The translations under genes and the position numbers were made by a program. From Nitrospira sp. (GTDB lineage: Bacteria; Nitrospirota; Nitrospiria; Nitrospirales; Nitrospiraceae): a stretch of DNA of 64,000 bases. How positions within the stretch are numbered: position 1 is the first letter of the stretch; each line of letters opens with the position of its first letter. The notes beneath the pieces were generated by a model. It ran no database searches and was not told the origin of the DNA. It worked only from the letters and a program-made list of their open reading frames with translations. The DNA lies in contig JACOEK010000001.1 of NCBI GenBank assembly GCA_024998595.1, positions 372,001-436,000 of the forward strand, written 5' to 3'. Of this stretch, positions 1 to 64,000 are shown one piece after another.

Positions 1-163
1 CGAAGGCCACATGCCGTCGCGTAGCGGCAGGTTTATCCGCTACATCTCTCCACCCCTGCTATGAATGGAGCGATGTGGGGAGGCTAGAGACGCCAATGAT
101 GTTCAGTCTCCAGGTAAGCACTTCTTTCCCCGCTGCTGTTTGCCCATATCCCAGAGGAGGCCC

Positions 164-493
164 ATGCACACCATTCTCTTGCTGACCATCTCCAACATCT
201 TCATGACCTTCGCTTGGTATGGGCACCTCAAGTACAAGGAGTCGCCGCTGTGGATTGCGATTCTTGCCAGTTGGGGCATCGCGTTCGTGGAGTACTGCTT
301 CCAGGTGCCGGCCAATCGTATCGGCCATTATGAGTTCACCGCGGCGCAGCTCAAGACGATACAGGAGGTGATCACGCTCATCGTGTTCTGCGTATTCTCC
401 GTCCTCTATCTCAAGGAGGAGCTGAAATGGAACTATCTGGTGGGATTCGGCATGATGATCGGCGCCGTGTTCTTTGTCTTCAAAGAATGGTGA
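164..493 (+). CDS. DUF486 family small membrane protein
   Basis: 109-residue integral membrane protein of the DUF486 family, distantly related to DMT-type transporters; no substrate is established for the family. Four hydrophobic segments fill the chain: about residues 1-20, 28-47, 65-85 and 89-106. The start ATG at 164 is chosen because AGAGGAGG lies about 3-10 bases upstream and the protein then begins in its first membrane segment; an in-frame ATG at 65 would add 33 polar residues with no ribosome site. It stands alone, followed by about 230 non-coding bases. Family assignment is by sequence pattern; function unknown. Confidence 0.8.
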   Translation: MHTILLLTISNIFMTFAWYGHLKYKESPLWIAILASWGIAFVEYCFQVPANRIGHYEFTAAQLKTIQEVITLIVFCVFSVLYLKEELKWNYLVGFGMMIGAVFFVFKEW

Positions 494-613
494 CATTCGC
501 GCCACAGCCTCCGCCTGTCCGCTGACCCTCCTTGAGACGGGCATTCCTCTCTTTGCCCCGCAGCTGACCCGTCCATTCCCAGCTTAGTGATCTCGCTAGG
601 GCCTTTCTGCTCC

Positions 614-652
614 TACTCCTAGGGTAATAACCAGGCTCTCCTTTACCCTGGG
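614..652. promoter_or_regulatory. NarL-like half-sites upstream of lipoprotein gene
   Basis: TACTCCTAGGGTAA at 614-627 is a near-palindrome whose left half fits the NarL-family heptamer TACYYMT. A second element, TACCCTGGG, lies at 644-652. Both are 70-110 bases ahead of the lipoprotein start at 724, in a region with no gene. Regulation by a NarL/LuxR-type protein is an inference. Confidence 0.35.
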
Positions 653-723
653 CCATGTACAACAAGGTGAGAGTTGCGTTGAATGAAAAGTGTTCACTGG
701 CGAGTCATGACAAGGAGGTCTGT

Positions 724-1152
724 ATGAAATCATCCACATCTATTCAAAACTTAGCCATTGCCCTCTGTGTGGCGGCCACCGGCCTCACGGTCGGAGGGTG
801 CAACACCACCAAAGCTACGGTCGATACAACCGTCAATTTTTTCTCCAGCACGAGCCCGAATGAACTCTTTACGTCCGATGGCATGGTCGTGAAGGAACAG
901 AAGATCAATTTGTTCGCTGGGGTCGCGTATGAAAATCTGCGGCAGGAAGCGGCGACGGGCAGCGGGCAGTATGTGACTGCGCTGGCCTCGCTCTACGAAA
1001 TTCCCGCCGCCAGGCAAGGGGAGTTCGGGCAGGTCCTGCAGCGCAAGCATGCCGATTTATTTGCGGCGGATCTTGAACAGGATCGTAGCGCGCACCTGAA
1101 AATGGTGGCGGCCTTGAATCGCGAGCTTATGGCGGCAGCGCTATTACCGTAA
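724..1152 (+). CDS. putative outer-membrane lipoprotein (DUF3015-like)
   Basis: 142-residue lipoprotein of unknown role. A signal peptide with lipobox VGGC places the lipidated cysteine near residue 26. The mature part contains a stretch (ATGSGQYVTALASLYEI, then GEFGQVLQRKHADLF) resembling the C-terminal half of DUF3015 proteins; this similarity is weak and judged by eye. ATG 724 is preferred over 655 because AAGGAGGTC lies at the right distance and the signal peptide starts here. The next ORF (30 residues) follows 24 bases later with its own strong ribosome site, so the two probably share a transcript. Confidence 0.75.
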   Translation: MKSSTSIQNLAIALCVAATGLTVGGCNTTKATVDTTVNFFSSTSPNELFTSDGMVVKEQKINLFAGVAYENLRQEAATGSGQYVTALASLYEIPAARQGEFGQVLQRKHADLFAADLEQDRSAHLKMVAALNRELMAAALLP

Positions 1153-1176
1153 TCCAGGGCTCACAAGGAGGTCTCC

Positions 1177-1269
1177 ATGGGAACGATGGGAAAAGGCTTC
1201 ATTCTCTGGTTGTTGGGCGTGCCGGCCAGCATTCTCGTGCTGCTGTGGTTCCTGGGGATCTTGAAATAA
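1177..1269 (+). CDS. 30-residue single-span membrane peptide
   Basis: Very short ORF with an excellent ribosome site (AAGGAGGTC at 1164-1172). It encodes 30 residues: a short Gly/Lys-containing N-terminus, one hydrophobic span (about residues 8-27) and a C-terminal lysine. This pattern, one transmembrane helix plus the strong Shine-Dalgarno, suggests a real translated small membrane protein rather than chance. It sits between a lipoprotein and a secreted crystallin, possibly in one transcript. Function unknown. Confidence 0.65.
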   Translation: MGTMGKGFILWLLGVPASILVLLWFLGILK

Positions 1270-1334
1270 CCGTCGTCTCATCTGGCTACTACAGTCAGGA
1301 CGATGACAATATGACCACTGATGGGAGGTGTGCG

Positions 1335-1718
1335 ATGCGAGGGAAACTCATTCCGCTGATGACAGTCGGCCTGGCTCTGGTGGGACTACCGGTCTTTGCC
1401 GCCGATTTGGAAACGCAGGTGATAGACAAGAACTGCTTCATGGAAATCTTCGAAGACGACAACTTCGATGTCGATGACCCGCACGTCGTCCTTCAAGGCC
1501 CGAAGGAATATGCCACATTAAAGAATCTGGCGGGCAAGGATTGGAGTAACGATATCGAAAGTGTGATTGTGGGCTCTAATGCCACGGTGCGCGCGTATGA
1601 AGACAAAGACTTCAAGGGGACGGAGATCGCCTTCGCGCCGGGACAGCGGGTGCCCAATCTAGGCAAGCTGGACATGGCGAACGACATCGAGTCGCTCAAG
1701 ATCAGCTGCGGCAAGTGA
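1335..1718 (+). CDS. secreted beta/gamma-crystallin-like protein
   Basis: 127-residue protein with a cleavable signal peptide (about residues 1-23, ending VFAADL) and one beta/gamma-crystallin domain of two Greek-key motifs. The signature is the repeated NDIES at about residues 75 and 119, matching the Ca-binding (N/D)(N/D)xx(S/T) motif, plus the Tyr/Phe...Gly element in RAYEDKDFKG. Such domains in bacteria bind calcium and stabilise envelope or extracellular proteins. Start ATG 1335 has GGGAGGTG upstream and opens the signal peptide; the upstream in-frame extension from 1245 overlaps the preceding small ORF. Two conserved cysteines (one near each end) could form a disulfide. Exact role unknown. 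Confidence 0.8.
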   Translation: MRGKLIPLMTVGLALVGLPVFAADLETQVIDKNCFMEIFEDDNFDVDDPHVVLQGPKEYATLKNLAGKDWSNDIESVIVGSNATVRAYEDKDFKGTEIAFAPGQRVPNLGKLDMANDIESLKISCGK

Positions 1719-1745
1719 ACAATTAGGGGAGAACCGGTCCGGCCT

Positions 1746-2660
1746 TCAGTGAAACCAGCGGTCGTACATATAGAACAAATCGAGCGTCAGGCGGGCGCCG
1801 AAGGTCGGGCCGTAATCCTTCTGATTGATGAGATCGTTCCACGTTTCGAAGGTAAACGCAGAATAGCGTAGCGCCAGCGATACAAATCGTTCCTCCAGCG
1901 CGTCCCCCCGGTGGTCTACAAACAAGCCGGAATCCACGGTCACCGCCAGTTCAACTTCCCACGGCGTCCAATCCTTCCAGCGGTGATAGTTCCCCAATCC
2001 GACCGAAGCCTGGGCAATATACGATTGCGGGGCGACCTGGTGAAATGCCGCTCCGCTAAATGGGCGTCCATAGCGCCCCAAGGCGGACACGCGAAGATAG
2101 TCGCCGAGGAACGGGATCACGCCTAAGATGGCCAATCGGCGAAACCCGGCCTGCACGTACGGTTCATAGTATAACGATCCGCCTGCCCCGCCCACGCCGG
2201 CAAAAAACACGTCGCTGGTTCCCAACATTCCGAACCACCGCGTCATGGTTCCGCTCAACATAAAATCATTGGCGTCCCGTTTTTCACCGACCGGGACCGG
2301 ATCAAAGCCACGTAACTTATGCACGACATCGTTCTGCAGAAACCGGCTGGGTCCGTCACGGGTAGGCCCGCCGCTTGCCGTGAGGTTGAGATTCCATCCC
2401 GGCAACTGGGTGAGCGGTTTGGTCCAACTGAGGGTGAAAAAGTTGAACCCCATGGTTTGGTTGATATCGTTGTAGCGTTTCCCTGCTCCGTCGAACTGAG
2501 TAAAGCGGTCCAAGACCGCCGTGCTCAACGTCAGGGTGGGGTCATGGTCAGGAAACGCCAGCGCGCCCCAATGCACGCTTTGGGGCGGGGATTCAGCGCG
2601 GACCAGGCTGGGAACTATGCAAAATGCGAGGGCGAGCGCAACGATCCATCGACGATTCAT
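1746..2660 (-). CDS. outer-membrane beta-barrel-like protein
   Basis: 304-residue exported protein with signal peptide MNRRWIVALALAFCIVPSLV ending near Ala23. The mature chain has alternating aromatic/hydrophobic strands and ends in aspartate-aromatic-rich sequence (DLFYMYDRWFH), typical of an outer-membrane barrel whose last strand terminates in an aromatic residue. I do not recognise the family. The start at 2660 opens the signal peptide; ATG 2672 would add four residues, and the still longer reading frame runs into the upstream gene. It lies 83 bases downstream of the AI-2E-family permease and on the same strand, so it may be the last gene of the polyketide operon and contribute an outer-membrane partner, but this is inference. 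Confidence 0.6.
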   Translation of the reverse strand: MNRRWIVALALAFCIVPSLVRAESPPQSVHWGALAFPDHDPTLTLSTAVLDRFTQFDGAGKRYNDINQTMGFNFFTLSWTKPLTQLPGWNLNLTASGGPTRDGPSRFLQNDVVHKLRGFDPVPVGEKRDANDFMLSGTMTRWFGMLGTSDVFFAGVGGAGGSLYYEPYVQAGFRRLAILGVIPFLGDYLRVSALGRYGRPFSGAAFHQVAPQSYIAQASVGLGNYHRWKDWTPWEVELAVTVDSGLFVDHRGDALEERFVSLALRYSAFTFETWNDLINQKDYGPTFGARLTLDLFYMYDRWFH

Positions 2661-2743
2661 AGGCGCGCGCATCCTGCCAGTATCGTCGTGACGTTGGCAA
2701 CTGTGTTTTTGCGGCGGGATGGGCAAGGGAGAATCGGCGGCTG

Positions 2744-3862
2744 CTACTTTCCCAGAAATTCGCCGATGGAGTGCAGAGGTTCGAGGTGGTCGCACATGAT
2801 CTTGAACGCCACGAGCAGAGGGACAGCCAGCAGCGCCCCGCCGACGCCCCAGATCCAGCCCCATATCATCACCGCCAGGACCAGCACCACGGGATTACTT
2901 TCCAGTCGCTGTCCTAAGATCATCGGCGAGGCGAAGGAGCCTTCGACAATCGCCAATCCCCAGTAGACTCCGCCGACGAGAAACATTTGCCCGAGGTCGT
3001 CGAATGTCAACGCGGCCACCAGCATTACCACCACGATGCCGAAGATGTGCCCGATGTAGGGAATGAAGGTCAGGAGCGCAGCCATGGCCCCCCAGAGGAT
3101 CGGATTCGGCATGCCGAGCACATGCATGGCGAGTCCGACGGCCAGTCCAAGCGCGAGGTTGATACCAGAGACGGTGAACAGGTAACGGAACAACTGCTCC
3201 TCGATGTTCCGCACAATTTCCACGGCTCGCTTTTTGTCGCGAAGAGTGGGTAACACCTTCACCAGCTTCTGTAAGAAGAGATCGCCGGAGGAGAGGAGAA
3301 AAAACAACAGCATGGCCGTCGTGGCGAACCCGATCATGAGTTCGCCGGTCAGGCTGAAGACCCTGATGGGCCAGGCCTCCCCCTTGACCTCCACCTGCTG
3401 CACTTTTTTTGCCTCATCCAATGTCGTGGCCTTCGACAACACCTCGGTGGCCTTGGTCACATCTTGAATCGATTTTTTGACGACCTGGAGTTTGTATTCC
3501 ACGGTACGTAAGGCCACCGGCACTTTGGTGCTCCATTCCGCCGCCGGTTCCGCTAGAAGAGATGCGCCCTGCACGAGCCCGGTCATGACCAGCGCGAGAA
3601 GCACCGCCGCCCCGATCGGTTCCGGAATATGCCAATGCTTCAGTCGACGCAGGAGGGGCGCAAAGAGCACGGCCAGCAGGAGCGCAATAGTCATGGGCAA
3701 GAAAATCACACGTCCGAGATGGAGCGTATAAAACAGCGCTAGCAGGAAGATCCCGGTCAGTGCTCGCGAATGCACCGTGAGGTGTTCTTCTACCCGTTGC
3801 TCAATCGGGGCGGAATCTTGAGGCGAGGCCGGGTCATGGGCTGAGTATGAAGTCTGATTCAT
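2744..3862 (-). CDS. AI-2E/PerM family permease
   Basis: 372-residue polytopic membrane protein of the AI-2E family transporter (PerM/YdiK) group. It shows N-terminal hydrophobic spans (about 33-73, 83-105), a long polar loop (about 110-170), and a C-terminal cluster of spans containing the family-typical LTFIPYIGHIFG and the closing GALLAVPLLVAFK. Members export or leak small hydrophobic or signal molecules, and some act in Na/H exchange; the substrate here is unknown. Its ATG overlaps the stop of the glycosyltransferase fusion as ATGA (3859-3862), so it is translationally coupled to the aryl-polyene-like operon and could help move its product. This permease is not a standard aryl-polyene cluster component. 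Confidence 0.85.
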   Translation of the reverse strand: MNQTSYSAHDPASPQDSAPIEQRVEEHLTVHSRALTGIFLLALFYTLHLGRVIFLPMTIALLLAVLFAPLLRRLKHWHIPEPIGAAVLLALVMTGLVQGASLLAEPAAEWSTKVPVALRTVEYKLQVVKKSIQDVTKATEVLSKATTLDEAKKVQQVEVKGEAWPIRVFSLTGELMIGFATTAMLLFFLLSSGDLFLQKLVKVLPTLRDKKRAVEIVRNIEEQLFRYLFTVSGINLALGLAVGLAMHVLGMPNPILWGAMAALLTFIPYIGHIFGIVVVMLVAALTFDDLGQMFLVGGVYWGLAIVEGSFASPMILGQRLESNPVVLVLAVMIWGWIWGVGGALLAVPLLVAFKIMCDHLEPLHSIGEFLGK

Positions 3863-5952
3863 CGCCGACTCGCTTGACTGGATGAGAAGCGATCGCCACG
3901 AGTAGGACTGAACGCGGGCGACTGTGGCCTTCGGTTCCTGGAGACGGACCCTGCGTGAATCATCTCAGTTCCTAATCTGCTCGCGAGGTGCTGTTCGAAT
4001 GTCCTCGCGGTGCGGTTCGGATCGATCGCGGCTTGCAACCGGCCGGCTTGGTCGCGGAAGGCGGGGCGATCCAATAGCCGTTCACAGAGCGTGGTCACGG
4101 CGGCACGAGAAGTAGTCCCTGCCCTGAGGTAGTCGCCCGCTCCGCTCCGGCGGACATACTCCATCATCAAATATTGATCGAGATTGTTTGGAATGCCCAG
4201 TACCGGTGTCCCGGCCGCCATGGCTTGATAGACGGTCGCACTGCCCCCGTTACAAATGACCAGATCCGCTCGGGCGGCCGCCGCTTGCCCAGGCACATAA
4301 CGCGCGACCCGCGTGTGTGCCGGAAGGCGTGCCGGGACCGGGCGTCCAGCAGTGGAAACTAAGGCTCCAATCCCAAGCTGCTCTAGCGCCTCGAGAATCA
4401 GGGGCAAGAGGTCGGACCGCCCGGATGTGCCGAGGGTGACATAGGCCATTCGCCCTGTAGCCGGCAACGAGTCCCACCACGATGGAATCGAGTCCGGTGA
4501 CCAGAGCACCGGACCGAGATAGTGATGGTGCGGCGGGCGATGGAAGGTTGGAACCAGCTCCGGCAAATCGGCGTAGAGCGTCACATCGGCGTCGGTGAAC
4601 AGATGTGGCAAGCTATACCCCAGGGCAGGCAATCCATAGTCCCGGCGAACCCGGTTCAACGCGTATGCCTGTTGAGCGAACACGAATGGACGCAACAACG
4701 TGAATAGGACCTGCCCGATCCGCGGGCCGAACCGATCCGTGATGGCCAACTCAGGCACGACGAATTGCTGGCGTGCGAACGGACTCCAATGGGCATTGGT
4801 GACGGTGAGATAGGGAACGCCGGCTACTCTGGCGCTCGCGGACAGCGACAGACGAAAGTCACCGACGACCGCGTCAGGGTTCAACTGGGCGAGCAGCCGG
4901 AGATCGTCCTCGACATACCGGTGTAATTCTTCTCTGCGGTACAGCGGGTCGCCTCGACGCAAGCGATCCTGAAACTGCTGACCGTCGATCGTGCGAATCG
5001 GATGGACAATGGCTGGCACGGATTCGAAGAGATGGTGATACCGCCGATCGCAGGCGAGATGTACCTCATAGCGCTCCGGATCCAGACTGCGGGCCAAGGC
5101 TACCGCGCGGGCAACATGGGCCAGCGTCACGGCTTCGGCCATAAACAGTATGCGGTGTTTCTTGAGCGGCGGCCGCGCCTGCCTGGAGGTTGTTCCATAT
5201 TGAGAAGGGAGAGGCGGGGGCATGGTCCGTTGTCGGCGGAGCTGATCGATCGCTCCCGGCCAATTGGCGAGGATTTTTCCTGCGACCATCCGGGTAATGG
5301 CGGCGATGTCGCGTCCGCTTTGGAAATGACTTTGCCGGAGATGCCGTCCATAGATGGCGGATACGGGAACGGATCGGATGGCAATGCCGGACCGGCCGGC
5401 TTCGATCAGCAGTTCGCTCTCAAATACGAAACCGGACGAATCGCAAGGCCAACCGGCCGCGGTCCAGGCGGAGATCGGGTAGAGGCGAAAACCTGACTGA
5501 CTGTCCTCGACCGGACAGCCAGCGGCCAGGGAGATCCAGAAATCGGCAATCCGTTGTGCCAGCGCGCGAAGCGCGGGAATGGTGTGACGGTGACGACGTC
5601 TCGCGGCGATCACGATCGCTAGCGGGTCCTGGCGGTGCAAGGCGAGTAAGGCCGGAATGTCCGCGGGATCGTGCTGCCCGTCTCCGTCGAGTGTGATAAT
5701 CGCGCCCGCCCCTTGTGCCACTGCATACTGCATCCCCCGCCGGAGCGCGGCGGCCTTGCCGAGATTCTTCGTATGCCGAAGGATCGTCACGGGCAATTCG
5801 CGCAGCGATGACACCGTCAAATCGGTTGAGCCGTCATCCACCACCACCACCTGCTCTACGTAGCACAGCGTCCGGGATGCCACGTGGTGAATCGTCCCGG
5901 CCTCGTTGTAGGCGGGAATGACAGCGATACAGTCCTTGTCTCGTTCCCTCAT
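3859..5952 (-). CDS. GT2-GT1/GT28 bidomain glycosyltransferase
   Basis: 697-residue fusion of two glycosyltransferases. Residues about 8-230 form a GT2 (GT-A) domain of the dolichol-phosphate-mannose-synthase type, with AVIPAYNEAG, VVDDGSTD and the metal-binding LDGDGQHD (about residues 85-93). After a linker, residues about 265-650 form a GT-B domain like macrolide/UDP-sugar transferases, with the donor-site pattern CNGGSATVYQAMAAGTPVLGIP. The start at 5952 overlaps the ketoreductase stop as ATGA and opens directly on the GT2 fold; the longer frame to 6366 only shadows the reductase. In aryl-polyene clusters a GT2 domain is usually fused to an acyltransferase (ApeJ); here the partner is a second glycosyltransferase and the acyltransferase is separate. 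Likely adds two sugars, or one sugar and one phosphosugar, to the pathway product. Confidence 0.85.
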   Translation of the reverse strand: MRERDKDCIAVIPAYNEAGTIHHVASRTLCYVEQVVVVDDGSTDLTVSSLRELPVTILRHTKNLGKAAALRRGMQYAVAQGAGAIITLDGDGQHDPADIPALLALHRQDPLAIVIAARRRHRHTIPALRALAQRIADFWISLAAGCPVEDSQSGFRLYPISAWTAAGWPCDSSGFVFESELLIEAGRSGIAIRSVPVSAIYGRHLRQSHFQSGRDIAAITRMVAGKILANWPGAIDQLRRQRTMPPPLPSQYGTTSRQARPPLKKHRILFMAEAVTLAHVARAVALARSLDPERYEVHLACDRRYHHLFESVPAIVHPIRTIDGQQFQDRLRRGDPLYRREELHRYVEDDLRLLAQLNPDAVVGDFRLSLSASARVAGVPYLTVTNAHWSPFARQQFVVPELAITDRFGPRIGQVLFTLLRPFVFAQQAYALNRVRRDYGLPALGYSLPHLFTDADVTLYADLPELVPTFHRPPHHHYLGPVLWSPDSIPSWWDSLPATGRMAYVTLGTSGRSDLLPLILEALEQLGIGALVSTAGRPVPARLPAHTRVARYVPGQAAAARADLVICNGGSATVYQAMAAGTPVLGIPNNLDQYLMMEYVRRSGAGDYLRAGTTSRAAVTTLCERLLDRPAFRDQAGRLQAAIDPNRTARTFEQHLASRLGTEMIHAGSVSRNRRPQSPAFSPTRGDRFSSSQASRR

Positions 5953-6671
5953 GCCTGAGCTCCATTGACCGAAATGATCTGGCCGGAAACATAGGCCGCC
6001 GAATCGGAGACGAGGTACGACACGAGCCCGGCCACTTCCTCGACAGTACCAGCACGTTTCATCGGGACGAGCCGTTCGATGGCCTCCGCGCCAAAGGACG
6101 CCTGTGTCGTCGGTGTGGCAACAATACCGGGAGCCACGGCGTTCACCGTGATGTGACGCGAGGCAAGCTCTAGCGCCAGGGCTTTCGTGGCGCCATGGAG
6201 ACCGGCTTTTGCCGCGGCATAATTCACTTGGCCACGATTGCCGATGACGCCGCTGATGGACGTGATCGTGACGATGCGCCCCCACCGGGTCCGGATCATG
6301 GGCATCAAGAGTGGCTGCGTCACATTGAAAAATCCGTTCAGCGACACATCGATGACTCTCTGCCACTGCTCGCGGGTCATGCCCGCCATCGGCGCGTCGT
6401 CGTAGATGCCGGCGTTATTGACGAGTACCTGAATCGGGCCGTCCGGTTGCAGGCGCTCCAAGGCCTGCCGGGTTTGGCTGGCATCGGTGACATCGAAGCA
6501 CAGGGTTTCGGCCTTCCCGCCCTTGTCCCGGATCGCCCGTGCGACTGCTTCTGCCCGGTCCATGTGGGTGCATCCGTGGACGATGACCTCGAAGCCGGTC
6601 TCGCTCAATGCCTGACAGACGGCTCGCCCGATGTCGCCGCTGCCTCCGGTGACCAGCGCACGCTTGTTCAT
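5949..6671 (-). CDS. 3-ketoacyl-ACP reductase (FabG/ApeQ-like SDR)
   Basis: 240-residue short-chain dehydrogenase. NAD(P)-binding TGGSGDIG is at residues 8-15, the structural NNAG at about 92-95, catalytic Ser in TSISG near 141, and YAAAK near 154-158. Length and motif order fit FabG, which reduces the 3-ketoacyl-ACP formed by the ketosynthase using NADPH in the cytoplasm. It is coupled at both ends by ATGA overlaps: with the dehydratase upstream (6668-6671) and the glycosyltransferase fusion downstream (5949-5952). In an aryl-polyene-like pathway it is the ketoreductase of the iterative cycle. Confidence 0.9.
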   Translation of the reverse strand: MNKRALVTGGSGDIGRAVCQALSETGFEVIVHGCTHMDRAEAVARAIRDKGGKAETLCFDVTDASQTRQALERLQPDGPIQVLVNNAGIYDDAPMAGMTREQWQRVIDVSLNGFFNVTQPLLMPMIRTRWGRIVTITSISGVIGNRGQVNYAAAKAGLHGATKALALELASRHITVNAVAPGIVATPTTQASFGAEAIERLVPMKRAGTVEEVAGLVSYLVSDSAAYVSGQIISVNGAQA

Positions 6672-7144
6672 GCGGCTCCTTCCTGCGAGACAGGTTTAGC
6701 CCCTTCGGCATCGTCGGGCGCCAGCATGACGGAAAGCCGGCCGGTCAGCACTGTCCGTCCGTCCCCGGTCACTGTGACGTCGTAGATACGTCCCTGCTGG
6801 TGGGTCAATTGAAGCGTCGCGAGAATCGTGAGGGCGCCTTTCAGTTCATCCAAGTGGGACAGCGTCGTCGTGACATTGCGGAGAGAAGCCAAGACACCGT
6901 CTGTAACCCGGTGTCCATGACCCAGCCCAAGCAGGGTGGCATGTGCGGCCATCGCCTGTGCGCCATATTCAATGGCGCACAGGGCGCGGAGGCCGCTGTC
7001 GTCGCGCAAAGGATTGTCCGGCCGAAGGTGGCTGGTGGCACGGCAGACGATATGGTCTGCATCCCATGTTTCGACCCCGTCGAGCAGGCACATGGTCCCG
7101 CTATGGGGAACCAGGCGGGACATGTCGTTACAACTCAGTTCCAT
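6668..7144 (-). CDS. ApeP-like 3-hydroxyacyl-ACP dehydratase (hotdog)
   Basis: 158-residue hotdog-fold protein. The N-terminal MSRLVPHSGTMCLLDGV (histidine near residue 14) matches the catalytic region of ApeP-type dehydratases, followed by IEYGAQAMAAHA for the central helix. Predicted to remove water from 3-hydroxyacyl-ACP and give trans-2-enoyl-ACP; no enoyl reductase is present, so double bonds would be kept, as a polyene requires. It begins 3 bases after the chain-length-factor-like gene and overlaps the ketoreductase start. It is one of two hotdog proteins in the operon. Confidence 0.8.
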   Translation of the reverse strand: MELSCNDMSRLVPHSGTMCLLDGVETWDADHIVCRATSHLRPDNPLRDDSGLRALCAIEYGAQAMAAHATLLGLGHGHRVTDGVLASLRNVTTTLSHLDELKGALTILATLQLTHQQGRIYDVTVTGDGRTVLTGRLSVMLAPDDAEGAKPVSQEGAA

Positions 7145-7147
7145 CGA

Positions 7148-7942
7148 TCACCCTTCGGGTTCGCACTCGATGACGAGGTCCGTCTCGTCGGTGTACTCAA
7201 GGCGCACAGTTTCGGTTGCCTGTCTGGCCAGGACCGCCAGTAAGGGCAGGCTGCGCGCCGCCGGGTTGCTGCGCAAGGCTGTCGGTATGGCATCGGGGAA
7301 CGCCGTGACGGTTCGGTGGGGTGTAAGCCCGATCGCGCATCGCATGAGCGCACCGGGATGCCTTGTCGGAGCGATCACAAGGGCGGCGGCAAAACTCTCT
7401 CCCACGGGGCGGATTCCATGCAGAGGGCTGGGAAAGGGAAGATCCGATGCGACCAGCATCACCGGGCCGCGCTCGACGGTGGCATAGGTTGCAGCTTCAA
7501 GGAGTCCGGCAGCAAACGACACATCGTATGCGCAGACACTCGTCGATGAGAGTTGTGAACGGGTCGCGATACTCCAGTAGCCGGCCGGGGCGTTGTAGAC
7601 GGAGTTGTGAAACGAGGTAGGAGACACTTCCCGCGCGGCGCCCGCCAGTGATTCACAGATTTCCTGCGTGATGACGCCGTCACCGTCCGAAGACGCAAAT
7701 ACGGTGGCGATCGCGTCTCCCGGAAGATCGCCCGCGAGCAAGGCGTCCTGCGCTGCCGCGATCGCGAGACGCGCGGATTGGCTGCAGCGGCGTCGCTCGG
7801 CAGCAGACAACAGTTTCGGAGCGGCTGGAGCGAAGGGCGTCAACCGGTATTCGGCATGACCGGCCAGGACCGGACGGGCAGCAGCCCATCCGTCTAACCC
7901 CGGTCCTGCGATACCGACACCGATCACCCACACCTGCATCAT
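7148..7942 (-). CDS. ApeC-like ketosynthase-type chain length factor
   Basis: 264-residue protein resembling only the N-terminal half of a ketoacyl synthase (the Ketoacyl-synt_2 type seen in aryl-polyene clusters as ApeC). It keeps the fold segments (VWVIGVGIAGPGLDGW, FASSDGDGVIT, SPTSFHNSVYNAPAGYW) but has no TACSSS-type nucleophile motif and no HGTGT or C-terminal histidine. It is therefore probably a non-catalytic partner of the adjacent complete KS, forming a KS/CLF heterodimer that sets chain length. Tandem ATGATG at 7937-7942 overlaps the KS stop; 7942 is taken but 7939 is equally possible. Confidence 0.75.
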   Translation of the reverse strand: MMQVWVIGVGIAGPGLDGWAAARPVLAGHAEYRLTPFAPAAPKLLSAAERRRCSQSARLAIAAAQDALLAGDLPGDAIATVFASSDGDGVITQEICESLAGAAREVSPTSFHNSVYNAPAGYWSIATRSQLSSTSVCAYDVSFAAGLLEAATYATVERGPVMLVASDLPFPSPLHGIRPVGESFAAALVIAPTRHPGALMRCAIGLTPHRTVTAFPDAIPTALRSNPAARSLPLLAVLARQATETVRLEYTDETDLVIECEPEG

Positions 7943-9129
7943 GGCCGTTTCCCAAAAATGAGGGTGCAATTGCTGCCGCCGAAACCGAACGAGTTACTGA
8001 TCACCGTGCGCAACGGGCGGGATTCGCTTCGCAGCATCATGGCACTGCGGAGTTGCGGATCCGGTTGTTCGATCCGGACCATGCCGGGCATGAAATCATG
8101 CTGCAGACAGAGAAGGGCAAGAATGGCTTCAGTGATGCCGGCGGCCCCCAGTGTATGCCCGGTCCTCTCCTTCGTTGAACTGCAGGGCGTCCTCCCGCCG
8201 AATGTTTTCCAGATGGCGCAATCTTCCGCGAGGTCATTGGCCGGGGTGCCGGTGCCATGAAGATTGATGTAATCGATGTCGATCGGTTTCAGATCGGCCC
8301 GGTCCAGTGCTCGTTCCATGGCCAAGGCCGCACCCAGCCCTTCCGGGTGGGGCGTGGACATGTGGTGGGCGTCACTGCTTTCGCCGTAGCCGAGGAAGCG
8401 CAGACGTTCGCCGTTGCGTCCCTCGCGTTCCAGCAACAGAAAGCCTGCCGCTTCGCCGATGGAGAGACCGTCTCTGCTCACGTCGCAGGGGCGACAGGGG
8501 CGATCGGACAGCAGGCCCAGGGAGGCAAAGCCGTACAGCGTCATGAAGCACAAACTGTCCACGCCGCCAACCACGACGGCATCGCAGAGTCCCGCAGCCA
8601 TCCAGCGCGAGGCGCTGGCGAAGACCTTTGCGCTGGAGGAGCAGGCCGTGGAAATCGACGCGACCGGCCCTGTGAGTCTCAGCTGACGCCGGACGAGGTC
8701 ACTGACGGAAAACAAGTTTTGCGTGTGGCGATAGCGGACCGTCAGCGGCAAACCCTCGCCCGCGGCTGAGCGGCGCCGATAGGCCAATTCGGTTTCGAGA
8801 ATGCCCGAAGTCGTCGTGCCGATCAGCACGCCGATACGATCCGGCCCGTAACGGGTTCGCGCCGAGGCGACCGCTTGCTCGAAACCGTCCTGCCGTAACC
8901 CCATCAAGGCTAATCGATTGTTGCGGCAGTCGAAGTCGGCGAGTTCGCCGGTCATCGGTTCCGTTTCGAGTCCTTCTACCCGGCCGATCCAGGTCTTGAT
9001 CTCCGCGTCTTCGAAATCGTTGGGGCGCAAGCCCTGCCGATTAGTACACAGAGCAGTCCACGTAGCCGGGAGGCCCAGCCCGAGCGGGTTTGCCGTAGCC
9101 ATGGCCGTGACGGTCAAAGGGGACATCAT
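7939..9129 (-). CDS. beta-ketoacyl-ACP synthase (aryl-polyene type)
   Basis: 396-residue condensing enzyme of the KAS II/ApeO-ApeR type. The complete Cys-His-His triad is visible: Cys163 in STACSSS, His291 in LHGTGTPAND and His325 in KERTGHTLGAAG. It carries out decarboxylative condensation of malonyl-ACP with the growing acyl-ACP. Coupled upstream to the MMPL exporter (ATGA, 9126-9129) and downstream to the CLF-like half-KS (TGA inside ATGATG). The glycine-rich NSFGFGGSN near the C-terminus confirms a full-length protein. This is the only catalytically intact KS in the operon. Confidence 0.9.
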   Translation of the reverse strand: MMSPLTVTAMATANPLGLGLPATWTALCTNRQGLRPNDFEDAEIKTWIGRVEGLETEPMTGELADFDCRNNRLALMGLRQDGFEQAVASARTRYGPDRIGVLIGTTTSGILETELAYRRRSAAGEGLPLTVRYRHTQNLFSVSDLVRRQLRLTGPVASISTACSSSAKVFASASRWMAAGLCDAVVVGGVDSLCFMTLYGFASLGLLSDRPCRPCDVSRDGLSIGEAAGFLLLEREGRNGERLRFLGYGESSDAHHMSTPHPEGLGAALAMERALDRADLKPIDIDYINLHGTGTPANDLAEDCAIWKTFGGRTPCSSTKERTGHTLGAAGITEAILALLCLQHDFMPGMVRIEQPDPQLRSAMMLRSESRPLRTVISNSFGFGGSNCTLIFGKRP

Positions 9130-11447
9130 CGGGACACCCGTTGTTGGCCGAGGATCGCAGCGATGAGCAGGGACCCTGCCGCGCCGAGACCGACGGTGAG
9201 ACCGATGGCATGGAGGACGGGCGTGCGCGAAAAAGCCAACGCGCCGAATGCCGAGAGCGTGGCCAGCATGCAGACGGTGAGCGAGAGCCAGGTGCGCCGT
9301 TGTTCCTCTTCATCTGAGAACGGCCGGTTGAAAAAGAGCGCGTAGTTAAGCCCCACCCCCAATACGAGCAAAAGGGACACCAGATGAAACAACGAGAGAC
9401 GTTCGCCGATCAGGGTGAGCAAGGTGACGACCAAGAGAATGGCCAGCAGCGGCGGTACGAGCACGCGGATGACTATGGCTGCGTCCCGCAACCCCCACCA
9501 TAGGAGCCCCGTCATCGCCACAATCCCGAGCGCGGTCAGTCGTAATGATTCATGCCGGTACCCGTTCACGAGACGACCCGCTTCGGATTTCAGATCGAGG
9601 AAGGTGAGCCCGGACCCCACCTCCTGAGAGAAGCGGTCGGCAAGGGCGGTGGCAGAGGTGACGTTGCGCAGCGGGACGAGACCAGCCCACGCATCACCGT
9701 TGCGTACCAGCAGTGACCGGACTTTGAGAAGGAAGGCAGTTTGTTGAAGGTTGACGATGTCCACCAACGGACTTGTGCGAGCGGCCTCGACATCGTGCAG
9801 AAACGGCTCGAAGAGGCCCGCCCGAAAAGGTAGCCCTTTTACAGCTTCTGCCAAGGAAGCAGCCAGGACATCGGATGAAGGCAGAGAGGCTTGCCGGCTC
9901 CGTTGTATTTTATCAGACGGGAGATACAGGCTCGGCAGGTCGAAACCCGCCAAGAGTCCGTCATCCACCAGTCTGCGCAGGACCAATTCGGCTGATTCAC
10001 TGCGTTGTAGCACCTCTTCCTTACTTGTCCCGTCGATGATCAGTACATACCGGACATCCGGTGCACCCAAGTCTTTTCGCAGCTGTTCATCGAGGGTCTT
10101 CGAGGAAGCGGCAACCGGGCTCAGATTGGCGAGATCGTTATCCCAGATATCGTCATGGCGCAGAGCCAAGGTGGCGAGTGCGAGAACGGCCGCGACCCAG
10201 ATGATCCAGCGAACACGATTCAGAGATGCCAGACCGGACAACCATTTCACAGGAAGCAGGTGATGCGGAGCGGAGCGGATCACCCCCGGCGGCAGGGCGG
10301 GAAGGATCCACCGCGTCACGAATCCGGCAACCAGGACGCCGACGAATGCCAGGACGCCCAGTTGCGACAGGCCGGTGATGCTGGAACACAACATACTCAG
10401 GGCCCCGAATACCGTCGTGAGAACCGCCAGCCTCAGGGTCGGCCACACTCTCGACAGGGTGTGCTGCAGTCGCTCTCCCGCGATGCCCTGCGTGAATACG
10501 TAGGCGGGGTAATCGACCGCTTCTCCGATGAGGGTGGCGCCGAAGCCAAGGGTGATGCCATGGACGAAACCAAACCAGGTTTGAACGGCTGCCACTCCGA
10601 CGAGCAACCCGGTCAACACGGGAAGGAGACTCAGTAGAAGAGGTGTTGCCGACCGGTAGACGGTGAACAGCAGGACGGTCACCACTGCGACCGCGATAAG
10701 GGAGAGACGCCAGGAGTCGCGCTGGATCGTGGCCCGGGAGTCAACCGCAAATACCCCGGGGCCGGTCATGACCAGGGCCGCGCTCTCGGGCAGACCGGAT
10801 GAGGCGAATGCGGTCCGGACCGCTTTCACCGCCGACTCCTGTTCATCGAGGGCAAAACCGGGCGCGCTGGTTTCAGCCACAAGCAAGGCTTTGGCTCCGT
10901 CGCTCGAGAACCATGCACCATGGTGCATCGAAGGCCCCTCCCCGGGCGCGAAGGCAGACAGAATATGAGCCACTTCTCCGGTCGGGTCGGATGGCAATGC
11001 CGACTTCATCAGCGCACCGGCCGGAGAGGCGAGGAGCTGAAGTTGTCGCTCCAAGGCTTCGCGCAATGCCGTTGCGGTGAAATGCTCCGCAGTCACGGCC
11101 GAACTCAGAAGATATCGATGCCGCATCAGCACCTCCCGCACGACCGTGAAGTCGGCGGGGTCTCCGTTGTTCACCGAGGCGAAGAGTGCCGTGTCTCTCA
11201 GTTTACGGGCGACGGTTCGACTGGCCTGGGCTAGCGTCTCCGCATCGGCGCCGGAGAGGCCGATCAGGATCAGCCGCGCCGCCACGCCATCCCGGAGTTG
11301 CGAGACCAGGAGTTCCTGTCGATGGTCTGTGGAGCGGGGGAGCAGGGCAGTCAGGTCGGTCGTCATCGTCATGTTGGCCACGATTCCTCCGCTGACAAAC
11401 AGCAGTAGGATCCAGAGGAACAAGGCCGGTCGCGCGTGCAGCGTCAC
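9126..11447 (-). CDS. MMPL/RND-type exporter
   Basis: 773-residue membrane protein of the MMPL branch of the RND superfamily, as found in aryl-polyene loci (ApeM-like). It has one hydrophobic span at the N-terminus, a large periplasmic domain (about 30-240), five or six spans (about 245-400), a second periplasmic domain (about 430-620) and a final set of spans (about 630-770): the duplicated RND plan. Start is GTG at 11447, overlapping the LolA-like stop as GTGA; the first residues lead directly into the first span. Likely extracts or exports the finished lipid from the inner membrane, working with the LolA-like protein next to it. Confidence 0.85.
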   Translation of the reverse strand: MTLHARPALFLWILLLFVSGGIVANMTMTTDLTALLPRSTDHRQELLVSQLRDGVAARLILIGLSGADAETLAQASRTVARKLRDTALFASVNNGDPADFTVVREVLMRHRYLLSSAVTAEHFTATALREALERQLQLLASPAGALMKSALPSDPTGEVAHILSAFAPGEGPSMHHGAWFSSDGAKALLVAETSAPGFALDEQESAVKAVRTAFASSGLPESAALVMTGPGVFAVDSRATIQRDSWRLSLIAVAVVTVLLFTVYRSATPLLLSLLPVLTGLLVGVAAVQTWFGFVHGITLGFGATLIGEAVDYPAYVFTQGIAGERLQHTLSRVWPTLRLAVLTTVFGALSMLCSSITGLSQLGVLAFVGVLVAGFVTRWILPALPPGVIRSAPHHLLPVKWLSGLASLNRVRWIIWVAAVLALATLALRHDDIWDNDLANLSPVAASSKTLDEQLRKDLGAPDVRYVLIIDGTSKEEVLQRSESAELVLRRLVDDGLLAGFDLPSLYLPSDKIQRSRQASLPSSDVLAASLAEAVKGLPFRAGLFEPFLHDVEAARTSPLVDIVNLQQTAFLLKVRSLLVRNGDAWAGLVPLRNVTSATALADRFSQEVGSGLTFLDLKSEAGRLVNGYRHESLRLTALGIVAMTGLLWWGLRDAAIVIRVLVPPLLAILLVVTLLTLIGERLSLFHLVSLLLVLGVGLNYALFFNRPFSDEEEQRRTWLSLTVCMLATLSAFGALAFSRTPVLHAIGLTVGLGAAGSLLIAAILGQQRVSR

Positions 11448-12043
11448 GAGACGGGCCCATCTATCTCCATCAAGGACCGGTCTCCTCCGGCTTCCCGTAT
11501 GTCGACCGTCGTCAAACGGTCACCCTCTCCCCGCAGGGTGATCGAAGTCAGGTATTCCGCCGCCTGTGGGTCTAACGGGCGCAACGTGAGTTCCCACTGT
11601 TGGCGGGTTCCCTGAAATTTGATGTGATACAGCCTCCGCAATACGGCCAGTTCTCCCGCCAGACTCGCCCGGATCGCTTCGACAAACGATCGAATCAACG
11701 GATGGCTATCGACGGCAATCTGTTTCGTGCCTTTGGAGGATGAAAGCGTCAGCCGGTCGCCTTGCACCAGGAGATCTTCCGTATAGGGCGACGTGACATG
11801 CTTCTCGACGCGATCGGGACGAACATAGGCCAACGTGCCTTTGAGCACCACCGGTTGAGTCAACATGGCCAGGGTTTTGGTTTCGGTGAAACGGTCCTGA
11901 CGAGACGAAATCTTCCCCAGCAGTTCCATCAATCCGGGCACGTCAAATGGCGCCCCGCCGATCTCTGGATCGGCGGCAGCGGGTAGCCAGGAGAGGAGGC
12001 TACACAGCAGGACGAGGCGGGCGAGCGTGGTCGGCAAGATCAT
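11444..12043 (-). CDS. LolA-like periplasmic lipid carrier
   Basis: 199-residue exported protein: signal peptide about residues 1-24 (ending LPAAADP), then a LolA/LolB-type half-barrel pattern (ISSRQDRFTETKTL, LKGTLAYVRPDRVEKHV, GDRLTL). Outer-membrane carrier homologues of this kind are a regular part of aryl-polyene clusters (ApeL) and are thought to take the lipid product across the periplasm. Its reading frame overlaps the upstream acyltransferase by 44 bases, and ends in GTGA shared with the exporter. A shorter start would remove the signal peptide, so the overlap is probably real. Confidence 0.75.
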   Translation of the reverse strand: MILPTTLARLVLLCSLLSWLPAAADPEIGGAPFDVPGLMELLGKISSRQDRFTETKTLAMLTQPVVLKGTLAYVRPDRVEKHVTSPYTEDLLVQGDRLTLSSSKGTKQIAVDSHPLIRSFVEAIRASLAGELAVLRRLYHIKFQGTRQQWELTLRPLDPQAAEYLTSITLRGEGDRLTTVDIREAGGDRSLMEIDGPVS

Positions 12044-12914
12044 AAAAGTTGAACCAGTTATAGGGCGACAATCGACAATAATGTTCCAAGCGACTGACGT
12101 ATCGCTCGACCCAGGGGCGAAGCGTTTCCGATCGGCGGGCGTTATTCATATGAATGCTGTCCGCCAGGGGCTCGAAATACAGGTCGTATTGACGACCTCC
12201 CTGGTACAGACCGAAAAACAGCACGATGGGAACCTGGAGCAGCGCAGCGAGCAAGAATGGCCCTTCCGGAAACATCCTTGGCGTACCCAGGAACTCGCAG
12301 GTCATGCCTTTTTCGTCATTGAACAGGCGGTCGCCTAAAATGCCGACGATTTCACCTCGGTCCAAGCGTTCCTTCACCGCCAGCATGGTGTCTGCGGTCC
12401 CGGGGGGAATGATGCGGTCCCGGATTTCCGGATGCAGACTGTGCAATACGGCGTTCAGGTTGGAGGCCGTCGCCTCATGCATGATCACCGTAATCGGCAG
12501 TTTGTGATCGAAGATGCCTTGGGCGCGCAGCACTTCGAAGCTCCCGAGGTGAGACCCCAGGAGGATGCATCCGCGGTTTTGGGCGAGAATGGTATGCAGC
12601 GCGGAAGCGCCTTCGGTGCGAATATCGAAGTAGCGATGACGTCCCGAGAGCAGGTACACCCGGTCATGGATGGTCGAGGCAAAGGCGTGGAAATGCCGGA
12701 AGACGTCTTTCCATGACGGAGGCCGTTTCAGAATGCGTCGCAAATAGTCGCGCGAGGTGCGTTGGGCGCCGCCAGAAAATAGAAGGAAATAGGAACAAAT
12801 CGGGTAGAGCAGCGCGCGCGCGGCCGGTCGTCCCACCCAGAGGGTGATGAAGACGAGTAGCCGCATCAACCCGCGACTTCCTCGTTCCGGCTGATGGCGC
12901 CAGCCGCTGCTCAT
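12000..12914 (-). CDS. LpxL/HtrB-like acyltransferase
   Basis: 304-residue member of the lysophospholipid/lipid A acyltransferase family. One N-terminal hydrophobic segment (about 18-45) anchors it to the inner membrane, followed by the catalytic H-x-x-x-x-E-like element in LLGSHLGSFEVLRA (near residues 134-148) and GILGDRLFNDEKG. It would transfer the ACP-bound polyene or fatty chain to a lipid-type acceptor on the cytoplasmic side. Its start overlaps the hotdog gene stop as ATGA (12911-12914). Corresponds in role to ApeD of known aryl-polyene loci. Confidence 0.8.
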   Translation of the reverse strand: MSSGWRHQPERGSRGLMRLLVFITLWVGRPAARALLYPICSYFLLFSGGAQRTSRDYLRRILKRPPSWKDVFRHFHAFASTIHDRVYLLSGRHRYFDIRTEGASALHTILAQNRGCILLGSHLGSFEVLRAQGIFDHKLPITVIMHEATASNLNAVLHSLHPEIRDRIIPPGTADTMLAVKERLDRGEIVGILGDRLFNDEKGMTCEFLGTPRMFPEGPFLLAALLQVPIVLFFGLYQGGRQYDLYFEPLADSIHMNNARRSETLRPWVERYVSRLEHYCRLSPYNWFNFYDLADHARPPRPAV

Positions 12915-13234
12915 GATCCGACCTGGTTTGTGAGGGTACTTCCCCTACGGACGGTTCCTGCCGCAATCGTTTCTTCGCCACGCAACACGGCAAACGCGAT
13001 GTGCTCCTGGGGCAGGAGATGCCAGCGTACGGTGAAGGGCTCTCCGGGCCGAAGCAGTCGCTTGAATTTTACCGAGGTCAGCATGACGGGACCTCTGTCC
13101 ACTCCGGCTTCTTGTTCAAGAATGTCTAATAGTTCGCTCAACAACAGAACTCCGGGGACGAGAGGATTGCCGGGAAAATGCCCGGCCAGAGCCGGGTGAT
13201 CCCGACGGATCTGTCTCTGTATCTCTGGGCCCAT
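12911..13234 (-). CDS. ApeI-like hotdog dehydratase
   Basis: 107-residue FabA/FabZ-related hotdog protein. The key element HFPGNPLVPGVLLL has its histidine at residue 19, matching the catalytic histidine loop of this group; LTSVKFKRLLRPGEPF is the usual second strand pair. Short length (FabZ is about 150) fits the ApeI-type single-hotdog subgroup. Probably dehydrates 3-hydroxyacyl-ACP, perhaps as a partner of the larger dehydratase at 6668-7144. Lies 3 bases after the AMP-ligase and is coupled to the acyltransferase. Confidence 0.75.
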   Translation of the reverse strand: MGPEIQRQIRRDHPALAGHFPGNPLVPGVLLLSELLDILEQEAGVDRGPVMLTSVKFKRLLRPGEPFTVRWHLLPQEHIAFAVLRGEETIAAGTVRRGSTLTNQVGS

Positions 13235-13237
13235 GCG

Positions 13238-14659
13238 TTACTCGTGAACGTGCCGTTGGGGATGCATGACGTGCTGGGCAAAGGCTTTCAAGTGCTCATG
13301 TGGCAGTTTGCCGGTGGTGTTCCGCGGGAGTGAATCCACCACGTATAACGGGCGGGGAAGAAAGACCGGATCGATGTGTTTCCGAAGCTCTTCCAGAATC
13401 GCCGTGCGGTTCATGCCGGGAGCCACGACAAAGGCTCGCAAGCGCCCGTTGCCTGCTTGTCCCGGATCGGGCCAATAAAACGTGCCGTCCACCACCCCCT
13501 GGATGCGATTCAGGGTTGCGTTGAGCGCCGTCAAAGAGGCGCGTTTGCCCGCGACCTTCACCAAGTCACGGTCCGGTCCCAGCAGGAGGAATTCCCGCGG
13601 GCTGCGCTGAGTAATGCGGTCGGCCAATGGAAGCCACGCTCCCACATGTCCGCCCATGACCCAGGTGGTCTCCTGGGAGTGTCGCATCCGCAAATCGTGA
13701 CAGAGCGTCCACGCCTCGCCGGCAGTGGTACGGCGCGAGGCGAGCATCCCGCCTTCCGTACATCCGTAAATTTCATGCACCGGCACATGCCATAGCCGCT
13801 CGGCGTTGAGCGCGATCGACCGATCCAACGGCATGGTCGCGGAGATGATCCCTTCGAGACCGGATAGTGTCGTGCGCTCGCTGACAAAAGCCTTCAGATG
13901 GAAGGGCGTGGTCATCAACCAGGCCGGCGACTCCAATTGCGCCAAATCCGTGCGAATGTCCGCGGGCAGGATCGAATTGCCGGCATGCAAACTCCACCCC
14001 CATTGAAGGGGCAGCATGATGGTCGTTTCCAAGCCATACATGTGTTGCGCAGGAACCGTTCCCACGGCAATGCGCGGCGGCGCTTGCGAGAGATCGAATT
14101 GCCGGCCCAATGCTCGGGCGCCCATGACCAGGGAGCCCCAACTCTTGGCGTGGGCCTGCGGAACCCCGCTACTGCCGGAAGTAAACGCGATGGCGGCGAT
14201 GCGATCGGCCGGAATCACGGGGATCTCTGCCGGACCCGAAGTTGTCCATGACGCGTGATCGAGGGAAAAGCGGGGAATGGAAAGATCCCCTTCCTGATGG
14301 TCGGTGAACACATAGGCGCCCGGATACTGTCGCACCAGTTGCTGCAGTGGTTCGGTCGCCCGGTAAGTGGGCAGCAGCGTGATCTGTCGTGCCATCAAGG
14401 CGGCTGCAAATCCCACGGCAAAATGGTACCGGTCCCGGCAGAGATTGATCGCAAATCGCTGGCGTGGAAGCTGCGCGGCCACCGTTCTCGCCGAACGCAG
14501 AAATTCTTCCACTGAATAAAGGCGATCGCGACGCCAGGCCATCGGGCTCGTAAGGTCGCGATGACTGACCAATGGATAAGCGGCTGCCTTTAGTGGCGTG
14601 TGGGTGCGCCGGGCAGGGGGAGCCTGAGCCATCTGGCTGTCGATCGATTGCATCATCAT
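13238..14659 (-). CDS. acyl/aryl-AMP ligase (ACP loading)
   Basis: 473-residue adenylate-forming enzyme. The phosphate loop is FTSGSSGVPQAHAKS (about 174-188), followed by the acyl-site region EIYGCTEGG and the C-terminal hinge/lysine region SLPRNTTGKLPHEHL. In aryl-polyene clusters this enzyme activates the starter (4-hydroxycinnamate-type) acid and loads it on ACP. Since no ammonia-lyase gene is seen here, the starter must come from elsewhere or be a different acid. Three consecutive ATGs (14659, 14656, 14653) are possible starts; the first overlaps the ACP stop as ATGA. Confidence 0.85.
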   Translation of the reverse strand: MMMQSIDSQMAQAPPARRTHTPLKAAAYPLVSHRDLTSPMAWRRDRLYSVEEFLRSARTVAAQLPRQRFAINLCRDRYHFAVGFAAALMARQITLLPTYRATEPLQQLVRQYPGAYVFTDHQEGDLSIPRFSLDHASWTTSGPAEIPVIPADRIAAIAFTSGSSGVPQAHAKSWGSLVMGARALGRQFDLSQAPPRIAVGTVPAQHMYGLETTIMLPLQWGWSLHAGNSILPADIRTDLAQLESPAWLMTTPFHLKAFVSERTTLSGLEGIISATMPLDRSIALNAERLWHVPVHEIYGCTEGGMLASRRTTAGEAWTLCHDLRMRHSQETTWVMGGHVGAWLPLADRITQRSPREFLLLGPDRDLVKVAGKRASLTALNATLNRIQGVVDGTFYWPDPGQAGNGRLRAFVVAPGMNRTAILEELRKHIDPVFLPRPLYVVDSLPRNTTGKLPHEHLKAFAQHVMHPQRHVHE

Positions 14660-14937
14660 CGAATCCGTTGTTGGCCAATGTGATTGGCTAATGCTCGAAG
14701 GGAAGCCAGCGCGGCTTTGTTCTCCGAGCGCAATTCCACGCCATATCGTTTAGACACCAGCAGGGCGATCTCCAGCATGTCGATGGAGTCCAAGCCCAAC
14801 CCCTCGCCGAAGAGGGCCGATGAAGGATCGATATGTTCGGGGAGGATCTCCAAGCGGAGCGCCTCCACAATCAGAGTGGCGAGCTCCTGCTCTAATGCGT
14901 CGTCGGCACGAATCTGCGGCTGCGATGGGAGAGCCAT
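14656..14937 (-). CDS. acyl carrier protein
   Basis: 93-residue acyl carrier protein. The phosphopantetheine attachment site is Ser51 in LGLDSIDMLE, within the usual four-helix ACP length. Carries the growing chain for the ligase, KS, KR and dehydratases in this operon. Start ATG 14937 is one base after the deacetylase stop; the longer frame to 14997 runs back into that gene. Only one ACP is present, where enterobacterial aryl-polyene loci usually have two. Confidence 0.9.
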   Translation of the reverse strand: MALPSQPQIRADDALEQELATLIVEALRLEILPEHIDPSSALFGEGLGLDSIDMLEIALLVSKRYGVELRSENKAALASLRALANHIGQQRIR

Positions 14938-14938
14938 A

Positions 14939-15763
14939 TCATTGCGCCTCCTGGACAGTGGCCGGAGTCGGGTCCATACGAATACTCGACCTGGCACATC
15001 GAAGCGCCGCGGCTAACAACTCGTCGGGATCATCAAGGAATGGCTTGTGATGCAAGGGCAGTCCCAAGCGCGTGGCCTCCTCCACTAAGAGGCTGAGGTA
15101 GTCGCCCAGGTGTTCGGCGGTGAATGTGTTCGTATCGTGAAAGGTCACGACGATGGGAATGGTATGATTCACGACAGGCAAAGTCCCCCCAAGGAACCGG
15201 GAATGCAACGCGGCCAATTGGGAACGGAAATTGAGCCTTCGCACGAGGTGGATGCCCCAGTTCACCCCGTCGAATGCTTTGACGTCGGATAACAACATGC
15301 GAAGCTGATGCCGGCCGTAGCAGTCGAAGGTTGACGCATTGAACAACCAGTAAGGAGGACGGACCAGCACGGTTGGCTTCCCGGTGATCCGATCCAGATC
15401 GTCCTTGCCGTTGAGCAGCGACCGATCCAACTCAGCCGGCGACATGCCGGTGTGGCTGAGGTGCCCTTTGGTGGTTCCGGTGTGCAACCCCAGAAGGTGT
15501 CCTTCGGCCTGTTCAATCGCCAGCATGGCGCGGCCGTCGGATGACCCGCCTCGCCTGGGATGGCGCGTCTGGACGAAAAAAATCCCCTTGATGTTCTGTT
15601 GCACCGGATTGCGCGCGAGATGACGGAGGACTTTGCCCGTATTGGGATGGGGGCCGTCATCGAAAGTCAGCAGGAAGCGCAAGGTCAGGGGAACATCGCC
15701 CTGTGGCCGTAAATCGACGCATCCCTCACTTGTCGCTGGTCGCAACATTGACGCAGTATTCAC
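14939..15763 (-). CDS. polysaccharide deacetylase-family protein
   Basis: 274-residue NodB-homology (CE4) protein. Motif 1 LTFDDGPHPN (about residues 32-41), a histidine-bearing HTGTTKGHLSH, motif 3 VRPPYW and motif 5 VVTFHDTN are all present, so metal-dependent deacetylation is plausible. No signal peptide is evident, suggesting cytoplasmic action on a pathway intermediate rather than cell-wall glycan. Start is GTG 15763 with GAGGAAGG about 8 bases upstream; it lies 18 bases after the lipoprotein stop and one base before the ACP gene. A deacetylase is not part of standard aryl-polyene clusters and may act on an N-acetyl-sugar added by the glycosyltransferase fusion (inference). Confidence 0.8.
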   Translation of the reverse strand: MNTASMLRPATSEGCVDLRPQGDVPLTLRFLLTFDDGPHPNTGKVLRHLARNPVQQNIKGIFFVQTRHPRRGGSSDGRAMLAIEQAEGHLLGLHTGTTKGHLSHTGMSPAELDRSLLNGKDDLDRITGKPTVLVRPPYWLFNASTFDCYGRHQLRMLLSDVKAFDGVNWGIHLVRRLNFRSQLAALHSRFLGGTLPVVNHTIPIVVTFHDTNTFTAEHLGDYLSLLVEEATRLGLPLHHKPFLDDPDELLAAALRCARSSIRMDPTPATVQEAQ

Positions 15764-15781
15764 GGTGTCAGCCTTCCTCAG

Positions 15782-16054
15782 TTAGCGTTTGGCCACCACT
15801 TTTCCCGTGCACATGTACGTGTTCGTGTAGATCCAAGAGATCGGCCCGGACGATGCCTGCTGCTGCACGTCCGTCAGGCGAACGTTCACGTTCAGATTTT
15901 TGGCGTCCTCTTTGAGGTTCTCAATGCAGCCTTGAGGCGAACGGCCGCTTGAAATCACCTTTTCGATTTCATCCGTTTCGTAGTTTGGAATGGTGTAGTG
16001 AGGTCCGCATCCTGCCAATAAGACCGCGATTCCAAGTGCCCACCCTCTGGTCAT
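15782..16054 (-). CDS. small lipoprotein, first gene of polyketide operon
   Basis: 90-residue predicted lipoprotein: positively charged start, hydrophobic stretch and lipobox LLAGC at about residues 12-16. The mature part of about 75 residues has two more cysteines (CIENL and YMCTGK) and no family I recognise. ATG 16054 is chosen because AGGGGAGA ends 6 bases upstream; a TTG two codons earlier is in frame but poorly spaced. It is 18 bases ahead of the deacetylase gene and so likely leads the aryl-polyene-like operon, whose promoter must lie between 16055 and about 16280. Confidence 0.7.
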   Translation of the reverse strand: MTRGWALGIAVLLAGCGPHYTIPNYETDEIEKVISSGRSPQGCIENLKEDAKNLNVNVRLTDVQQQASSGPISWIYTNTYMCTGKVVAKR

Positions 16055-16134
16055 GTCCAATCTCCCCTCGTTGACGGTAAAAGGTCCTGCCTGCCTGTCA
16101 GGGTTGACTGTATGAAACTGGGACGAATCCCTAC

Positions 16135-16174
16135 ACTGGGGGGCTCCCTAGTTTGGCCCTAGGAGCCCCCCAGT
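16135..16174. repeat. strong inverted repeat between divergent genes
   Basis: Left arm ACTGGGGGGCTCCCTAG (16135-16151) and right arm CTAGGAGCCCCCCAGT (16159-16174) pair almost perfectly, with one unpaired C and a 7-base loop. A related block GGGGGGAGCC follows at 16180-16189. It lies between two divergent genes, so it is not a terminator of either, and there is no T-tract. Could be an operator, an RNA leader hairpin of either gene, or a repeat element. Confidence 0.6.
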
Positions 16175-16282
16175 TCACGAGGGGGGAGCCTACGGTCTCG
16201 CTTGCGGACGTTTCTCTCAAACAATACAATGGCCTCGGCCCATACGGCCTGCGCCTGCTGTGCCATCTGTAAGGGAGGAACC

Positions 16283-18796
16283 ATGCCAGCCAAAAGAGGT
16301 TCATCGGCTCGTCCGCCCGCCGCACCGGACCAGGGACAACCGACGGAGGAGTTTGAAAAACTCGGGGTCTTTTATCTCGGTCGGCCTTATACGCTGGCTA
16401 CTAAACAAGCCAAGCCGGGGTGGCTGCTCTATGATTCGAAGGATCTGGTGACGCATGCCGTGTGCGTTGGCATGACAGGGAGCGGCAAGACCGGTCTTTG
16501 TGTAGGACTCCTGGAAGAAGCCGCAATAGACGGCATTCCGGCCATCGTGATCGATCCCAAAGGTGATCTCGCCAATCTCCTCCTGACCTTCCCGCAACTA
16601 CGGGGCGAAGACTTTGCGCCCTGGATCAATGAGGACGATGCCCGCAAGAAAGGTCTCTCGCCCGCCGACTACGCGGCCCAGCAAGCCGCCCTGTGGCAAA
16701 AAGGCCTGGGGGAGTGGGGGCAGAGCGGCGAGCGGATTCAAAAGTTGCGCGATGCGGCGGATGTCGTCGTCTATACGCCCGGCAGCAGCGCCGGTCTGCC
16801 GGTGTCGATTCTGAAATCGTTTGCCGCACCGTCACCCGAGATGCTCGACGATGCTGAGCTCTTGCGCGAACGGATCTCCACCACGGTGATCAGCGTGCTG
16901 GGCCTGATCGGTGTGCAGGCTGATCCGATTCAGAGCCGTGAGCACATCTTGTTGTCGTCCATTCTCGACCGGGCCTGGCGGGCGGGACGTGATCTGGACC
17001 TGGCTGCCCTCATTCATCAGATTCAGACGCCGCCGATGACGAAAGTCGGAGTGTTGGACGTGGAATCGTTTTTCCCTTCCAAAGAGCGGTTTGCCCTGGC
17101 CATGCAATTGAACAACCTGCTGGCCGCGCCGGGTTTTGCCGCCTGGATGGAAGGCGAGGCTCTGGATGTCGGGCAGATGTTGTACGGTGCCTCCGGGAAG
17201 CCGCGCATCGCCATATTTTCCATTGCGCATTTGAACGACGCCGAGCGGATGTTTTTTGTCTCGCTCTTGCTCAACCAGACGTTGGGTTGGGTCCGCTCTC
17301 AGTCCGGCACCACCAGCCTCCGCGCCATCCTCTATATGGACGAAATTTTTGGCTACTTTCCTCCGGTGGCAAACCCTCCCTCCAAGGCGCCGTTGTTGAC
17401 GCTCTTAAAGCAGGCGCGCGCCTTCGGGTTGGGCGTGGTGCTGGCTACGCAGAATCCGGTCGATCTCGATTACAAGGGGCTGGCCAACACCGGCACCTGG
17501 TTCATCGGCCGTTTGCAAACGGAGCGCGACAAGGCGCGGGTGATCGAAGGCTTGGAAGGAGCGGCGGCCAGCAGCGGCAAGAAGTTTGATCGACAGCAGA
17601 TGGAGCAGACCCTCGCCAGCCTGGGAAACCGGGTCTTTCTCTTGAATAACGTGCACGAGGATGCGCCGGAAGTCTTTCAAACCCGCTGGACGCTCTCTTA
17701 CCTACGTGGGCCGCTGACACGCACGCAGATTAAACAACTGATGGATCCCGTAAAGCGACAGATGTCATCGGCCCCTGGTCGGCAGGACGAGAAGGAATCA
17801 GTCGCATCTACAGCATCGACGGGTGAGGGGTCACGCACGACGACCTCCCGGCCCATGCTGCCTCCCGACGTGCCGCAATATTTCATTCCACTCCGAAGTA
17901 CGCAGCCCGGGGGCTCGACACTCGTCTATCAACCCATGGTCTTGGGCGTGGCGCAGGTGCGGTTCGTCGACAACAAAACGGCGGTCGAGGCGACGAATGA
18001 CCTCACCCGCTTGGCGGCGATCAGTAGTGGCGTCGTCCCGGTGGAGTGGGAGCAGTCCACGGCTGTGGACATGCCGGTGGCAGATCTTGAACGTGAACCA
18101 GCCGGCGACGCGGAGTTCGAGACTCCGCCCGGCGTGGCGAGCAAGGGGAAGCAATACGACCTGTGGAAGAGTGATCTGACCGGTTGGATGTTTCGCACGC
18201 AAAAGCTTGAGCTCCTGCGAAGCCCGACCACCAATATGCTGTCGCGGCCGGGGGAGTCGGAACGCGACTTCCGCGTCCGGTTGCAGCAGGTCGGCCGTGA
18301 GCAGCGTGATAGGCAAAGCGACGATCTGCGGAAAAAATATGCGCCCAAGATTGCGGCGCTTCGGGACCGGGTCCGGCGTGCCGAACAGGTCCGGGAGAAG
18401 CAGCAAAACGAGTCTCGATCCAGTCAGGTGCAAGCGGTCATTTCTGTCGGCGCGTCGATTCTGGGTGCATTTCTCGGCCGCAAGACGCTCAGCACGACTA
18501 ATATCGGCCGCGCCACGACGGCGATTCGCAGCGCAGGCCGTGTGATGAAGGAATCGCAAGAAGTCGGCCATGCGGAAGAGAATGTCGCCACCCTTCAGCA
18601 GCAGCTGATGGATCTTGAAGCCCAATTTAAGTCGGAAAGCGACGCGCTCATGGCGGCGACCGATCCCTTGACCGAGCGACTCGATCTCGTGTGCCTCAAA
18701 CCCAGCAAATCGAATATCGTCGTCAAACTGGTGGCCCTTACCTGGGTGCCCAGCTGGCGCGCAGCCGATGGGACGTCTGTCCAGGCCTGGCTGTAG
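16283..18796 (+). CDS. HerA/VirB4-like DUF87 ATPase
   Basis: 837-residue P-loop ATPase of the HerA-FtsK group. Walker A GMTGSGKT is at residues 63-70, followed by VIDPKGDLANLL; Walker B is ILYMDEIFGYF (about 348-358), and LKQARAFGLGVVLATQNP is the sensor/arginine segment. The C-terminal third has charged coiled-coil (about 670-720 and 760-790) flanking a glycine-rich hydrophobic stretch VGASILGAFLGRK that could insert in a membrane. This architecture is widespread and has no assigned cellular role; DNA translocation is the family precedent. ATG 16283 follows AGGGAGGA; the 27-codon upstream extension has no ribosome site. Divergent from the polyketide operon. Confidence 0.8.
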   Translation: MPAKRGSSARPPAAPDQGQPTEEFEKLGVFYLGRPYTLATKQAKPGWLLYDSKDLVTHAVCVGMTGSGKTGLCVGLLEEAAIDGIPAIVIDPKGDLANLLLTFPQLRGEDFAPWINEDDARKKGLSPADYAAQQAALWQKGLGEWGQSGERIQKLRDAADVVVYTPGSSAGLPVSILKSFAAPSPEMLDDAELLRERISTTVISVLGLIGVQADPIQSREHILLSSILDRAWRAGRDLDLAALIHQIQTPPMTKVGVLDVESFFPSKERFALAMQLNNLLAAPGFAAWMEGEALDVGQMLYGASGKPRIAIFSIAHLNDAERMFFVSLLLNQTLGWVRSQSGTTSLRAILYMDEIFGYFPPVANPPSKAPLLTLLKQARAFGLGVVLATQNPVDLDYKGLANTGTWFIGRLQTERDKARVIEGLEGAAASSGKKFDRQQMEQTLASLGNRVFLLNNVHEDAPEVFQTRWTLSYLRGPLTRTQIKQLMDPVKRQMSSAPGRQDEKESVASTASTGEGSRTTTSRPMLPPDVPQYFIPLRSTQPGGSTLVYQPMVLGVAQVRFVDNKTAVEATNDLTRLAAISSGVVPVEWEQSTAVDMPVADLEREPAGDAEFETPPGVASKGKQYDLWKSDLTGWMFRTQKLELLRSPTTNMLSRPGESERDFRVRLQQVGREQRDRQSDDLRKKYAPKIAALRDRVRRAEQVREKQQNESRSSQVQAVISVGASILGAFLGRKTLSTTNIGRATTAIRSAGRVMKESQEVGHAEENVATLQQQLMDLEAQFKSESDALMAATDPLTERLDLVCLKPSKSNIVVKLVALTWVPSWRAADGTSVQAWL

Positions 18797-18945
18797 GGAA
18801 GTTCGCACGCACATGGCTCACATTGCGATGTCGCGCACGGCCGAGCCGTTCCATATGGCCCTACTCCGTCGTGGACATTTGTGGTATGACTCGGCCCGGT
18901 TTGTGAACATGATCGTTTTATTCTCTCGCGCGTGGGAGCGCACGC

Positions 18946-21900
18946 ATGGGGACGCATACTCTGCCTTCCGATGAAACCGCGCGCTTAGGCGCCCTGTGCC
19001 GCTACCGCATTCTTGATTCCCCTTCCGAATCCGCCTTTGACGACCTGGTGCAACTGGCCGCATCTCTCTACAAGGCCCCGATTGCCGCCATTACCTTTAT
19101 CGATCAAGACCGGCAGTGGGTAAAAGCCGCGACCGGTCTGAACGTTAGCCAGACCGACCGCGCGTACGGGTTGTGTGCGTTTACCATCCAGGGGATGGAG
19201 CCGGTGGTGATCGAGGATGCGCAAGCCGATGGTCGCTTCTCATCCCATACCCTGGTGCGCGACCACCCGCATGTCAGGTTTTATTGTGGAGCGCCGATTG
19301 TGACCAGCGATGGGTATGCGGTGGGAACGATCGCCGTGATGGATCCTGTCCCCCGGGCGGTGACCGATGAGGATTGTCTGACCATCCAGCGACTGGCGCG
19401 TCAGACCGCTGCTCTACTGGAACTCCGCATGCTGCGGTCCGACCGGTCATCAGTCGACGCGGCGTCGGTGGAGGAACGGATGGCGAATCTGACAGAGGCG
19501 GCCTTCCTCACAGATCGCAGCGGACGGATCATCCAGGCGAATCGTGAGGCGGAGGAACTTCTGGGCGCTCCAGCGTCTGGGCTCAGGGGGCGACTGTTAC
19601 ATGAGTGCGTGCATCGTCATGGCCGAAGCGGGTGCGAAGCGCTGGCCGGATCCTGTGCGCTCGTGGATGTCTGCTGCAGTGGCACACCAATGCTGGGACA
19701 GGACGATGTGTTTGTGAACATCCATGGATCCCTGCTACAGGTCAGCTGGAATCATGTCCCGCGCACTTCCCATGGAGACTGGGTCGGCGGGATCGTGTCC
19801 GTACGAGATCTCACGAAACAGAAACGGAACGAGGAGGTGATGGGTCTGATGGCCCGCACCACCCGGCTCACAGGAATGGCATTCCTTCAGGAGCTTGTGG
19901 AGACCTTGGCTCACACGATCGGAGCGGACTACGGATTCTGTCTCCGGGCGTTGCCCGGAGGGCTGCGTGCGCAGTCCGTGGCAGGGTGGGGTCCGGAGGG
20001 TTGCCTGGAGCCGATTGCCTATGAGTTAGAAGGGACCCCCTGTGAACACGTGCTCCGTGAAGAATTCTGTCACTATCCCTCGGGCGTGCAAGCCTTGTTT
20101 CCCCGGGACGAGGCGCTTCGCGACCTTTCGATCGAATCGTATATGGCGTTGACCCTGCCCTCGCCGACCGGGGTGCCGGTTGGCTGGATCGCCATGCTCG
20201 GCCGAGCACCTCTAAAGGATGCCGAACGGGCTGAAGCGTTGCTGCGTGTGGCCGCCGGCCGTGCCGGCAGTGAACTGGGGCGTCATCTTGCCGAGCAACA
20301 GCTTAAAGAAAGCGAAGAGCGGTATGCCCTGGCGCTTCGAGGGTCCTCAGACGGCATCTGGGATTGGAACGTGATCACCGGTGAGGCCGTGTTGTCCGCG
20401 CGCTGGAAGGCGTTGCTGGGGTTTGCCGAGGACGAACTGCCGGATCACGGATCCTCGTTCTTCAGCCGCGTGCATCCTGACGACGTGGAGCGAGTGACGG
20501 CCGAAATCCAGACGCATTTTGAACGCCGTACTCCGTACGATGTGCAATGCCGGGTGTTGCACAAGGATGGGACCTATCGATGGGTTCAGACACGCGCCCA
20601 GGCTTTATGGGATGAGCAGGGTCGTGCCTATCGAATGGTCGGAGCGACAACGGATATTACCGAGCGCAAGCAGGCGGAAGATGGGGCGCGACGCTGGCAA
20701 CAGGTCTTTGATCAGGCACAGCTCGGTCTCGCCCATGCGGATTTGACGACCAATACGTTTCTGGCCGTGAATCCGGCATTTGCACGCCAGTGCGGGTATA
20801 CCGTGGAGGAATTGGTCGGCCAACCTGTTCTCTCCATCTATCCTGCCGAGGAGCAGGCCGCGGTGCAGGACCGAATCCGGCGTATTCATGAAACCGGCGG
20901 CTTGACGTTCGAGTCCATTCATCGGCGCAAGGATGGCAGCCTGTTCCCGGTGCTGGTAGAGGTCATGCTCATCAGGGATGCCCACGGAATGCCGGTGTCA
21001 CGCGTGGCCTATGTGAAGGACATTACCGAAAGCAAAGAAGCGGAGCAGGCCCGGAGAGCGAGCGAAGAACGGTTCCGTGCCGCCTACCGTAATGCGACGG
21101 TAGGGATGTCCATTGCTGCCGTGAACGGCCGCATTCAGGAAGTGAATCAAGCTCTCTGCAAGATCCTCGGCTATTCAGAACAGGAACTCCTTGCTCGCAC
21201 GTTTCAATCGCTCACGCATCCGGACGATCTGGGGCAGAATCTTCATCGCATTCAGACGTTACTGGACGGAACGCGCGTGTACGATGTGTTTGAGAAGCGA
21301 TACCTCAGGAAAGACGGACGCGTGGTCTGGGCTCAGGTCGGGGTGTCCGTTATTCGCGACGAACAGGGCACCCCATTGCACACCCTGGCGATGGTACAGG
21401 ACATCACCGAACGAAAGCGGACGGAAGAAGCGCTCCAGTTGGCCAAATATACGGTTGATCATGCGACGGAGGCCATTTACTGGGTAGGGGCCGGCGCGGA
21501 GCTGCTGGATGTGAACGATTCAGCTTGCGCCATGTTGGGATACTCGAAGGATGAATTTCGCCGGATGACAGTCCATGACATCAATCCGAACTTCCAGGCC
21601 GATGCCTGGTCGACCTTTTGGGAGCAGACCAGGGATCGGGGCAGGGTTTCATTCGAGAGTTGTCATCGCGCCAAAGACGGCCGCCTGATTCCGATTGATG
21701 TGAATGTGAATTTTGTCCGCTACAACGGGGTGGAATGTCATTTTGCCTTCGTGCGGGATATCACCGAACGCAAATCGGCCGAGAGTGCGCTTCGAGCCAG
21801 CGAAGAACGGTTCCACGTTGCCATTGAGGCCACCAACGACGGCATGTGGGACTGGGATATGCGGACCGATGACGTGTACTACAGTCCGCAATGGATTCGA

Positions 21901-24054
21901 TTACTCGGCTATCAAGCCGAAGATGTCCCGCCTTCTCGGGCATTCTTTGTCGCTCTTGTGCATCCTGAGGACGTCACGCGCACAAGAGAGATCTTGCAAG
22001 CCCACGTAGACGGCCGTATCGCCGTGCAGGAAATTGAAGTTCGCTTGCGACAGAAATCCGGCGAATATCGATGGTATCTCAATCGGGGGAAAGTCGTCGC
22101 CAGAGAGCAGAATGGACGTCCATTGCGTATGGTCGGCACCATCACCGATATCAGCGAGCGCAAACAGTCTGAGCGGGAGCGCGATGAGGCGCTCAATAAT
22201 CTCCAGACGATCATGGAGACCGTTCCTGACGTGATTTTTGCTCTGGACCTCGAGGCACGGGTGTCCAAATGGAACCTGCGATTGGAGACGGTGACGGGGT
22301 ACACGCGGGAGGAACTGCAGGGAAAGCCGGCGCTTGAAATGGTTCCCTCCGATGAAGCGGAAAAAACGGCCGCCGCCATTCAGGAAGCCTACGAAAAAGG
22401 CTATGCGCAACTGGAAGGGCATCTGTTGGCGAAGGATGGCCGGACCATGCTCTACCATTGGACCGGCGCTCCGTATCGGGATGTGCAGGGGCGAGTCATC
22501 GGTGTCACGGGTGTGGGACGAGACATCACCGAGCGCAAAAAGGTCGAGGCGCAGTTACAGTTGACGCAATTCGCCATCGAACGGGCGGGCGACATGGTGT
22601 TTTGGGTGGATGAGGCGGCGCGCGTCTTGTTCGTGAACGCGGCAGCCTGCGAACGAATGGGCTACACCAAGGATGAATTGCTGCACATGGCCGTGCCGGA
22701 TATCGATCCCAATTATCAGATGGAGGCATGGGCGCGCCATTGGCAGGACCTTCGGGAGACCGGTCGTCAACGCCTGGAAACTCAACACCGGTCAAAATCT
22801 GGCGAGGTGTATCCCGTAGAGGTGGTGGTCAACTTCGTGGTCTTCGAAGGGCGGGAGTACAACTTCGCCACGGTTCGCGACATGTCGGAGCGGAAGCGCA
22901 CGGAGCTTTTGTTACGGTCCAGCGAGGAGCGATTTCGTCTCGTGGCGCAGGCGACCAATGACGTGTTATGGGACTGGGATCTCGTGACGAATGATCATTG
23001 GTGGAGTCCCAATGCCCGTGAGAAATTCGGCTACGATCCCCTGCTTGAGCCGAGTATCGACGCCTGGATCCTGCGCTTGCATCCCGAAGATAAGGAATCC
23101 ATTCTCGAGATAGCGCGGCAGGCCATTCAATCGGATGTGCAGACCCTCGCCGCGGAGTACCGCTTTCGCCTTGCAGACGGGACGTACGGCTATTTCCTGG
23201 ATCGGGCCCACATCGTGCGGAACGAGGCGGGAACGGCCATACGAATGATCGGCGCGATGATCGATGTCACGGGTCCCAAACGCGCCTATGCGTCGCTCGA
23301 AGAAGCGTACCGACGTTTTCAGGCCATGTCGCAGGAACTGCAGATGGTCGAATCCAACGAACGTCGCCGACTGTCGCGCGAGTTGCATGACGAACTGGGG
23401 CAGTTGCTGACCTCGCTCAAATTCGATTTAACGTCCGTCAAGCGTAGCGTGGCCGTGCGTCCTAAAGCCTTGGGCCCTCGAAGTCAGGAGCGACTGGCTC
23501 GCGCTCTGGAAACGACGGATCTTCTGTTTGTCCGCCTTCGTCAGATCGTGCGAGCACTCCGGCCGCCCGTATTGGAAGAGTTGGGGTTGAAAGCCGGGTT
23601 GGAGGCCCTGATCGCAGATGTGCAGGCGCGAACCGGGTTGCGCTGCTCGCTGGTGTTTGAGCAAGGGGAACGTGGACCGTCGAGATTTCCCACGCTGGAA
23701 ACTGCCCTCTACCGCATTGTCCAGGAATTGCTGACGAATGTCATTCGCCATGCGCGCGCGACGAACGTCGCCATCGCCATTACGAGTGTCCAACAGGCCT
23801 GGCGGATGACGGTGAAGGATGATGGGATCGGGTTCGATGTGGCGGGTCTGGCTCCAACGGGGGGATTCGGGTTGCGAGGAATACGAGAGCGCGTCGAGAT
23901 ACTCGGCGGACAGGTGGAAATCCTCTCCAGCCCCAAGACGGGAACATGGGTGCAGGTGGTGATTCCGGTGAGTTCGGAACCGGAGCCTGCGCGGGTCACA
24001 GACCATAAAGCGACGCGGTCGCGTCGGCGGCGGAGGAAAGCGGTTGATGAATAA
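18946..24054 (+). CDS. giant GAF/PAS sensor histidine kinase (NarX/DegS type)
   Basis: 1702-residue soluble sensor kinase; no membrane span is evident. Domain order by eye: GAF (about 20-155), PAS (180-290), GAF (300-450), then eight PAS/PAC units (about 460-1465), most closing in a DITERK-type PAC end. The output is HisKA_3 with phospho-acceptor His near 1480 (RELHDELGQ) and HATPase_c (ELLTNVIRHA near 1594, DDGIGFD near 1625, GLRGIRERVE near 1642). HisKA_3 kinases partner with NarL-type regulators, and one starts inside this gene's last codons, so the pair is co-translated. GGGAGC lies upstream of ATG 18946. The ligand is unknown; PAS/GAF arrays often sense redox, gases or small molecules. 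Confidence 0.9.
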   Translation: MGTHTLPSDETARLGALCRYRILDSPSESAFDDLVQLAASLYKAPIAAITFIDQDRQWVKAATGLNVSQTDRAYGLCAFTIQGMEPVVIEDAQADGRFSSHTLVRDHPHVRFYCGAPIVTSDGYAVGTIAVMDPVPRAVTDEDCLTIQRLARQTAALLELRMLRSDRSSVDAASVEERMANLTEAAFLTDRSGRIIQANREAEELLGAPASGLRGRLLHECVHRHGRSGCEALAGSCALVDVCCSGTPMLGQDDVFVNIHGSLLQVSWNHVPRTSHGDWVGGIVSVRDLTKQKRNEEVMGLMARTTRLTGMAFLQELVETLAHTIGADYGFCLRALPGGLRAQSVAGWGPEGCLEPIAYELEGTPCEHVLREEFCHYPSGVQALFPRDEALRDLSIESYMALTLPSPTGVPVGWIAMLGRAPLKDAERAEALLRVAAGRAGSELGRHLAEQQLKESEERYALALRGSSDGIWDWNVITGEAVLSARWKALLGFAEDELPDHGSSFFSRVHPDDVERVTAEIQTHFERRTPYDVQCRVLHKDGTYRWVQTRAQALWDEQGRAYRMVGATTDITERKQAEDGARRWQQVFDQAQLGLAHADLTTNTFLAVNPAFARQCGYTVEELVGQPVLSIYPAEEQAAVQDRIRRIHETGGLTFESIHRRKDGSLFPVLVEVMLIRDAHGMPVSRVAYVKDITESKEAEQARRASEERFRAAYRNATVGMSIAAVNGRIQEVNQALCKILGYSEQELLARTFQSLTHPDDLGQNLHRIQTLLDGTRVYDVFEKRYLRKDGRVVWAQVGVSVIRDEQGTPLHTLAMVQDITERKRTEEALQLAKYTVDHATEAIYWVGAGAELLDVNDSACAMLGYSKDEFRRMTVHDINPNFQADAWSTFWEQTRDRGRVSFESCHRAKDGRLIPIDVNVNFVRYNGVECHFAFVRDITERKSAESALRASEERFHVAIEATNDGMWDWDMRTDDVYYSPQWIRLLGYQAEDVPPSRAFFVALVHPEDVTRTREILQAHVDGRIAVQEIEVRLRQKSGEYRWYLNRGKVVAREQNGRPLRMVGTITDISERKQSERERDEALNNLQTIMETVPDVIFALDLEARVSKWNLRLETVTGYTREELQGKPALEMVPSDEAEKTAAAIQEAYEKGYAQLEGHLLAKDGRTMLYHWTGAPYRDVQGRVIGVTGVGRDITERKKVEAQLQLTQFAIERAGDMVFWVDEAARVLFVNAAACERMGYTKDELLHMAVPDIDPNYQMEAWARHWQDLRETGRQRLETQHRSKSGEVYPVEVVVNFVVFEGREYNFATVRDMSERKRTELLLRSSEERFRLVAQATNDVLWDWDLVTNDHWWSPNAREKFGYDPLLEPSIDAWILRLHPEDKESILEIARQAIQSDVQTLAAEYRFRLADGTYGYFLDRAHIVRNEAGTAIRMIGAMIDVTGPKRAYASLEEAYRRFQAMSQELQMVESNERRRLSRELHDELGQLLTSLKFDLTSVKRSVAVRPKALGPRSQERLARALETTDLLFVRLRQIVRALRPPVLEELGLKAGLEALIADVQARTGLRCSLVFEQGERGPSRFPTLETALYRIVQELLTNVIRHARATNVAIAITSVQQAWRMTVKDDGIGFDVAGLAPTGGFGLRGIRERVEILGGQVEILSSPKTGTWVQVVIPVSSEPEPARVTDHKATRSRRRRRKAVDE

Positions 24055-24685
24055 ATGTCGTTGCCTGATTGCCGATGACCATCCGGTCGTACGCAGGGGC
24101 GTGCGTGATCTGTTGGAGGATGAGCAGGTGTGCTCAGAAATCCTGGAGGCCGAGACCGGGGAGGAGGCATTGGAAGCTTTACGCCGTGAGGCCTGGGACC
24201 TGCTGATTCTCGACATCGCCCTACCCGACAAGCACGGCCTGGATGTCTTGAAAGAGGCCAAGTTGCTTCAGCCCCGGTTGCCCGTGCTGATGTTAAGCCT
24301 CTATCCCGAAAAAGAATTCGCGATGCGGGCGATCAGGGCTGGCGCGTCGGGCTATCTCACCAAGCAGAGCGCGCCTTCTGAGCTCCTGGCAGCGGTGAAC
24401 CGCGTGTTGCAAGGAGGCCGGTATATCACCGCGGCCCTTGCCGAACAACTGGCGCAGGCCTTTGAAACCGGCACGGAAGGGGTGCTCCATTCGCGACTCT
24501 CGGATCGTGAACTGCAAGTGCTTCGATTGCTGGGACAGGGCAAATCGGTGTCGGTGATCGCGGAGGAACTCTGTCTCAGCGTGAAGACCATCAGTACCTA
24601 CCGTGCAAGGATCCTGGAAAAACTTTCCTGCGAGAGTACGGGTGAGCTGATCCGATATGCCATCGAAGCCCGATTGATCGATTAA
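24047..24685 (+). CDS. NarL/FixJ-type response regulator
   Basis: 212-residue regulator: receiver domain (about 1-120) with acidic pair in LIADDHPVVRRG, phospho-acceptor Asp in LLILDIALPDKHG and lysine in SGYLTKQS; LuxR-type HTH at about 143-205 (LSDRELQVLRLLGQGKSVSVIAEELCLSVKTI in two halves). All phosphorylation residues are intact. It overlaps the kinase stop by 8 bases, making it the obvious partner. The ATG at 24047 is taken; a TTG at 24044 is in frame and is slightly better spaced from GGAGG at 24032-24036. Confidence 0.9.
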   Translation: MNKCRCLIADDHPVVRRGVRDLLEDEQVCSEILEAETGEEALEALRREAWDLLILDIALPDKHGLDVLKEAKLLQPRLPVLMLSLYPEKEFAMRAIRAGASGYLTKQSAPSELLAAVNRVLQGGRYITAALAEQLAQAFETGTEGVLHSRLSDRELQVLRLLGQGKSVSVIAEELCLSVKTISTYRARILEKLSCESTGELIRYAIEARLID

Positions 24686-24774
24686 GCCCCTTCCTCATTC
24701 CGTTCGGATGCATTGAACCCGTCCGCTGACTCCGCGTCAGTGGAATACTGACGTATAAATCCACCTCCTGCCTA

Positions 24775-24781
24775 TACTCCT
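24775..24781 (+). promoter_or_regulatory. NarL-like heptamer upstream of regulator gene
   Basis: TACTCCT fits the NarL-family half-site TACYYMT and lies about 64 bases before the start of the next response-regulator gene, in a 159-base non-coding gap. The same heptamer occurs at 614-620. A single heptamer is weak evidence. Confidence 0.2.
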
Positions 24782-24844
24782 ACAGCCTCAATCTGCCGAA
24801 ACTAGTAACCCGCAAAGCGTCGGTTTTTTGGCGATGGGGGAGAC

Positions 24845-25525
24845 ATGGAGCTGCAGCCTTGCTATCGCATTGTTTTAATAGATGATAGTCGAATGGTGCG
24901 TATGGGAATTCGGGAACAACTCATGAGGGCGACCGAATTTCGCATTGTGGGGGAAGCGATGTCGGCCGCCGAAGGGATTGAATTGGTGGAACAGTCGAAC
25001 CCCGACCTGGTGTTGTTGGACAGCCGTTTGCCGGATCTGTCAGGCGTGGAAGCCTGCCGGCAGATGATCGCTCGAGAGCCTGCGCGACGGGTGCTTATGC
25101 TGAGCATTCACGACGATCCGGCCATCGTTCAGGAGGCGATTGGGGCAGGCGCGCAGGGGTATGTGCTTAAGGATGCGCCCGTGGACATGTGGCTGGATGC
25201 GATTCGCAGAGTGGCGGGCGGTGGCCCATTGGTCCAAGCGCAGTTGATCGATACAGTTCTCAAGGAAGTGCAGGACATGGCGAACGGCCTCTCGTCGAAG
25301 TCCTTGGCCGCCCTTTCTCCGCAGGAATACCGGTTGTTGCCCCTGGTGGCTGAAGGTAAAACCAACAAGGAAATCGCGTCCGCCCTCGACCTCTCGGATA
25401 AGACCGTAAAGAACTACCTGGCCAATATTTTTTCCAAACTAGGGATCACCAAGCGGACGCAAGCGGCGACCCTGTACGCCAGGGCCCTGCCCGGCCGGTC
25501 CATGTCTTCTGGCCACTGCGTGTGA
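24845..25525 (+). CDS. NarL/FixJ-type response regulator
   Basis: 226-residue regulator with intact receiver: acidic pair in VLIDDSRMVRMG, phospho-acceptor Asp in LVLLDSRLPDLSG, lysine in YVLKDAP; C-terminal LuxR HTH (SPQEYRLLPLVAEGKTNKE, then KTVKNYLANIFSKLG). The HTH closely resembles that of the pseudo-receiver regulator at 38787-39443, suggesting paralogues reading similar DNA sites. ATG 24845 follows GGGGGAG. No kinase gene is directly adjacent; the large kinase 0.8 kb upstream or the hybrid kinases further along are candidates. A single-domain receiver follows 19 bases later, probably in the same transcript. Confidence 0.9.
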   Translation: MELQPCYRIVLIDDSRMVRMGIREQLMRATEFRIVGEAMSAAEGIELVEQSNPDLVLLDSRLPDLSGVEACRQMIAREPARRVLMLSIHDDPAIVQEAIGAGAQGYVLKDAPVDMWLDAIRRVAGGGPLVQAQLIDTVLKEVQDMANGLSSKSLAALSPQEYRLLPLVAEGKTNKEIASALDLSDKTVKNYLANIFSKLGITKRTQAATLYARALPGRSMSSGHCV

Positions 25526-25544
25526 CAGCAAGGAGGGCCCTGTG

Positions 25545-26018
25545 ATGCCGTTGATTTTGATCGCGGATGACAACCAGCAGATTTGCGGGTGGTTACGGGC
25601 CGTCTTGGAGGCAGAAGGGTATCGTGTCATCGAAGCCGCAGATGGCCGGGAGGCGATGGCGACCATTGAGCGTGAGGGCCCGGATCTGATGATCCTGGAC
25701 ATGTATTTGCCGGTGCAGGATGGTCTGGAAACGATCCTGATGCTACAGAATCTGAAGATGCCCGTAAAAATTCTGGCTATTTCCGGTCAGCCGCTGCAAG
25801 GATGCGATATCCTCAAAATCGCATCCGCGTTCGGCGCGCATGGAGTGTTGGAGAAACCCTTCAGCCGCGAGTTGTTGCTCCGACAGGTTGTCGCCCTGCT
25901 CACCGGCGCAACCGGGATTTTCTCGAAAGGCGGCGAACCTGCCCGGCTTCCTCCCGTGGATCCTACAAGAGCTCGCGAATCATCTGAAAGCGCTTCGGGT
26001 CCGAGCGATCACGCGTAA
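25545..26018 (+). CDS. single-domain receiver (CheY-like)
   Basis: 157-residue protein consisting of one receiver domain (about 1-120: LIADDNQQICG, phospho-acceptor in LMILDMYLPVQDG, lysine in GVLEKPF) and a 35-residue polar tail without a DNA-binding motif. It would act through protein contact, for example as a phosphate shuttle to the neighbouring regulators. ATG 25545 has AGGAGGG at a good distance; GTG 25542 is possible. Its 3' end overlaps the convergent patatin-GNAT gene by 56 bases. Confidence 0.8.
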   Translation: MPLILIADDNQQICGWLRAVLEAEGYRVIEAADGREAMATIEREGPDLMILDMYLPVQDGLETILMLQNLKMPVKILAISGQPLQGCDILKIASAFGAHGVLEKPFSRELLLRQVVALLTGATGIFSKGGEPARLPPVDPTRARESSESASGPSDHA

Positions 26019-29000
26019 ATCCCAGCTGTTCATAAAACCGAAGCCATCCGACATTGCGTATGGATGTACCCGCCCAGGCCGCATTGTCCGGGCCTAAATC
26101 CACGATCAGATTGTGCCCAGGATAAGCCGTCATCAGTTCATCAATGGCCTTGTCGAACAAACGGTGCCCTAAGCCCAAACCCCGGTAGGCCGGACGAACC
26201 CAGCCATATAAGGCGAGCCGGTGTCCGGTCACCGAAAGCCTCGTCACGGCAACGACCGCCAGAATTTCACCAGAGCCGACCGGTCCTGCCTGGGATTCGA
26301 TAGCGGGCAAGCGCATCTGCCAGGCCGCAAGCCGCGGTGGCGGGCCATCGGTGACCTCCTCCAACGGCAATGGTCGCTTCAGGGCTTGCATGAACGTCTT
26401 CGCATAGTCGGGCACAGACGCCCATTCGATCAACAACTCACGGAACAATGAGGAGAGGTCACCGGTCTGTTCCAATGGTTGTAATACCGCGACGTGGTCG
26501 ATCGAAAGATTGAAATGCTGGCCGGCAAATCGAACGAATGGTTGGCTGTACATGCTGCACACGGTGGGCCAGAACATCCGGAACGTGGCCGAGGAAGTCC
26601 AGCGCCGGAATAGGTTCATCCATCCGCGGTTCAGAGCGTGACCGTGGAACTCTTCCAGCTTGACCGCGAGATACACCTGCTCCATGAGTTGGATTTGCAG
26701 GTTGCAGGTATGCAACGCGGCCCGAGGATTGAGGGCGACACTGCCGGGGTCCAGGCCGAATACGGAACAGAGCTCCGGATAAATTTCCACATCGTAGCGC
26801 ATGAGGTCCGGATCATCCCGCAAGAGCCGTTCAAGATCCTTCAGGTCGTCCGTTTCACCAAGGAAAGACTCCTGCATGCCCGGCGGGGTGGTGACCCAGT
26901 GGGAGCGCAAGGCGTGGCAGAGGCGTGAAAAGTCCTGCTCGGTCCGACGAAGTGCCGGGCGAAGGACTTCTTGCGCCACATGTTCACCCAGACGGCGATA
27001 GGATTCAAACTGGGCTTCATCGAAGAATTGGTCGGAGGTCGGTTCGTGGGGAAATGCGGAATGGCGAGCAGCATAGTCTTGGACATCTGAGGGCTCATTG
27101 CCGGTCAGAGATGGTTTCAGATAGATCAACGTGCCGGCCGTGGCGTTGTCATCGACTTTGTCGTAACGGATCGTGCCGATGGCGTGGTGGCGACTACTCG
27201 TCTTGGCGCCCTCTGCGCGCTTGATCTGATCGAGATTCAGTTCGATGTCGATGCCGAGATCGATCCGGATTTTTCGGATGGCATTGCCCAGATCCTCGAA
27301 GGTCAGTCGAGGATCGCATCCGGCGTCTACCACGAGAATGCAATGGCAGCGGCGCAGGACCATTTCATACAACCCCAAATTCTCGAAGTGTCCGCCGTCC
27401 GAGAGATAGACATACGGGTGGCAGGAGTCCGTGAGGCCGAAGGTTTCGGCCAGTAGGGGTTGGATTGACACCGAGGGCGAGGCTCGTCGGTAGGTGTCGG
27501 CGCCGGCCGGCCCCGGATTACCCAGCCACCAACCGAGACGAATGTTGAACAGAGCCAGCAGAAACGTCACGGCGGATGACGAATGGTATCCCATATTGGG
27601 ACTGGCGGCGGCGCCGGAGATCGCCAGGGCCGTGCCCAGCGAGAGGCCCTGGTCCAGGTACCGGTTGGCTCCATATTCCTCGGAGCGGCGATAGCCCAGA
27701 TTCCAACTGCCGCTGTGGAGGGCGCTGATGGTGAAAGACTGAGCCTTGCGTTGTTGCCAGGCCAGGTTGTCCCCTTTTACCAGGTTCAGCGCAATGTTGA
27801 TGAGATGGAAGGGGCGCGGCGCTTGACGATGCAGTCGGTTCACAAACAGCATGGTAAACCAGGTCGCGGTCTGACGACCGGCAGCGGTTTCCGGCTGCTG
27901 CAGCGCAGCCATCCTCGTTCGACAGGCAGGTCCGACGCGCAACTTGTCGGCAACCGGACCGAGTGCTTTACGAGCCACGGCGTTGGACAACTCCTGTGAC
28001 AAGCGCGCGATGAGCGCGTCCAACTCGGCCGGTGACGACGCGGGGCGCTCGTGAAACGCATCGAGTAGTGCGCGGGCTTCCGGCGTAAATTCTTTGTCGA
28101 ACATCCAGCGCGCCAGACGCACATCGTCAAATCGCACGTCGCCCATGGCCGGATTGTCAAGATTGTCGAATCCGGTGAAGGGATTGAAGGTCCGCTCGCG
28201 TTCGGTCCGTCGGCGGGACGCCCCGAGATAGGCCCGAATGAGCCGGTTGCGGTACATCGCGTGCAGTGAAAACCGGTTGATATTGATCAGCCCGGACATC
28301 AGCAGTCCCAACAGGGCCACCGTTACCGTGAACCGGAACAACATCCAAATCGGCGTGTGATGGAGTACTTGTTCGTGGCCCCAGGGGTCCGGCCAGTTGG
28401 TATCTTCTAGCGTCTTCTGGTCAGTGAGATTGCTGAGATGTGTCCCATACTGATGGGCGAGGAGATCTAATTGCCAACTGGTGCCCAGCGAGAGGGCAAT
28501 GAAGACGCAGAGCATGAACACCGGCGCGGCGGCTTTGACGGCCAGGTCCGACATGATCGTCATCTGCGATCGTTCTTCTTGTTCTTGCGCAGTGGTTTTG
28601 GCGCTGAAGCCTAGCAGCAATGTCAGCAGGCCGGACAGTCCGCCGATCGAGGCAGCGACTTTTGGCGTCATCCAGTGGATAAGACCTGGCCCGAAGATGA
28701 CGATTGCGCAGAGGCCCGACCACATGACCATCACAATCAGCACCCAGGAACCGGTGCGTCCCCACCACTCGCGGTCCTGTTCCTCGGTGAACCGGCTGGC
28801 GAGACCGATAAAAATGGTCGCAGTGAGCAGGAAGATCGTGAGGACTCCGGGGACGGCGAGTGTGGCGAACCATTCCGTATGTGAGGCAACACTCAACTGG
28901 TCGGAGGTCTTGATGACAGCCGCTCGAAGTAGCCATCCACCCAGCGCGCCGGTAGCCGCCACGGCAAGGGTTTCCCCAAAGAGCCACCGGGTGAATGTCT

Positions 29001-29961
29001 TGAATCGCTTGAGAGCGACGGCGGAAAACAGCCAGCTGCCCGTATGAATCAAGGCGCCGCCGATGACGGCCTGAACCAGGGTGAATTGATCGGGCATGCC
29101 GCCGCCGTTGCGAAACCACGCCCATGCGGTGGTGAGGCACACGACCGACAAGATCAACGGAGACAGGCAGGCGATCAGAAACCAGCGCTGGCTCTCCAAT
29201 GTTTGCCACCAGGTATCGCGGCGATACTCACGAAGCGTGGGCCGGCAGAGATGCAGGTAGATCAACGCCATGACTGCGAGGCCGATCCCGATAACCAAGA
29301 GCGAGGAGGCTGAAATAGGCGGAGGCGATGTATCCTTGGCATTGAGTTGAGCGAGGGCGATGATCCAGCGCGGTGCGAGAAGCGGCATCATGAGCAACGG
29401 GAGCAGGACCATCCAATTCAGATGGAGGTTGCGCAAGTAGATGCCGAGTAACGTCCAAGAGTCGGCGGAGAAAAATCCTAAGTGCGGACTCAAATAGTTA
29501 CTGTAGTTCCGAAGCCAGCGGACCGGCAGCGACGCCTCATCTGCTCCGGCTTTCGACGTCCTGTTCAGATCCTCGATGACGCCTGTCAGACCACGGGGGT
29601 GGCGGTGAATCCAGGCGGTGAGCCAGCTGCCGATGTACCCGCCGCCGGAAACTGTGGACAGATAGTCAAATTTGTCCAATAGCTGAAGGCGCGTAAGGGA
29701 TTGTAGGACTCCCAGTCCGAAGGTCGCGCTCCGGATGCCTCCCCCTGACAGACAGAGGCCTGCGCGTTTCGGATGGCACGCGTGAATATGGCGGTGGAGT
29801 TCGTTGAGATACTGTTTTTCCGATGCTTCTGTGGGAGCCGCCTGTTCGAGAACCTTCAGGGGATGGTTGTCCGGAAAGGGTCCGTGAAGCAGTTCTGTTT
29901 CTTCTCCTAGAATATTGGCGAGTGTCAGACACGTGTCTTTCTGAGGAGTGGGATTGGTCAT
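25963..29961 (-). CDS. patatin-like phospholipase / multispan membrane / GNAT fusion
   Basis: 1332-residue protein. N-terminal patatin core: oxyanion-type LSGGGIRSATFG (about 71-82), nucleophile Ser105 in STVSGGGYIG, and DGG in LSDGGHFENLG much later (about 905). Between them are at least seven hydrophobic spans (about 180-600) that place the protein in the membrane. The last 115 residues form a GNAT acetyltransferase domain: RPAYRGLGLGHRLFDKAI matches the acetyl-CoA loop and FYEQLGFT closes the fold. Patatins hydrolyse acyl lipids with a Ser-Asp dyad; the GNAT is a separate activity joined to it. Start ATG follows AGGGAG. The frame is open throughout, so the fusion is not caused by a visible stop loss, although it could still be an assembly artefact. 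Confidence 0.8.
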   Translation of the reverse strand: MTNPTPQKDTCLTLANILGEETELLHGPFPDNHPLKVLEQAAPTEASEKQYLNELHRHIHACHPKRAGLCLSGGGIRSATFGLGVLQSLTRLQLLDKFDYLSTVSGGGYIGSWLTAWIHRHPRGLTGVIEDLNRTSKAGADEASLPVRWLRNYSNYLSPHLGFFSADSWTLLGIYLRNLHLNWMVLLPLLMMPLLAPRWIIALAQLNAKDTSPPPISASSLLVIGIGLAVMALIYLHLCRPTLREYRRDTWWQTLESQRWFLIACLSPLILSVVCLTTAWAWFRNGGGMPDQFTLVQAVIGGALIHTGSWLFSAVALKRFKTFTRWLFGETLAVAATGALGGWLLRAAVIKTSDQLSVASHTEWFATLAVPGVLTIFLLTATIFIGLASRFTEEQDREWWGRTGSWVLIVMVMWSGLCAIVIFGPGLIHWMTPKVAASIGGLSGLLTLLLGFSAKTTAQEQEERSQMTIMSDLAVKAAAPVFMLCVFIALSLGTSWQLDLLAHQYGTHLSNLTDQKTLEDTNWPDPWGHEQVLHHTPIWMLFRFTVTVALLGLLMSGLININRFSLHAMYRNRLIRAYLGASRRRTERERTFNPFTGFDNLDNPAMGDVRFDDVRLARWMFDKEFTPEARALLDAFHERPASSPAELDALIARLSQELSNAVARKALGPVADKLRVGPACRTRMAALQQPETAAGRQTATWFTMLFVNRLHRQAPRPFHLINIALNLVKGDNLAWQQRKAQSFTISALHSGSWNLGYRRSEEYGANRYLDQGLSLGTALAISGAAASPNMGYHSSSAVTFLLALFNIRLGWWLGNPGPAGADTYRRASPSVSIQPLLAETFGLTDSCHPYVYLSDGGHFENLGLYEMVLRRCHCILVVDAGCDPRLTFEDLGNAIRKIRIDLGIDIELNLDQIKRAEGAKTSSRHHAIGTIRYDKVDDNATAGTLIYLKPSLTGNEPSDVQDYAARHSAFPHEPTSDQFFDEAQFESYRRLGEHVAQEVLRPALRRTEQDFSRLCHALRSHWVTTPPGMQESFLGETDDLKDLERLLRDDPDLMRYDVEIYPELCSVFGLDPGSVALNPRAALHTCNLQIQLMEQVYLAVKLEEFHGHALNRGWMNLFRRWTSSATFRMFWPTVCSMYSQPFVRFAGQHFNLSIDHVAVLQPLEQTGDLSSLFRELLIEWASVPDYAKTFMQALKRPLPLEEVTDGPPPRLAAWQMRLPAIESQAGPVGSGEILAVVAVTRLSVTGHRLALYGWVRPAYRGLGLGHRLFDKAIDELMTAYPGHNLIVDLGPDNAAWAGTSIRNVGWLRFYEQLGFTRDRSDPKRFQMIRELL

Positions 29962-30169
29962 CAGGACTCCCTGGGAATGAGTATGGCGATGAGAGACGAC
30001 CGGCCCCCCGATGGCGGGTACGGTCTCACGCTAAGAAAAGGCAAGGCACATGCCTCGGTCCAGAAAACCACGCGATCATGAGAAGGCAGCAGTGCAAAGC
30101 CTCCCATGGCCTTGCAGAGCAGAGAGATCCGAGCGAGAACGACCGGTGACATGGGTGAGCGATTATCGG

Positions 30170-30201
30170 AATCGATACAAATCGTATCTCAATCGATACG
30201 A
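30170..30201. promoter_or_regulatory. tandem AATCGATAC repeat with inverted element
   Basis: AATCGATAC occurs at 30170-30178 and again at 30191-30199, exactly 21 bases (two helical turns) apart, and TCGTATC (30182-30188) pairs with GATACGA (30195-30201). The element lies in the gap upstream of the patatin-GNAT gene and downstream of the UPF0114 gene. The phasing looks like an operator for a dimeric regulator; the regulator is unknown. Confidence 0.4.
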
Positions 30202-30238
30202 CGGAACGGAAGCGTGCCGTGTCTTTCCCGAGGTGCCG

Positions 30239-30796
30239 TTAGTGTTTCCGATCTCGCTGCATCAGCTTGTCGGTATAGGCGAGGAAGATGGCCGAGCCCA
30301 GGAACGTCATGTGAATGAAAATTTTCCACTTGATGTGTTCGGGATTCTCGTTGCTCACGTCTACGAAGGCCTTCAGAAGGTGAATGCTGGAGATGCCGAC
30401 CAGTGACGCGGCCAGTTTGATCTTGATGGTGCCGGGGTCCACATGGGTCAGCCATTCTGGACGGTCCGGGTGGGTCTCCAAATCGAGCTTGCTGACGAAG
30501 GTCGCGTAGCCGCCGATGATGACCATGGTCAAGAGGTTGGCGACCATGGTGACATCGATCAGCGACAGCACCCCGAGCATAAACAGGGTTTCGCTTTCGT
30601 CTCGGAAATGGACGACCATGTGCCAGAGCTCCGTCAGGAACTTGGCGGCATAGAGTAATTCGGCGATGATCAGTCCGCCATAGAGAGGAGCCTGAATCCA
30701 GCGGCTACCGAAGATCAGGAGTTCGAAAAGGTGCTCGACTCGATGGACCGAAGTAGACGGTGGGGTCGAAGTATGGGATGGAGACGGATGACTCAC
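30239..30796 (-). CDS. UPF0114 (YqhA-like) inner-membrane protein
   Basis: 185-residue membrane protein of the UPF0114/TIGR00645 family. After a Ser/Pro/Thr-rich N-terminus there are about three or four spans (residues 38-62, 70-110 and 150-175), with family-typical SRWIQAPLYGGL and the segment DVTMVANLLTMVIIGGYATFVS. Function of the family is not established. The start is GTG 30796, preceded by AAGGAGGG. It precedes the patatin gene by 277 bases on the same strand and is probably independent. Confidence 0.85.
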   Translation of the reverse strand: MSHPSPSHTSTPPSTSVHRVEHLFELLIFGSRWIQAPLYGGLIIAELLYAAKFLTELWHMVVHFRDESETLFMLGVLSLIDVTMVANLLTMVIIGGYATFVSKLDLETHPDRPEWLTHVDPGTIKIKLAASLVGISSIHLLKAFVDVSNENPEHIKWKIFIHMTFLGSAIFLAYTDKLMQRDRKH

Positions 30797-30935
30797 GCGT
30801 GTACGTACCCTCCTTGTCGAGGGCGTATCCTAGTGGGCGCGTCGGCTCCTGTCAATCTCGGGAGAGGGAGAGATGCCAATGCGATGTGGGAACGAGGGAG
30901 CGACCGGATGGCGAATCACTTCGCGGGCTGGCGGA

Positions 30936-33791
<2,856 letters not shown>

Positions 33792-33805
33792 GGGGAGACT
33801 TCCTT

Positions 33806-36800
33806 TTATCCTGTGGTGCCGGTTTTGTTTGCGTGATTCCCAAGCCAGGTATCCAGCACGGTCTGGAGGTCTTTCGGCCGGACCGGTTTCGCGACGTAGT
33901 CGTCCATTCCCGCATCAAGACAGCGTTCGCGGTCTCCCTGCATGGCGTTGGCCGTCATCGCGACGATGGGTGTATGGGCGGATCGGCCTTCCATTTTGCG
34001 GATCAGCGCGGTCGCTTCGAATCCATCGACCTCGGGCATTTGGCAATCCATGAAAATCAACGGATAACGCATGCGTTCGTGGGCGGCCACGGCCTCTTGG
34101 CCGTTACTGGCGACATCCACTCGATAGCCGAGTTTCTCGAGCATCTTGCAGGCCACCTTCTGGTTCACCGGATTATCCTCCGCCAGGAGCAGGCGGGTGG
34201 TAGCCGCCGTCGGGGACTGGCTCAAAGTATGACGGGTAATCAGAGGCGGCATGCCGCCAGAAGCCGCGTCGGACTCGGCGGCTGCGTGCGTGGGTTCCAA
34301 GAGTTGGCAGAAACATTCGAGCAGCTGTGTTTGACGAAGCGGTTTGGTGAGATAGGCGTCGATGCCGAGCGCCCGGGCGGTGCATCCGTCTCCCCGCCGG
34401 CCGACGGTGGTGAGAATCACCAGATGCATGGCGCTGGTGGCCGGATTGTGTTTCAGCAAGGTCGCCGTTTCAAACCCGTCCTTGTCAGGCAGGTGCAACT
34501 CGATCAAGGCGAGATCGAAGGGCTTCTGCATGGCCGAGGCCTCGTGTGCCAAATCGATAGCTTCCCGCGCGTTTTTTGCGGCACTGCATTGCAGGCCTTT
34601 GGCTGTCAGGTCTTGCTGCACAATCTGCCGGATCCGGTGGTTCGGATCCACGAGTAAAATGCGTCGTCCACTGAGTCGATTCCAGGAGAACGGCGAGGGC
34701 GAAGGGCTAAGGGCTGCTTCCGGAAGTTGCACGGTAAACCAGAAGGTGCTCCCTTCTCCCGGCCGGCTCTCGATACCGATGCGACCCTGCATTTGTTGGA
34801 CGAGACGTTGACAAATGGCGAGTCCGAGCCCGGTTCCTCCGAAGCGGCGTGTCGTTGAGCTGTCGGCTTGGACGAAGGCCTGGAACAACTTTTTCTGAGC
34901 CTCATCCGAAATCCCGATGCCGGTATCGGTGACGGCAAACCGCAGGGAGTTCGAGCCGTCCCCTGTCTCACAACTCACGTGGACAACGATCTCGCCTGTA
35001 GATGTGAATTTGACGGCATTGCTGACGAGGTTGACCAGGATTTGCCGCAGTCGGCCCGGATCGCCCAGCACGCCGGTGGGAACTGCGGCATCGACGAGCG
35101 CGATCAATTCAAGGCCTTTGCTCTGCGCTTGTTCGGCCATCAGCTCGACCGTGTCTTCGACGGCCATTCGAAGATCAAAGGCCACTTGCTCGAAATGAAG
35201 TTTCCCGGCCTCAATCTTTGAAAAATCAAGAATATCGTTGACGATGGTCAACAGCGCGTCGCTGGAACGGCGGACGGTATCGGCGAAGTCGTGCTGCTCC
35301 TCAGTGAGGGCGGTATCCAGCAGGAGCCCCGTCATACCGATGATCGCATTCATCGGTGTTCTGATTTCATGACTCATGGTGGCAAGGAAATCGGCTTTGA
35401 TCTTGGCGGCTTGCAGCGCGGCATCTCTCGCCTGGGCGAGCTCGGCGTTTTTCAGCTCCAATTCCTGGGCGGCCTGCATGAGAGCCGCCTCCGCCTCTTT
35501 TCGTTCGGTGATGTCTTTTCCGATGGCCAGGAATCCTGTCACGATTCCTTCGTTGTTGATCAGGGCCGTAATAGTCACCAGGATGGTCAGGCGACGCGCG
35601 TCTTTTCGTGTGTAGGTCCATTCCCGCTCCTCGAACCCGCCCAGTCTCGCCTTCCGGGTCAAGGCCTCCAAGCCTTGGATGGGGGTCGCATAGAGCTTGC
35701 TCATGTCTCGGGCATGCTTGTCGATTTCTTCCGGCAGGTGCAGCACGGTGAGGAACTGTTGCCCGACCATCTCCTCGGCGGTGTACCCCAGCATATCTTC
35801 CGCGCCGGTGTTGAACGTCGTGATCATCCCATTGATGTTGGTCGCAATGATGGACACCTTTGTCGCGCTGGCAAGAATCGTTTCCAGTTGCAGATTGGTC
35901 GCGAGCAAAGCTCGCTCGAGATCCTTGCGGGCACGAATGTCAGTTAAGATGACCTGGATCGCCGCTTTCCCTTCGAACCGGATGGTCGAGGCCGCCACTT
36001 CCACATCAATAATGGAGCCGTCAAGCCCCACGAAATGTTCCTCCGTCGGGGGCACGCTTCCGTTTGTTGATCGGAGACGGGCGATTCTTTCTCGCGCAAT
36101 CGTCTGTGAGTCCGGATGGATGAAGTTCATCACGGGTTGTCCGAGGAGCTGCGACGGGGCGAACGCACCGAATAGTTTCACGCAGGCCTGGTTGGCAAAC
36201 ACGATCTTATCGTCGCAGTTGACGAAGATGGCATGGGGAGACAATTCGACCAGAGAGCGGTGCCGTAACTCGCTGGCGCGCAGTTGTGCTTCCAGTTGCT
36301 TGGCGGCGGTGATGTCCTGGGCGATTCCCGCAATTCGATAGGGCTTCCCATCGGCATTCTTGATGACAAAGCTGCGATCTCTGACCCAGCGTTCACGCCC
36401 CGTTGCCGTGATGATCCGATATTCCTCGTCATAGGGCAGATGCGCCTGACAGGCTGCCGCGACGGACACGCGTTTATGATCTTCCGGATGGATGTGATCG
36501 AGCCAGTACAGTGGATTCGAATACAGAGTTTCCCTGGGACATTCCCAGATCGTCTCGAATGCGGGGCTGACATACAGGACGTGGCTCTTATCGGGCGTGG
36601 TGAGCCAGAAGACGGCATCGATTGATTCCGCCAATTGCCGGAACCGCTCTTCGCTCTCACGGATCGTTTCCTCCATCCGTTTTCGTTCGGAAATGTCGCG
36701 GATCATGCCCGTATACTTTTTCGACGAGCCGATTTGCATCTCGCTGACGGAGACATGGATATCGAGCAGGGTGCCGTCTTTTCGCACGGCGGACACGTCG

Positions 36801-38683
36801 CGGCCGCTGCCGATGATCATCCGTTTCCCGGTGGTCAGGTAGTTGGCAAGATAGTGAGAGTGGTGCTCGCGGTACGGCGAGGGCATGATCAGCGAGATAT
36901 TTTGTCCGATGAATTCGTGGGCTTCATACCCTAGTAACTTTAAGCTGGCTGCATTGGCGCTCTCTATTCGCCCCCGTTCATCGATGACAACAATGCCCTC
37001 GACGGCACTCTCGAAGATTGAGCGCATGCGCGTTTCGCTCTCACGCCAGGCCAATTCGGCATGTTTGTGCGCCGTGATGTCCTGCACCGTTCCGGTCATG
37101 GAGAGGGGTGAGCCATCGGCATGGCGCCGGACGACTCCACGGCAGTTGATGTGCCGCATTTCGCCGCTGGGTCGGAGAATCCGGCAATCGACGTTGTACG
37201 GAAAGTCGTAGTTGATTGCCCCGTCAACCGCCTGTTGTACGAGGGCTTTGTCATCCGGGTGCAAGGCCGAAAGGAAGGTGGCATAGGTCGGTGTGGTTCG
37301 GCTTGGATCGAGTCCGAAAATTCGGCATTGCTCATCGGACCATTGTTCTTCACCGGTGGCTATGTTCCATTCCCAGAAGCCGAGATGGGCAAGTGACTGG
37401 GCCTCATCCAGCGCCTCTTGTTTCACCTGGAGCTCTCGCTGGATGCGGGCCTGAGCTGCTTCCAGTTCCTTCCGTGCGGAGATGTCGAGATGGATACCGG
37501 CAGCTCGCAATGGGGCTCCGGTGGCATCGCGCTCGACCACACGTCCGCTGTCGAAAACCCAGCACCAGGTTCCGGACTTGGTTCGCAGACGATGCTCACT
37601 GGCATAGTGGGGTGTTTCCCCGCGAAGATGAGCGGAGACCAGTGCCATCACACCAGGCATGTCGTCTGGGTGGACGAGTTGTTCCCACGTTCGAACGTGT
37701 GGTTCGAGCTCGTCAAGACGGTACCCGAGCATGGACGCCCAGCGTTCGTTAAAGATGACCTGTCCGGTACCGATGTGCCAGTCCCATGTGCCTGCTTCTG
37801 CACCCTGGACGACCAGGTCCATCCGTTCTGCCTGGGAGGCCACGGCCTGCTCATGCACGGCGAGCAGTCGTTCGAGCCCGGCGATGCGTGATTCCAAATG
37901 AGCGGTAGATGAAGATCCGTTTTGATGATGGCCTTCCTCGGGCATGACAGGCGTGCCGGGAAGAGGGGGCGTCTTCACAGCGTAAGGGGCAAGGGCCGTC
38001 TGTGCGCAGAGAGCCAGAGGTTTGAAGAGTTGTGCGGTGCTCTCGGGGATAACATCCCGGCTGAACAGGATGATGGAGAACACCTGTCCGTCCGGCAGGG
38101 GCGCGCCAAAACCCAGTACCGACCGGACACCATATTTCAGGACGAACCCCTCTTGCGCGGGCACATAGGGGCTGCCTGCTGCCTCCTGAACGTGAAAGAC
38201 GTTGAAGGCATGCTCGCGGGGATCAACGAGCAGGGGTTGTTCATTTTCAGCAAGTCCAGGCAACCCGACGCCCAACTGCTGAAACAATCGACTGAACATG
38301 GGGAGCCTATTCAGGGCATCGGGTGTGTCGAGGGGAATCACGCGGAAGCAGGTGGACAGGGCGGGGTCATTCCAGTCTGGGCACGAGCCTGCACTGGCCA
38401 CTAAGGTCAGGCAGGTCATGGACGGGGAGCCTGGTGCTCCACCCAGATTCTGATCGGCCAGAGCTTTGAGGTTTGGCGCGAGGAGGCCGTAAGGGGAAGT
38501 CTTAAAGAGGCGGATCAGGACGCAGGCCGGCTCTCCGGTCTGGTCCATGGTCAAGGACGTATAGAGGTGGCGAACCAGGCGGTCGGCAACTTCGTCGAAC
38601 GTGTTGGCGCCGGCACCCAACCGACGGAGTATGGCTCCGCAGGCGGTCATGTCACGGAGCTGAAACGATCGCAAATGGTGCAT
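33806..38683 (-). CDS. multi-PAS hybrid kinase with degenerate first receiver
   Basis: About 1625 residues: N-terminal GAF-like region (about 10-230), six PAS/PAC units (about 255-1060), HisKA with His near 1101 (FLATMSHEIRTPMNA), HATPase_c (NLVSNAVKFT, GTGLGLAICQRL), and two receivers. In the first receiver the phospho-acceptor Asp is replaced by Glu (LIELHLPDKDG, codon 1395, at 34499-34501) and the acidic pair is DP, so it may be permanently active or structural. The second receiver is intact (LIFMDCQMPEVDG). The start is uncertain: ATG 38683 is chosen because the first 27 codons of the longer frame (from 38764) lie in a large inverted repeat, but neither start has a clear ribosome site. 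Operon with the regulator upstream and the smaller kinase downstream. Confidence 0.85.
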   Translation of the reverse strand: MHHLRSFQLRDMTACGAILRRLGAGANTFDEVADRLVRHLYTSLTMDQTGEPACVLIRLFKTSPYGLLAPNLKALADQNLGGAPGSPSMTCLTLVASAGSCPDWNDPALSTCFRVIPLDTPDALNRLPMFSRLFQQLGVGLPGLAENEQPLLVDPREHAFNVFHVQEAAGSPYVPAQEGFVLKYGVRSVLGFGAPLPDGQVFSIILFSRDVIPESTAQLFKPLALCAQTALAPYAVKTPPLPGTPVMPEEGHHQNGSSSTAHLESRIAGLERLLAVHEQAVASQAERMDLVVQGAEAGTWDWHIGTGQVIFNERWASMLGYRLDELEPHVRTWEQLVHPDDMPGVMALVSAHLRGETPHYASEHRLRTKSGTWCWVFDSGRVVERDATGAPLRAAGIHLDISARKELEAAQARIQRELQVKQEALDEAQSLAHLGFWEWNIATGEEQWSDEQCRIFGLDPSRTTPTYATFLSALHPDDKALVQQAVDGAINYDFPYNVDCRILRPSGEMRHINCRGVVRRHADGSPLSMTGTVQDITAHKHAELAWRESETRMRSIFESAVEGIVVIDERGRIESANAASLKLLGYEAHEFIGQNISLIMPSPYREHHSHYLANYLTTGKRMIIGSGRDVSAVRKDGTLLDIHVSVSEMQIGSSKKYTGMIRDISERKRMEETIRESEERFRQLAESIDAVFWLTTPDKSHVLYVSPAFETIWECPRETLYSNPLYWLDHIHPEDHKRVSVAAACQAHLPYDEEYRIITATGRERWVRDRSFVIKNADGKPYRIAGIAQDITAAKQLEAQLRASELRHRSLVELSPHAIFVNCDDKIVFANQACVKLFGAFAPSQLLGQPVMNFIHPDSQTIARERIARLRSTNGSVPPTEEHFVGLDGSIIDVEVAASTIRFEGKAAIQVILTDIRARKDLERALLATNLQLETILASATKVSIIATNINGMITTFNTGAEDMLGYTAEEMVGQQFLTVLHLPEEIDKHARDMSKLYATPIQGLEALTRKARLGGFEEREWTYTRKDARRLTILVTITALINNEGIVTGFLAIGKDITERKEAEAALMQAAQELELKNAELAQARDAALQAAKIKADFLATMSHEIRTPMNAIIGMTGLLLDTALTEEQHDFADTVRRSSDALLTIVNDILDFSKIEAGKLHFEQVAFDLRMAVEDTVELMAEQAQSKGLELIALVDAAVPTGVLGDPGRLRQILVNLVSNAVKFTSTGEIVVHVSCETGDGSNSLRFAVTDTGIGISDEAQKKLFQAFVQADSSTTRRFGGTGLGLAICQRLVQQMQGRIGIESRPGEGSTFWFTVQLPEAALSPSPSPFSWNRLSGRRILLVDPNHRIRQIVQQDLTAKGLQCSAAKNAREAIDLAHEASAMQKPFDLALIELHLPDKDGFETATLLKHNPATSAMHLVILTTVGRRGDGCTARALGIDAYLTKPLRQTQLLECFCQLLEPTHAAAESDAASGGMPPLITRHTLSQSPTAATTRLLLAEDNPVNQKVACKMLEKLGYRVDVASNGQEAVAAHERMRYPLIFMDCQMPEVDGFEATALIRKMEGRSAHTPIVAMTANAMQGDRERCLDAGMDDYVAKPVRPKDLQTVLDTWLGNHANKTGTTG

Positions 38684-38764
38684 GCTCAAGGTGATCCCGC
38701 GGAGGCGAGAGAGTCCGTCGGTACTCTCTCGGCGCGCGCGGGGAGGAACTTGAGCATGCACCAT
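38675..38764. repeat. 90-base nested inverted repeat at kinase start
   Basis: Outer arms of 16 bases match perfectly: ATGGTGCATGCTCAAG (38675-38690) and its complement at 38749-38764. Inside, TCCCGCG pairs with CGCGGGGA (one extra C) and CGAGAGAGT (38706-38714) pairs with ACTCTCTCG (38723-38731) around an 8-base loop. The outer arm covers the proposed start codon of the large kinase and the alternative start sits at its other edge. No T-tract follows. Probably an RNA hairpin controlling translation or intercistronic stability. Confidence 0.7.
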
Positions 38765-38786
38765 GCTCTGTCAGGCGAAGCCTCCG

Positions 38787-39443
38787 TCAGGGAATGGTTT
38801 TCAAGTAAAAGGCAGCGGCTTGGGACCTCCTGGTGAGATGAAGTTTGGAATACACATTGGCCAAATAGTTTTTGACGGTTTTGTCGCTGAGTCCCAGTTC
38901 GGCGGCAATTTCCTTATTGGTTTTTCCCTGTGCGATGAGGGGAAGGAGACGCCGTTCCTGTGGTGAGAGAAGATGCCGGCCCCGCTCCGGTTCTCGATCG
39001 GCGACCTTGCGGAGATAGGCAAAAGTGTGCCGGGTGACACCTGGGTCGAGGTACGCCTGTCCCTTTATAATGCTGCGCATCGCATGCATTAGCGTTTCGG
39101 ATCCGGCGTCTTGCAGCACATATCCATGGGCGCCGGTGGAGACGGCTGACAGGAGGATGGTGTCGTTGAGCGTGTCGGCAAGAAACAGGAGCCGGGTTCC
39201 CGGCAGATGTGTCAGGATTTCCCGGGCCGTCTCAATGCCTGTGCCGTCCTGCACGCGCAGATACACAATGACAATGTCGGGGGCCTGTTGCAGCACGAGA
39301 GGAAGGGCATCGGCTTGAGTTGACGCCTCTCCGACCACGGTAAAGTCCGGGACGGAATTTAACAGCGTCCGCATGCCGACCCGGACTAATTCTTGTGGAT
39401 TGATGATGAAGACACGCGTTGGGGTGTACGATGTTTCGTTCAT
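38787..39443 (-). CDS. NarL-type regulator with pseudo-receiver
   Basis: 218-residue regulator in which every receiver residue needed for phosphorylation is lost. Compared with its paralogue at 24845-25525, the acidic pair is Asn15-Pro16, the phospho-acceptor is Tyr61 (VIVYLRVQDGTG), the switch Ser/Thr is Ala and the lysine is Gln111. The LuxR-type HTH is fully conserved (SPQERRLLPLIAQGKTNKE, KTVKNYLANVYSKLH). It is thus likely a phosphorylation-independent DNA-binding protein. First gene of an operon with two hybrid kinases. ATG 39443 is chosen with GGTGAGAG upstream. Confidence 0.85.
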   Translation of the reverse strand: MNETSYTPTRVFIINPQELVRVGMRTLLNSVPDFTVVGEASTQADALPLVLQQAPDIVIVYLRVQDGTGIETAREILTHLPGTRLLFLADTLNDTILLSAVSTGAHGYVLQDAGSETLMHAMRSIIKGQAYLDPGVTRHTFAYLRKVADREPERGRHLLSPQERRLLPLIAQGKTNKEIAAELGLSDKTVKNYLANVYSKLHLTRRSQAAAFYLKTIP

Positions 39444-39590
39444 ATTCGACTCTCACCTAAATGTGGATGGATGCCTAGTAATTCCTGTTGATGCCAGCGC
39501 CCATGACCGCGATTGCCGGAGATGATGGTGAAGAGGCGCACGGCCTTCGGTGTCCACCCTGCTAGCCCTGAATGAGGGACGCGGCTGACG

Positions 39591-39637
39591 CGGCCCAGTG
39601 CGGCCCGGCGTGGAACAGACCGGGTCGCACTGGGCCG
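39591..39637 (-). terminator. stem-loop after atypical KS gene
   Basis: CGGCCCAGTGCG (39591-39602) and CGCACTGGGCCG (39626-39637) form a perfect 12-pair stem, extended inside by CCCGG/CCGGG. It lies about 50 bases past the KS stop on the minus strand. No T-run follows, so it may be a terminator of non-classical type, an mRNA-end stabiliser, or part of the promoter region of the pseudo-receiver regulator just downstream. Confidence 0.45.
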
Positions 39638-39689
39638 TCGCCCTTGCGATGCATACTGACATGTGTCTGAGGTCCCTCATAGCGTATGC

Positions 39690-41015
39690 CTATGACACTC
39701 CTGCCAAATGATGCAGACCATACCCAGGCGTCGCAGCCACCGGGCTGGTCGTTGCGACCCTGGCATCTACACGAGACAGAGCCAGGACGATGTTCTTGCC
39801 CCCGAATCCAAAACTATTGATCAATGCACGATCGATATGCGCGACCCGTCCTTCACCTGAGACATAGTCCAGATCGCAGGTGGGGTCCGGAGTGGTCAGA
39901 TTCAGTGTCGGCGGAATGAATTGATGTTCCATCGCCTTGGCGGTCCCGATGAGTTGGAAAGCCCCGCTGGCGGCGAAGGCGTGCCCCAATGCCGCCTTGA
40001 ATGAACTGATGGGGACTTGATACGCGTGGGCACCCAGGACCTGCTTCACCGTGTGGGTTTCCAGCGCATCCAATTCCATGGTGCCGAGGCCACAGGCGTT
40101 GACATAGTCCACTTCTTCGGGGAACCAGTGAGCGGTCGAGAGTGCCAGCCTGGCCGCCCGTTGCTGTTCCTGCCCCGTGGTAGCCGCTTTGACCATTGAG
40201 TGGGCATCACAGGTGAAGCCCCATCCTTCGAGTTCGGCATACATTCGGGCGCCCCGCGCGCGGGCATGTTCGTAGTCTTCCAGAATGAACGAGCCGGCGC
40301 CTTCGCCCAACACCATGCCGCAACGGGTCTTGTCAAAAGGCCGCGGGAGGTTCCTGATCGCGCCTCGTTCATCCGGCGCCAGCGCGCGACCGGCGTTCAT
40401 GGCCGCATAGACACTCGGGTGGAGAGGCGCTTCCGTTCCCCCTGCTACGACCAACGAGGCCTGGCCTGATTTAATCCATTCATAGGCGCGCCCGATGGCG
40501 TTCGCCGTAGAGGAGCAGCCGATGGAATAGGTCTCGCAAGGGCCATGCAGGCCCAGGACGATGGCGACTTCCGACGAGATCGCATTGGGAAAGGTCATGC
40601 CCATGGTGAACGGGTTGACACGTTCATAGGCGGTGAGTTTCGCCGCGTCGTGGAATTCAAAGGCTTCTTTCATGCCGCCGATGGAGGTGCCGATGCTGAT
40701 GCCGATCGACCCGCGGTCTTCCTGTTCCAGATCGATCCCCGAATCGCGTGCGGCCATCATGGCGGAGGCCACGGCGAATTGGGTCGCTCTGCCCATGCGG
40801 CGTGCTTGCTTGCGGTGTAGGAAATCTTCGGGGTCGAAGTCCCGTACTTCGGCTGCCAGGCAGGCCTGAAATGGTGAGGTATCGAACGAGGTGATCGGTT
40901 GGACGGCGCTTTCTCCCCGACTCAATAAATGCCAAAACAAATCGACGGTCGATCCTAATGGAGAAACCACTCCCATTCCGGTGATGACGACTCGACGAGA
41001 GGTCTGTGGTGTCAT
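39690..41015 (-). CDS. atypical beta-ketoacyl synthase (Cys-Cys-His)
   Basis: 441-residue KAS II/FabF-like protein. Nucleophile Cys167 is in SIGCSSTANAIG and the second histidine His345 in KAALGHAFAASG, but the first catalytic histidine (normally NAHGTGT) is Cys308 in VNACGLGTMELD; the codon is TGT at 40092-40094. Closing NSFGFGGKN is normal, so the protein is full length. Loss of this histidine usually removes decarboxylative condensation, suggesting acyl transfer, priming or another thioester reaction. ATG 41015 follows AGGAGGG. It forms a two-gene unit with the nitroreductase-like gene, 41 bases upstream. Confidence 0.85.
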   Translation of the reverse strand: MTPQTSRRVVITGMGVVSPLGSTVDLFWHLLSRGESAVQPITSFDTSPFQACLAAEVRDFDPEDFLHRKQARRMGRATQFAVASAMMAARDSGIDLEQEDRGSIGISIGTSIGGMKEAFEFHDAAKLTAYERVNPFTMGMTFPNAISSEVAIVLGLHGPCETYSIGCSSTANAIGRAYEWIKSGQASLVVAGGTEAPLHPSVYAAMNAGRALAPDERGAIRNLPRPFDKTRCGMVLGEGAGSFILEDYEHARARGARMYAELEGWGFTCDAHSMVKAATTGQEQQRAARLALSTAHWFPEEVDYVNACGLGTMELDALETHTVKQVLGAHAYQVPISSFKAALGHAFAASGAFQLIGTAKAMEHQFIPPTLNLTTPDPTCDLDYVSGEGRVAHIDRALINSFGFGGKNIVLALSRVDARVATTSPVAATPGYGLHHLAGVS

Positions 41016-41056
41016 GATGCCCTCCTGTGCTCATAAGAGCGTGAAAATGTGTGTCG

Positions 41057-42328
41057 TCAATGGGTATGCCACGTATGCATGTGTTCGCGATGCGCATCCG
41101 GCAAAGCGGAGTCGGGATAAAACGTTGCGTAAAAGTCTTCATCCAGATGATGGGTCTGACAGGCCACGATCGACTTGCAGGCGTCGGCGTGCGCCGGAAA
41201 CCGGCCGTACGTCCCGAGTACATATTCGGTGAAGGCGATCGTCGCCTCGATGGCGCGTTCGGAGTGCTGCGGAACCTGCTGTGCCGCTTTGGGGTTCACC
41301 CAGGGCTGTTCCTGGGGTTTCCTGAAGGTTCCGTCAGGTCCGAATTTGCTGGCGACCAACCGGATTACGGCGTCTTTCATCGACGGCACGAACGGCGGTG
41401 TCGGACTTTCCCAGACCTGCGGAATGCCGACGGGATTCGCCCGCAGCGGCTTGCCCGGCGGGACGACGAAGTGAAACCCGAGTCCTGGATAGATGTGAGG
41501 CTCCATGCCCAGGAGATGCCGGCCGCTCCCCACGCTTTGAATGCCGCCGCCAAGCCCCAGGGCTTGCTGCATGAGGGCGATATGTTCGCAGATAATCCCT
41601 TGCTCTTGGATAGCGGTCTCACAAATAGCGGCATCAAGTTCACGCAGGCTGAACATTCGGCGGGCTTTGAGGTCGTCATGCAGGTGTCCGCCCGCGCTCT
41701 TCCGGAAGGCATCGAGGCCGCATCCGGCGTTGCCGTTGTCCGTATCGACAATGAAATAGCCGGTCTCTTCGCTGAACATCATCAGCAGCAGATTGAGATA
41801 CAACAACGCGATGTTAGTCACAGGCATGAACAGCGTGGTGCCGGGCCGGTTCGTGTACCATTGATTGAACGGGAGCATGAACGGGGCTTCCCGGGGGATG
41901 TCCAGCCGGCCCGATTGAAGTTGGATGACGTCCAGATCCCACGGGTGATCGGGCCCTGCGGCATCGGCGACGAAAAAGACCCCGTCATCGTTGGTATAAA
42001 ACAACTGCGTGGTTTGAGCGGAGCAGGGGCTGGGGACCGTTCGACTGCTGAAATTCATCAGGGCATTGCCTTGCCCTACGCTTTCCCCTGGGCGTCCGAC
42101 AAACTGCATATCCCCGAGGTTGCGCCCCGATCGGCCGATCGCGGCATAGATGAGATACCGTTCCTCTTCCCGGCTGAGCGGGATCGGTTCATGCTGGCTC
42201 GTGTACTGAAGCGGACCGCCTGGCAGGGTCATGCCGCGGCCAAAGCGGCGCGTCTTTCGTTGCTGTAGGAGATCGAGCAGAGTGAATGTGGCGTCCATTG
42301 CTGCAGGATGTGCGGCAAGCTGCTTCAT
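41057..42328 (-). CDS. nitroreductase-like protein
   Basis: 423-residue protein that I place only tentatively in the nitroreductase/FMN-reductase fold. Support: N-terminal RKTRRF with LSREEERYLIYAAIG, like the R-x-x-R-x-F and helix of nitroreductases, and ICEHIALMQQALGLGGG, like their typical LLAAxALGLG helix. It is nearly twice the usual length, with a large middle insertion and a His-rich C-terminal tail (HREHMHTWHTH) that could bind metal. No signal peptide. Strong ribosome site AAGGAGAGG before ATG 42328. Its pairing with an atypical KS suggests modification of a thioester-bound intermediate. Confidence 0.5.
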   Translation of the reverse strand: MKQLAAHPAAMDATFTLLDLLQQRKTRRFGRGMTLPGGPLQYTSQHEPIPLSREEERYLIYAAIGRSGRNLGDMQFVGRPGESVGQGNALMNFSSRTVPSPCSAQTTQLFYTNDDGVFFVADAAGPDHPWDLDVIQLQSGRLDIPREAPFMLPFNQWYTNRPGTTLFMPVTNIALLYLNLLLMMFSEETGYFIVDTDNGNAGCGLDAFRKSAGGHLHDDLKARRMFSLRELDAAICETAIQEQGIICEHIALMQQALGLGGGIQSVGSGRHLLGMEPHIYPGLGFHFVVPPGKPLRANPVGIPQVWESPTPPFVPSMKDAVIRLVASKFGPDGTFRKPQEQPWVNPKAAQQVPQHSERAIEATIAFTEYVLGTYGRFPAHADACKSIVACQTHHLDEDFYATFYPDSALPDAHREHMHTWHTH

Positions 42329-42461
42329 AGGGCCTCTCCTTCCGGTTTCCCTGGGGCCATTTAGCCCGGGCCGGTCATGTAAGTGGCAGTGGTACTTGAT
42401 GCTGATACGTCACGCCATGCGCGACGTTGTATGGGCAGACTTTACGAGAGGTGTGGTCCGG

Positions 42462-42489
42462 CGTCACCTACCCATCGGGGTAGGCGACG
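42462..42489. promoter_or_regulatory. 28-base palindrome with TACCC-GGGTA core
   Basis: CGTCACCTACCC (42462-42473), loop ATCG, GGGTAGGCGACG (42478-42489): 11 of 12 positions pair. It lies in the 228-base gap between the LuxR-type gene and the start of the nitroreductase-like gene, about 135 bases before that start. The core matches the elements at 47369 and 614. No T-run, so operator is favoured over terminator. Confidence 0.5.
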
Positions 42490-42556
42490 GCTCCGTCCCC
42501 GGTCGGTCAGCGGGTGACGGACTGGGCGGTGCGCGGGTCGACATGCATAGTGCGGG

Positions 42557-43354
42557 TTAAGCCGGTGGATTCGAATCGGAAGGGGGACGATCGTCACTGG
42601 GTGGCACGGGTGGAATAATGCGATGTTGTTCTCCGGTTTGCCAGTAGGCAATGGCGCTCCACCGGTTTTCGACGCCGATCTTTTGGAAAATATTTTTGAG
42701 GTGAAATTTCACCGTATTCAAACTGACCTTGAGAATGACCGAGATTTCCCAGTTCGTTTTGCCTGCCGCCACCCAGCGTAGAATTTCTTCTTCCCGTTTG
42801 CTGAGCAGGAGAGCTGGCTGGGCGGGCCGGTCTGGAGTCCAGGCGGATTTACAGCGCATGTAACTCAAGTGGAAATGCGGAGTGAGAATGTCGAGGAGGA
42901 GACGCAATTTGTCTGCTTGTTTGGCGTCAAAATTACTGAAGGCAAAGTAGGAGCAGGCTCCATGATCTCCGCGTACACCAGCCGAGAGGCAGGTTTTGAT
43001 CCCGAAATCGAGCTTGAGCGACGTGATGTCTTTCGGTTCGTCGGCTACCGGTGCATCAGCGCTGGAGGTGACGGTTTGTCCGGAGGTGAGCAGACGATGG
43101 ACGGCGGGGTCCGCCGCAAGGCCCTGGCCCATGTAGAGCTGGCAGAATTCTCGAGGGTAGGTGGAATGCCCGAGAGAAGGATCGATTCCATGCAGAAGAT
43201 CCACCGCGCCGCATCCCGAAAATTCAAACGGTATGACACGCTGGACGGCCGATACCAGCTGCCACACACCGTCGTTTCGGTCGACGGAGCGTGCGTCATA
43301 CATAATCTCACCGAGCCGCTGAAATTCCTTTGCGGAGAACGCCGGCTGACTCAT
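42557..43354 (-). CDS. LuxR-family regulator (EpsA/autoinducer-binding-like)
   Basis: 265-residue regulator with an N-terminal ligand-binding-like domain (about 15-165) and LuxR HTH (about 182-245: SKREEEILRWVAAGKTNWE, LNTVKFHLKNIFQKIG). The N-domain has no receiver features; its pattern resembles the autoinducer-binding/EpsA group, yet no luxI-like synthase is in the window. The C-terminal tail is Pro/Ser/Asp-rich. ATG 43354 has GGAAAG upstream. A palindrome between it and the nitroreductase-like/KS pair makes that pair its likely target, but this is inferred. Confidence 0.75.
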   Translation of the reverse strand: MSQPAFSAKEFQRLGEIMYDARSVDRNDGVWQLVSAVQRVIPFEFSGCGAVDLLHGIDPSLGHSTYPREFCQLYMGQGLAADPAVHRLLTSGQTVTSSADAPVADEPKDITSLKLDFGIKTCLSAGVRGDHGACSYFAFSNFDAKQADKLRLLLDILTPHFHLSYMRCKSAWTPDRPAQPALLLSKREEEILRWVAAGKTNWEISVILKVSLNTVKFHLKNIFQKIGVENRWSAIAYWQTGEQHRIIPPVPPSDDRPPSDSNPPA

Positions 43355-43494
43355 GCCAATTCTTTCCGGTGAACGCGCCCTGTTGCAGCAGGGGAGGCAA
43401 GCAACCAGAGGCGTTCAGAAATTCGGCCGTGGTTCATGTTGAGGCAGCTGTATCATCGTGAGAACGGCTGATTGTACTGCGACCAAAGGGACGG

Positions 43495-43507
43495 TATCTA
43501 GGGTAAA
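43495..43507. promoter_or_regulatory. TATCTAGGGTAAA element upstream of LuxR gene
   Basis: TATCTAGGGTAAA resembles half of the TACCC...GGGTA elements elsewhere in the window. It lies about 140 bases ahead of the LuxR-type gene and downstream of the amine-oxidase-like gene, in a 254-base non-coding gap. Weak on its own. Confidence 0.25.
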
Positions 43508-43608
43508 CAGCACCTACTACTATAGAGTGCTTAAGGTATGAACCGCAACGGGGAAGCGTAGGGGCATTTGTGAAGGCCGACCGGGAATCCGGCCGGGGAG
43601 GAGGGCCA

Positions 43609-44589
43609 TTATCGCTGAATTTTTAAGGTCGGTCCCAGTGTCAGCCACTTGGTCGGGCCAAGGGCGGCCATGTGCGGAAGGTGGGCGACATACCACACCA
43701 CGACGTCCTGTTCCTGGACGCCTTGGTTGTCTTCGTCATACCCCAGTTGGCCGCGAGCGCCAAAGACCCAGGGAATGTCCTCATCTGCTTTGGCCCGACG
43801 AATTGCGACATCGTGGTCGGCAAACGTGTCTCGCTCGCCATCGTCCTTGAGGGGGGCATAGCCGTCGCCGGGAAGGAGCCACACGCCGTGTCCCGTTGGT
43901 TGATCGCGCACGAACCACGTCCGCCGCGTCGATGAGTTTTTGACGTCATTTCGCTCATTGGTATATTTGGTCCAGCCTGGTCCCCAACCGGTGTCCGCGC
44001 CTCCGTGATCACGCCTGAAGACTTGATCCATTCCGTTCCCGTTAATATCAAAATCAAACCGCCAGTAGGGATGGTGTATATGATCGGTATTGCATGACAA
44101 CCCACGGCTTTGGACGACCGGGCGCAGTTCGCCGTCGTCCGAAAAATGCCAGGATTGGTAAATGTGGTATTCCCCGATCCGCGCATAAATGCCAAGTTCC
44201 AGCCATTTGATCCCGTTCAATGTTGAACTTTCGACGCACACCTTGTTGTCGCCACAGTTCGCAATCGGGACCAAATCTACCCAGCGCAAACGATCTTGGA
44301 AGGGCCCGCAGCGGCCGCTGTCTGCCCGTGAACCGAACCAGGTGAAGGGGTTCCACCAGACGCGTTCTTTCACATATTTGACCCGCAGGACCGGCATGCT
44401 GGCCTTGCCCAGCACCAATTCGTTATCGTAGGCAACGTTCCGGAGAGCCAGCCCGGTATTGTCTCTCACCTCATAGTCGAAGCTCCAACGGCCCCAATTG
44501 ATGTGTTCAGACGTGGACTCGGTCAACCCGACATTCGGCGCAGCCACTGCGCAGAGTAGCAGCAGGGCACTGACCACAACACGCCTCAT
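43609..44589 (-). CDS. secreted protein like copper amine oxidase catalytic domain, TPQ site lost
   Basis: 326-residue exported protein (signal peptide about 1-24). The mature part resembles the C-terminal catalytic domain of copper amine oxidases by pattern: WGRWSFDYEVRDNTGLALRNVAYD (split here as two runs), HHPYWRFDFDINGNG (matches the HQHFFSFRLDxDxDG copper-ligand region), and near the end DVVVWYVAHLPHM. At the position of the cofactor tyrosine (T-x-x-N-Y-D/E) it has ANCGDNKV, so the topaquinone precursor is missing. The similarity was judged by eye. With the gene before it, it seems to form a split, possibly non-enzymatic relative. ATG has AGGAGAG upstream. Confidence 0.5.
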   Translation of the reverse strand: MRRVVVSALLLLCAVAAPNVGLTESTSEHINWGRWSFDYEVRDNTGLALRNVAYDNELVLGKASMPVLRVKYVKERVWWNPFTWFGSRADSGRCGPFQDRLRWVDLVPIANCGDNKVCVESSTLNGIKWLELGIYARIGEYHIYQSWHFSDDGELRPVVQSRGLSCNTDHIHHPYWRFDFDINGNGMDQVFRRDHGGADTGWGPGWTKYTNERNDVKNSSTRRTWFVRDQPTGHGVWLLPGDGYAPLKDDGERDTFADHDVAIRRAKADEDIPWVFGARGQLGYDEDNQGVQEQDVVVWYVAHLPHMAALGPTKWLTLGPTLKIQR

Positions 44590-44607
44590 TCGCTCTCCTT
44601 TCCTGCC

Positions 44608-45393
44608 TTATCGAGGTGGCTCATGGCCGGCGTCCAGCACGCGGTCGTCGGTGAGATCCACCTGTGCCCAATACTTGGGGTCACCGCCCACACCCTGCGA
44701 AAACGTAATCCAAATGACGCGATGGCCATACCCGGGATCGTTCTTGAAAAACCCACGGTCCGGCTGCATCAAAAGTCCATGGCCTTGCAGATCGTTCACC
44801 TTGCCCGACAGGCGGGAATCCGCCCGCGCCAGTTCTATCCCGCGCTGAACATCTTGCGGACCTTCTGGCGGAAGATAGCCGTCGGTCCGAGAGGCCTGCA
44901 GCACCAATGCGTCCTTCATCTCCACTTGAATGGCGACGTTGTTGCTATAGCTGAAGTAGGTGAGTCTGGTGAACCGCGCGTTGTCCCGACAGCAACCGAA
45001 GGACACTTTGCCTTTCGGCGGCATCGGGTCTGCGTCAATGAAGCCCCAGCGCGTGCCGAGTAGAGACAGCACCCGGGGGTCGACTTCTGCGGTCTTCCGC
45101 AGCCCGGCAATCTCGGACGCGGAAAGAGACGCAGTGAGGTTGGTTGAGCGAGTCACGACAGCAGTACTCGCGCTCCCGGCCATCTTGGGCTTGATGTGTC
45201 CGGGTGACTCGTCGGCCGTAAACTCCAGGAGATGTTTCGTCGGGACTTGCGCAGGCAGCGGTGTTTTTGGAATAGCGGTCTCGGGATCTTCCGGTCCGAA
45301 GGGGCCACGGGACGCCGCATCCAGACTGCAGCCGGTCCCCAGGAGCAGAAGAATCATGGCGGTGGATTTCAGCATGATGGATCGTGCGTCCAT
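44608..45393 (-). CDS. lipoprotein resembling amine-oxidase N-terminal domain
   Basis: 261-residue lipoprotein with lipobox LGTGC near residue 20. The C-terminal half has the pattern of the copper amine oxidase N2/N3 domains: RGIELARADSRLSGKVNDLQ, a turn near GFFKNDPG, then RVIWITFSQ and WAQVDLTDDRVLD (compare VVDLTAGxVLSW in amine oxidases). It also has a CC pair in FGCCRDN. The start at 45393 follows the upstream gene by 4 bases; a start six codons later is possible, and neither has a clear ribosome site. Adjacent to the catalytic-domain-like gene by 18 bases. Confidence 0.5.
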   Translation of the reverse strand: MDARSIMLKSTAMILLLLGTGCSLDAASRGPFGPEDPETAIPKTPLPAQVPTKHLLEFTADESPGHIKPKMAGSASTAVVTRSTNLTASLSASEIAGLRKTAEVDPRVLSLLGTRWGFIDADPMPPKGKVSFGCCRDNARFTRLTYFSYSNNVAIQVEMKDALVLQASRTDGYLPPEGPQDVQRGIELARADSRLSGKVNDLQGHGLLMQPDRGFFKNDPGYGHRVIWITFSQGVGGDPKYWAQVDLTDDRVLDAGHEPPR

Positions 45394-45397
45394 AGCG

Positions 45398-45919
45398 CTA
45401 TACCAGCGCGAGTTTGCTTGCGACGCCCAGCGCGAGTCGGGAGATCTGAACCCCCGCTTTGAGGACTGCAGCGCGCTTTTTGCGAGAGGCGGCATCCAAC
45501 ACGGCTTTCTTCATCAGGTCTTTGTACGTATCGATTTCGTCGGGGCCAAAGGGAACGATCCTGGCCACAGTCTCATTGTTGAAGGTGTTCGCCAGCTGCA
45601 GATAGAGATTGGAAATCTCGGCGGCGTAGATCCCGCGTCGTAAAGGATCGTTTTTATAGAGTTCGAATTTTTTCCTCAACGCGGCGACCGCTTCCAGCAG
45701 CGCAGTCTGACGGACTTTCGTATCGTCATCCCGCCCGACGCTGAATTCAACGGCGCCCAACTGATCCACCAGCATCTGCGCCTCTTCGCGGGCCTGGTCC
45801 ACGCTGGTGGCGAGCTGTTCGATGTCAGTGGTGGCGGACTCGGCGGTTTCCATCAATTGTTTGATCACGTTGTCGTTGTCCTGGAGGAAGGTGACTACTC
45901 CGTCAATGCTGCGATTCAT
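45398..45919 (-). CDS. helical protein of unknown function
   Basis: 173 residues, no signal peptide, largely helical with heptad-like stretches (about 10-60, 70-105) and a moderately hydrophobic end (VLKAGVQISRLALGVASKLALV) that could lie on a membrane. I do not recognise a family. Start ATG 45919 has GGAGGG 6 bases upstream. Lies between two lipoprotein genes of the same operon and so likely belongs to an envelope complex. Confidence 0.6.
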   Translation of the reverse strand: MNRSIDGVVTFLQDNDNVIKQLMETAESATTDIEQLATSVDQAREEAQMLVDQLGAVEFSVGRDDDTKVRQTALLEAVAALRKKFELYKNDPLRRGIYAAEISNLYLQLANTFNNETVARIVPFGPDEIDTYKDLMKKAVLDAASRKKRAAVLKAGVQISRLALGVASKLALV

Positions 45920-45930
45920 AGAACCCTCCG

Positions 45931-46641
45931 TTACTGTCCGTCGTCCTTCTTCAGTCGATCGAGGAGTTCCACCAGATCGGCGGTGAATCTCTGTGCCCGG
46001 TCCAGGCCGCCGACGCGGAGGATGCGTGCGCCGACAACTTCCTCCAGCGCATCATTGACCGTTCGGGAGTGATTCAGAACGGTCATGATCTGTTCAGAGC
46101 GGCCGGGGGCTTGATCAAGAATCGCCGCCACGAATTCCGGATCAACCGAGGCCAGCGCCGATTGTTTCGCAAAACGTTGGACTTGAGCATGGAGCGTGGC
46201 GGTCTGTTTCCAGGAATCGTTGAGCGCGTTCGCCGTATCGCGCAGGCCGCAGAAGTCTTCTTCAAATTGATCCCACACCGCCTTCTCCAGTCCTTGCACA
46301 TCCGCCATGTAAATCAGGCTCGTCAGGTAGGCTGCCGCATACGCAGCCTCTCCTTTTTTGTTGGTCAGATTCCGGAAAGAAGCCAGGGCAAAGCGGTGTT
46401 TGGTCTCTTGTATGTGGAGGGACTTAAAACTCTGATGGAGTTCAGCGCGCGCCTGCTCGAGATATTTAATGCGGGCTTCGGTTTCCTTTTGGAACAGATC
46501 AATGTTGGTTTGTGCCGCATCGATCTTCGTGCCTTCCATCTGAATGAGGTCACGCACCGAACGGCTGTGAATAGAATGGCAGCCGGTGGCCGTGAGCAAC
46601 AGCATGGCAAGGGACAGTAGCGTCATGCTTCGTCTGACCAT
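45931..46641 (-). CDS. helical lipoprotein
   Basis: 236-residue lipoprotein, lipobox LLTATGC near residues 14-20. The mature part is a long helical, charged protein (about 30-90 and 140-230) with no family I recognise. ATG 46641 is used because AAGGAG lies just before it and it opens the signal peptide; the frame to 46680 adds 13 unlikely residues. Third of five genes transcribed together from about 47.3 kb. Confidence 0.65.
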   Translation of the reverse strand: MVRRSMTLLSLAMLLLTATGCHSIHSRSVRDLIQMEGTKIDAAQTNIDLFQKETEARIKYLEQARAELHQSFKSLHIQETKHRFALASFRNLTNKKGEAAYAAAYLTSLIYMADVQGLEKAVWDQFEEDFCGLRDTANALNDSWKQTATLHAQVQRFAKQSALASVDPEFVAAILDQAPGRSEQIMTVLNHSRTVNDALEEVVGARILRVGGLDRAQRFTADLVELLDRLKKDDGQ

Positions 46642-46676
46642 GGAAGGCTCCTTCCGCGGAACAACGTGACGGGCGG

Positions 46677-47309
46677 TCATCGGCGCACCGCGCGCAGCGC
46701 ATCGGCCAGCGATTGCGTCTCGCTCCGGTTCATGGTGACGTCAATATCTAGGTATTGTTTGATTAGGCCGTTGATTCTTCGAAGCGCGTCGACATTGTTC
46801 CGGTACCGGTCGAATGCCGTGAGGTCGACGGCTTGAGGGATCTTTGCCCCGGCGGCGACATGTTTTTCCACTCGCGCGATCAAATCGGGCAGTTGTTGGA
46901 CAAGGTTGCTCATTTCCCCTGAGCCGGCGGCAAACAGGGGTTGGCCGGTCGGTCCTTTTCGCTCAGGGAGAGACTTCAGTCGAATCGTATTGATCAAGGC
47001 CAGCACATCGGGTCCGAGGACGGCGGCATCATCTTCCGCCATCGCGGCATCCGGCACATCCGCCAAGCGAGGATTGGTGGTTGCCCATTGCAAGGCCAAA
47101 TCCAGCTTGAGGCGGGTTTGAACAAATCGAGACCATTGCAGATGGCGGGTGGTGACATTACTCACGAGCTCACGATACTGCTGCATGAGCTGTTCATTGT
47201 CTGCGTAGGCTTGGTCCTTGGCTGCGAGCGCCTGTTTGATTTCAGGCGGTGTGGAGCAGGCGGCGAGCGAGGCCAAGACCAGCGCGCCGGCGATGCGTAA
47301 CATCCTCAT
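46677..47309 (-). CDS. lipoprotein, first gene of envelope operon
   Basis: 210-residue lipoprotein: lipobox LASLAAC near residue 18, then a helical periplasmic domain. Not recognised as a named family. Start ATG 47309 follows AGGAGG. Heads a co-directional set: this gene, the lipoproteins at 45931 and 44608, the helical protein at 45398 and the amine-oxidase-like secreted protein. A palindromic TACCCAGGGTA lies 60 bases upstream. Confidence 0.7.
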   Translation of the reverse strand: MRMLRIAGALVLASLAACSTPPEIKQALAAKDQAYADNEQLMQQYRELVSNVTTRHLQWSRFVQTRLKLDLALQWATTNPRLADVPDAAMAEDDAAVLGPDVLALINTIRLKSLPERKGPTGQPLFAAGSGEMSNLVQQLPDLIARVEKHVAAGAKIPQAVDLTAFDRYRNNVDALRRINGLIKQYLDIDVTMNRSETQSLADALRAVRR

Positions 47310-47368
47310 CGGGATGCCTCCTGGTGAGCGTCTTCAATCAGAATAGTGCTGGTGAAAGGCAATCTACG

Positions 47369-47379
47369 TACCCAGGGTA
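47369..47379. promoter_or_regulatory. TACCC-A-GGGTA palindrome upstream of envelope operon
   Basis: Perfect 11-base palindrome about 60 bases before the first gene of the lipoprotein/amine-oxidase-like operon, in the gap after uvrC. Same core as the larger palindrome at 42462-42489. Likely site for a LuxR/NarL-type regulator. Confidence 0.45.
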
Positions 47380-47564
47380 AATGGAGGAGAGCTGGGCCAG
47401 AGTAGTCGTGAAATGACCGCCGTGCAAGGAGAAAATGACGCTGTCGTGAATCGGCACACCGAAGGCCTGGTTTTCAACCGTACCCATTCAGATACGACTG
47501 TATCGAACCTCATACAGGCCGAGGTGCGTCCGAGAATTCCACAGGCAGACTTCTCAATAACCTG

Positions 47565-49373
47565 CTAGGAAGGGATGAGGGTTTTGCGTAGGGCAGTGAC
47601 CGTGGCGGCATCGAGCCCCGCCGATTTGAGCTGTTCGTCAGTGGCCGAGGCGATCTGTGGGAGGCTGCCGAATTGCTTCAGGAGGCGTGCACGGCGGATC
47701 TTGCCGATGCCGGGGATCTGGTCCAATTCCGATGAGAGCAGGGCCTTGCCTCGCAAATTCCGGTGATAGGTGATGGCAAATCGGTGGGCTTCGTCGCGGA
47801 TTCGCTGAACCAAGTGCGTGGCGGGTGAGGTGGGACGCAACAGGATGGGATTTTTCCGGCCTGGCAGAAAAATCCGTTCCTCTTTTTCACCACGCGCTTT
47901 GGCCAGGCCCATGATCGGAATCTGCTCATGGCCGACTTGTTTCAACCCTTCGAGTGCGGCGCTCAACTGGCCCAGGCCGCCGTCAATCAGAATCAGGTCC
48001 GGCCGGGCCAGGTCTTCCGTGGCGCCATATCGCCGCATGACGGCCTCCTGCATGCTGGCAAAGTCGTTGGCGCCTTCCACCGTCTGAATGCGGAATTTAC
48101 GATAGTCGGATTTTTTCGCCTGCCCGTCCTCCCAGACGACCAGGGACGCGACCGACTGATTGCCCATGATGTTGGAAATGTCGAACCCTTCGATCCGACG
48201 AGGCACGGTATCGAGGCGAAGCAGGCGTTTGAGTTCTGCCGTGGCCTGCCGATCCAAGGCTTCGTTCCTGAGATGGTCGGCAATGGCGGCGGCGGCATTT
48301 TCTTCCGCCAGGAGGACCAGCTGATGCTTCGCGCCACGTTCTGGAGTGAGGAGGCGCATGGTCTCGCCACGTTTCTCACTGAGCCATTGTTCGATCAGCG
48401 GGGCATCGACGAGGTCGGTCGGTACCAGCAGTTCTTTCGGCGGCTGCCCTTCCTTGTTGTAGAACTGCTCGATGGCGGAACGGACGAGTTCCTCATCCGC
48501 GGAGTCGGCGGAGTGAGGCCAGAAGAAATCCTTCCGCCCGATCAGCAGTCCGCCACGGACGAACAGGAGTTGGAGGTCTGCTGCCGTGCCTTGACGCGCA
48601 ATCCCGATCACGTCCTGGTCGGCTGTGGTGACCTGGGTGATACGTTGCTTTTCGAGAGTGCGCTCGACACTAAAGAGGCGGTCCCGCAGACGGGCGGCTT
48701 CCTCGAACTCTTCCCGTTCCGCCGCCGATTCCATATCGTGACGCAGGCTGTCGAGGAGTTCCCGGTCCCTGCCTTCGAGAAACTGGCGGACTTGTTTCAC
48801 GATCTGGTGATAGTCCTCACGGGACTGGTTGCCGGTGCAGGGTGCCATACAGCGCTTAATTTCAAATTCGATGCAGGCCCGGTCGGCCCGGCCGTCAATG
48901 TCGATGTCGCACGTGGCGAGCGGGAAGGCCTTGCGAATGACTTTTAACGTCTCGCGAAGCGCGCCGGCCGGGGTGTAGGGCCCATAATAGAGTGCCCCGT
49001 CCTTTTGGACACGACGGACGATAGAGAGCCGGGGAAAAGCTTCTTTGATGGGCAATCGCAGATAGGGATACTGCTTGTCGTCGCGGAGGACGATATTGAA
49101 GCGCGGACGGTGGCGCTTGATGAGATTGCTTTCGAGGATCAGCGCTTCCAGTTCGGAACGGGTAACAATGGTTTCAAGGTCGAAGATTTCGCTGACCAGC
49201 AAGCTGGTTTTGGGCGATTGGTCATTGCCGTTTTGGAAATAGGAGCGCACGCGGTCGGACAGCACGGCGGCTTTGCCCACATACAGAATCTCTTTACTGG
49301 CGTTTCGGAAAAGATAACATCCCGGTTGTTCGGGTAGATGGTCCAGCTTGGATTGAAGTACGTCGGTGGGCAT
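47565..49373 (-). CDS. uvrC: UvrABC system protein C
   Basis: 602-residue excinuclease subunit. N-terminal GIY-YIG nuclease (GCYLFRNASKEILYVGKA, about 18-35), UVR motif (AAEREEFEEAARLRDRL, about 205-221), the RNase H-like C-terminal nuclease domain (IEGFDISNIMG, LILIDGGLGQL), and a terminal helix-hairpin-helix (IPGIGKIRRARLLKQFGS). Makes both incisions around bulky lesions, with UvrA and UvrB. Length is typical. Not linked to its neighbours in function. ATG 49373 has only a weak ribosome site. Confidence 0.95.
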   Translation of the reverse strand: MPTDVLQSKLDHLPEQPGCYLFRNASKEILYVGKAAVLSDRVRSYFQNGNDQSPKTSLLVSEIFDLETIVTRSELEALILESNLIKRHRPRFNIVLRDDKQYPYLRLPIKEAFPRLSIVRRVQKDGALYYGPYTPAGALRETLKVIRKAFPLATCDIDIDGRADRACIEFEIKRCMAPCTGNQSREDYHQIVKQVRQFLEGRDRELLDSLRHDMESAAEREEFEEAARLRDRLFSVERTLEKQRITQVTTADQDVIGIARQGTAADLQLLFVRGGLLIGRKDFFWPHSADSADEELVRSAIEQFYNKEGQPPKELLVPTDLVDAPLIEQWLSEKRGETMRLLTPERGAKHQLVLLAEENAAAAIADHLRNEALDRQATAELKRLLRLDTVPRRIEGFDISNIMGNQSVASLVVWEDGQAKKSDYRKFRIQTVEGANDFASMQEAVMRRYGATEDLARPDLILIDGGLGQLSAALEGLKQVGHEQIPIMGLAKARGEKEERIFLPGRKNPILLRPTSPATHLVQRIRDEAHRFAITYHRNLRGKALLSSELDQIPGIGKIRRARLLKQFGSLPQIASATDEQLKSAGLDAATVTALRKTLIPS

Positions 49374-49485
49374 AGGTCATCCGTCAACCGTTAGGATAAC
49401 AGGAACGGTCCGCGTCTGTCCTCACGGTTGGCCAATGACAATCGAAGCGTAGCGCATAAGCCGGGTGTAGGAGCGGCCGGGCCCG

Positions 49486-50355
49486 TTACCGCAGCGTGCG
49501 CACGAACGACGGACTGAGGCTGCCCCTCGCAACCTCAGCGACCGGTCCCTTCATCGTGAGGTTGAAATCGGAGGCAACCTCGATGTTGAGCGTTCCACCC
49601 GGCATCTTCACCGTGACCGGACCTTTGACCAGTCCGAGCTTCACCGCGGCGCTGGCTGCCGCGCAGGAGGAGGAGCCGGAGGCCTGGGTTTCGCCGGCGC
49701 CGCGTTCCCAGATGAGGATAAAGATCTCTTTCGGACCGGTGGGCACGGCGAGTTGAACGTTGGTGCGCTTCGGAAACAGGGGATGGTTTTCCAGGGCTGG
49801 TCCTAATGTGAGGAGCTCTTCACGCGTCCAGGTTTGACCGGCTTTTTTGAAGACCACGCAGTGGGGATTCCCGACGCTGACTCCGGTAAATTGCAGTGAC
49901 CGCCCTGCGGCCTGGATGGGAGACCCGATCAATTCATCGACGGACAGCGTGCAGGGAAGGGCGGTCGGTTGAAAGGTCGCTTGGCCCATCTCCACCGTGG
50001 CGGCCGCAGCATCTCCGTGGCGATCGATATGCAGAGTGATCGAGACGAGACCACCCTTCGTTTCTACCGTGAACGCGCGCTTTTTGGTTTTGCCGGTGGC
50101 ATGCAGGTAGCGAGCGAAAATGCGAAGCCCGTTGCCGGATTTCTCGGCTTCGCTTCCATCTGGATTGTAAATGCGGAGACCGAAATCGGCCTTCTTGGAA
50201 GGAACCAGCGCGAGGATGCCGTCGCTGCCGAGCCCCCAATGGCGGTCGCAAATGCCGCGAATTTTTCCGGGGGTGAGCGTGAAGCTGAGCTCTTTGGGAT
50301 CCATGACCACATAGTCGTTCCCGAGTCCATGCCCGCGAAAAAACCCGTTCTTCAT
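49486..50355 (-). CDS. dapF: DapF-like diaminopimelate epimerase with Cys-to-Ser sites
   Basis: 289-residue PLP-independent epimerase fold, full length and collinear with DapF. DapF uses two cysteines as acid and base to interconvert LL- and meso-diaminopimelate for lysine and peptidoglycan. Here both are serine: Ser73 in AEKSGNGLRIF (normally MCGNG; codon 50137-50139) and Ser226 in TQASGSSSCAAA (normally ACGTGACA; codon 49678-49680). Position 73 equals the classical numbering. Start ATG 50355 follows AAGGAGAG. Either a member with another substrate or mechanism, or a weak epimerase. Confidence 0.75.
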   Translation of the reverse strand: MKNGFFRGHGLGNDYVVMDPKELSFTLTPGKIRGICDRHWGLGSDGILALVPSKKADFGLRIYNPDGSEAEKSGNGLRIFARYLHATGKTKKRAFTVETKGGLVSITLHIDRHGDAAAATVEMGQATFQPTALPCTLSVDELIGSPIQAAGRSLQFTGVSVGNPHCVVFKKAGQTWTREELLTLGPALENHPLFPKRTNVQLAVPTGPKEIFILIWERGAGETQASGSSSCAAASAAVKLGLVKGPVTVKMPGGTLNIEVASDFNLTMKGPVAEVARGSLSPSFVRTLR

Positions 50356-50494
50356 CTGCGCTCTCCTTGTTGTCGTTCGATGATGGTGAAGTGTGAAGCG
50401 ACGCAACAATACGTGGACGGATTCAAATTCGTCAATGGGTTCGCATGAGTCAGCGGCTGGTCGGAAAGAGGGAACGAGCGACGAGGCCTGGCGA

Positions 50495-50893
50495 CTACAC
50501 GAGGGCCGTGCCGGGTGGGCGCTCGATGAGTTCTACCTCATACCCGTCCGGCGCGTCGATAAAGATAAAGCGACTGCCGGACGATGTGCGCGTGGGGCCA
50601 TCGGTAATCCGAATCCCGCTGGACTCCAGGCTGCGGATGGTGTCGTCAAGATTCTCGACCTCGAAGGCGAGGTGGACCAGATCCTCCTGCACGGTCACCG
50701 GCCCACTCGCGGGAAAGCTGCAGAGTTCGATCAGTTCCTCACTGTTGGGCACTTTCAAGAAGGCTAAGTGCGACCCGCGTGGAGACACTTTGCGTTCCAG
50801 CACCTCCAAGCCCAACACCTGTTGGTAGAAGCCGATGGTGCGATCCATGTCGCTGACGCGCATGCGAGTGTGGAGAAGTTTTGTGATCTTCAT
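50495..50893 (-). CDS. glyoxalase I-fold (VOC) protein
   Basis: 132-residue vicinal-oxygen-chelate protein similar to lactoylglutathione lyase. It opens LLHTRMRVSDMDRTIGFYQQVLG and contains metal-ligand candidates His8, Glu in EELIELC, His in LVHLAFEV and Glu in GYEVELIE. Converts the methylglyoxal-thiol hemithioacetal to a lactoyl thioester if the assignment holds. Single gene, 102 bases or more from both neighbours. Confidence 0.8.
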   Translation of the reverse strand: MKITKLLHTRMRVSDMDRTIGFYQQVLGLEVLERKVSPRGSHLAFLKVPNSEELIELCSFPASGPVTVQEDLVHLAFEVENLDDTIRSLESSGIRITDGPTRTSSGSRFIFIDAPDGYEVELIERPPGTALV

Positions 50894-50917
50894 GAGAGGT
50901 ACCCCATTTCCCGGCTG

Positions 50918-50946
50918 CTGAAAAGGGGCTCCAGCCCCGTTTTCAG
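50918..50946 (-). terminator. Rho-independent terminator after GNAT gene
   Basis: Stem GGGGCT/AGCCCC with flanking AAAA/TTTT: read on the minus strand the stem is followed by TTTTCAG. It lies 11 bases past the GNAT stop on that strand. Symmetry lets it work in both directions. Confidence 0.65.
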
Positions 50947-50956
50947 TTGCATGACA

Positions 50957-51445
50957 TCAGTTCCTCGCCGGACCGGCCGTTTTCCGCAGGAGGATTTCCG
51001 CATACCCGGGAATCAGAAAATTGGGCATGGGACCGATTTCCTTGTAGCCCTGCTTGCGGTAGAAGGCGCGGGCGGCGTCATTAAAATCGGATACGCAGGC
51101 AAAGAGGTTCTGGGCTCGCGCGAAGGTGAGCGATTCGATGTGGGAAAGCAGACTGCTGCCGAGGCCACGGCCGGTCGCTGAGGGAGCGATTCCGAGTAGT
51201 TCCAGATAATCGCCGAACAAAAACTTTCTGCGCACGATGGCAATGCCCAGTACGGTCCCATCCACGTCCAGAATAAAGGTGTCGCGCCCGGCCGGCAGCG
51301 GCGCAAAGATACGCAGCCAGTCCGAGGCCGTAAATCCCAGGCGCTTCCAGGGATCGGAGCTGGTCAGGATGCCGATCACGGCCTCGCGATCCTCCTCCCG
51401 CATATCGCGGATTATGGTGTGGGCGCGCTCGTCGATTGGTTGCAT
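50957..51445 (-). CDS. GNAT N-acetyltransferase
   Basis: 162-residue GNAT-fold acetyltransferase. Motif A is visible as LLGIAPSATGRGLGSSLL (acetyl-CoA pyrophosphate loop) and motif B as ARAFYRKQGYKEIG. Substrate unknown. Start at 51445 overlaps the end of the deacetylase gene by 34 bases; ATG 51403 would avoid the overlap but drops part of the first helix and has no better ribosome site. Followed by a terminator-like hairpin. Confidence 0.8.
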   Translation of the reverse strand: MQPIDERAHTIIRDMREEDREAVIGILTSSDPWKRLGFTASDWLRIFAPLPAGRDTFILDVDGTVLGIAIVRRKFLFGDYLELLGIAPSATGRGLGSSLLSHIESLTFARAQNLFACVSDFNDAARAFYRKQGYKEIGPMPNFLIPGYAEILLRKTAGPARN

Positions 51446-52134
51446 CGCAGAAGATCCGAAACGGTCATGGGGGTCAAACCCTTGTCGGGTAAGAGGTGTC
51501 CGGCCAGGGCCTCGGTCACTTCACGGGTATGTTTCCCTTTTCCGTTGGCATGCAGGACGATGACGCTGCCCGGTTTGAGTCGCTTCTGAACACGTGTCAC
51601 GATGGCCTCGGCGCTCAGGGCAGGATCGGGGTCGCCGGATTCAATATTCCACAGGATGAAGCGCAGGCCAAGCGCCTTCACGGCGTCAACCGTCACATCA
51701 TTATATTCACCATAGGGTGGTCGGAACAGCGTCGTCGAGCGACCGTATTTGGCTTTGAGGAAACGCACGGGTCCCATGATCTCCTGTTGTTGCTCTTCGA
51801 CGTCGTGCATTGGCAGGTGGGCGTGAACCTCGCCGTGTGTCCCGATCTCGAAAAAAGGCACGGCCAGCAGGTGCTTCACTTCCGCGTTGTGTTTGGCCAT
51901 CCAGCGACCGGACATGAAGAACGTGGTGGGCACTTTGTGCTCAATCAGGAAATCGATCAACTCGCGATCGAATCCTGAGGCGGTGCGGACGGGGCACAGA
52001 TCATACGTGAGGGCCACAGCAGGACAAGAGGCAGGACCGGCTTTGATGACCTGTGCCGATGCAGGACGAGCCTCCATGACGAGGGGCACCCCGCAGATGA
52101 CTGCGATTCCGATCCACCAATTCTTCCAGCGCAT
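51412..52134 (-). CDS. exported polysaccharide deacetylase
   Basis: 240-residue CE4-type protein with signal peptide (about 1-27, ending ASAQ). Motif 1 is divergent: LTYDLCP in place of TFDDGP, so only one of the two aspartates remains; motif 2 THGEVHAH and motif 3 RPPYGEYN are intact, and the final histidine is in IVLHANG. Likely acts on an envelope or exported glycan. Unlike the deacetylase at 14939-15763 it is exported. Overlaps the GNAT gene. Confidence 0.8.
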   Translation of the reverse strand: MRWKNWWIGIAVICGVPLVMEARPASAQVIKAGPASCPAVALTYDLCPVRTASGFDRELIDFLIEHKVPTTFFMSGRWMAKHNAEVKHLLAVPFFEIGTHGEVHAHLPMHDVEEQQQEIMGPVRFLKAKYGRSTTLFRPPYGEYNDVTVDAVKALGLRFILWNIESGDPDPALSAEAIVTRVQKRLKPGSVIVLHANGKGKHTREVTEALAGHLLPDKGLTPMTVSDLLRCNQSTSAPTP

Positions 52135-52205
52135 GGCGCAGTATACCCGATGGCAGAGATCCGCGATAGTTGACGCTTTATCCGGGTGGCTGCTACGGTG
52201 AAACC

Positions 52206-53381
52206 ATGCAGGGACCAGACTGGAAAATCGGCCGGATGTTCGGCATTCCCATTCATGTGCATGCCTCCTGGCTGTTCGTGTTTTTCTTCATGACCTGGTC
52301 GCTGGCGACCGGCTATCTGCCGGACACGCTTCCCGGCCTGTCCGAGCCCCGATATTGGGTGATGGGCGGTGTGGCGGCGCTCCTGTTATTTGCATCCGTC
52401 TTGTTGCATGAACTCGGTCATTCGCTGGTAGCGCTGCGCTACCGTATTCCGATCGGACAGATCACCTTGTTCATCTTCGGCGGGGTGGCGCAGATGCGAA
52501 AAGAACCGCCGCACCCTCGGGCGGAATTCCTGATCGCGATTGCCGGCCCGCTCGTCAGTTTTGTGCTGGCCGGAATGTTCCTCGGACTCGTCGCGGTGTT
52601 GGAATCGTTCCCGGCCGAAACCTCGTTGCACGGGTTAGTGGCGCTAGGTACCCTGCTCGGAATGGTCAATACTCAACTGGGCCTGTTTAATCTCCTGCCG
52701 GGTTTTCCTCTGGACGGCGGTCGCGCCTTGCGAGCGGGGCTGTGGGCCTGGAGCAAGGATTATTATCGCGCGACGAGTCAGGCGGCGTTGGTTGGATTGT
52801 TGTTCGGAATCACGTTCGCGCTGTTTGGTGCGCTGCTTCTCTTCGGGGCTCTTTCCGGCACGGCGTCCAGCGCTCTCGCGAGCAGCGGCGGATGGATCGT
52901 GCTGCTGGGCGCCTTTCTTTTTACGGCGGCGCGTGGGAGCCGGAAGCAAGCGGCCATTCGCGCCTCGCTGGCGTCGGTGCCGGTGCGCGAGCTCATGGTC
53001 GGGAATGTGGTGGCTCTCTCTCCGGAGCTTTCGCTGGAGGAAGCAGTGAACCAGTACTTTCTTCCTTACGGCTATGGAGGGTTTCCGGTGGTACACGAAG
53101 GCCACCTGTTAGGAGTGGTGGCAGTCCGCGATATTCAGTCGGTCAAAAATTCCCTCTGGGCCTTTCGCCGGGTGGCCGATATCATGCAACCCGCCAGCGA
53201 GGACATGGTCGTCTCGCCGGATCTTTCAGCCATGCAGGCATTGGAACAGATGATGGCGGTTGGGGCTGAGCGACTGGTCGTGGTCCAGGACGGTCAACTG
53301 CTGGGACTGGTGACAAGGGCGTCTATCGGACACTTTATCGAACAACGCCATCCGTCAGGCATGGGCGTCTCTTCCTCGTAG
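52206..53381 (+). CDS. site-2-protease-like peptidase with CBS pair
   Basis: 391-residue intramembrane metalloprotease of the M50/S2P group. Zinc motif HELGH is at residues 68-72 in a hydrophobic segment, and the aspartate ligand in NLLPGFPLDGGR near 165. Five or six spans cover about 15-240; two CBS domains follow (about 258-375), which usually sense nucleotides. Cleaves transmembrane anchors, for example of anti-sigma factors. ATG 52206 has weak ribosome complementarity, but the 12-residue upstream extension lacks any. Confidence 0.85.
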   Translation: MQGPDWKIGRMFGIPIHVHASWLFVFFFMTWSLATGYLPDTLPGLSEPRYWVMGGVAALLLFASVLLHELGHSLVALRYRIPIGQITLFIFGGVAQMRKEPPHPRAEFLIAIAGPLVSFVLAGMFLGLVAVLESFPAETSLHGLVALGTLLGMVNTQLGLFNLLPGFPLDGGRALRAGLWAWSKDYYRATSQAALVGLLFGITFALFGALLLFGALSGTASSALASSGGWIVLLGAFLFTAARGSRKQAAIRASLASVPVRELMVGNVVALSPELSLEEAVNQYFLPYGYGGFPVVHEGHLLGVVAVRDIQSVKNSLWAFRRVADIMQPASEDMVVSPDLSAMQALEQMMAVGAERLVVVQDGQLLGLVTRASIGHFIEQRHPSGMGVSSS

Positions 53382-53502
53382 CCGTACGGCTTCCCGTTTA
53401 GCTTCCCGCAAAACCCGCCATATGTGGCTCTTGGAAAACAAGAGGCTGGCCCTGGCAGGGAAACTCCGTTGGCTGAATAATGCAAAAGATCGCTTCTGTT
53501 AT

Positions 53503-54354
53503 TCAACCGGGGAGCGTTGCCGATTCATCCAGTATGGCGGGGCGCCGGCATTGGCACTCGTATGTCACTACTGCCCCCAGCAGGACCAGCGCCGAGGAGT
53601 AGTACACCCAGAGCAATAACAAGACGACCTCGAGCAACGAACCATATAGTTGCGTATAAACGGCCGCGTCTTCCAGATAGGTCACGAACAGGGCCTTGGC
53701 GGACACCCACAACAGGCTGAACACGGCCCCTCCGATCGTGGCCTCCCGCCAGGTGGGCCGCTGGTGAGGAAGAAACCGGTACAGACAGGTAACCGAGGCG
53801 AACGCGAGCAGGAACGGCAGGGTATAGGCGATCAGGAAATCGTGGGCGGCGATGGCCACCAGGTTCATGCCGAGGAAGCGCGGGGCATAGGCCGTCAACA
53901 GTTCGATGGCCTGGGTGGCGACAAAGGAGATCAGCGTCAAGAACCCCAACATCCAGATCAACGCGACCGCCACCAGCGTGGAAATCAGCGGATGCCGTTT
54001 GGCCGCCGTGCCGAACACCGTATTCATGGCATAGTCCAGCTCATAGAAGACCAGCGCGCTGAACCAGCCGAAGGCCAGGAAGACGGCCCAGCGCACTTCC
54101 TCCTGCTCCGCGACCCGCCGAATATCCCTGGCGAGGCGTTCGCCCATGCTGGGGAGAAAGCCTTTCAGAAATCCCAGCAGAAATTGGTACCCGATGACAT
54201 CCTGGGTGACGATGAAACTGATGCCATAGAGCAGCAGGAACACCATGGGGAAGAGCGAGAGTAGCGAATAGAAGGCCAGCGAGGCGGCCAGGCTGGGGCA
54301 GCCGCGCCGTCGAAAGGTATCGAATACGTTGGAGAGAAGCGGCAAGTCGGTCAT
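53503..54354 (-). CDS. YihY/BrkB-family membrane protein
   Basis: 283-residue inner-membrane protein of the YihY family (formerly called ribonuclease BN by mistake). Six spans, with typical SLAASLAFYSLLSLFPMVFLL near residues 21-41, split by a loop containing LDYAMNTVFG. Role unknown. Converges with the peptidase gene; the 121-base gap between them has a weak CTCTTG/CAAGAG hairpin (53428-53444) but no clear terminator. Confidence 0.85.
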   Translation of the reverse strand: MTDLPLLSNVFDTFRRRGCPSLAASLAFYSLLSLFPMVFLLLYGISFIVTQDVIGYQFLLGFLKGFLPSMGERLARDIRRVAEQEEVRWAVFLAFGWFSALVFYELDYAMNTVFGTAAKRHPLISTLVAVALIWMLGFLTLISFVATQAIELLTAYAPRFLGMNLVAIAAHDFLIAYTLPFLLAFASVTCLYRFLPHQRPTWREATIGGAVFSLLWVSAKALFVTYLEDAAVYTQLYGSLLEVVLLLLWVYYSSALVLLGAVVTYECQCRRPAILDESATLPG

Positions 54355-54489
54355 GCAAGCCTGCGTGGTTCAGTACCGATGCGGTGCAATTCATGTCCGG
54401 ATCGTTGAGGAACGCCGGACAAGACAAGCCGGCGCATCATCGGGATCGAGGCGTGGGCCAACGTGGCGAGACAAGCCCGACGCAGGAGG

Positions 54490-55965
54490 CTACTTCAGTA
54501 ACGGTGCGGCATGGCTGGCCAGCGACCACAGGCCGTTCGGGAAGAGGCCGAGAAAGACGACGCCGGCGAGAGCACATGCGAGGACGAAAGACAGGGCGGG
54601 AGAGGTTTCCAGCCGTGACTGAGAGGCGGCGGCTCCCTCGGGTTCACGCATGTACATCACCATCACAATCCGCAAGTAATAGAAGGCGGAGATGGCAGCG
54701 AAGATGACCGCAACGACCGCCAGCCAGGTCATGCCGCCGTTCACGGCGGCCATGAAAATATAGAACTTGCCGATAAAGCCTGCGGTCGGAGGAATACCGG
54801 CCAGTGAGACCAGAAACACCAGCATGAAAAAAGCTGCCAGTGGTTCACGTTTGGCCAGTCCGGCGTAGTCCTCGATGTTTTCACTCTCCTGTCCCTCTTT
54901 GCGCAACATTCCGACCAGGGCGAAGGCCCCGAGAGTCATAAAGGAATACACGGCGATATAGAGCAACACGCTGGCGAACCCGCTGGAGGAGCCTTCACCG
55001 CCGTGACCGGCTGCCACGACGACGCCGATCAGCGCGTATCCCGCATGGGCGATACTGGAGTATGCCAGCATGCGTTTGATGCTGGTTTGCACAATCGCCA
55101 CGAGATTCCCCAGCGCCAGGGTGGCCACACAGATGATGGTAAACAGGACCGACCAGTCGGCGCTTGCGCCTCCCAGCCCTTCCACGAACACTCGAAGGAA
55201 GGCGCCGAAGCTGGCGGCTTTGGAGGCCACGGCCATAAACGCGGTGACCGAGGTCGGCGCGCCCTGGTAGACGTCAGGAGTCCACATATGAAAGGGCACG
55301 ACCGCGAGTTTGAATCCGAACCCGACGGCCAAGAGTACGAGTGCCAGGGACAGCATCGGGTTGGCAGTACCTTGGGTTGTGATCGCCTCGGCTATTACCG
55401 ACAGCCGCGTGCTGCCGGCCAGGCCAAACAGCAGCGAAATACCGTACAGCAAGACACCGGAGGAAAAGGCTCCCAATACAAAATATTTGGCTGAGGCTTC
55501 CAGTGAGCGGGCTTCCGTCCTCTTCAACCCGGCCATGACGTAAAGCGAAAGGGACATCAGTTCGGTGCCGAGATAAATGGTGAGCAGGTCGGCGCCGGAG
55601 ACCATGACCATCATCCCGGCCAACGCCAGCAGAATGAAACCGTAGTATTCCCCGATACTCAATCGCTCGGCTTTGAGATAGGCCAGAGAAAGGAGGACGG
55701 TGAGGCCGGTGACGACATACAACAGGAGTTTCCAGAACGCCCCGTATGAATCGATCACCACCAGATTGCTGAAGGCATACGTATGGCCGGTCAGGTGGGC
55801 AGAGGTCAGGCCTATGCACATGGCCAGGGCGCCCAACGTCAGCCACGCGAGAATATCCTTTTTATCGGTTGCCAAAATGGGGTCCAAGGCCAGAATGAGG
55901 CAGGCCGTGCCGATGACGATCAGTTCCGGAAGAATGGCCAGGAGATCTTGGAGTGGAAAGGTCAT
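54490..55965 (-). CDS. nuoN: NADH-quinone oxidoreductase subunit N
   Basis: 491-residue antiporter-like membrane subunit of complex I, about 14 spans. Family segments include the TM7-8 lysine/His region (VPFHMWTPDVYQGAPTSVTAF) and RMLAYSSIAHAGYALIGV. Takes part in proton pumping coupled to quinone chemistry. Last of the nuo genes here; coupled to nuoM by ATGA (55962-55965). In Nitrospira complex I can run in reverse to make reduced carriers (general knowledge). Confidence 0.95.
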   Translation of the reverse strand: MTFPLQDLLAILPELIVIGTACLILALDPILATDKKDILAWLTLGALAMCIGLTSAHLTGHTYAFSNLVVIDSYGAFWKLLLYVVTGLTVLLSLAYLKAERLSIGEYYGFILLALAGMMVMVSGADLLTIYLGTELMSLSLYVMAGLKRTEARSLEASAKYFVLGAFSSGVLLYGISLLFGLAGSTRLSVIAEAITTQGTANPMLSLALVLLAVGFGFKLAVVPFHMWTPDVYQGAPTSVTAFMAVASKAASFGAFLRVFVEGLGGASADWSVLFTIICVATLALGNLVAIVQTSIKRMLAYSSIAHAGYALIGVVVAAGHGGEGSSSGFASVLLYIAVYSFMTLGAFALVGMLRKEGQESENIEDYAGLAKREPLAAFFMLVFLVSLAGIPPTAGFIGKFYIFMAAVNGGMTWLAVVAVIFAAISAFYYLRIVMVMYMREPEGAAASQSRLETSPALSFVLACALAGVVFLGLFPNGLWSLASHAAPLLK

Positions 55966-57521
55966 CGTGCCGCTGCCTGTTCAGAAGATGAAGGAGAAAT
56001 GGCCGCCATCGCTGCCGCCGCTTTCGGGAGAGGGGGTAGCGGAGGCGTCGTCGCAAACGCGGGAGCCTTCTGACCATTCAGGAGGTTCGTCACGCTGGCA
56101 TGCATGCGGGTCAATAACGGATTTGGGAAAATCCCCAGCACGAAGACCAGGACGATCAGCGGAACCAGCGTGGCCGTCTCTCTGGCATTCAGGTCCAGGA
56201 GATGGGCGCGATGCGCAGGTGCAGGAGTGCCGAACACCACCCGTTGCATGAGCCAAAGCATATACGCAGCGGCCAGGATGACACCCAGCGCGGCGAAGGC
56301 CGTGGCAAACTGACTCCAGAGGAACGTGCCGGCCAAGACAAGAAATTCGCCGACGAAACTGTTGGTCCCCGGAAGCCCTAAGGACGACAAGGCAAAAATC
56401 ATTAAGAAAATGGCATAACGAGGCATCGGCCCAGCCAGGCCCGTATTGTCCTGAATCTGGCGACTGTGGGTCCGCTCGTAGATGATTCCCACGCACAGGA
56501 ACAAGCCCCCGGTAGTGATCCCGTGATTGACCATCTGCATGACTGCCCCTTCGATGCCCTGAATATTGAGGACAAAGATTCCCAATGTCACGAAGCCCAT
56601 GTGGCTGACACTGGAGTAGGCGATGAGCTTCTTGATGTCGGTCTGCGCCAGCGCCATGTAGGCCCCGTAAATGATGGCGATGATCGACAGGGCAATCATC
56701 GGTTTGGTGAACGTCACGGTGGCGTCAGGGAGCATCGGCAAGGTGAAGCGGAGGAATCCGTACGTCCCCATTTTCAGCAAGACGCTGGCCAGAATGACGC
56801 TGCCTGCGGTCGGAGCTTCCACGTGAGCGTCCGGCAGCCAGGTATGGAACGGAAACATCGGGACCTTGACCGCGAAGGCGGCGAAGAAGGCCAGGAACAG
56901 CCACATCTGGAGCGATGCGCCGTACGTTCCGCGGCTCAGTTCAAGAATGTCGAAAGTATGTCCGCCCTGGAAGTACAGCGCCAGGATGGCGACCAGGAGG
57001 AGCAAACTGCCGGCCAGCGTGTAGAGAAAGAACTTGATCGCCGCATAGAGACGATTGGGACCGCCCCAGACGCCGATCAGCAGATACATCGGGATCAGCA
57101 TGGCTTCCCAGAACACGTAGAACAGCACGAAGTCCAGTGCGACGAAGACGCCCACCATCGCCGTTTCCATGACCAGGAGCATCGACATGAACAGCGGCAC
57201 GCGTTTCTCGATCGCTGTCCAGGACACCGTGACGCAAAAGGGCATGAGGAAAGTGGTCATGAGGACCAGGGGAAAGCTGATGCCGTCCATACCGAGGCTA
57301 TAGTTGACGGGCGGCGAACTGATCCATGATGCCCGTTCCACGAACTGCATAGTGGCGGTGGATGGATCGAACAACCACCACAGCGGCAAGGAGAGAAGGA
57401 AGGTGCCGATGGTGAAGCCAAGGGCCACCCAGCGGGAGGACTCAGCCTTGACCAGGAAGCAGAGAACGGCTCCGATCAGCGGGAAAAACACGATCAGGGT
57501 CAACCAGGGGAACGACGTCAC
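55962..57521 (-). CDS. nuoM: NADH-quinone oxidoreductase subunit M
   Basis: 519-residue antiporter-like subunit with about 14 spans; typical FYVFWEAMLIPMYLLIG, PFHTWLPDAHVEAPTAGSVI (split) and KLIAYSSVSHMGFVTLG are present. I place the start at GTG 57521, with GGAGTGG 7-12 bases upstream, giving the usual N-terminus in its first span (TSFPWLTLIVFFPLIGA). The longer frame to 57788 would reach into nuoL and adds 89 unrelated residues. Only one nuoM is seen in the cluster, so there is no sign here of the duplicated-nuoM (2M) arrangement. Confidence 0.9.
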   Translation of the reverse strand: MTSFPWLTLIVFFPLIGAVLCFLVKAESSRWVALGFTIGTFLLSLPLWWLFDPSTATMQFVERASWISSPPVNYSLGMDGISFPLVLMTTFLMPFCVTVSWTAIEKRVPLFMSMLLVMETAMVGVFVALDFVLFYVFWEAMLIPMYLLIGVWGGPNRLYAAIKFFLYTLAGSLLLLVAILALYFQGGHTFDILELSRGTYGASLQMWLFLAFFAAFAVKVPMFPFHTWLPDAHVEAPTAGSVILASVLLKMGTYGFLRFTLPMLPDATVTFTKPMIALSIIAIIYGAYMALAQTDIKKLIAYSSVSHMGFVTLGIFVLNIQGIEGAVMQMVNHGITTGGLFLCVGIIYERTHSRQIQDNTGLAGPMPRYAIFLMIFALSSLGLPGTNSFVGEFLVLAGTFLWSQFATAFAALGVILAAAYMLWLMQRVVFGTPAPAHRAHLLDLNARETATLVPLIVLVFVLGIFPNPLLTRMHASVTNLLNGQKAPAFATTPPLPPLPKAAAAMAAISPSSSEQAAAR

Positions 57522-57616
57522 GAAATTCCACTCCGCAAGTAAAAGGTCACCGGTGCACGTACCACATGTGGGCTCCCGCTTCCTGCCTGCGGGTGGCCTG
57601 ATACCGTTTCGACTGA

Positions 57617-59515
57617 TTACAGCAGCAAATAGACCGTCAGGATGACGACGGCACCCAACGTCATGCCGAGCGCGTAATGCTGGGTCTGCCCGCTCTGTGT
57701 CAGCCGGATAAACCAGCCGCCCCAGGCGATCGCCCGGGCTACTCCGTTGACGGCGCCGTCGATGATGGCCACATCGACATGTTTCCACAGCCCCTGTGCG
57801 GCCGACAGCGTCGGACGGACCAGAGATCGGTCATAGGCTTCATCGATGTACCACTTATGCAGAGACAACTCATAGGCCGCGCGCCACTGTTGCGCGAGGC
57901 GATCCGGCAGGCCGGGGTTCAGCACATACAGGTAGTAGGCCGCGCCGATTCCCGTCAGCCCCATCAGTGTGGCTAGCGCCATAATGCTGTAAGCGGCTGA
58001 TCCCTCATGATGCGCAGCCGCGCCTTCCCCGTGAAAGACCGGTTCCAGAAACGCCGGGATGCCCAGGTAGCCGGCGACAACACTCAGAACGGCCAGTACC
58101 ATCAAGGGGGCCGTCATAGTGGTCGAAGGTTCGTGCACATGGCTGGCATGGTGCGGATCGACACGGGACTTGCCCCAAAACGTCACGAACACGAGCCGGA
58201 AGCTATAGAAGGCCGTCAAGCCTGCCGTCAACAATCCGCAGATGGTCAGGACCTGTCCCAACGGACCGGCCGACCAGGAGGAGACCAGCAGATCATCCTT
58301 GCTGAAGAACCCGGCGGTAAGCGGGAATCCGGCCAGCGCGAGTGAGCCCACCAGGAAGGTCCAATAGGTGACGGGAAGTTTGTCCTTCAAGCCACCCATG
58401 TGTCGCATGTCCTGCTCGTGATGCAGGGCGATGATGACCGAGCCGCAGCCCAAAAACAGAAGCGCCTTGAAGGCACCATGGGTCAGCAGATGGTACATAC
58501 CGGCGCTGTACGCGCCCAAGCCGCAGGCCATCACCATATACCCGAGCTGGCTCATGGTCGAATAGGCGACCACGCGCTTAATGTCCGTCTGGGTCAGGGC
58601 GATGGTGGCGCCCAGCATCATCGTAAGTGCGCCGACCAGTGCGACCACCGTCATGGCCGTGGGAGAAAGGTTGTAGAGCGGGGCTAATCGCGCGACCATG
58701 AAGACACCAGCCGTGACCATGGTGGCGGCATGGATCAAGGCCGAAATCGGCGTCGGTCCTTCCATTGCATCGGGAAGCCAGACATGGAGCGGAACTTGTG
58801 CGGACTTGCCGACGGCTCCGGTGAAGAGTAGGAGGCAGATCATTGTCATGACCGAGACGTCCCAGGTGCCGCCGATCGGGCCGAGGAGATTGGTGGTTTT
58901 GGAGGCCAGAGTTCCGGCCTGCGCAAACACCGTGGCATAGTCGAGCGAGCCGAAGGAATACCAGACGAGGAACAGGCCGAGGATGAAGCCGAAGTCTCCG
59001 ACCCGGTTGACGAGGAAGGCCTTCGTCGCGGCAGCGCAGGCGCTCGCCCGGTCGTACCAGTGTCCAATCAGCAGGTAGGAACAGAGTCCCACCGCTTCCC
59101 AAAATACGAACAACTGCAGCAGATTGTCCGCCATCACCAGCATGAGCATCGAGAAGGTGAAGAGGGCGATGTAGGCGAAGAAACGGGCGTAACCAGGCTC
59201 GCCGTGCATGTAGCCTATGGTGTAGATGTGCACCAGCGTGCTGACGGTGGTGACCAGGATCAGCATGACGGCGGTCAGGCGATCGATGGAAACGCCGATG
59301 TGAATATCCAGGTTGCCCGAGGTCAGCCAGGTATACAACGGCACGTTGACGGTCTGGCCGGTGGCGACGTCATGCAGCGCCAGCAATGAAAGCACGAACG
59401 AGCCCACCATGGCCGGAACGGCCACCAGATGGGCCCGGTCTTTGATCCATTGTTCCCCGATGCCCACGATGAGGAAAGAGAACAGGGGAAGAAATGGTAT
59501 CAGCGCGTAAATCAT
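57617..59515 (-). CDS. nuoL: NADH-quinone oxidoreductase subunit L
   Basis: 632-residue antiporter-like subunit; standard length, with the LPDAMEGPTPISALIHAATMV region (divided) and the extra C-terminal amphipathic arm ending in a final span. Pumps protons as the distal module. Follows nuoK by 16 bases; a 95-base gap separates it from nuoM's GTG start. Confidence 0.95.
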   Translation of the reverse strand: MIYALIPFLPLFSFLIVGIGEQWIKDRAHLVAVPAMVGSFVLSLLALHDVATGQTVNVPLYTWLTSGNLDIHIGVSIDRLTAVMLILVTTVSTLVHIYTIGYMHGEPGYARFFAYIALFTFSMLMLVMADNLLQLFVFWEAVGLCSYLLIGHWYDRASACAAATKAFLVNRVGDFGFILGLFLVWYSFGSLDYATVFAQAGTLASKTTNLLGPIGGTWDVSVMTMICLLLFTGAVGKSAQVPLHVWLPDAMEGPTPISALIHAATMVTAGVFMVARLAPLYNLSPTAMTVVALVGALTMMLGATIALTQTDIKRVVAYSTMSQLGYMVMACGLGAYSAGMYHLLTHGAFKALLFLGCGSVIIALHHEQDMRHMGGLKDKLPVTYWTFLVGSLALAGFPLTAGFFSKDDLLVSSWSAGPLGQVLTICGLLTAGLTAFYSFRLVFVTFWGKSRVDPHHASHVHEPSTTMTAPLMVLAVLSVVAGYLGIPAFLEPVFHGEGAAAHHEGSAAYSIMALATLMGLTGIGAAYYLYVLNPGLPDRLAQQWRAAYELSLHKWYIDEAYDRSLVRPTLSAAQGLWKHVDVAIIDGAVNGVARAIAWGGWFIRLTQSGQTQHYALGMTLGAVVILTVYLLL

Positions 59516-59531
59516 GGTCGGTACGATCGGC

Positions 59532-59837
59532 CTATCGTTTCAACAAATTGAGGTCGTCGATATAGATCGATGAATTGGTCCGGTGAAGCGCGATAATGAT
59601 GGCCAGACCCACGGCCACTTCCGCTGCCGCCACCGTCAACGCGAAAAACACGAAGACCTGCCCCGCGACATTGTGAAAATACTCCGAAAACGCCACGAAG
59701 TTGATGTTCGTGGCATTCAGCATCAGCTCGACCGACAGCAAAATGATAATGATGTTTCGCCGGATGAGCACACCCACCACACCGGTGAGAAACACGAACC
59801 CGCTGAGAATCAGATAGTAGGATAGGGGGACAGCCAT
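59532..59837 (-). CDS. nuoK: NADH-quinone oxidoreductase subunit K
   Basis: 101 residues, three spans; conserved glutamates in [17 protein letters not shown] and [13 protein letters not shown] belong to the proton path. Length and order J-K-L are canonical. It follows nuoJ by 11 bases. Confidence 0.95.
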
Positions 59838-59848
59838 ATGGATACCGG

Positions 59849-60364
59849 TTATTGCTGAACGCGTTCGTTGATGTCTTTTTTTGCCAGAATGATCGCCCCA
59901 ATCATGGCCACCAGCAGGATCAACGAGGCGACTTCAAAGGGAAACAAATAGGTCGAGTACAAGGCCTCCCCGATCATTTCTGTATTGCCCGGTCCCACGG
60001 CGGGATCTGCCGGGATTGCCGGGGCCGAGGAGGCGGTCCGGGATTGAATCAGCAACAGGATGACTTCAGTGCATAACATCACACCCAGAAGTCCTGCCAC
60101 CGGGAGTTGGTTGTGATAGCGCTCTTCGGATTTGATGCTCAGGAGCATGACCACAAACAGATACAGCACCAGAATGGCGCCGGCATACACGACGATTTGG
60201 ACTGCAGCCAGGAACTCTGCGTGCAGGGTGACGTACAGGCCCGCGACATGAAAAAACATGATCAGCAACGCCAGGGCGCTGTACACCGGGTTGCGCAACG
60301 CGACTACCAGCACGGAAGTCGTCGCGATCACCGCAGCAAAATAGAAGAAGAAAATGTGATCCAT
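59849..60364 (-). CDS. nuoJ: NADH-quinone oxidoreductase subunit J
   Basis: 171-residue membrane subunit, five spans; conserved [20 protein letters not shown] (the pi-bulge helix region). An insert of about 30 Ala/Pro-rich residues lies between spans 4 and 5. Separated from nuoI by an unusually wide 130-base gap in which I see no gene. Confidence 0.95.
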
Positions 60365-60494
60365 GCGTCCGTTATCTCGTCCGAATCAACTGCAACGTCC
60401 TGCCCCCTGTCGCCCTGGCGTTCTGCCCGGTGGCAGTCTGTTCGCCTCATTCGTCTCTGTGTGGGGGGCCAGCACGGAGGACGAGGCGGAAGGC

Positions 60495-61070
60495 CTAGTT
60501 CTCCTTTTGCGGGAGATGCTTGAACGTAACATTAAAAAACGCCACGTTCGGATGCTGCAGCTCAAGGCGCTTTTCCCTGACGGGATAGGATCGATCGCCG
60601 ATGGCCAGCAGCTGCTGTTTGTTGAGATGGAGTTGGCGCTTGTCGTACACGGCCCATTCGAACTCGCGGGTCATGCCCAGGGCATCCACGGGACAGGCGT
60701 CGACGCAGAGGCCGCAGAAGAGGCATCGCGTCATATCCATGTAGTATTCCTTGGAATACCGCTTGGTCGGTTCCCCCGGAACTTCGCCGCTGACGACCCG
60801 GATCACGCGCGAGGGGCAGGCCGCTTCGCACAGGTCGCAGCCGACGCATTTTTCCGTTCCGTCGTCATACCGCAACAAGGCCAGCATGCCGCGATAGTTA
60901 TCGGGGAGAAGGCGTTTCTCGTGCGGGTACTGCAGCGTGATCGGTTTGTAGTTGAGGAGGTGCTTGAGCGTGGCCTTCATGCCGATCAGCAATTCATAGA
61001 AGGTCAACGTTTTCAGCCAATCGCTGAACGACGATTTTCGCTTAGGCTGTGCCGTGATGGCGACGTTCAT
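60495..61070 (-). CDS. nuoI: NADH-quinone oxidoreductase subunit I
   Basis: 191-residue peripheral subunit with two 4Fe-4S motifs: CVGCDLCEAACP (near residues 77-88) and CLFCGLCVDACP (about 115-126). Passes electrons to cluster N2. Standard length; 9 bases after nuoH. Confidence 0.95.
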   Translation of the reverse strand: MNVAITAQPKRKSSFSDWLKTLTFYELLIGMKATLKHLLNYKPITLQYPHEKRLLPDNYRGMLALLRYDDGTEKCVGCDLCEAACPSRVIRVVSGEVPGEPTKRYSKEYYMDMTRCLFCGLCVDACPVDALGMTREFEWAVYDKRQLHLNKQQLLAIGDRSYPVREKRLELQHPNVAFFNVTFKHLPQKEN

Positions 61071-61079
61071 TGCGCTCCG

Positions 61080-62147
61080 TTACCGCGGAAAGAAATAGGC
61101 GGCGATGGCCGTCAACACGATGTTGCCAAGGGCGATGGGCAACATCACCTTCCAGCCGAACCGCATCAGCTGGTCATACCGCAGGCGGGGCAGCGTAGCC
61201 CGCAACCAGAAAAACAGGAACAGGAAGAAGTAGACCTTCGCGGCAAACCAGACGACGTTTTCCATCCAGGCGATGCTATCCAGGCCGATGTGCCCGAGGA
61301 TGGTGCCGGGATACGGGGCATTCCACCCGCCTAGAAACAACGCCGCCGCCACGCAGGACACCAGAATCATGTTCGCGTATTCCGCAATGAAGAAAAACGC
61401 GAAGCGCATGCCGCTGTATTCGGTGAAGAACCCCGCTACCAGTTCGCTCTCCGCTTCCGGCAGGTCGAATGGCACCCGGTTGGTTTCCGCGACCGCTGAA
61501 ATGACGTACACCACGAAGGCGAAAATCTGCGGAAACGGCATGGCGATGATGAACCAGTTCCAAAACCCTCCGGCCTGCGCCTCGGTGATTTTCACCAGGC
61601 TCAGAGAGCCGGACAGGAGGATGACGCCCACGATCGCGAGGCCGACGCACAATTCGTAGCTGATCACCTGCGCGGCAGAGCGGAGTCCGCCGAGGAGGGA
61701 GTACTTGCTGTTCGAGGACCAGCCGCCCAGGATGATGCCGTAGGCGCCGATGGAGGCAAAGGCCAGAATATACAGGATGCCGATGTTGATATCGCTGATC
61801 ACGAACGGCTTGATCTGCATGCCGAACAGTTCGATGGTCATGCTCGGGCCGAAGGGGATCACCGCAAAGCCGATCATGGCCGGCACCAGGGCCAGAATGG
61901 GAGCCAACGTGAAGAGAAACTTGTTCGCACCGGCCGGAATAATGTCTTCCTTAAAGAAGAGTTTTAATCCGTCTGCAATCGGTTGAAGCACGCCATAGGG
62001 GCCGACTTCCATCGGGCCCATGCGATCCTGCATCCAGCCAAGCACCTTCCGTTCCGCGAGGGTCAGGACCATGACGGTCAGCATCACCACTCCCATTACC
62101 GCGGCGATTTGGGCTAACGACACCGCCAGTCGTAATCCGATTTCCAT
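61080..62147 (-). CDS. nuoH: NADH-quinone oxidoreductase subunit H
   Basis: 355-residue eight-span subunit forming part of the quinone chamber. Conserved [22 protein letters not shown] (two runs), the [16 protein letters not shown] loop and [13 protein letters not shown] near the end are present. Ribosome site weak. Starts 24 bases after nuoG. Confidence 0.95.
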
Positions 62148-62171
62148 AACAGCAATACTCCTCGTTCCGTC

Positions 62172-64000
62172 CTACGAGACCTTCGCCAGAGACACGTGCG
62201 CGAGCTTAAAATAGGGGATTTGAGTCCGGGGATCAATCATCCATTCAGCGAGTTGTTTGGCTTCGCCGTCGAAATGTTCAGGAAACCACACCAGGCCGGC
62301 CGGCACACGCTCGCGGATCTTCGCTGTGGTGGTGATGGAGGCCCGCGCGTTCGAGACCGTCACTTTCCCGCCGTCCGTCAGCCCCAATTTGGCCGCATCC
62401 GCCGGATTGATGGACAGAAACCCTTCCTGCTGCAGTTGAAGAAGGCCTTTGGAATGGGTGGACAGTTTGCCCGAGTGAAACAGCGTTTGCACGAACATCA
62501 GCGTGAACGGGCCGTCGCCGGATTGCGGAGCGGGCGTGAGGGCATATCGTCCCGCCATATCGACTGCAAACCCCTCCGTCAGATAGCCACTGAGTATGGC
62601 CTGGTTCACCTTGGGTGACGTGGGCGTCGGTCCCAACAGGCCATATCCGGGAATGACGCTGCGAATTTCTTTGAGGATTTCCCGCGCATCGGCATATTCA
62701 AGCGGTGAGCCCATCAAGACGGAGATCGCCGACAACATTTCCCAATCGGGGCGACTGTCGCCGACCGGATTGATGGCCTGACGAACGGCTTGCACATGTC
62801 CTTCGGAATTGGTGAAGGTGCCGTCCTTTTCAATATATGAACAGGCGGGAAGCACAACATGGGCCATGGCCGCCGTTTCGGTGAGGAATAACTCCTGACA
62901 GACCAGTAGTTCCAGTTTGGCGAGAGCTTCTTTGGCCCGGGCTGTAGCCGGCAATGTGCCGACCGGATTCTCACCGACCACAAACAGGGCTTTCAGGGCG
63001 CCGCTATTGGCGGCGGCAAGCATCTCGGTCAACGAGATGCCAGGCGTGCGGGGCAATTCCTCGCGCCACACCGATGCGATACGATCTCTGGATGATTGAT
63101 CGTTGAGCGGGGCCGGTCCGGGAAGGAATTCAGCGACGGCGCCCATTTCGACTGCGCCTTGATCGTTGTTTTCTTCAGCCAGCGGCCCGAGCCCGCACCC
63201 GGGCTGATTGAGTTTGCCGAGAAGGATCAACAGGTCCAGGAGATTCGTGGTCGTTCCTTCTCCACCGGGATGACGCAATACGCCGTTTCCAACCAGAATC
63301 ACCAGTCGTTTGGCCCCAGCTAAGAGCTTGGCGGTCTCCGCCCATTGTGCGCGGGTGTGGCCAGTCGTGGTTTCGAGTATGTCCCAGGAGATCTGTTGCA
63401 GGCCGGTGGTGAGCCGTTGCACGAAGGCCGGCGCCTGCTCAGCCAGGCCTGCGTCCACTAGGTTGCCCTCAATCACGGCCTTGATCAGGCCCAGGACGTT
63501 GTTCCCGATCTGTCCGGGATGGCTGGAGAAATGCTGCGTGGCCAGGTTTGCGATGTTGCTGAGGGTGTCGACGGCCGGTTGTAGCGATTCGATGGTGACC
63601 AGACTGGCCTGACGCTTCTTTACGGCTTCTTTGACCTTGAGCCCGGTGATGGGGCTGGTCTCAGTGATATTGGTGCCGATCAGAAGCAAGGCGTTGGCGG
63701 CCACAATGTCTTCGAAGGCGATGGTCCAGCGGTGAGTGCCTTGCACGCGTTGAAGCGCTCGTACCCCACTCAAGTGGCCGTATCGCGCGCTGCTATCGAT
63801 CTTATTGGTGCCGATCACTTGCCTCATGAATTTCTGGAAGACATAGAGGTCTTCGTTTGTGCAGCGGGAGGTAATGAGCCCTCCGAACGCATCGGGGCCA
63901 TGGGCCAGTTTCACCCGGAGGGCCTGTTCGGCGACATATTCCAGCGCGTCTTCCCAGGTGGCTTGCACCAAGACGCCATCGCGGCGGATCAACGGATGGG
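62172..64000 (-). CDS. nuoG: NADH-quinone oxidoreductase subunit G, 5' end missing
   Basis: The C-terminal 609 residues of the molybdopterin-oxidoreductase-like large subunit; the frame is open to the window edge (HPLIRRDG is the first sequence read), so the N-terminal 2Fe-2S and 4Fe-4S domains lie outside. The visible part includes VEMGAVAEFLPGPAPL and the C-terminal molybdopterin-dinucleotide-binding-type barrel. A TTG at 63992 is not a real start. It carries electrons from NADH in the input module. Confidence 0.85.
   Translation of the reverse strand, partial: HPLIRRDGVLVQATWEDALEYVAEQALRVKLAHGPDAFGGLITSRCTNEDLYVFQKFMRQVIGTNKIDSSARYGHLSGVRALQRVQGTHRWTIAFEDIVAANALLLIGTNITETSPITGLKVKEAVKKRQASLVTIESLQPAVDTLSNIANLATQHFSSHPGQIGNNVLGLIKAVIEGNLVDAGLAEQAPAFVQRLTTGLQQISWDILETTTGHTRAQWAETAKLLAGAKRLVILVGNGVLRHPGGEGTTTNLLDLLILLGKLNQPGCGLGPLAEENNDQGAVEMGAVAEFLPGPAPLNDQSSRDRIASVWREELPRTPGISLTEMLAAANSGALKALFVVGENPVGTLPATARAKEALAKLELLVCQELFLTETAAMAHVVLPACSYIEKDGTFTNSEGHVQAVRQAINPVGDSRPDWEMLSAISVLMGSPLEYADAREILKEIRSVIPGYGLLGPTPTSPKVNQAILSGYLTEGFAVDMAGRYALTPAPQSGDGPFTLMFVQTLFHSGKLSTHSKGLLQLQQEGFLSINPADAAKLGLTDGGKVTVSNARASITTTAKIRERVPAGLVWFPEHFDGEAKQLAEWMIDPRTQIPYFKLAHVSLAKVS

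Follow-up and report, generated by a model that had tools for sequence, protein, structure and literature searches.

The window, i.e. the whole stretch of 64,000 nucleotides analysed here, carries on its minus strand an intact reading frame of 289 amino acids, which starts with ATG at 50355 and runs to 49486. On the basis of its translation, profile matches and an AlphaFold2 model we assign it as a dapF homologue with serine in place of both catalytic cysteines (Ser/Ser). The protein (P0001; the window's own genome is G000) matched the DapF model TIGR00652 over residues 5-280 with 227.8 bits (cut-off 114.65) and the Pfam profile PF01678 with 183.4 bits (cut-off 34.7). Scores against the NCBIfam models for the CntK histidine racemase (12 bits, cut-off 300) and for bifunc_DapF, the bifunctional DapF/glutamate racemase (49 bits, cut-off 350), were far too low, and PF05544 (Pro_racemase) gave no match to the protein in Pfam at E-values up to 10. 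Within the Nitrospiraceae (family f1) the gene comes after a VOC/glyoxalase-like gene and before uvrC. Downstream of uvrC in the window there are two adjoining lipoprotein-like genes (45931-47309; 249 and 210 aa) without a Pfam match.

Alignment with the E. coli DapF places Ser73 (codon TCC, 50137..50139, minus strand; context EKSGNGLR) at the position of Cys73 and Ser226 (codon TCC, 49678..49680, minus strand; context ASGSSSCA) at that of Cys217. This confirms what an earlier note on this DNA had claimed, i.e. that the two acid/base cysteines are replaced, and adds the strand. The PROSITE-type DAP-epimerase signature, as quoted in PMC8225329, is matched at every position except the cysteine, which is serine in the window protein. 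In the AlphaFold2 model (mean pLDDT 96.2) the two serines immediately precede helices 74-86 and 227-239 at their N-terminal ends, and the catalytic cysteines of DapF occupy the same helix-start places (PMC12039745). Among structures the model matched solved DapFs best, with Z 36.1 and 2.1 A over 272 residues; structures of the proline racemase superfamily gave Z 24-27, a likeness that is structural alone. The window protein is thus predicted, from a confident model, to have the DapF two-domain fold.

For comparison we took 164 different DapF sequences out of the loci fetched, together with that of E. coli; in this set the residue pairs at the two positions were Ser/Ser in 104, Cys/Cys in 55 and Ser/Cys in six. 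Residues N11, N64, N157, N190, E208 and R209 (E. coli numbering), which hold DAP in solved DapF structures (PMC12039745), as well as H159, are unchanged in all 104 Ser/Ser sequences, and all DAP contacts, including those to the distal carboxylate, are retained in the clade. In the other Nitrospirota DapF group, including all six Ser/Cys sequences, Asn157 is replaced by Val, and hence at this position the Ser/Ser clade is nearer to the studied enzymes. Moreover, Lys72 (codon 50140..50142, minus strand, as derived from the coordinates of Ser73) is present in 104 of 104 Ser/Ser sequences, whereas the Cys-containing DapFs compared have Met, Phe, Leu or Gln there and never Lys. It is the sole charged residue immediately beside a catalytic position among the clade-specific changes, which also comprise Tyr15, Ser44, Gly59-Leu60, Ser228-Ser229 and other sites. 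The description "otherwise normal DapF" in the earlier note has to be qualified for these clade-diagnostic sites. Judged by its sequence, the protein is a variant inside the DapF family and not a standard member, since the defining cysteine pair is absent; that the family models name it DapF despite the absence of the mechanism-defining residues is an annotation issue. In members of family f19, the second active-site motif has Tyr or Trp where E. coli has Glu213.

Both serines were found in 80 of the 80 named closest-relative loci (identity about 81-96%; almost all carry the label Nitrospira); the relatives surveyed are Nitrospirota, and one contig scan across genomes gave close relatives alone. 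The maximum-likelihood tree puts the Ser/Ser sequences on one side of a branch with a support of 100/100, i.e. in all bootstrap trees, and their sources are families f1 and f2 of the window genome's order and, from other parts of the phylum, families f19 and f16. Long branches were flagged by the tree program (L156 from f16, and E. coli) and the deep placement of f16 is unsure. The Ser/Cys pair arose separately in this tree, within the operonic DapF group. Sequencing or assembly error, or chance, was excluded as a source of the pair by the 80 named relatives, the 104 distinct Ser/Ser sequences and the complete genomes described below. Purifying selection on the gene is strong, with a dN/dS of approximately 0.06 (Nei-Gojobori, on a sample; rough, with dS nearly saturated). 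Codon 73 is AGC in N. moscoviensis and TCN in the other named Nitrospira loci, and since the step between TCN and AGC needs two changes, serine itself appears to be selected at this position.

Some loci deviate from the single-copy arrangement. On L074 (5820-8034; contig shared with G195:C22 and L173) a tandem-duplicated segment of VOC gene and dapF carries two Ser/Ser DapF copies, identical at 269 of 289 residues, and the intervening VOC copy matches in part. Two unlinked Ser/Ser DapF genes are present in one f19 genome (G028; L174, L175). A locus labelled Candidatus Latescibacterota (L111) carries a Nitrospira-like Ser/Ser DapF (81% identical), which is the sole DapF of that genome; a mistaken label or bin is therefore probable. 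Spread by phage or plasmid was considered and rejected: matches were <60% identical to P0001 (best listed about 38%), and a scan of viral contigs with Ser/Ser patterns revealed no relative.

We detected no second dapF in the window's own genome (99.4% complete), where the single DapF was matched as two halves, and Ca. Nitrospira defluvii (FP929003) and N. moscoviensis (CP011801), whose genomes are complete, have one DapF each, of the Ser/Ser type. These data speak against a divergent paralogue residing beside a canonical dapF, which the earlier note had considered. To cover the order, 161 genomes were searched twice; the query was the Ser/Ser protein in one search and an operonic DapF in the other. 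The Ser/Ser type alone was present in 136 genomes (classed by their similarity to P0001; the residues themselves were read in the fetched sequences only), the operonic type alone in 18, neither in seven and both in none. The seven genomes without a DapF match are most simply explained as assembly gaps; in two of these, G070 and G185, the lysA-dapA cluster likewise lacks dapF. Outside the order, one genome of the distant family f16 (G006) has a Ser/Ser DapF outside the operon, after an apparent ribulose-phosphate epimerase gene, together with an operonic Cys/Cys DapF. That G006 keeps both types suggests that another role is, or once was, possible for a Ser/Ser protein; in G006 it may have another job, perhaps the ancestral one.

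The operon context follows the same division. In relatives with an operonic gene the cluster reads argH-lysA-dapF-dapA-dapB, followed by dapL in G273, and lysA-dapF-dapA-dapB was seen in G163, G141, G060, G236, G272, G273, G006 and G117. The window genome has its own argH-lysA-dapA-dapB cluster (L194) without dapF, with 21 bases separating the lysA match from the dapA match, and the lysA-dapA gap lacks dapF in every other Ser/Ser-only genome read (Nitrospira, f1, f2 and f19). In f19 (L217, L220) this gap contains a small reading frame that includes a conserved hydrophobic stretch, ISAIPVIFFLITF, and perhaps encodes a membrane protein. Some genera of family f1 (G141, G163, G060 and G236) retain an operonic DapF, of the Ser73/Cys type. 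Operonic Ser73/Cys sequences include those from L172 (G141), L177 (G060), L176 (G163), L178 (G236) and L181 (G161), i.e. from some Nitrospiraceae and a class relative (f7); the first catalytic cysteine alone is replaced and the lysA-dapF arrangement is intact. On their residues, these are natural half-way cases. In the Ser/Ser-only genomes read, an unlinked Ser/Ser DapF remains where the operonic dapF has been lost.

The pathway around the enzyme is complete in the window's own genome. LysA, DapA and DapB score above the NCBIfam cut-offs, DapL matched NF006756 with 644 (cut-off 507) and TIGR03540 with 618 (593), and the DAP-adding MurE matched NF001126 with 591 (373) and has the DNPR motif, which is linked with DAP specificity. 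That DapL is missing, as the plant-type model would have it (185 bits vs 364.7), was rejected because the other DapL type (NF006756) is present. LysA requires meso-DAP. For the DAP dehydrogenase Ddh, which bypasses DapF, there was no match in G000 and three short weak matches in 60 family genomes. With DapA, DapB, DapL, LysA and a DAP-type MurE present and Ddh absent, the genome needs a DAP epimerase. A proline racemase as stand-in epimerase was rejected: the own-genome match is below the cut-off and belongs to a PhzF-family protein, and similar weak Pro_racemase matches are also present in operonic-type genomes. A true proline racemase is present in two f2 genomes. N. moscoviensis, an autotroph, grows on nitrite and CO2 in mineral medium (PMC8407350) and therefore needs its own synthesis of lysine and DAP.

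We propose, with a probability of roughly three in four, that the Ser/Ser protein is the organism's DAP epimerase, having displaced the cysteine DapF lost from the lysine operon. The earlier note left the choice between another role and a serine-based variant, and the evidence favours the variant: the DAP pathway is complete without Ddh, the operonic dapF is lost, the two types exclude each other and the DAP-binding residues are kept. On these grounds we infer DAP epimerase activity for the Ser/Ser clade. The enzyme would convert LL-DAP from DapL to meso-DAP and thereby supply LysA for lysine and MurE for peptidoglycan. Ser73 and Ser226 would act as a two-sided acid/base pair, mirroring Cys73/Cys217, with one hydroxyl(ate) removing the alpha-proton and the other giving a proton back on the opposite face; Lys72 might lower the pKa of Ser73 or relay its proton. 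It is also probable, though we hold this less firmly than the displacement itself, that a naturally evolved cofactor-independent amino-acid epimerase with two serine hydroxyls, possibly helped by Lys72, has taken the place of the cysteine DapF in most of the order and cannot be inactivated through oxidation of catalytic cysteines. The benefit could be redox stability, in contrast to the Corynebacterium DapF, which is H2O2-sensitive and is switched off by a disulfide between its two catalytic cysteines (PMC5296763).

The chemistry presents a difficulty for such a mechanism. Thiols are favoured over hydroxyls, being more acidic and more easily desolvated (PMC8142540), and as the earlier note stated, changes of this kind strongly reduce epimerisation in studied enzymes: single Cys-to-Ser mutants of PddB, and reportedly of the M. 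tuberculosis DapF, have <0.1% activity left (PMC8225329), and the activity of HisR Cys-to-Ser mutants is greatly reduced (PMC11602996). The objection is softened by a natural Ser/Cys enzyme, the 4-hydroxyproline 2-epimerase B9JQV3, for which activity has been shown (PMC4113996), and by the low flux that a slow-growing autotroph needs, for which a low serine turnover might be bearable. By our own estimate, based on general figures for doubling time and biomass composition, a Nitrospira cell could manage with 0.03-0.3 turnovers per second. The idea of an ordinary variant, also raised in the earlier note, stands halfway, since serine is found in all Nitrospira relatives and proven activity in none.

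Among the alternatives, the one that survives best, although we consider it unlikely, is that the Ser/Ser protein performs another task, e.g. as a lyase/dehydratase, a racemase of another amino acid or a regulator, and that an unrecognised non-homologous enzyme epimerises DAP. The almost inactive Cys-to-Ser mutants (PMC8225329, PMC11602996), the dehydratase activity of a Ser/Thr member of the proline racemase superfamily (PMC4113996) and the retention of both DapF genes in family f16 agree with it. It fits poorly with the retention of every DAP contact, the distal carboxylate included, and with a distribution that complements that of the operonic dapF, which is gone in every Ser/Ser-only genome read; as regards a substitute, the own genome has no full Pro_racemase match, only the weak PhzF-family one. 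That the protein is still a cysteine enzyme, in which one of the lost catalytic cysteines is stood in for by Cys36 or by Cys231, which lies five residues beyond Ser226, is very improbable. Cys36 is present in 104 of 104 and Cys231 in 101 of 104 Ser/Ser sequences, but other DapFs have cysteine there as well (54 of 61 and 21 of 61, respectively), so these are not new substitutes; furthermore, f16 members lack Cys231, which in the AlphaFold2 model lies within helix 227-239 and not at its start. We give even less weight to the Ser/Ser DapF being a degenerate remnant in a Nitrospira with LL-DAP in its wall and lysine or meso-DAP obtained otherwise since, while some bacteria are generally known to have LL-DAP peptidoglycan, the intact gene is present in nearly all genomes listed and under strong purifying selection, LysA with its need for meso-DAP is present and Ddh absent, and N. 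moscoviensis is autotrophic on nitrite mineral medium (PMC8407350).

The Ser/Ser clade spans the larger part of an order of nitrifiers of global importance, and it tests the need for a thiol pair in removing a proton with a pKa of about 29. DapF, a textbook case of a two-cysteine enzyme, is also an antibacterial target, and aziridine inhibitors act on those cysteines. Our reading of the Ser/Ser protein as the DAP epimerase predicts that Nitrospira DapF would resist both cysteine-reactive inhibitors and a disulfide redox switch of the Corynebacterium type (PMC5296763). Our literature search, the coverage of which is incomplete, did not turn up a naturally occurring Ser/Ser DapF, nor do the papers found describe any amino-acid epimerase of the Ser/Ser kind.

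Compared with known systems, the window protein is a whole-length homologue of the DapFs of P. aeruginosa (8qzy), E. coli (4ijz/6d13) and Anabaena (9mro), with 36-38% identity and a VIA-align Z of about 35. It shares their DAP-binding residues and probably their place in the pathway, but differs in having serine for both acid/base cysteines, Lys72 before Ser73, SGSSSC instead of CGTGAC and a gene outside the lysine operon. The operonic DapF of other Nitrospirota belongs to the same family and would have the same job; it is, however, only about 26-33% identical, lies well apart in the tree and is Cys/Cys in most lineages and Ser73/Cys in some Nitrospiraceae and f7 (G141, G163, G060, G236 and G161). 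With B9JQV3 and B9K4G4 of the proline racemase superfamily, the latter a Ser/Thr 3-hydroxyproline dehydratase (PMC4113996), it shares the overall fold and a natural change from cysteine to serine at the first site, whereas their substrates are of the proline type, B9JQV3 keeps one cysteine and the cysteine-free B9K4G4 is a dehydratase. Finally, the C73S and C217S mutants of the H. influenzae DapF (2q9h, 2q9j) have serine at the same positions and a closely similar fold (Z about 34), but these are single man-made replacements in a protein that is not adapted to serine.
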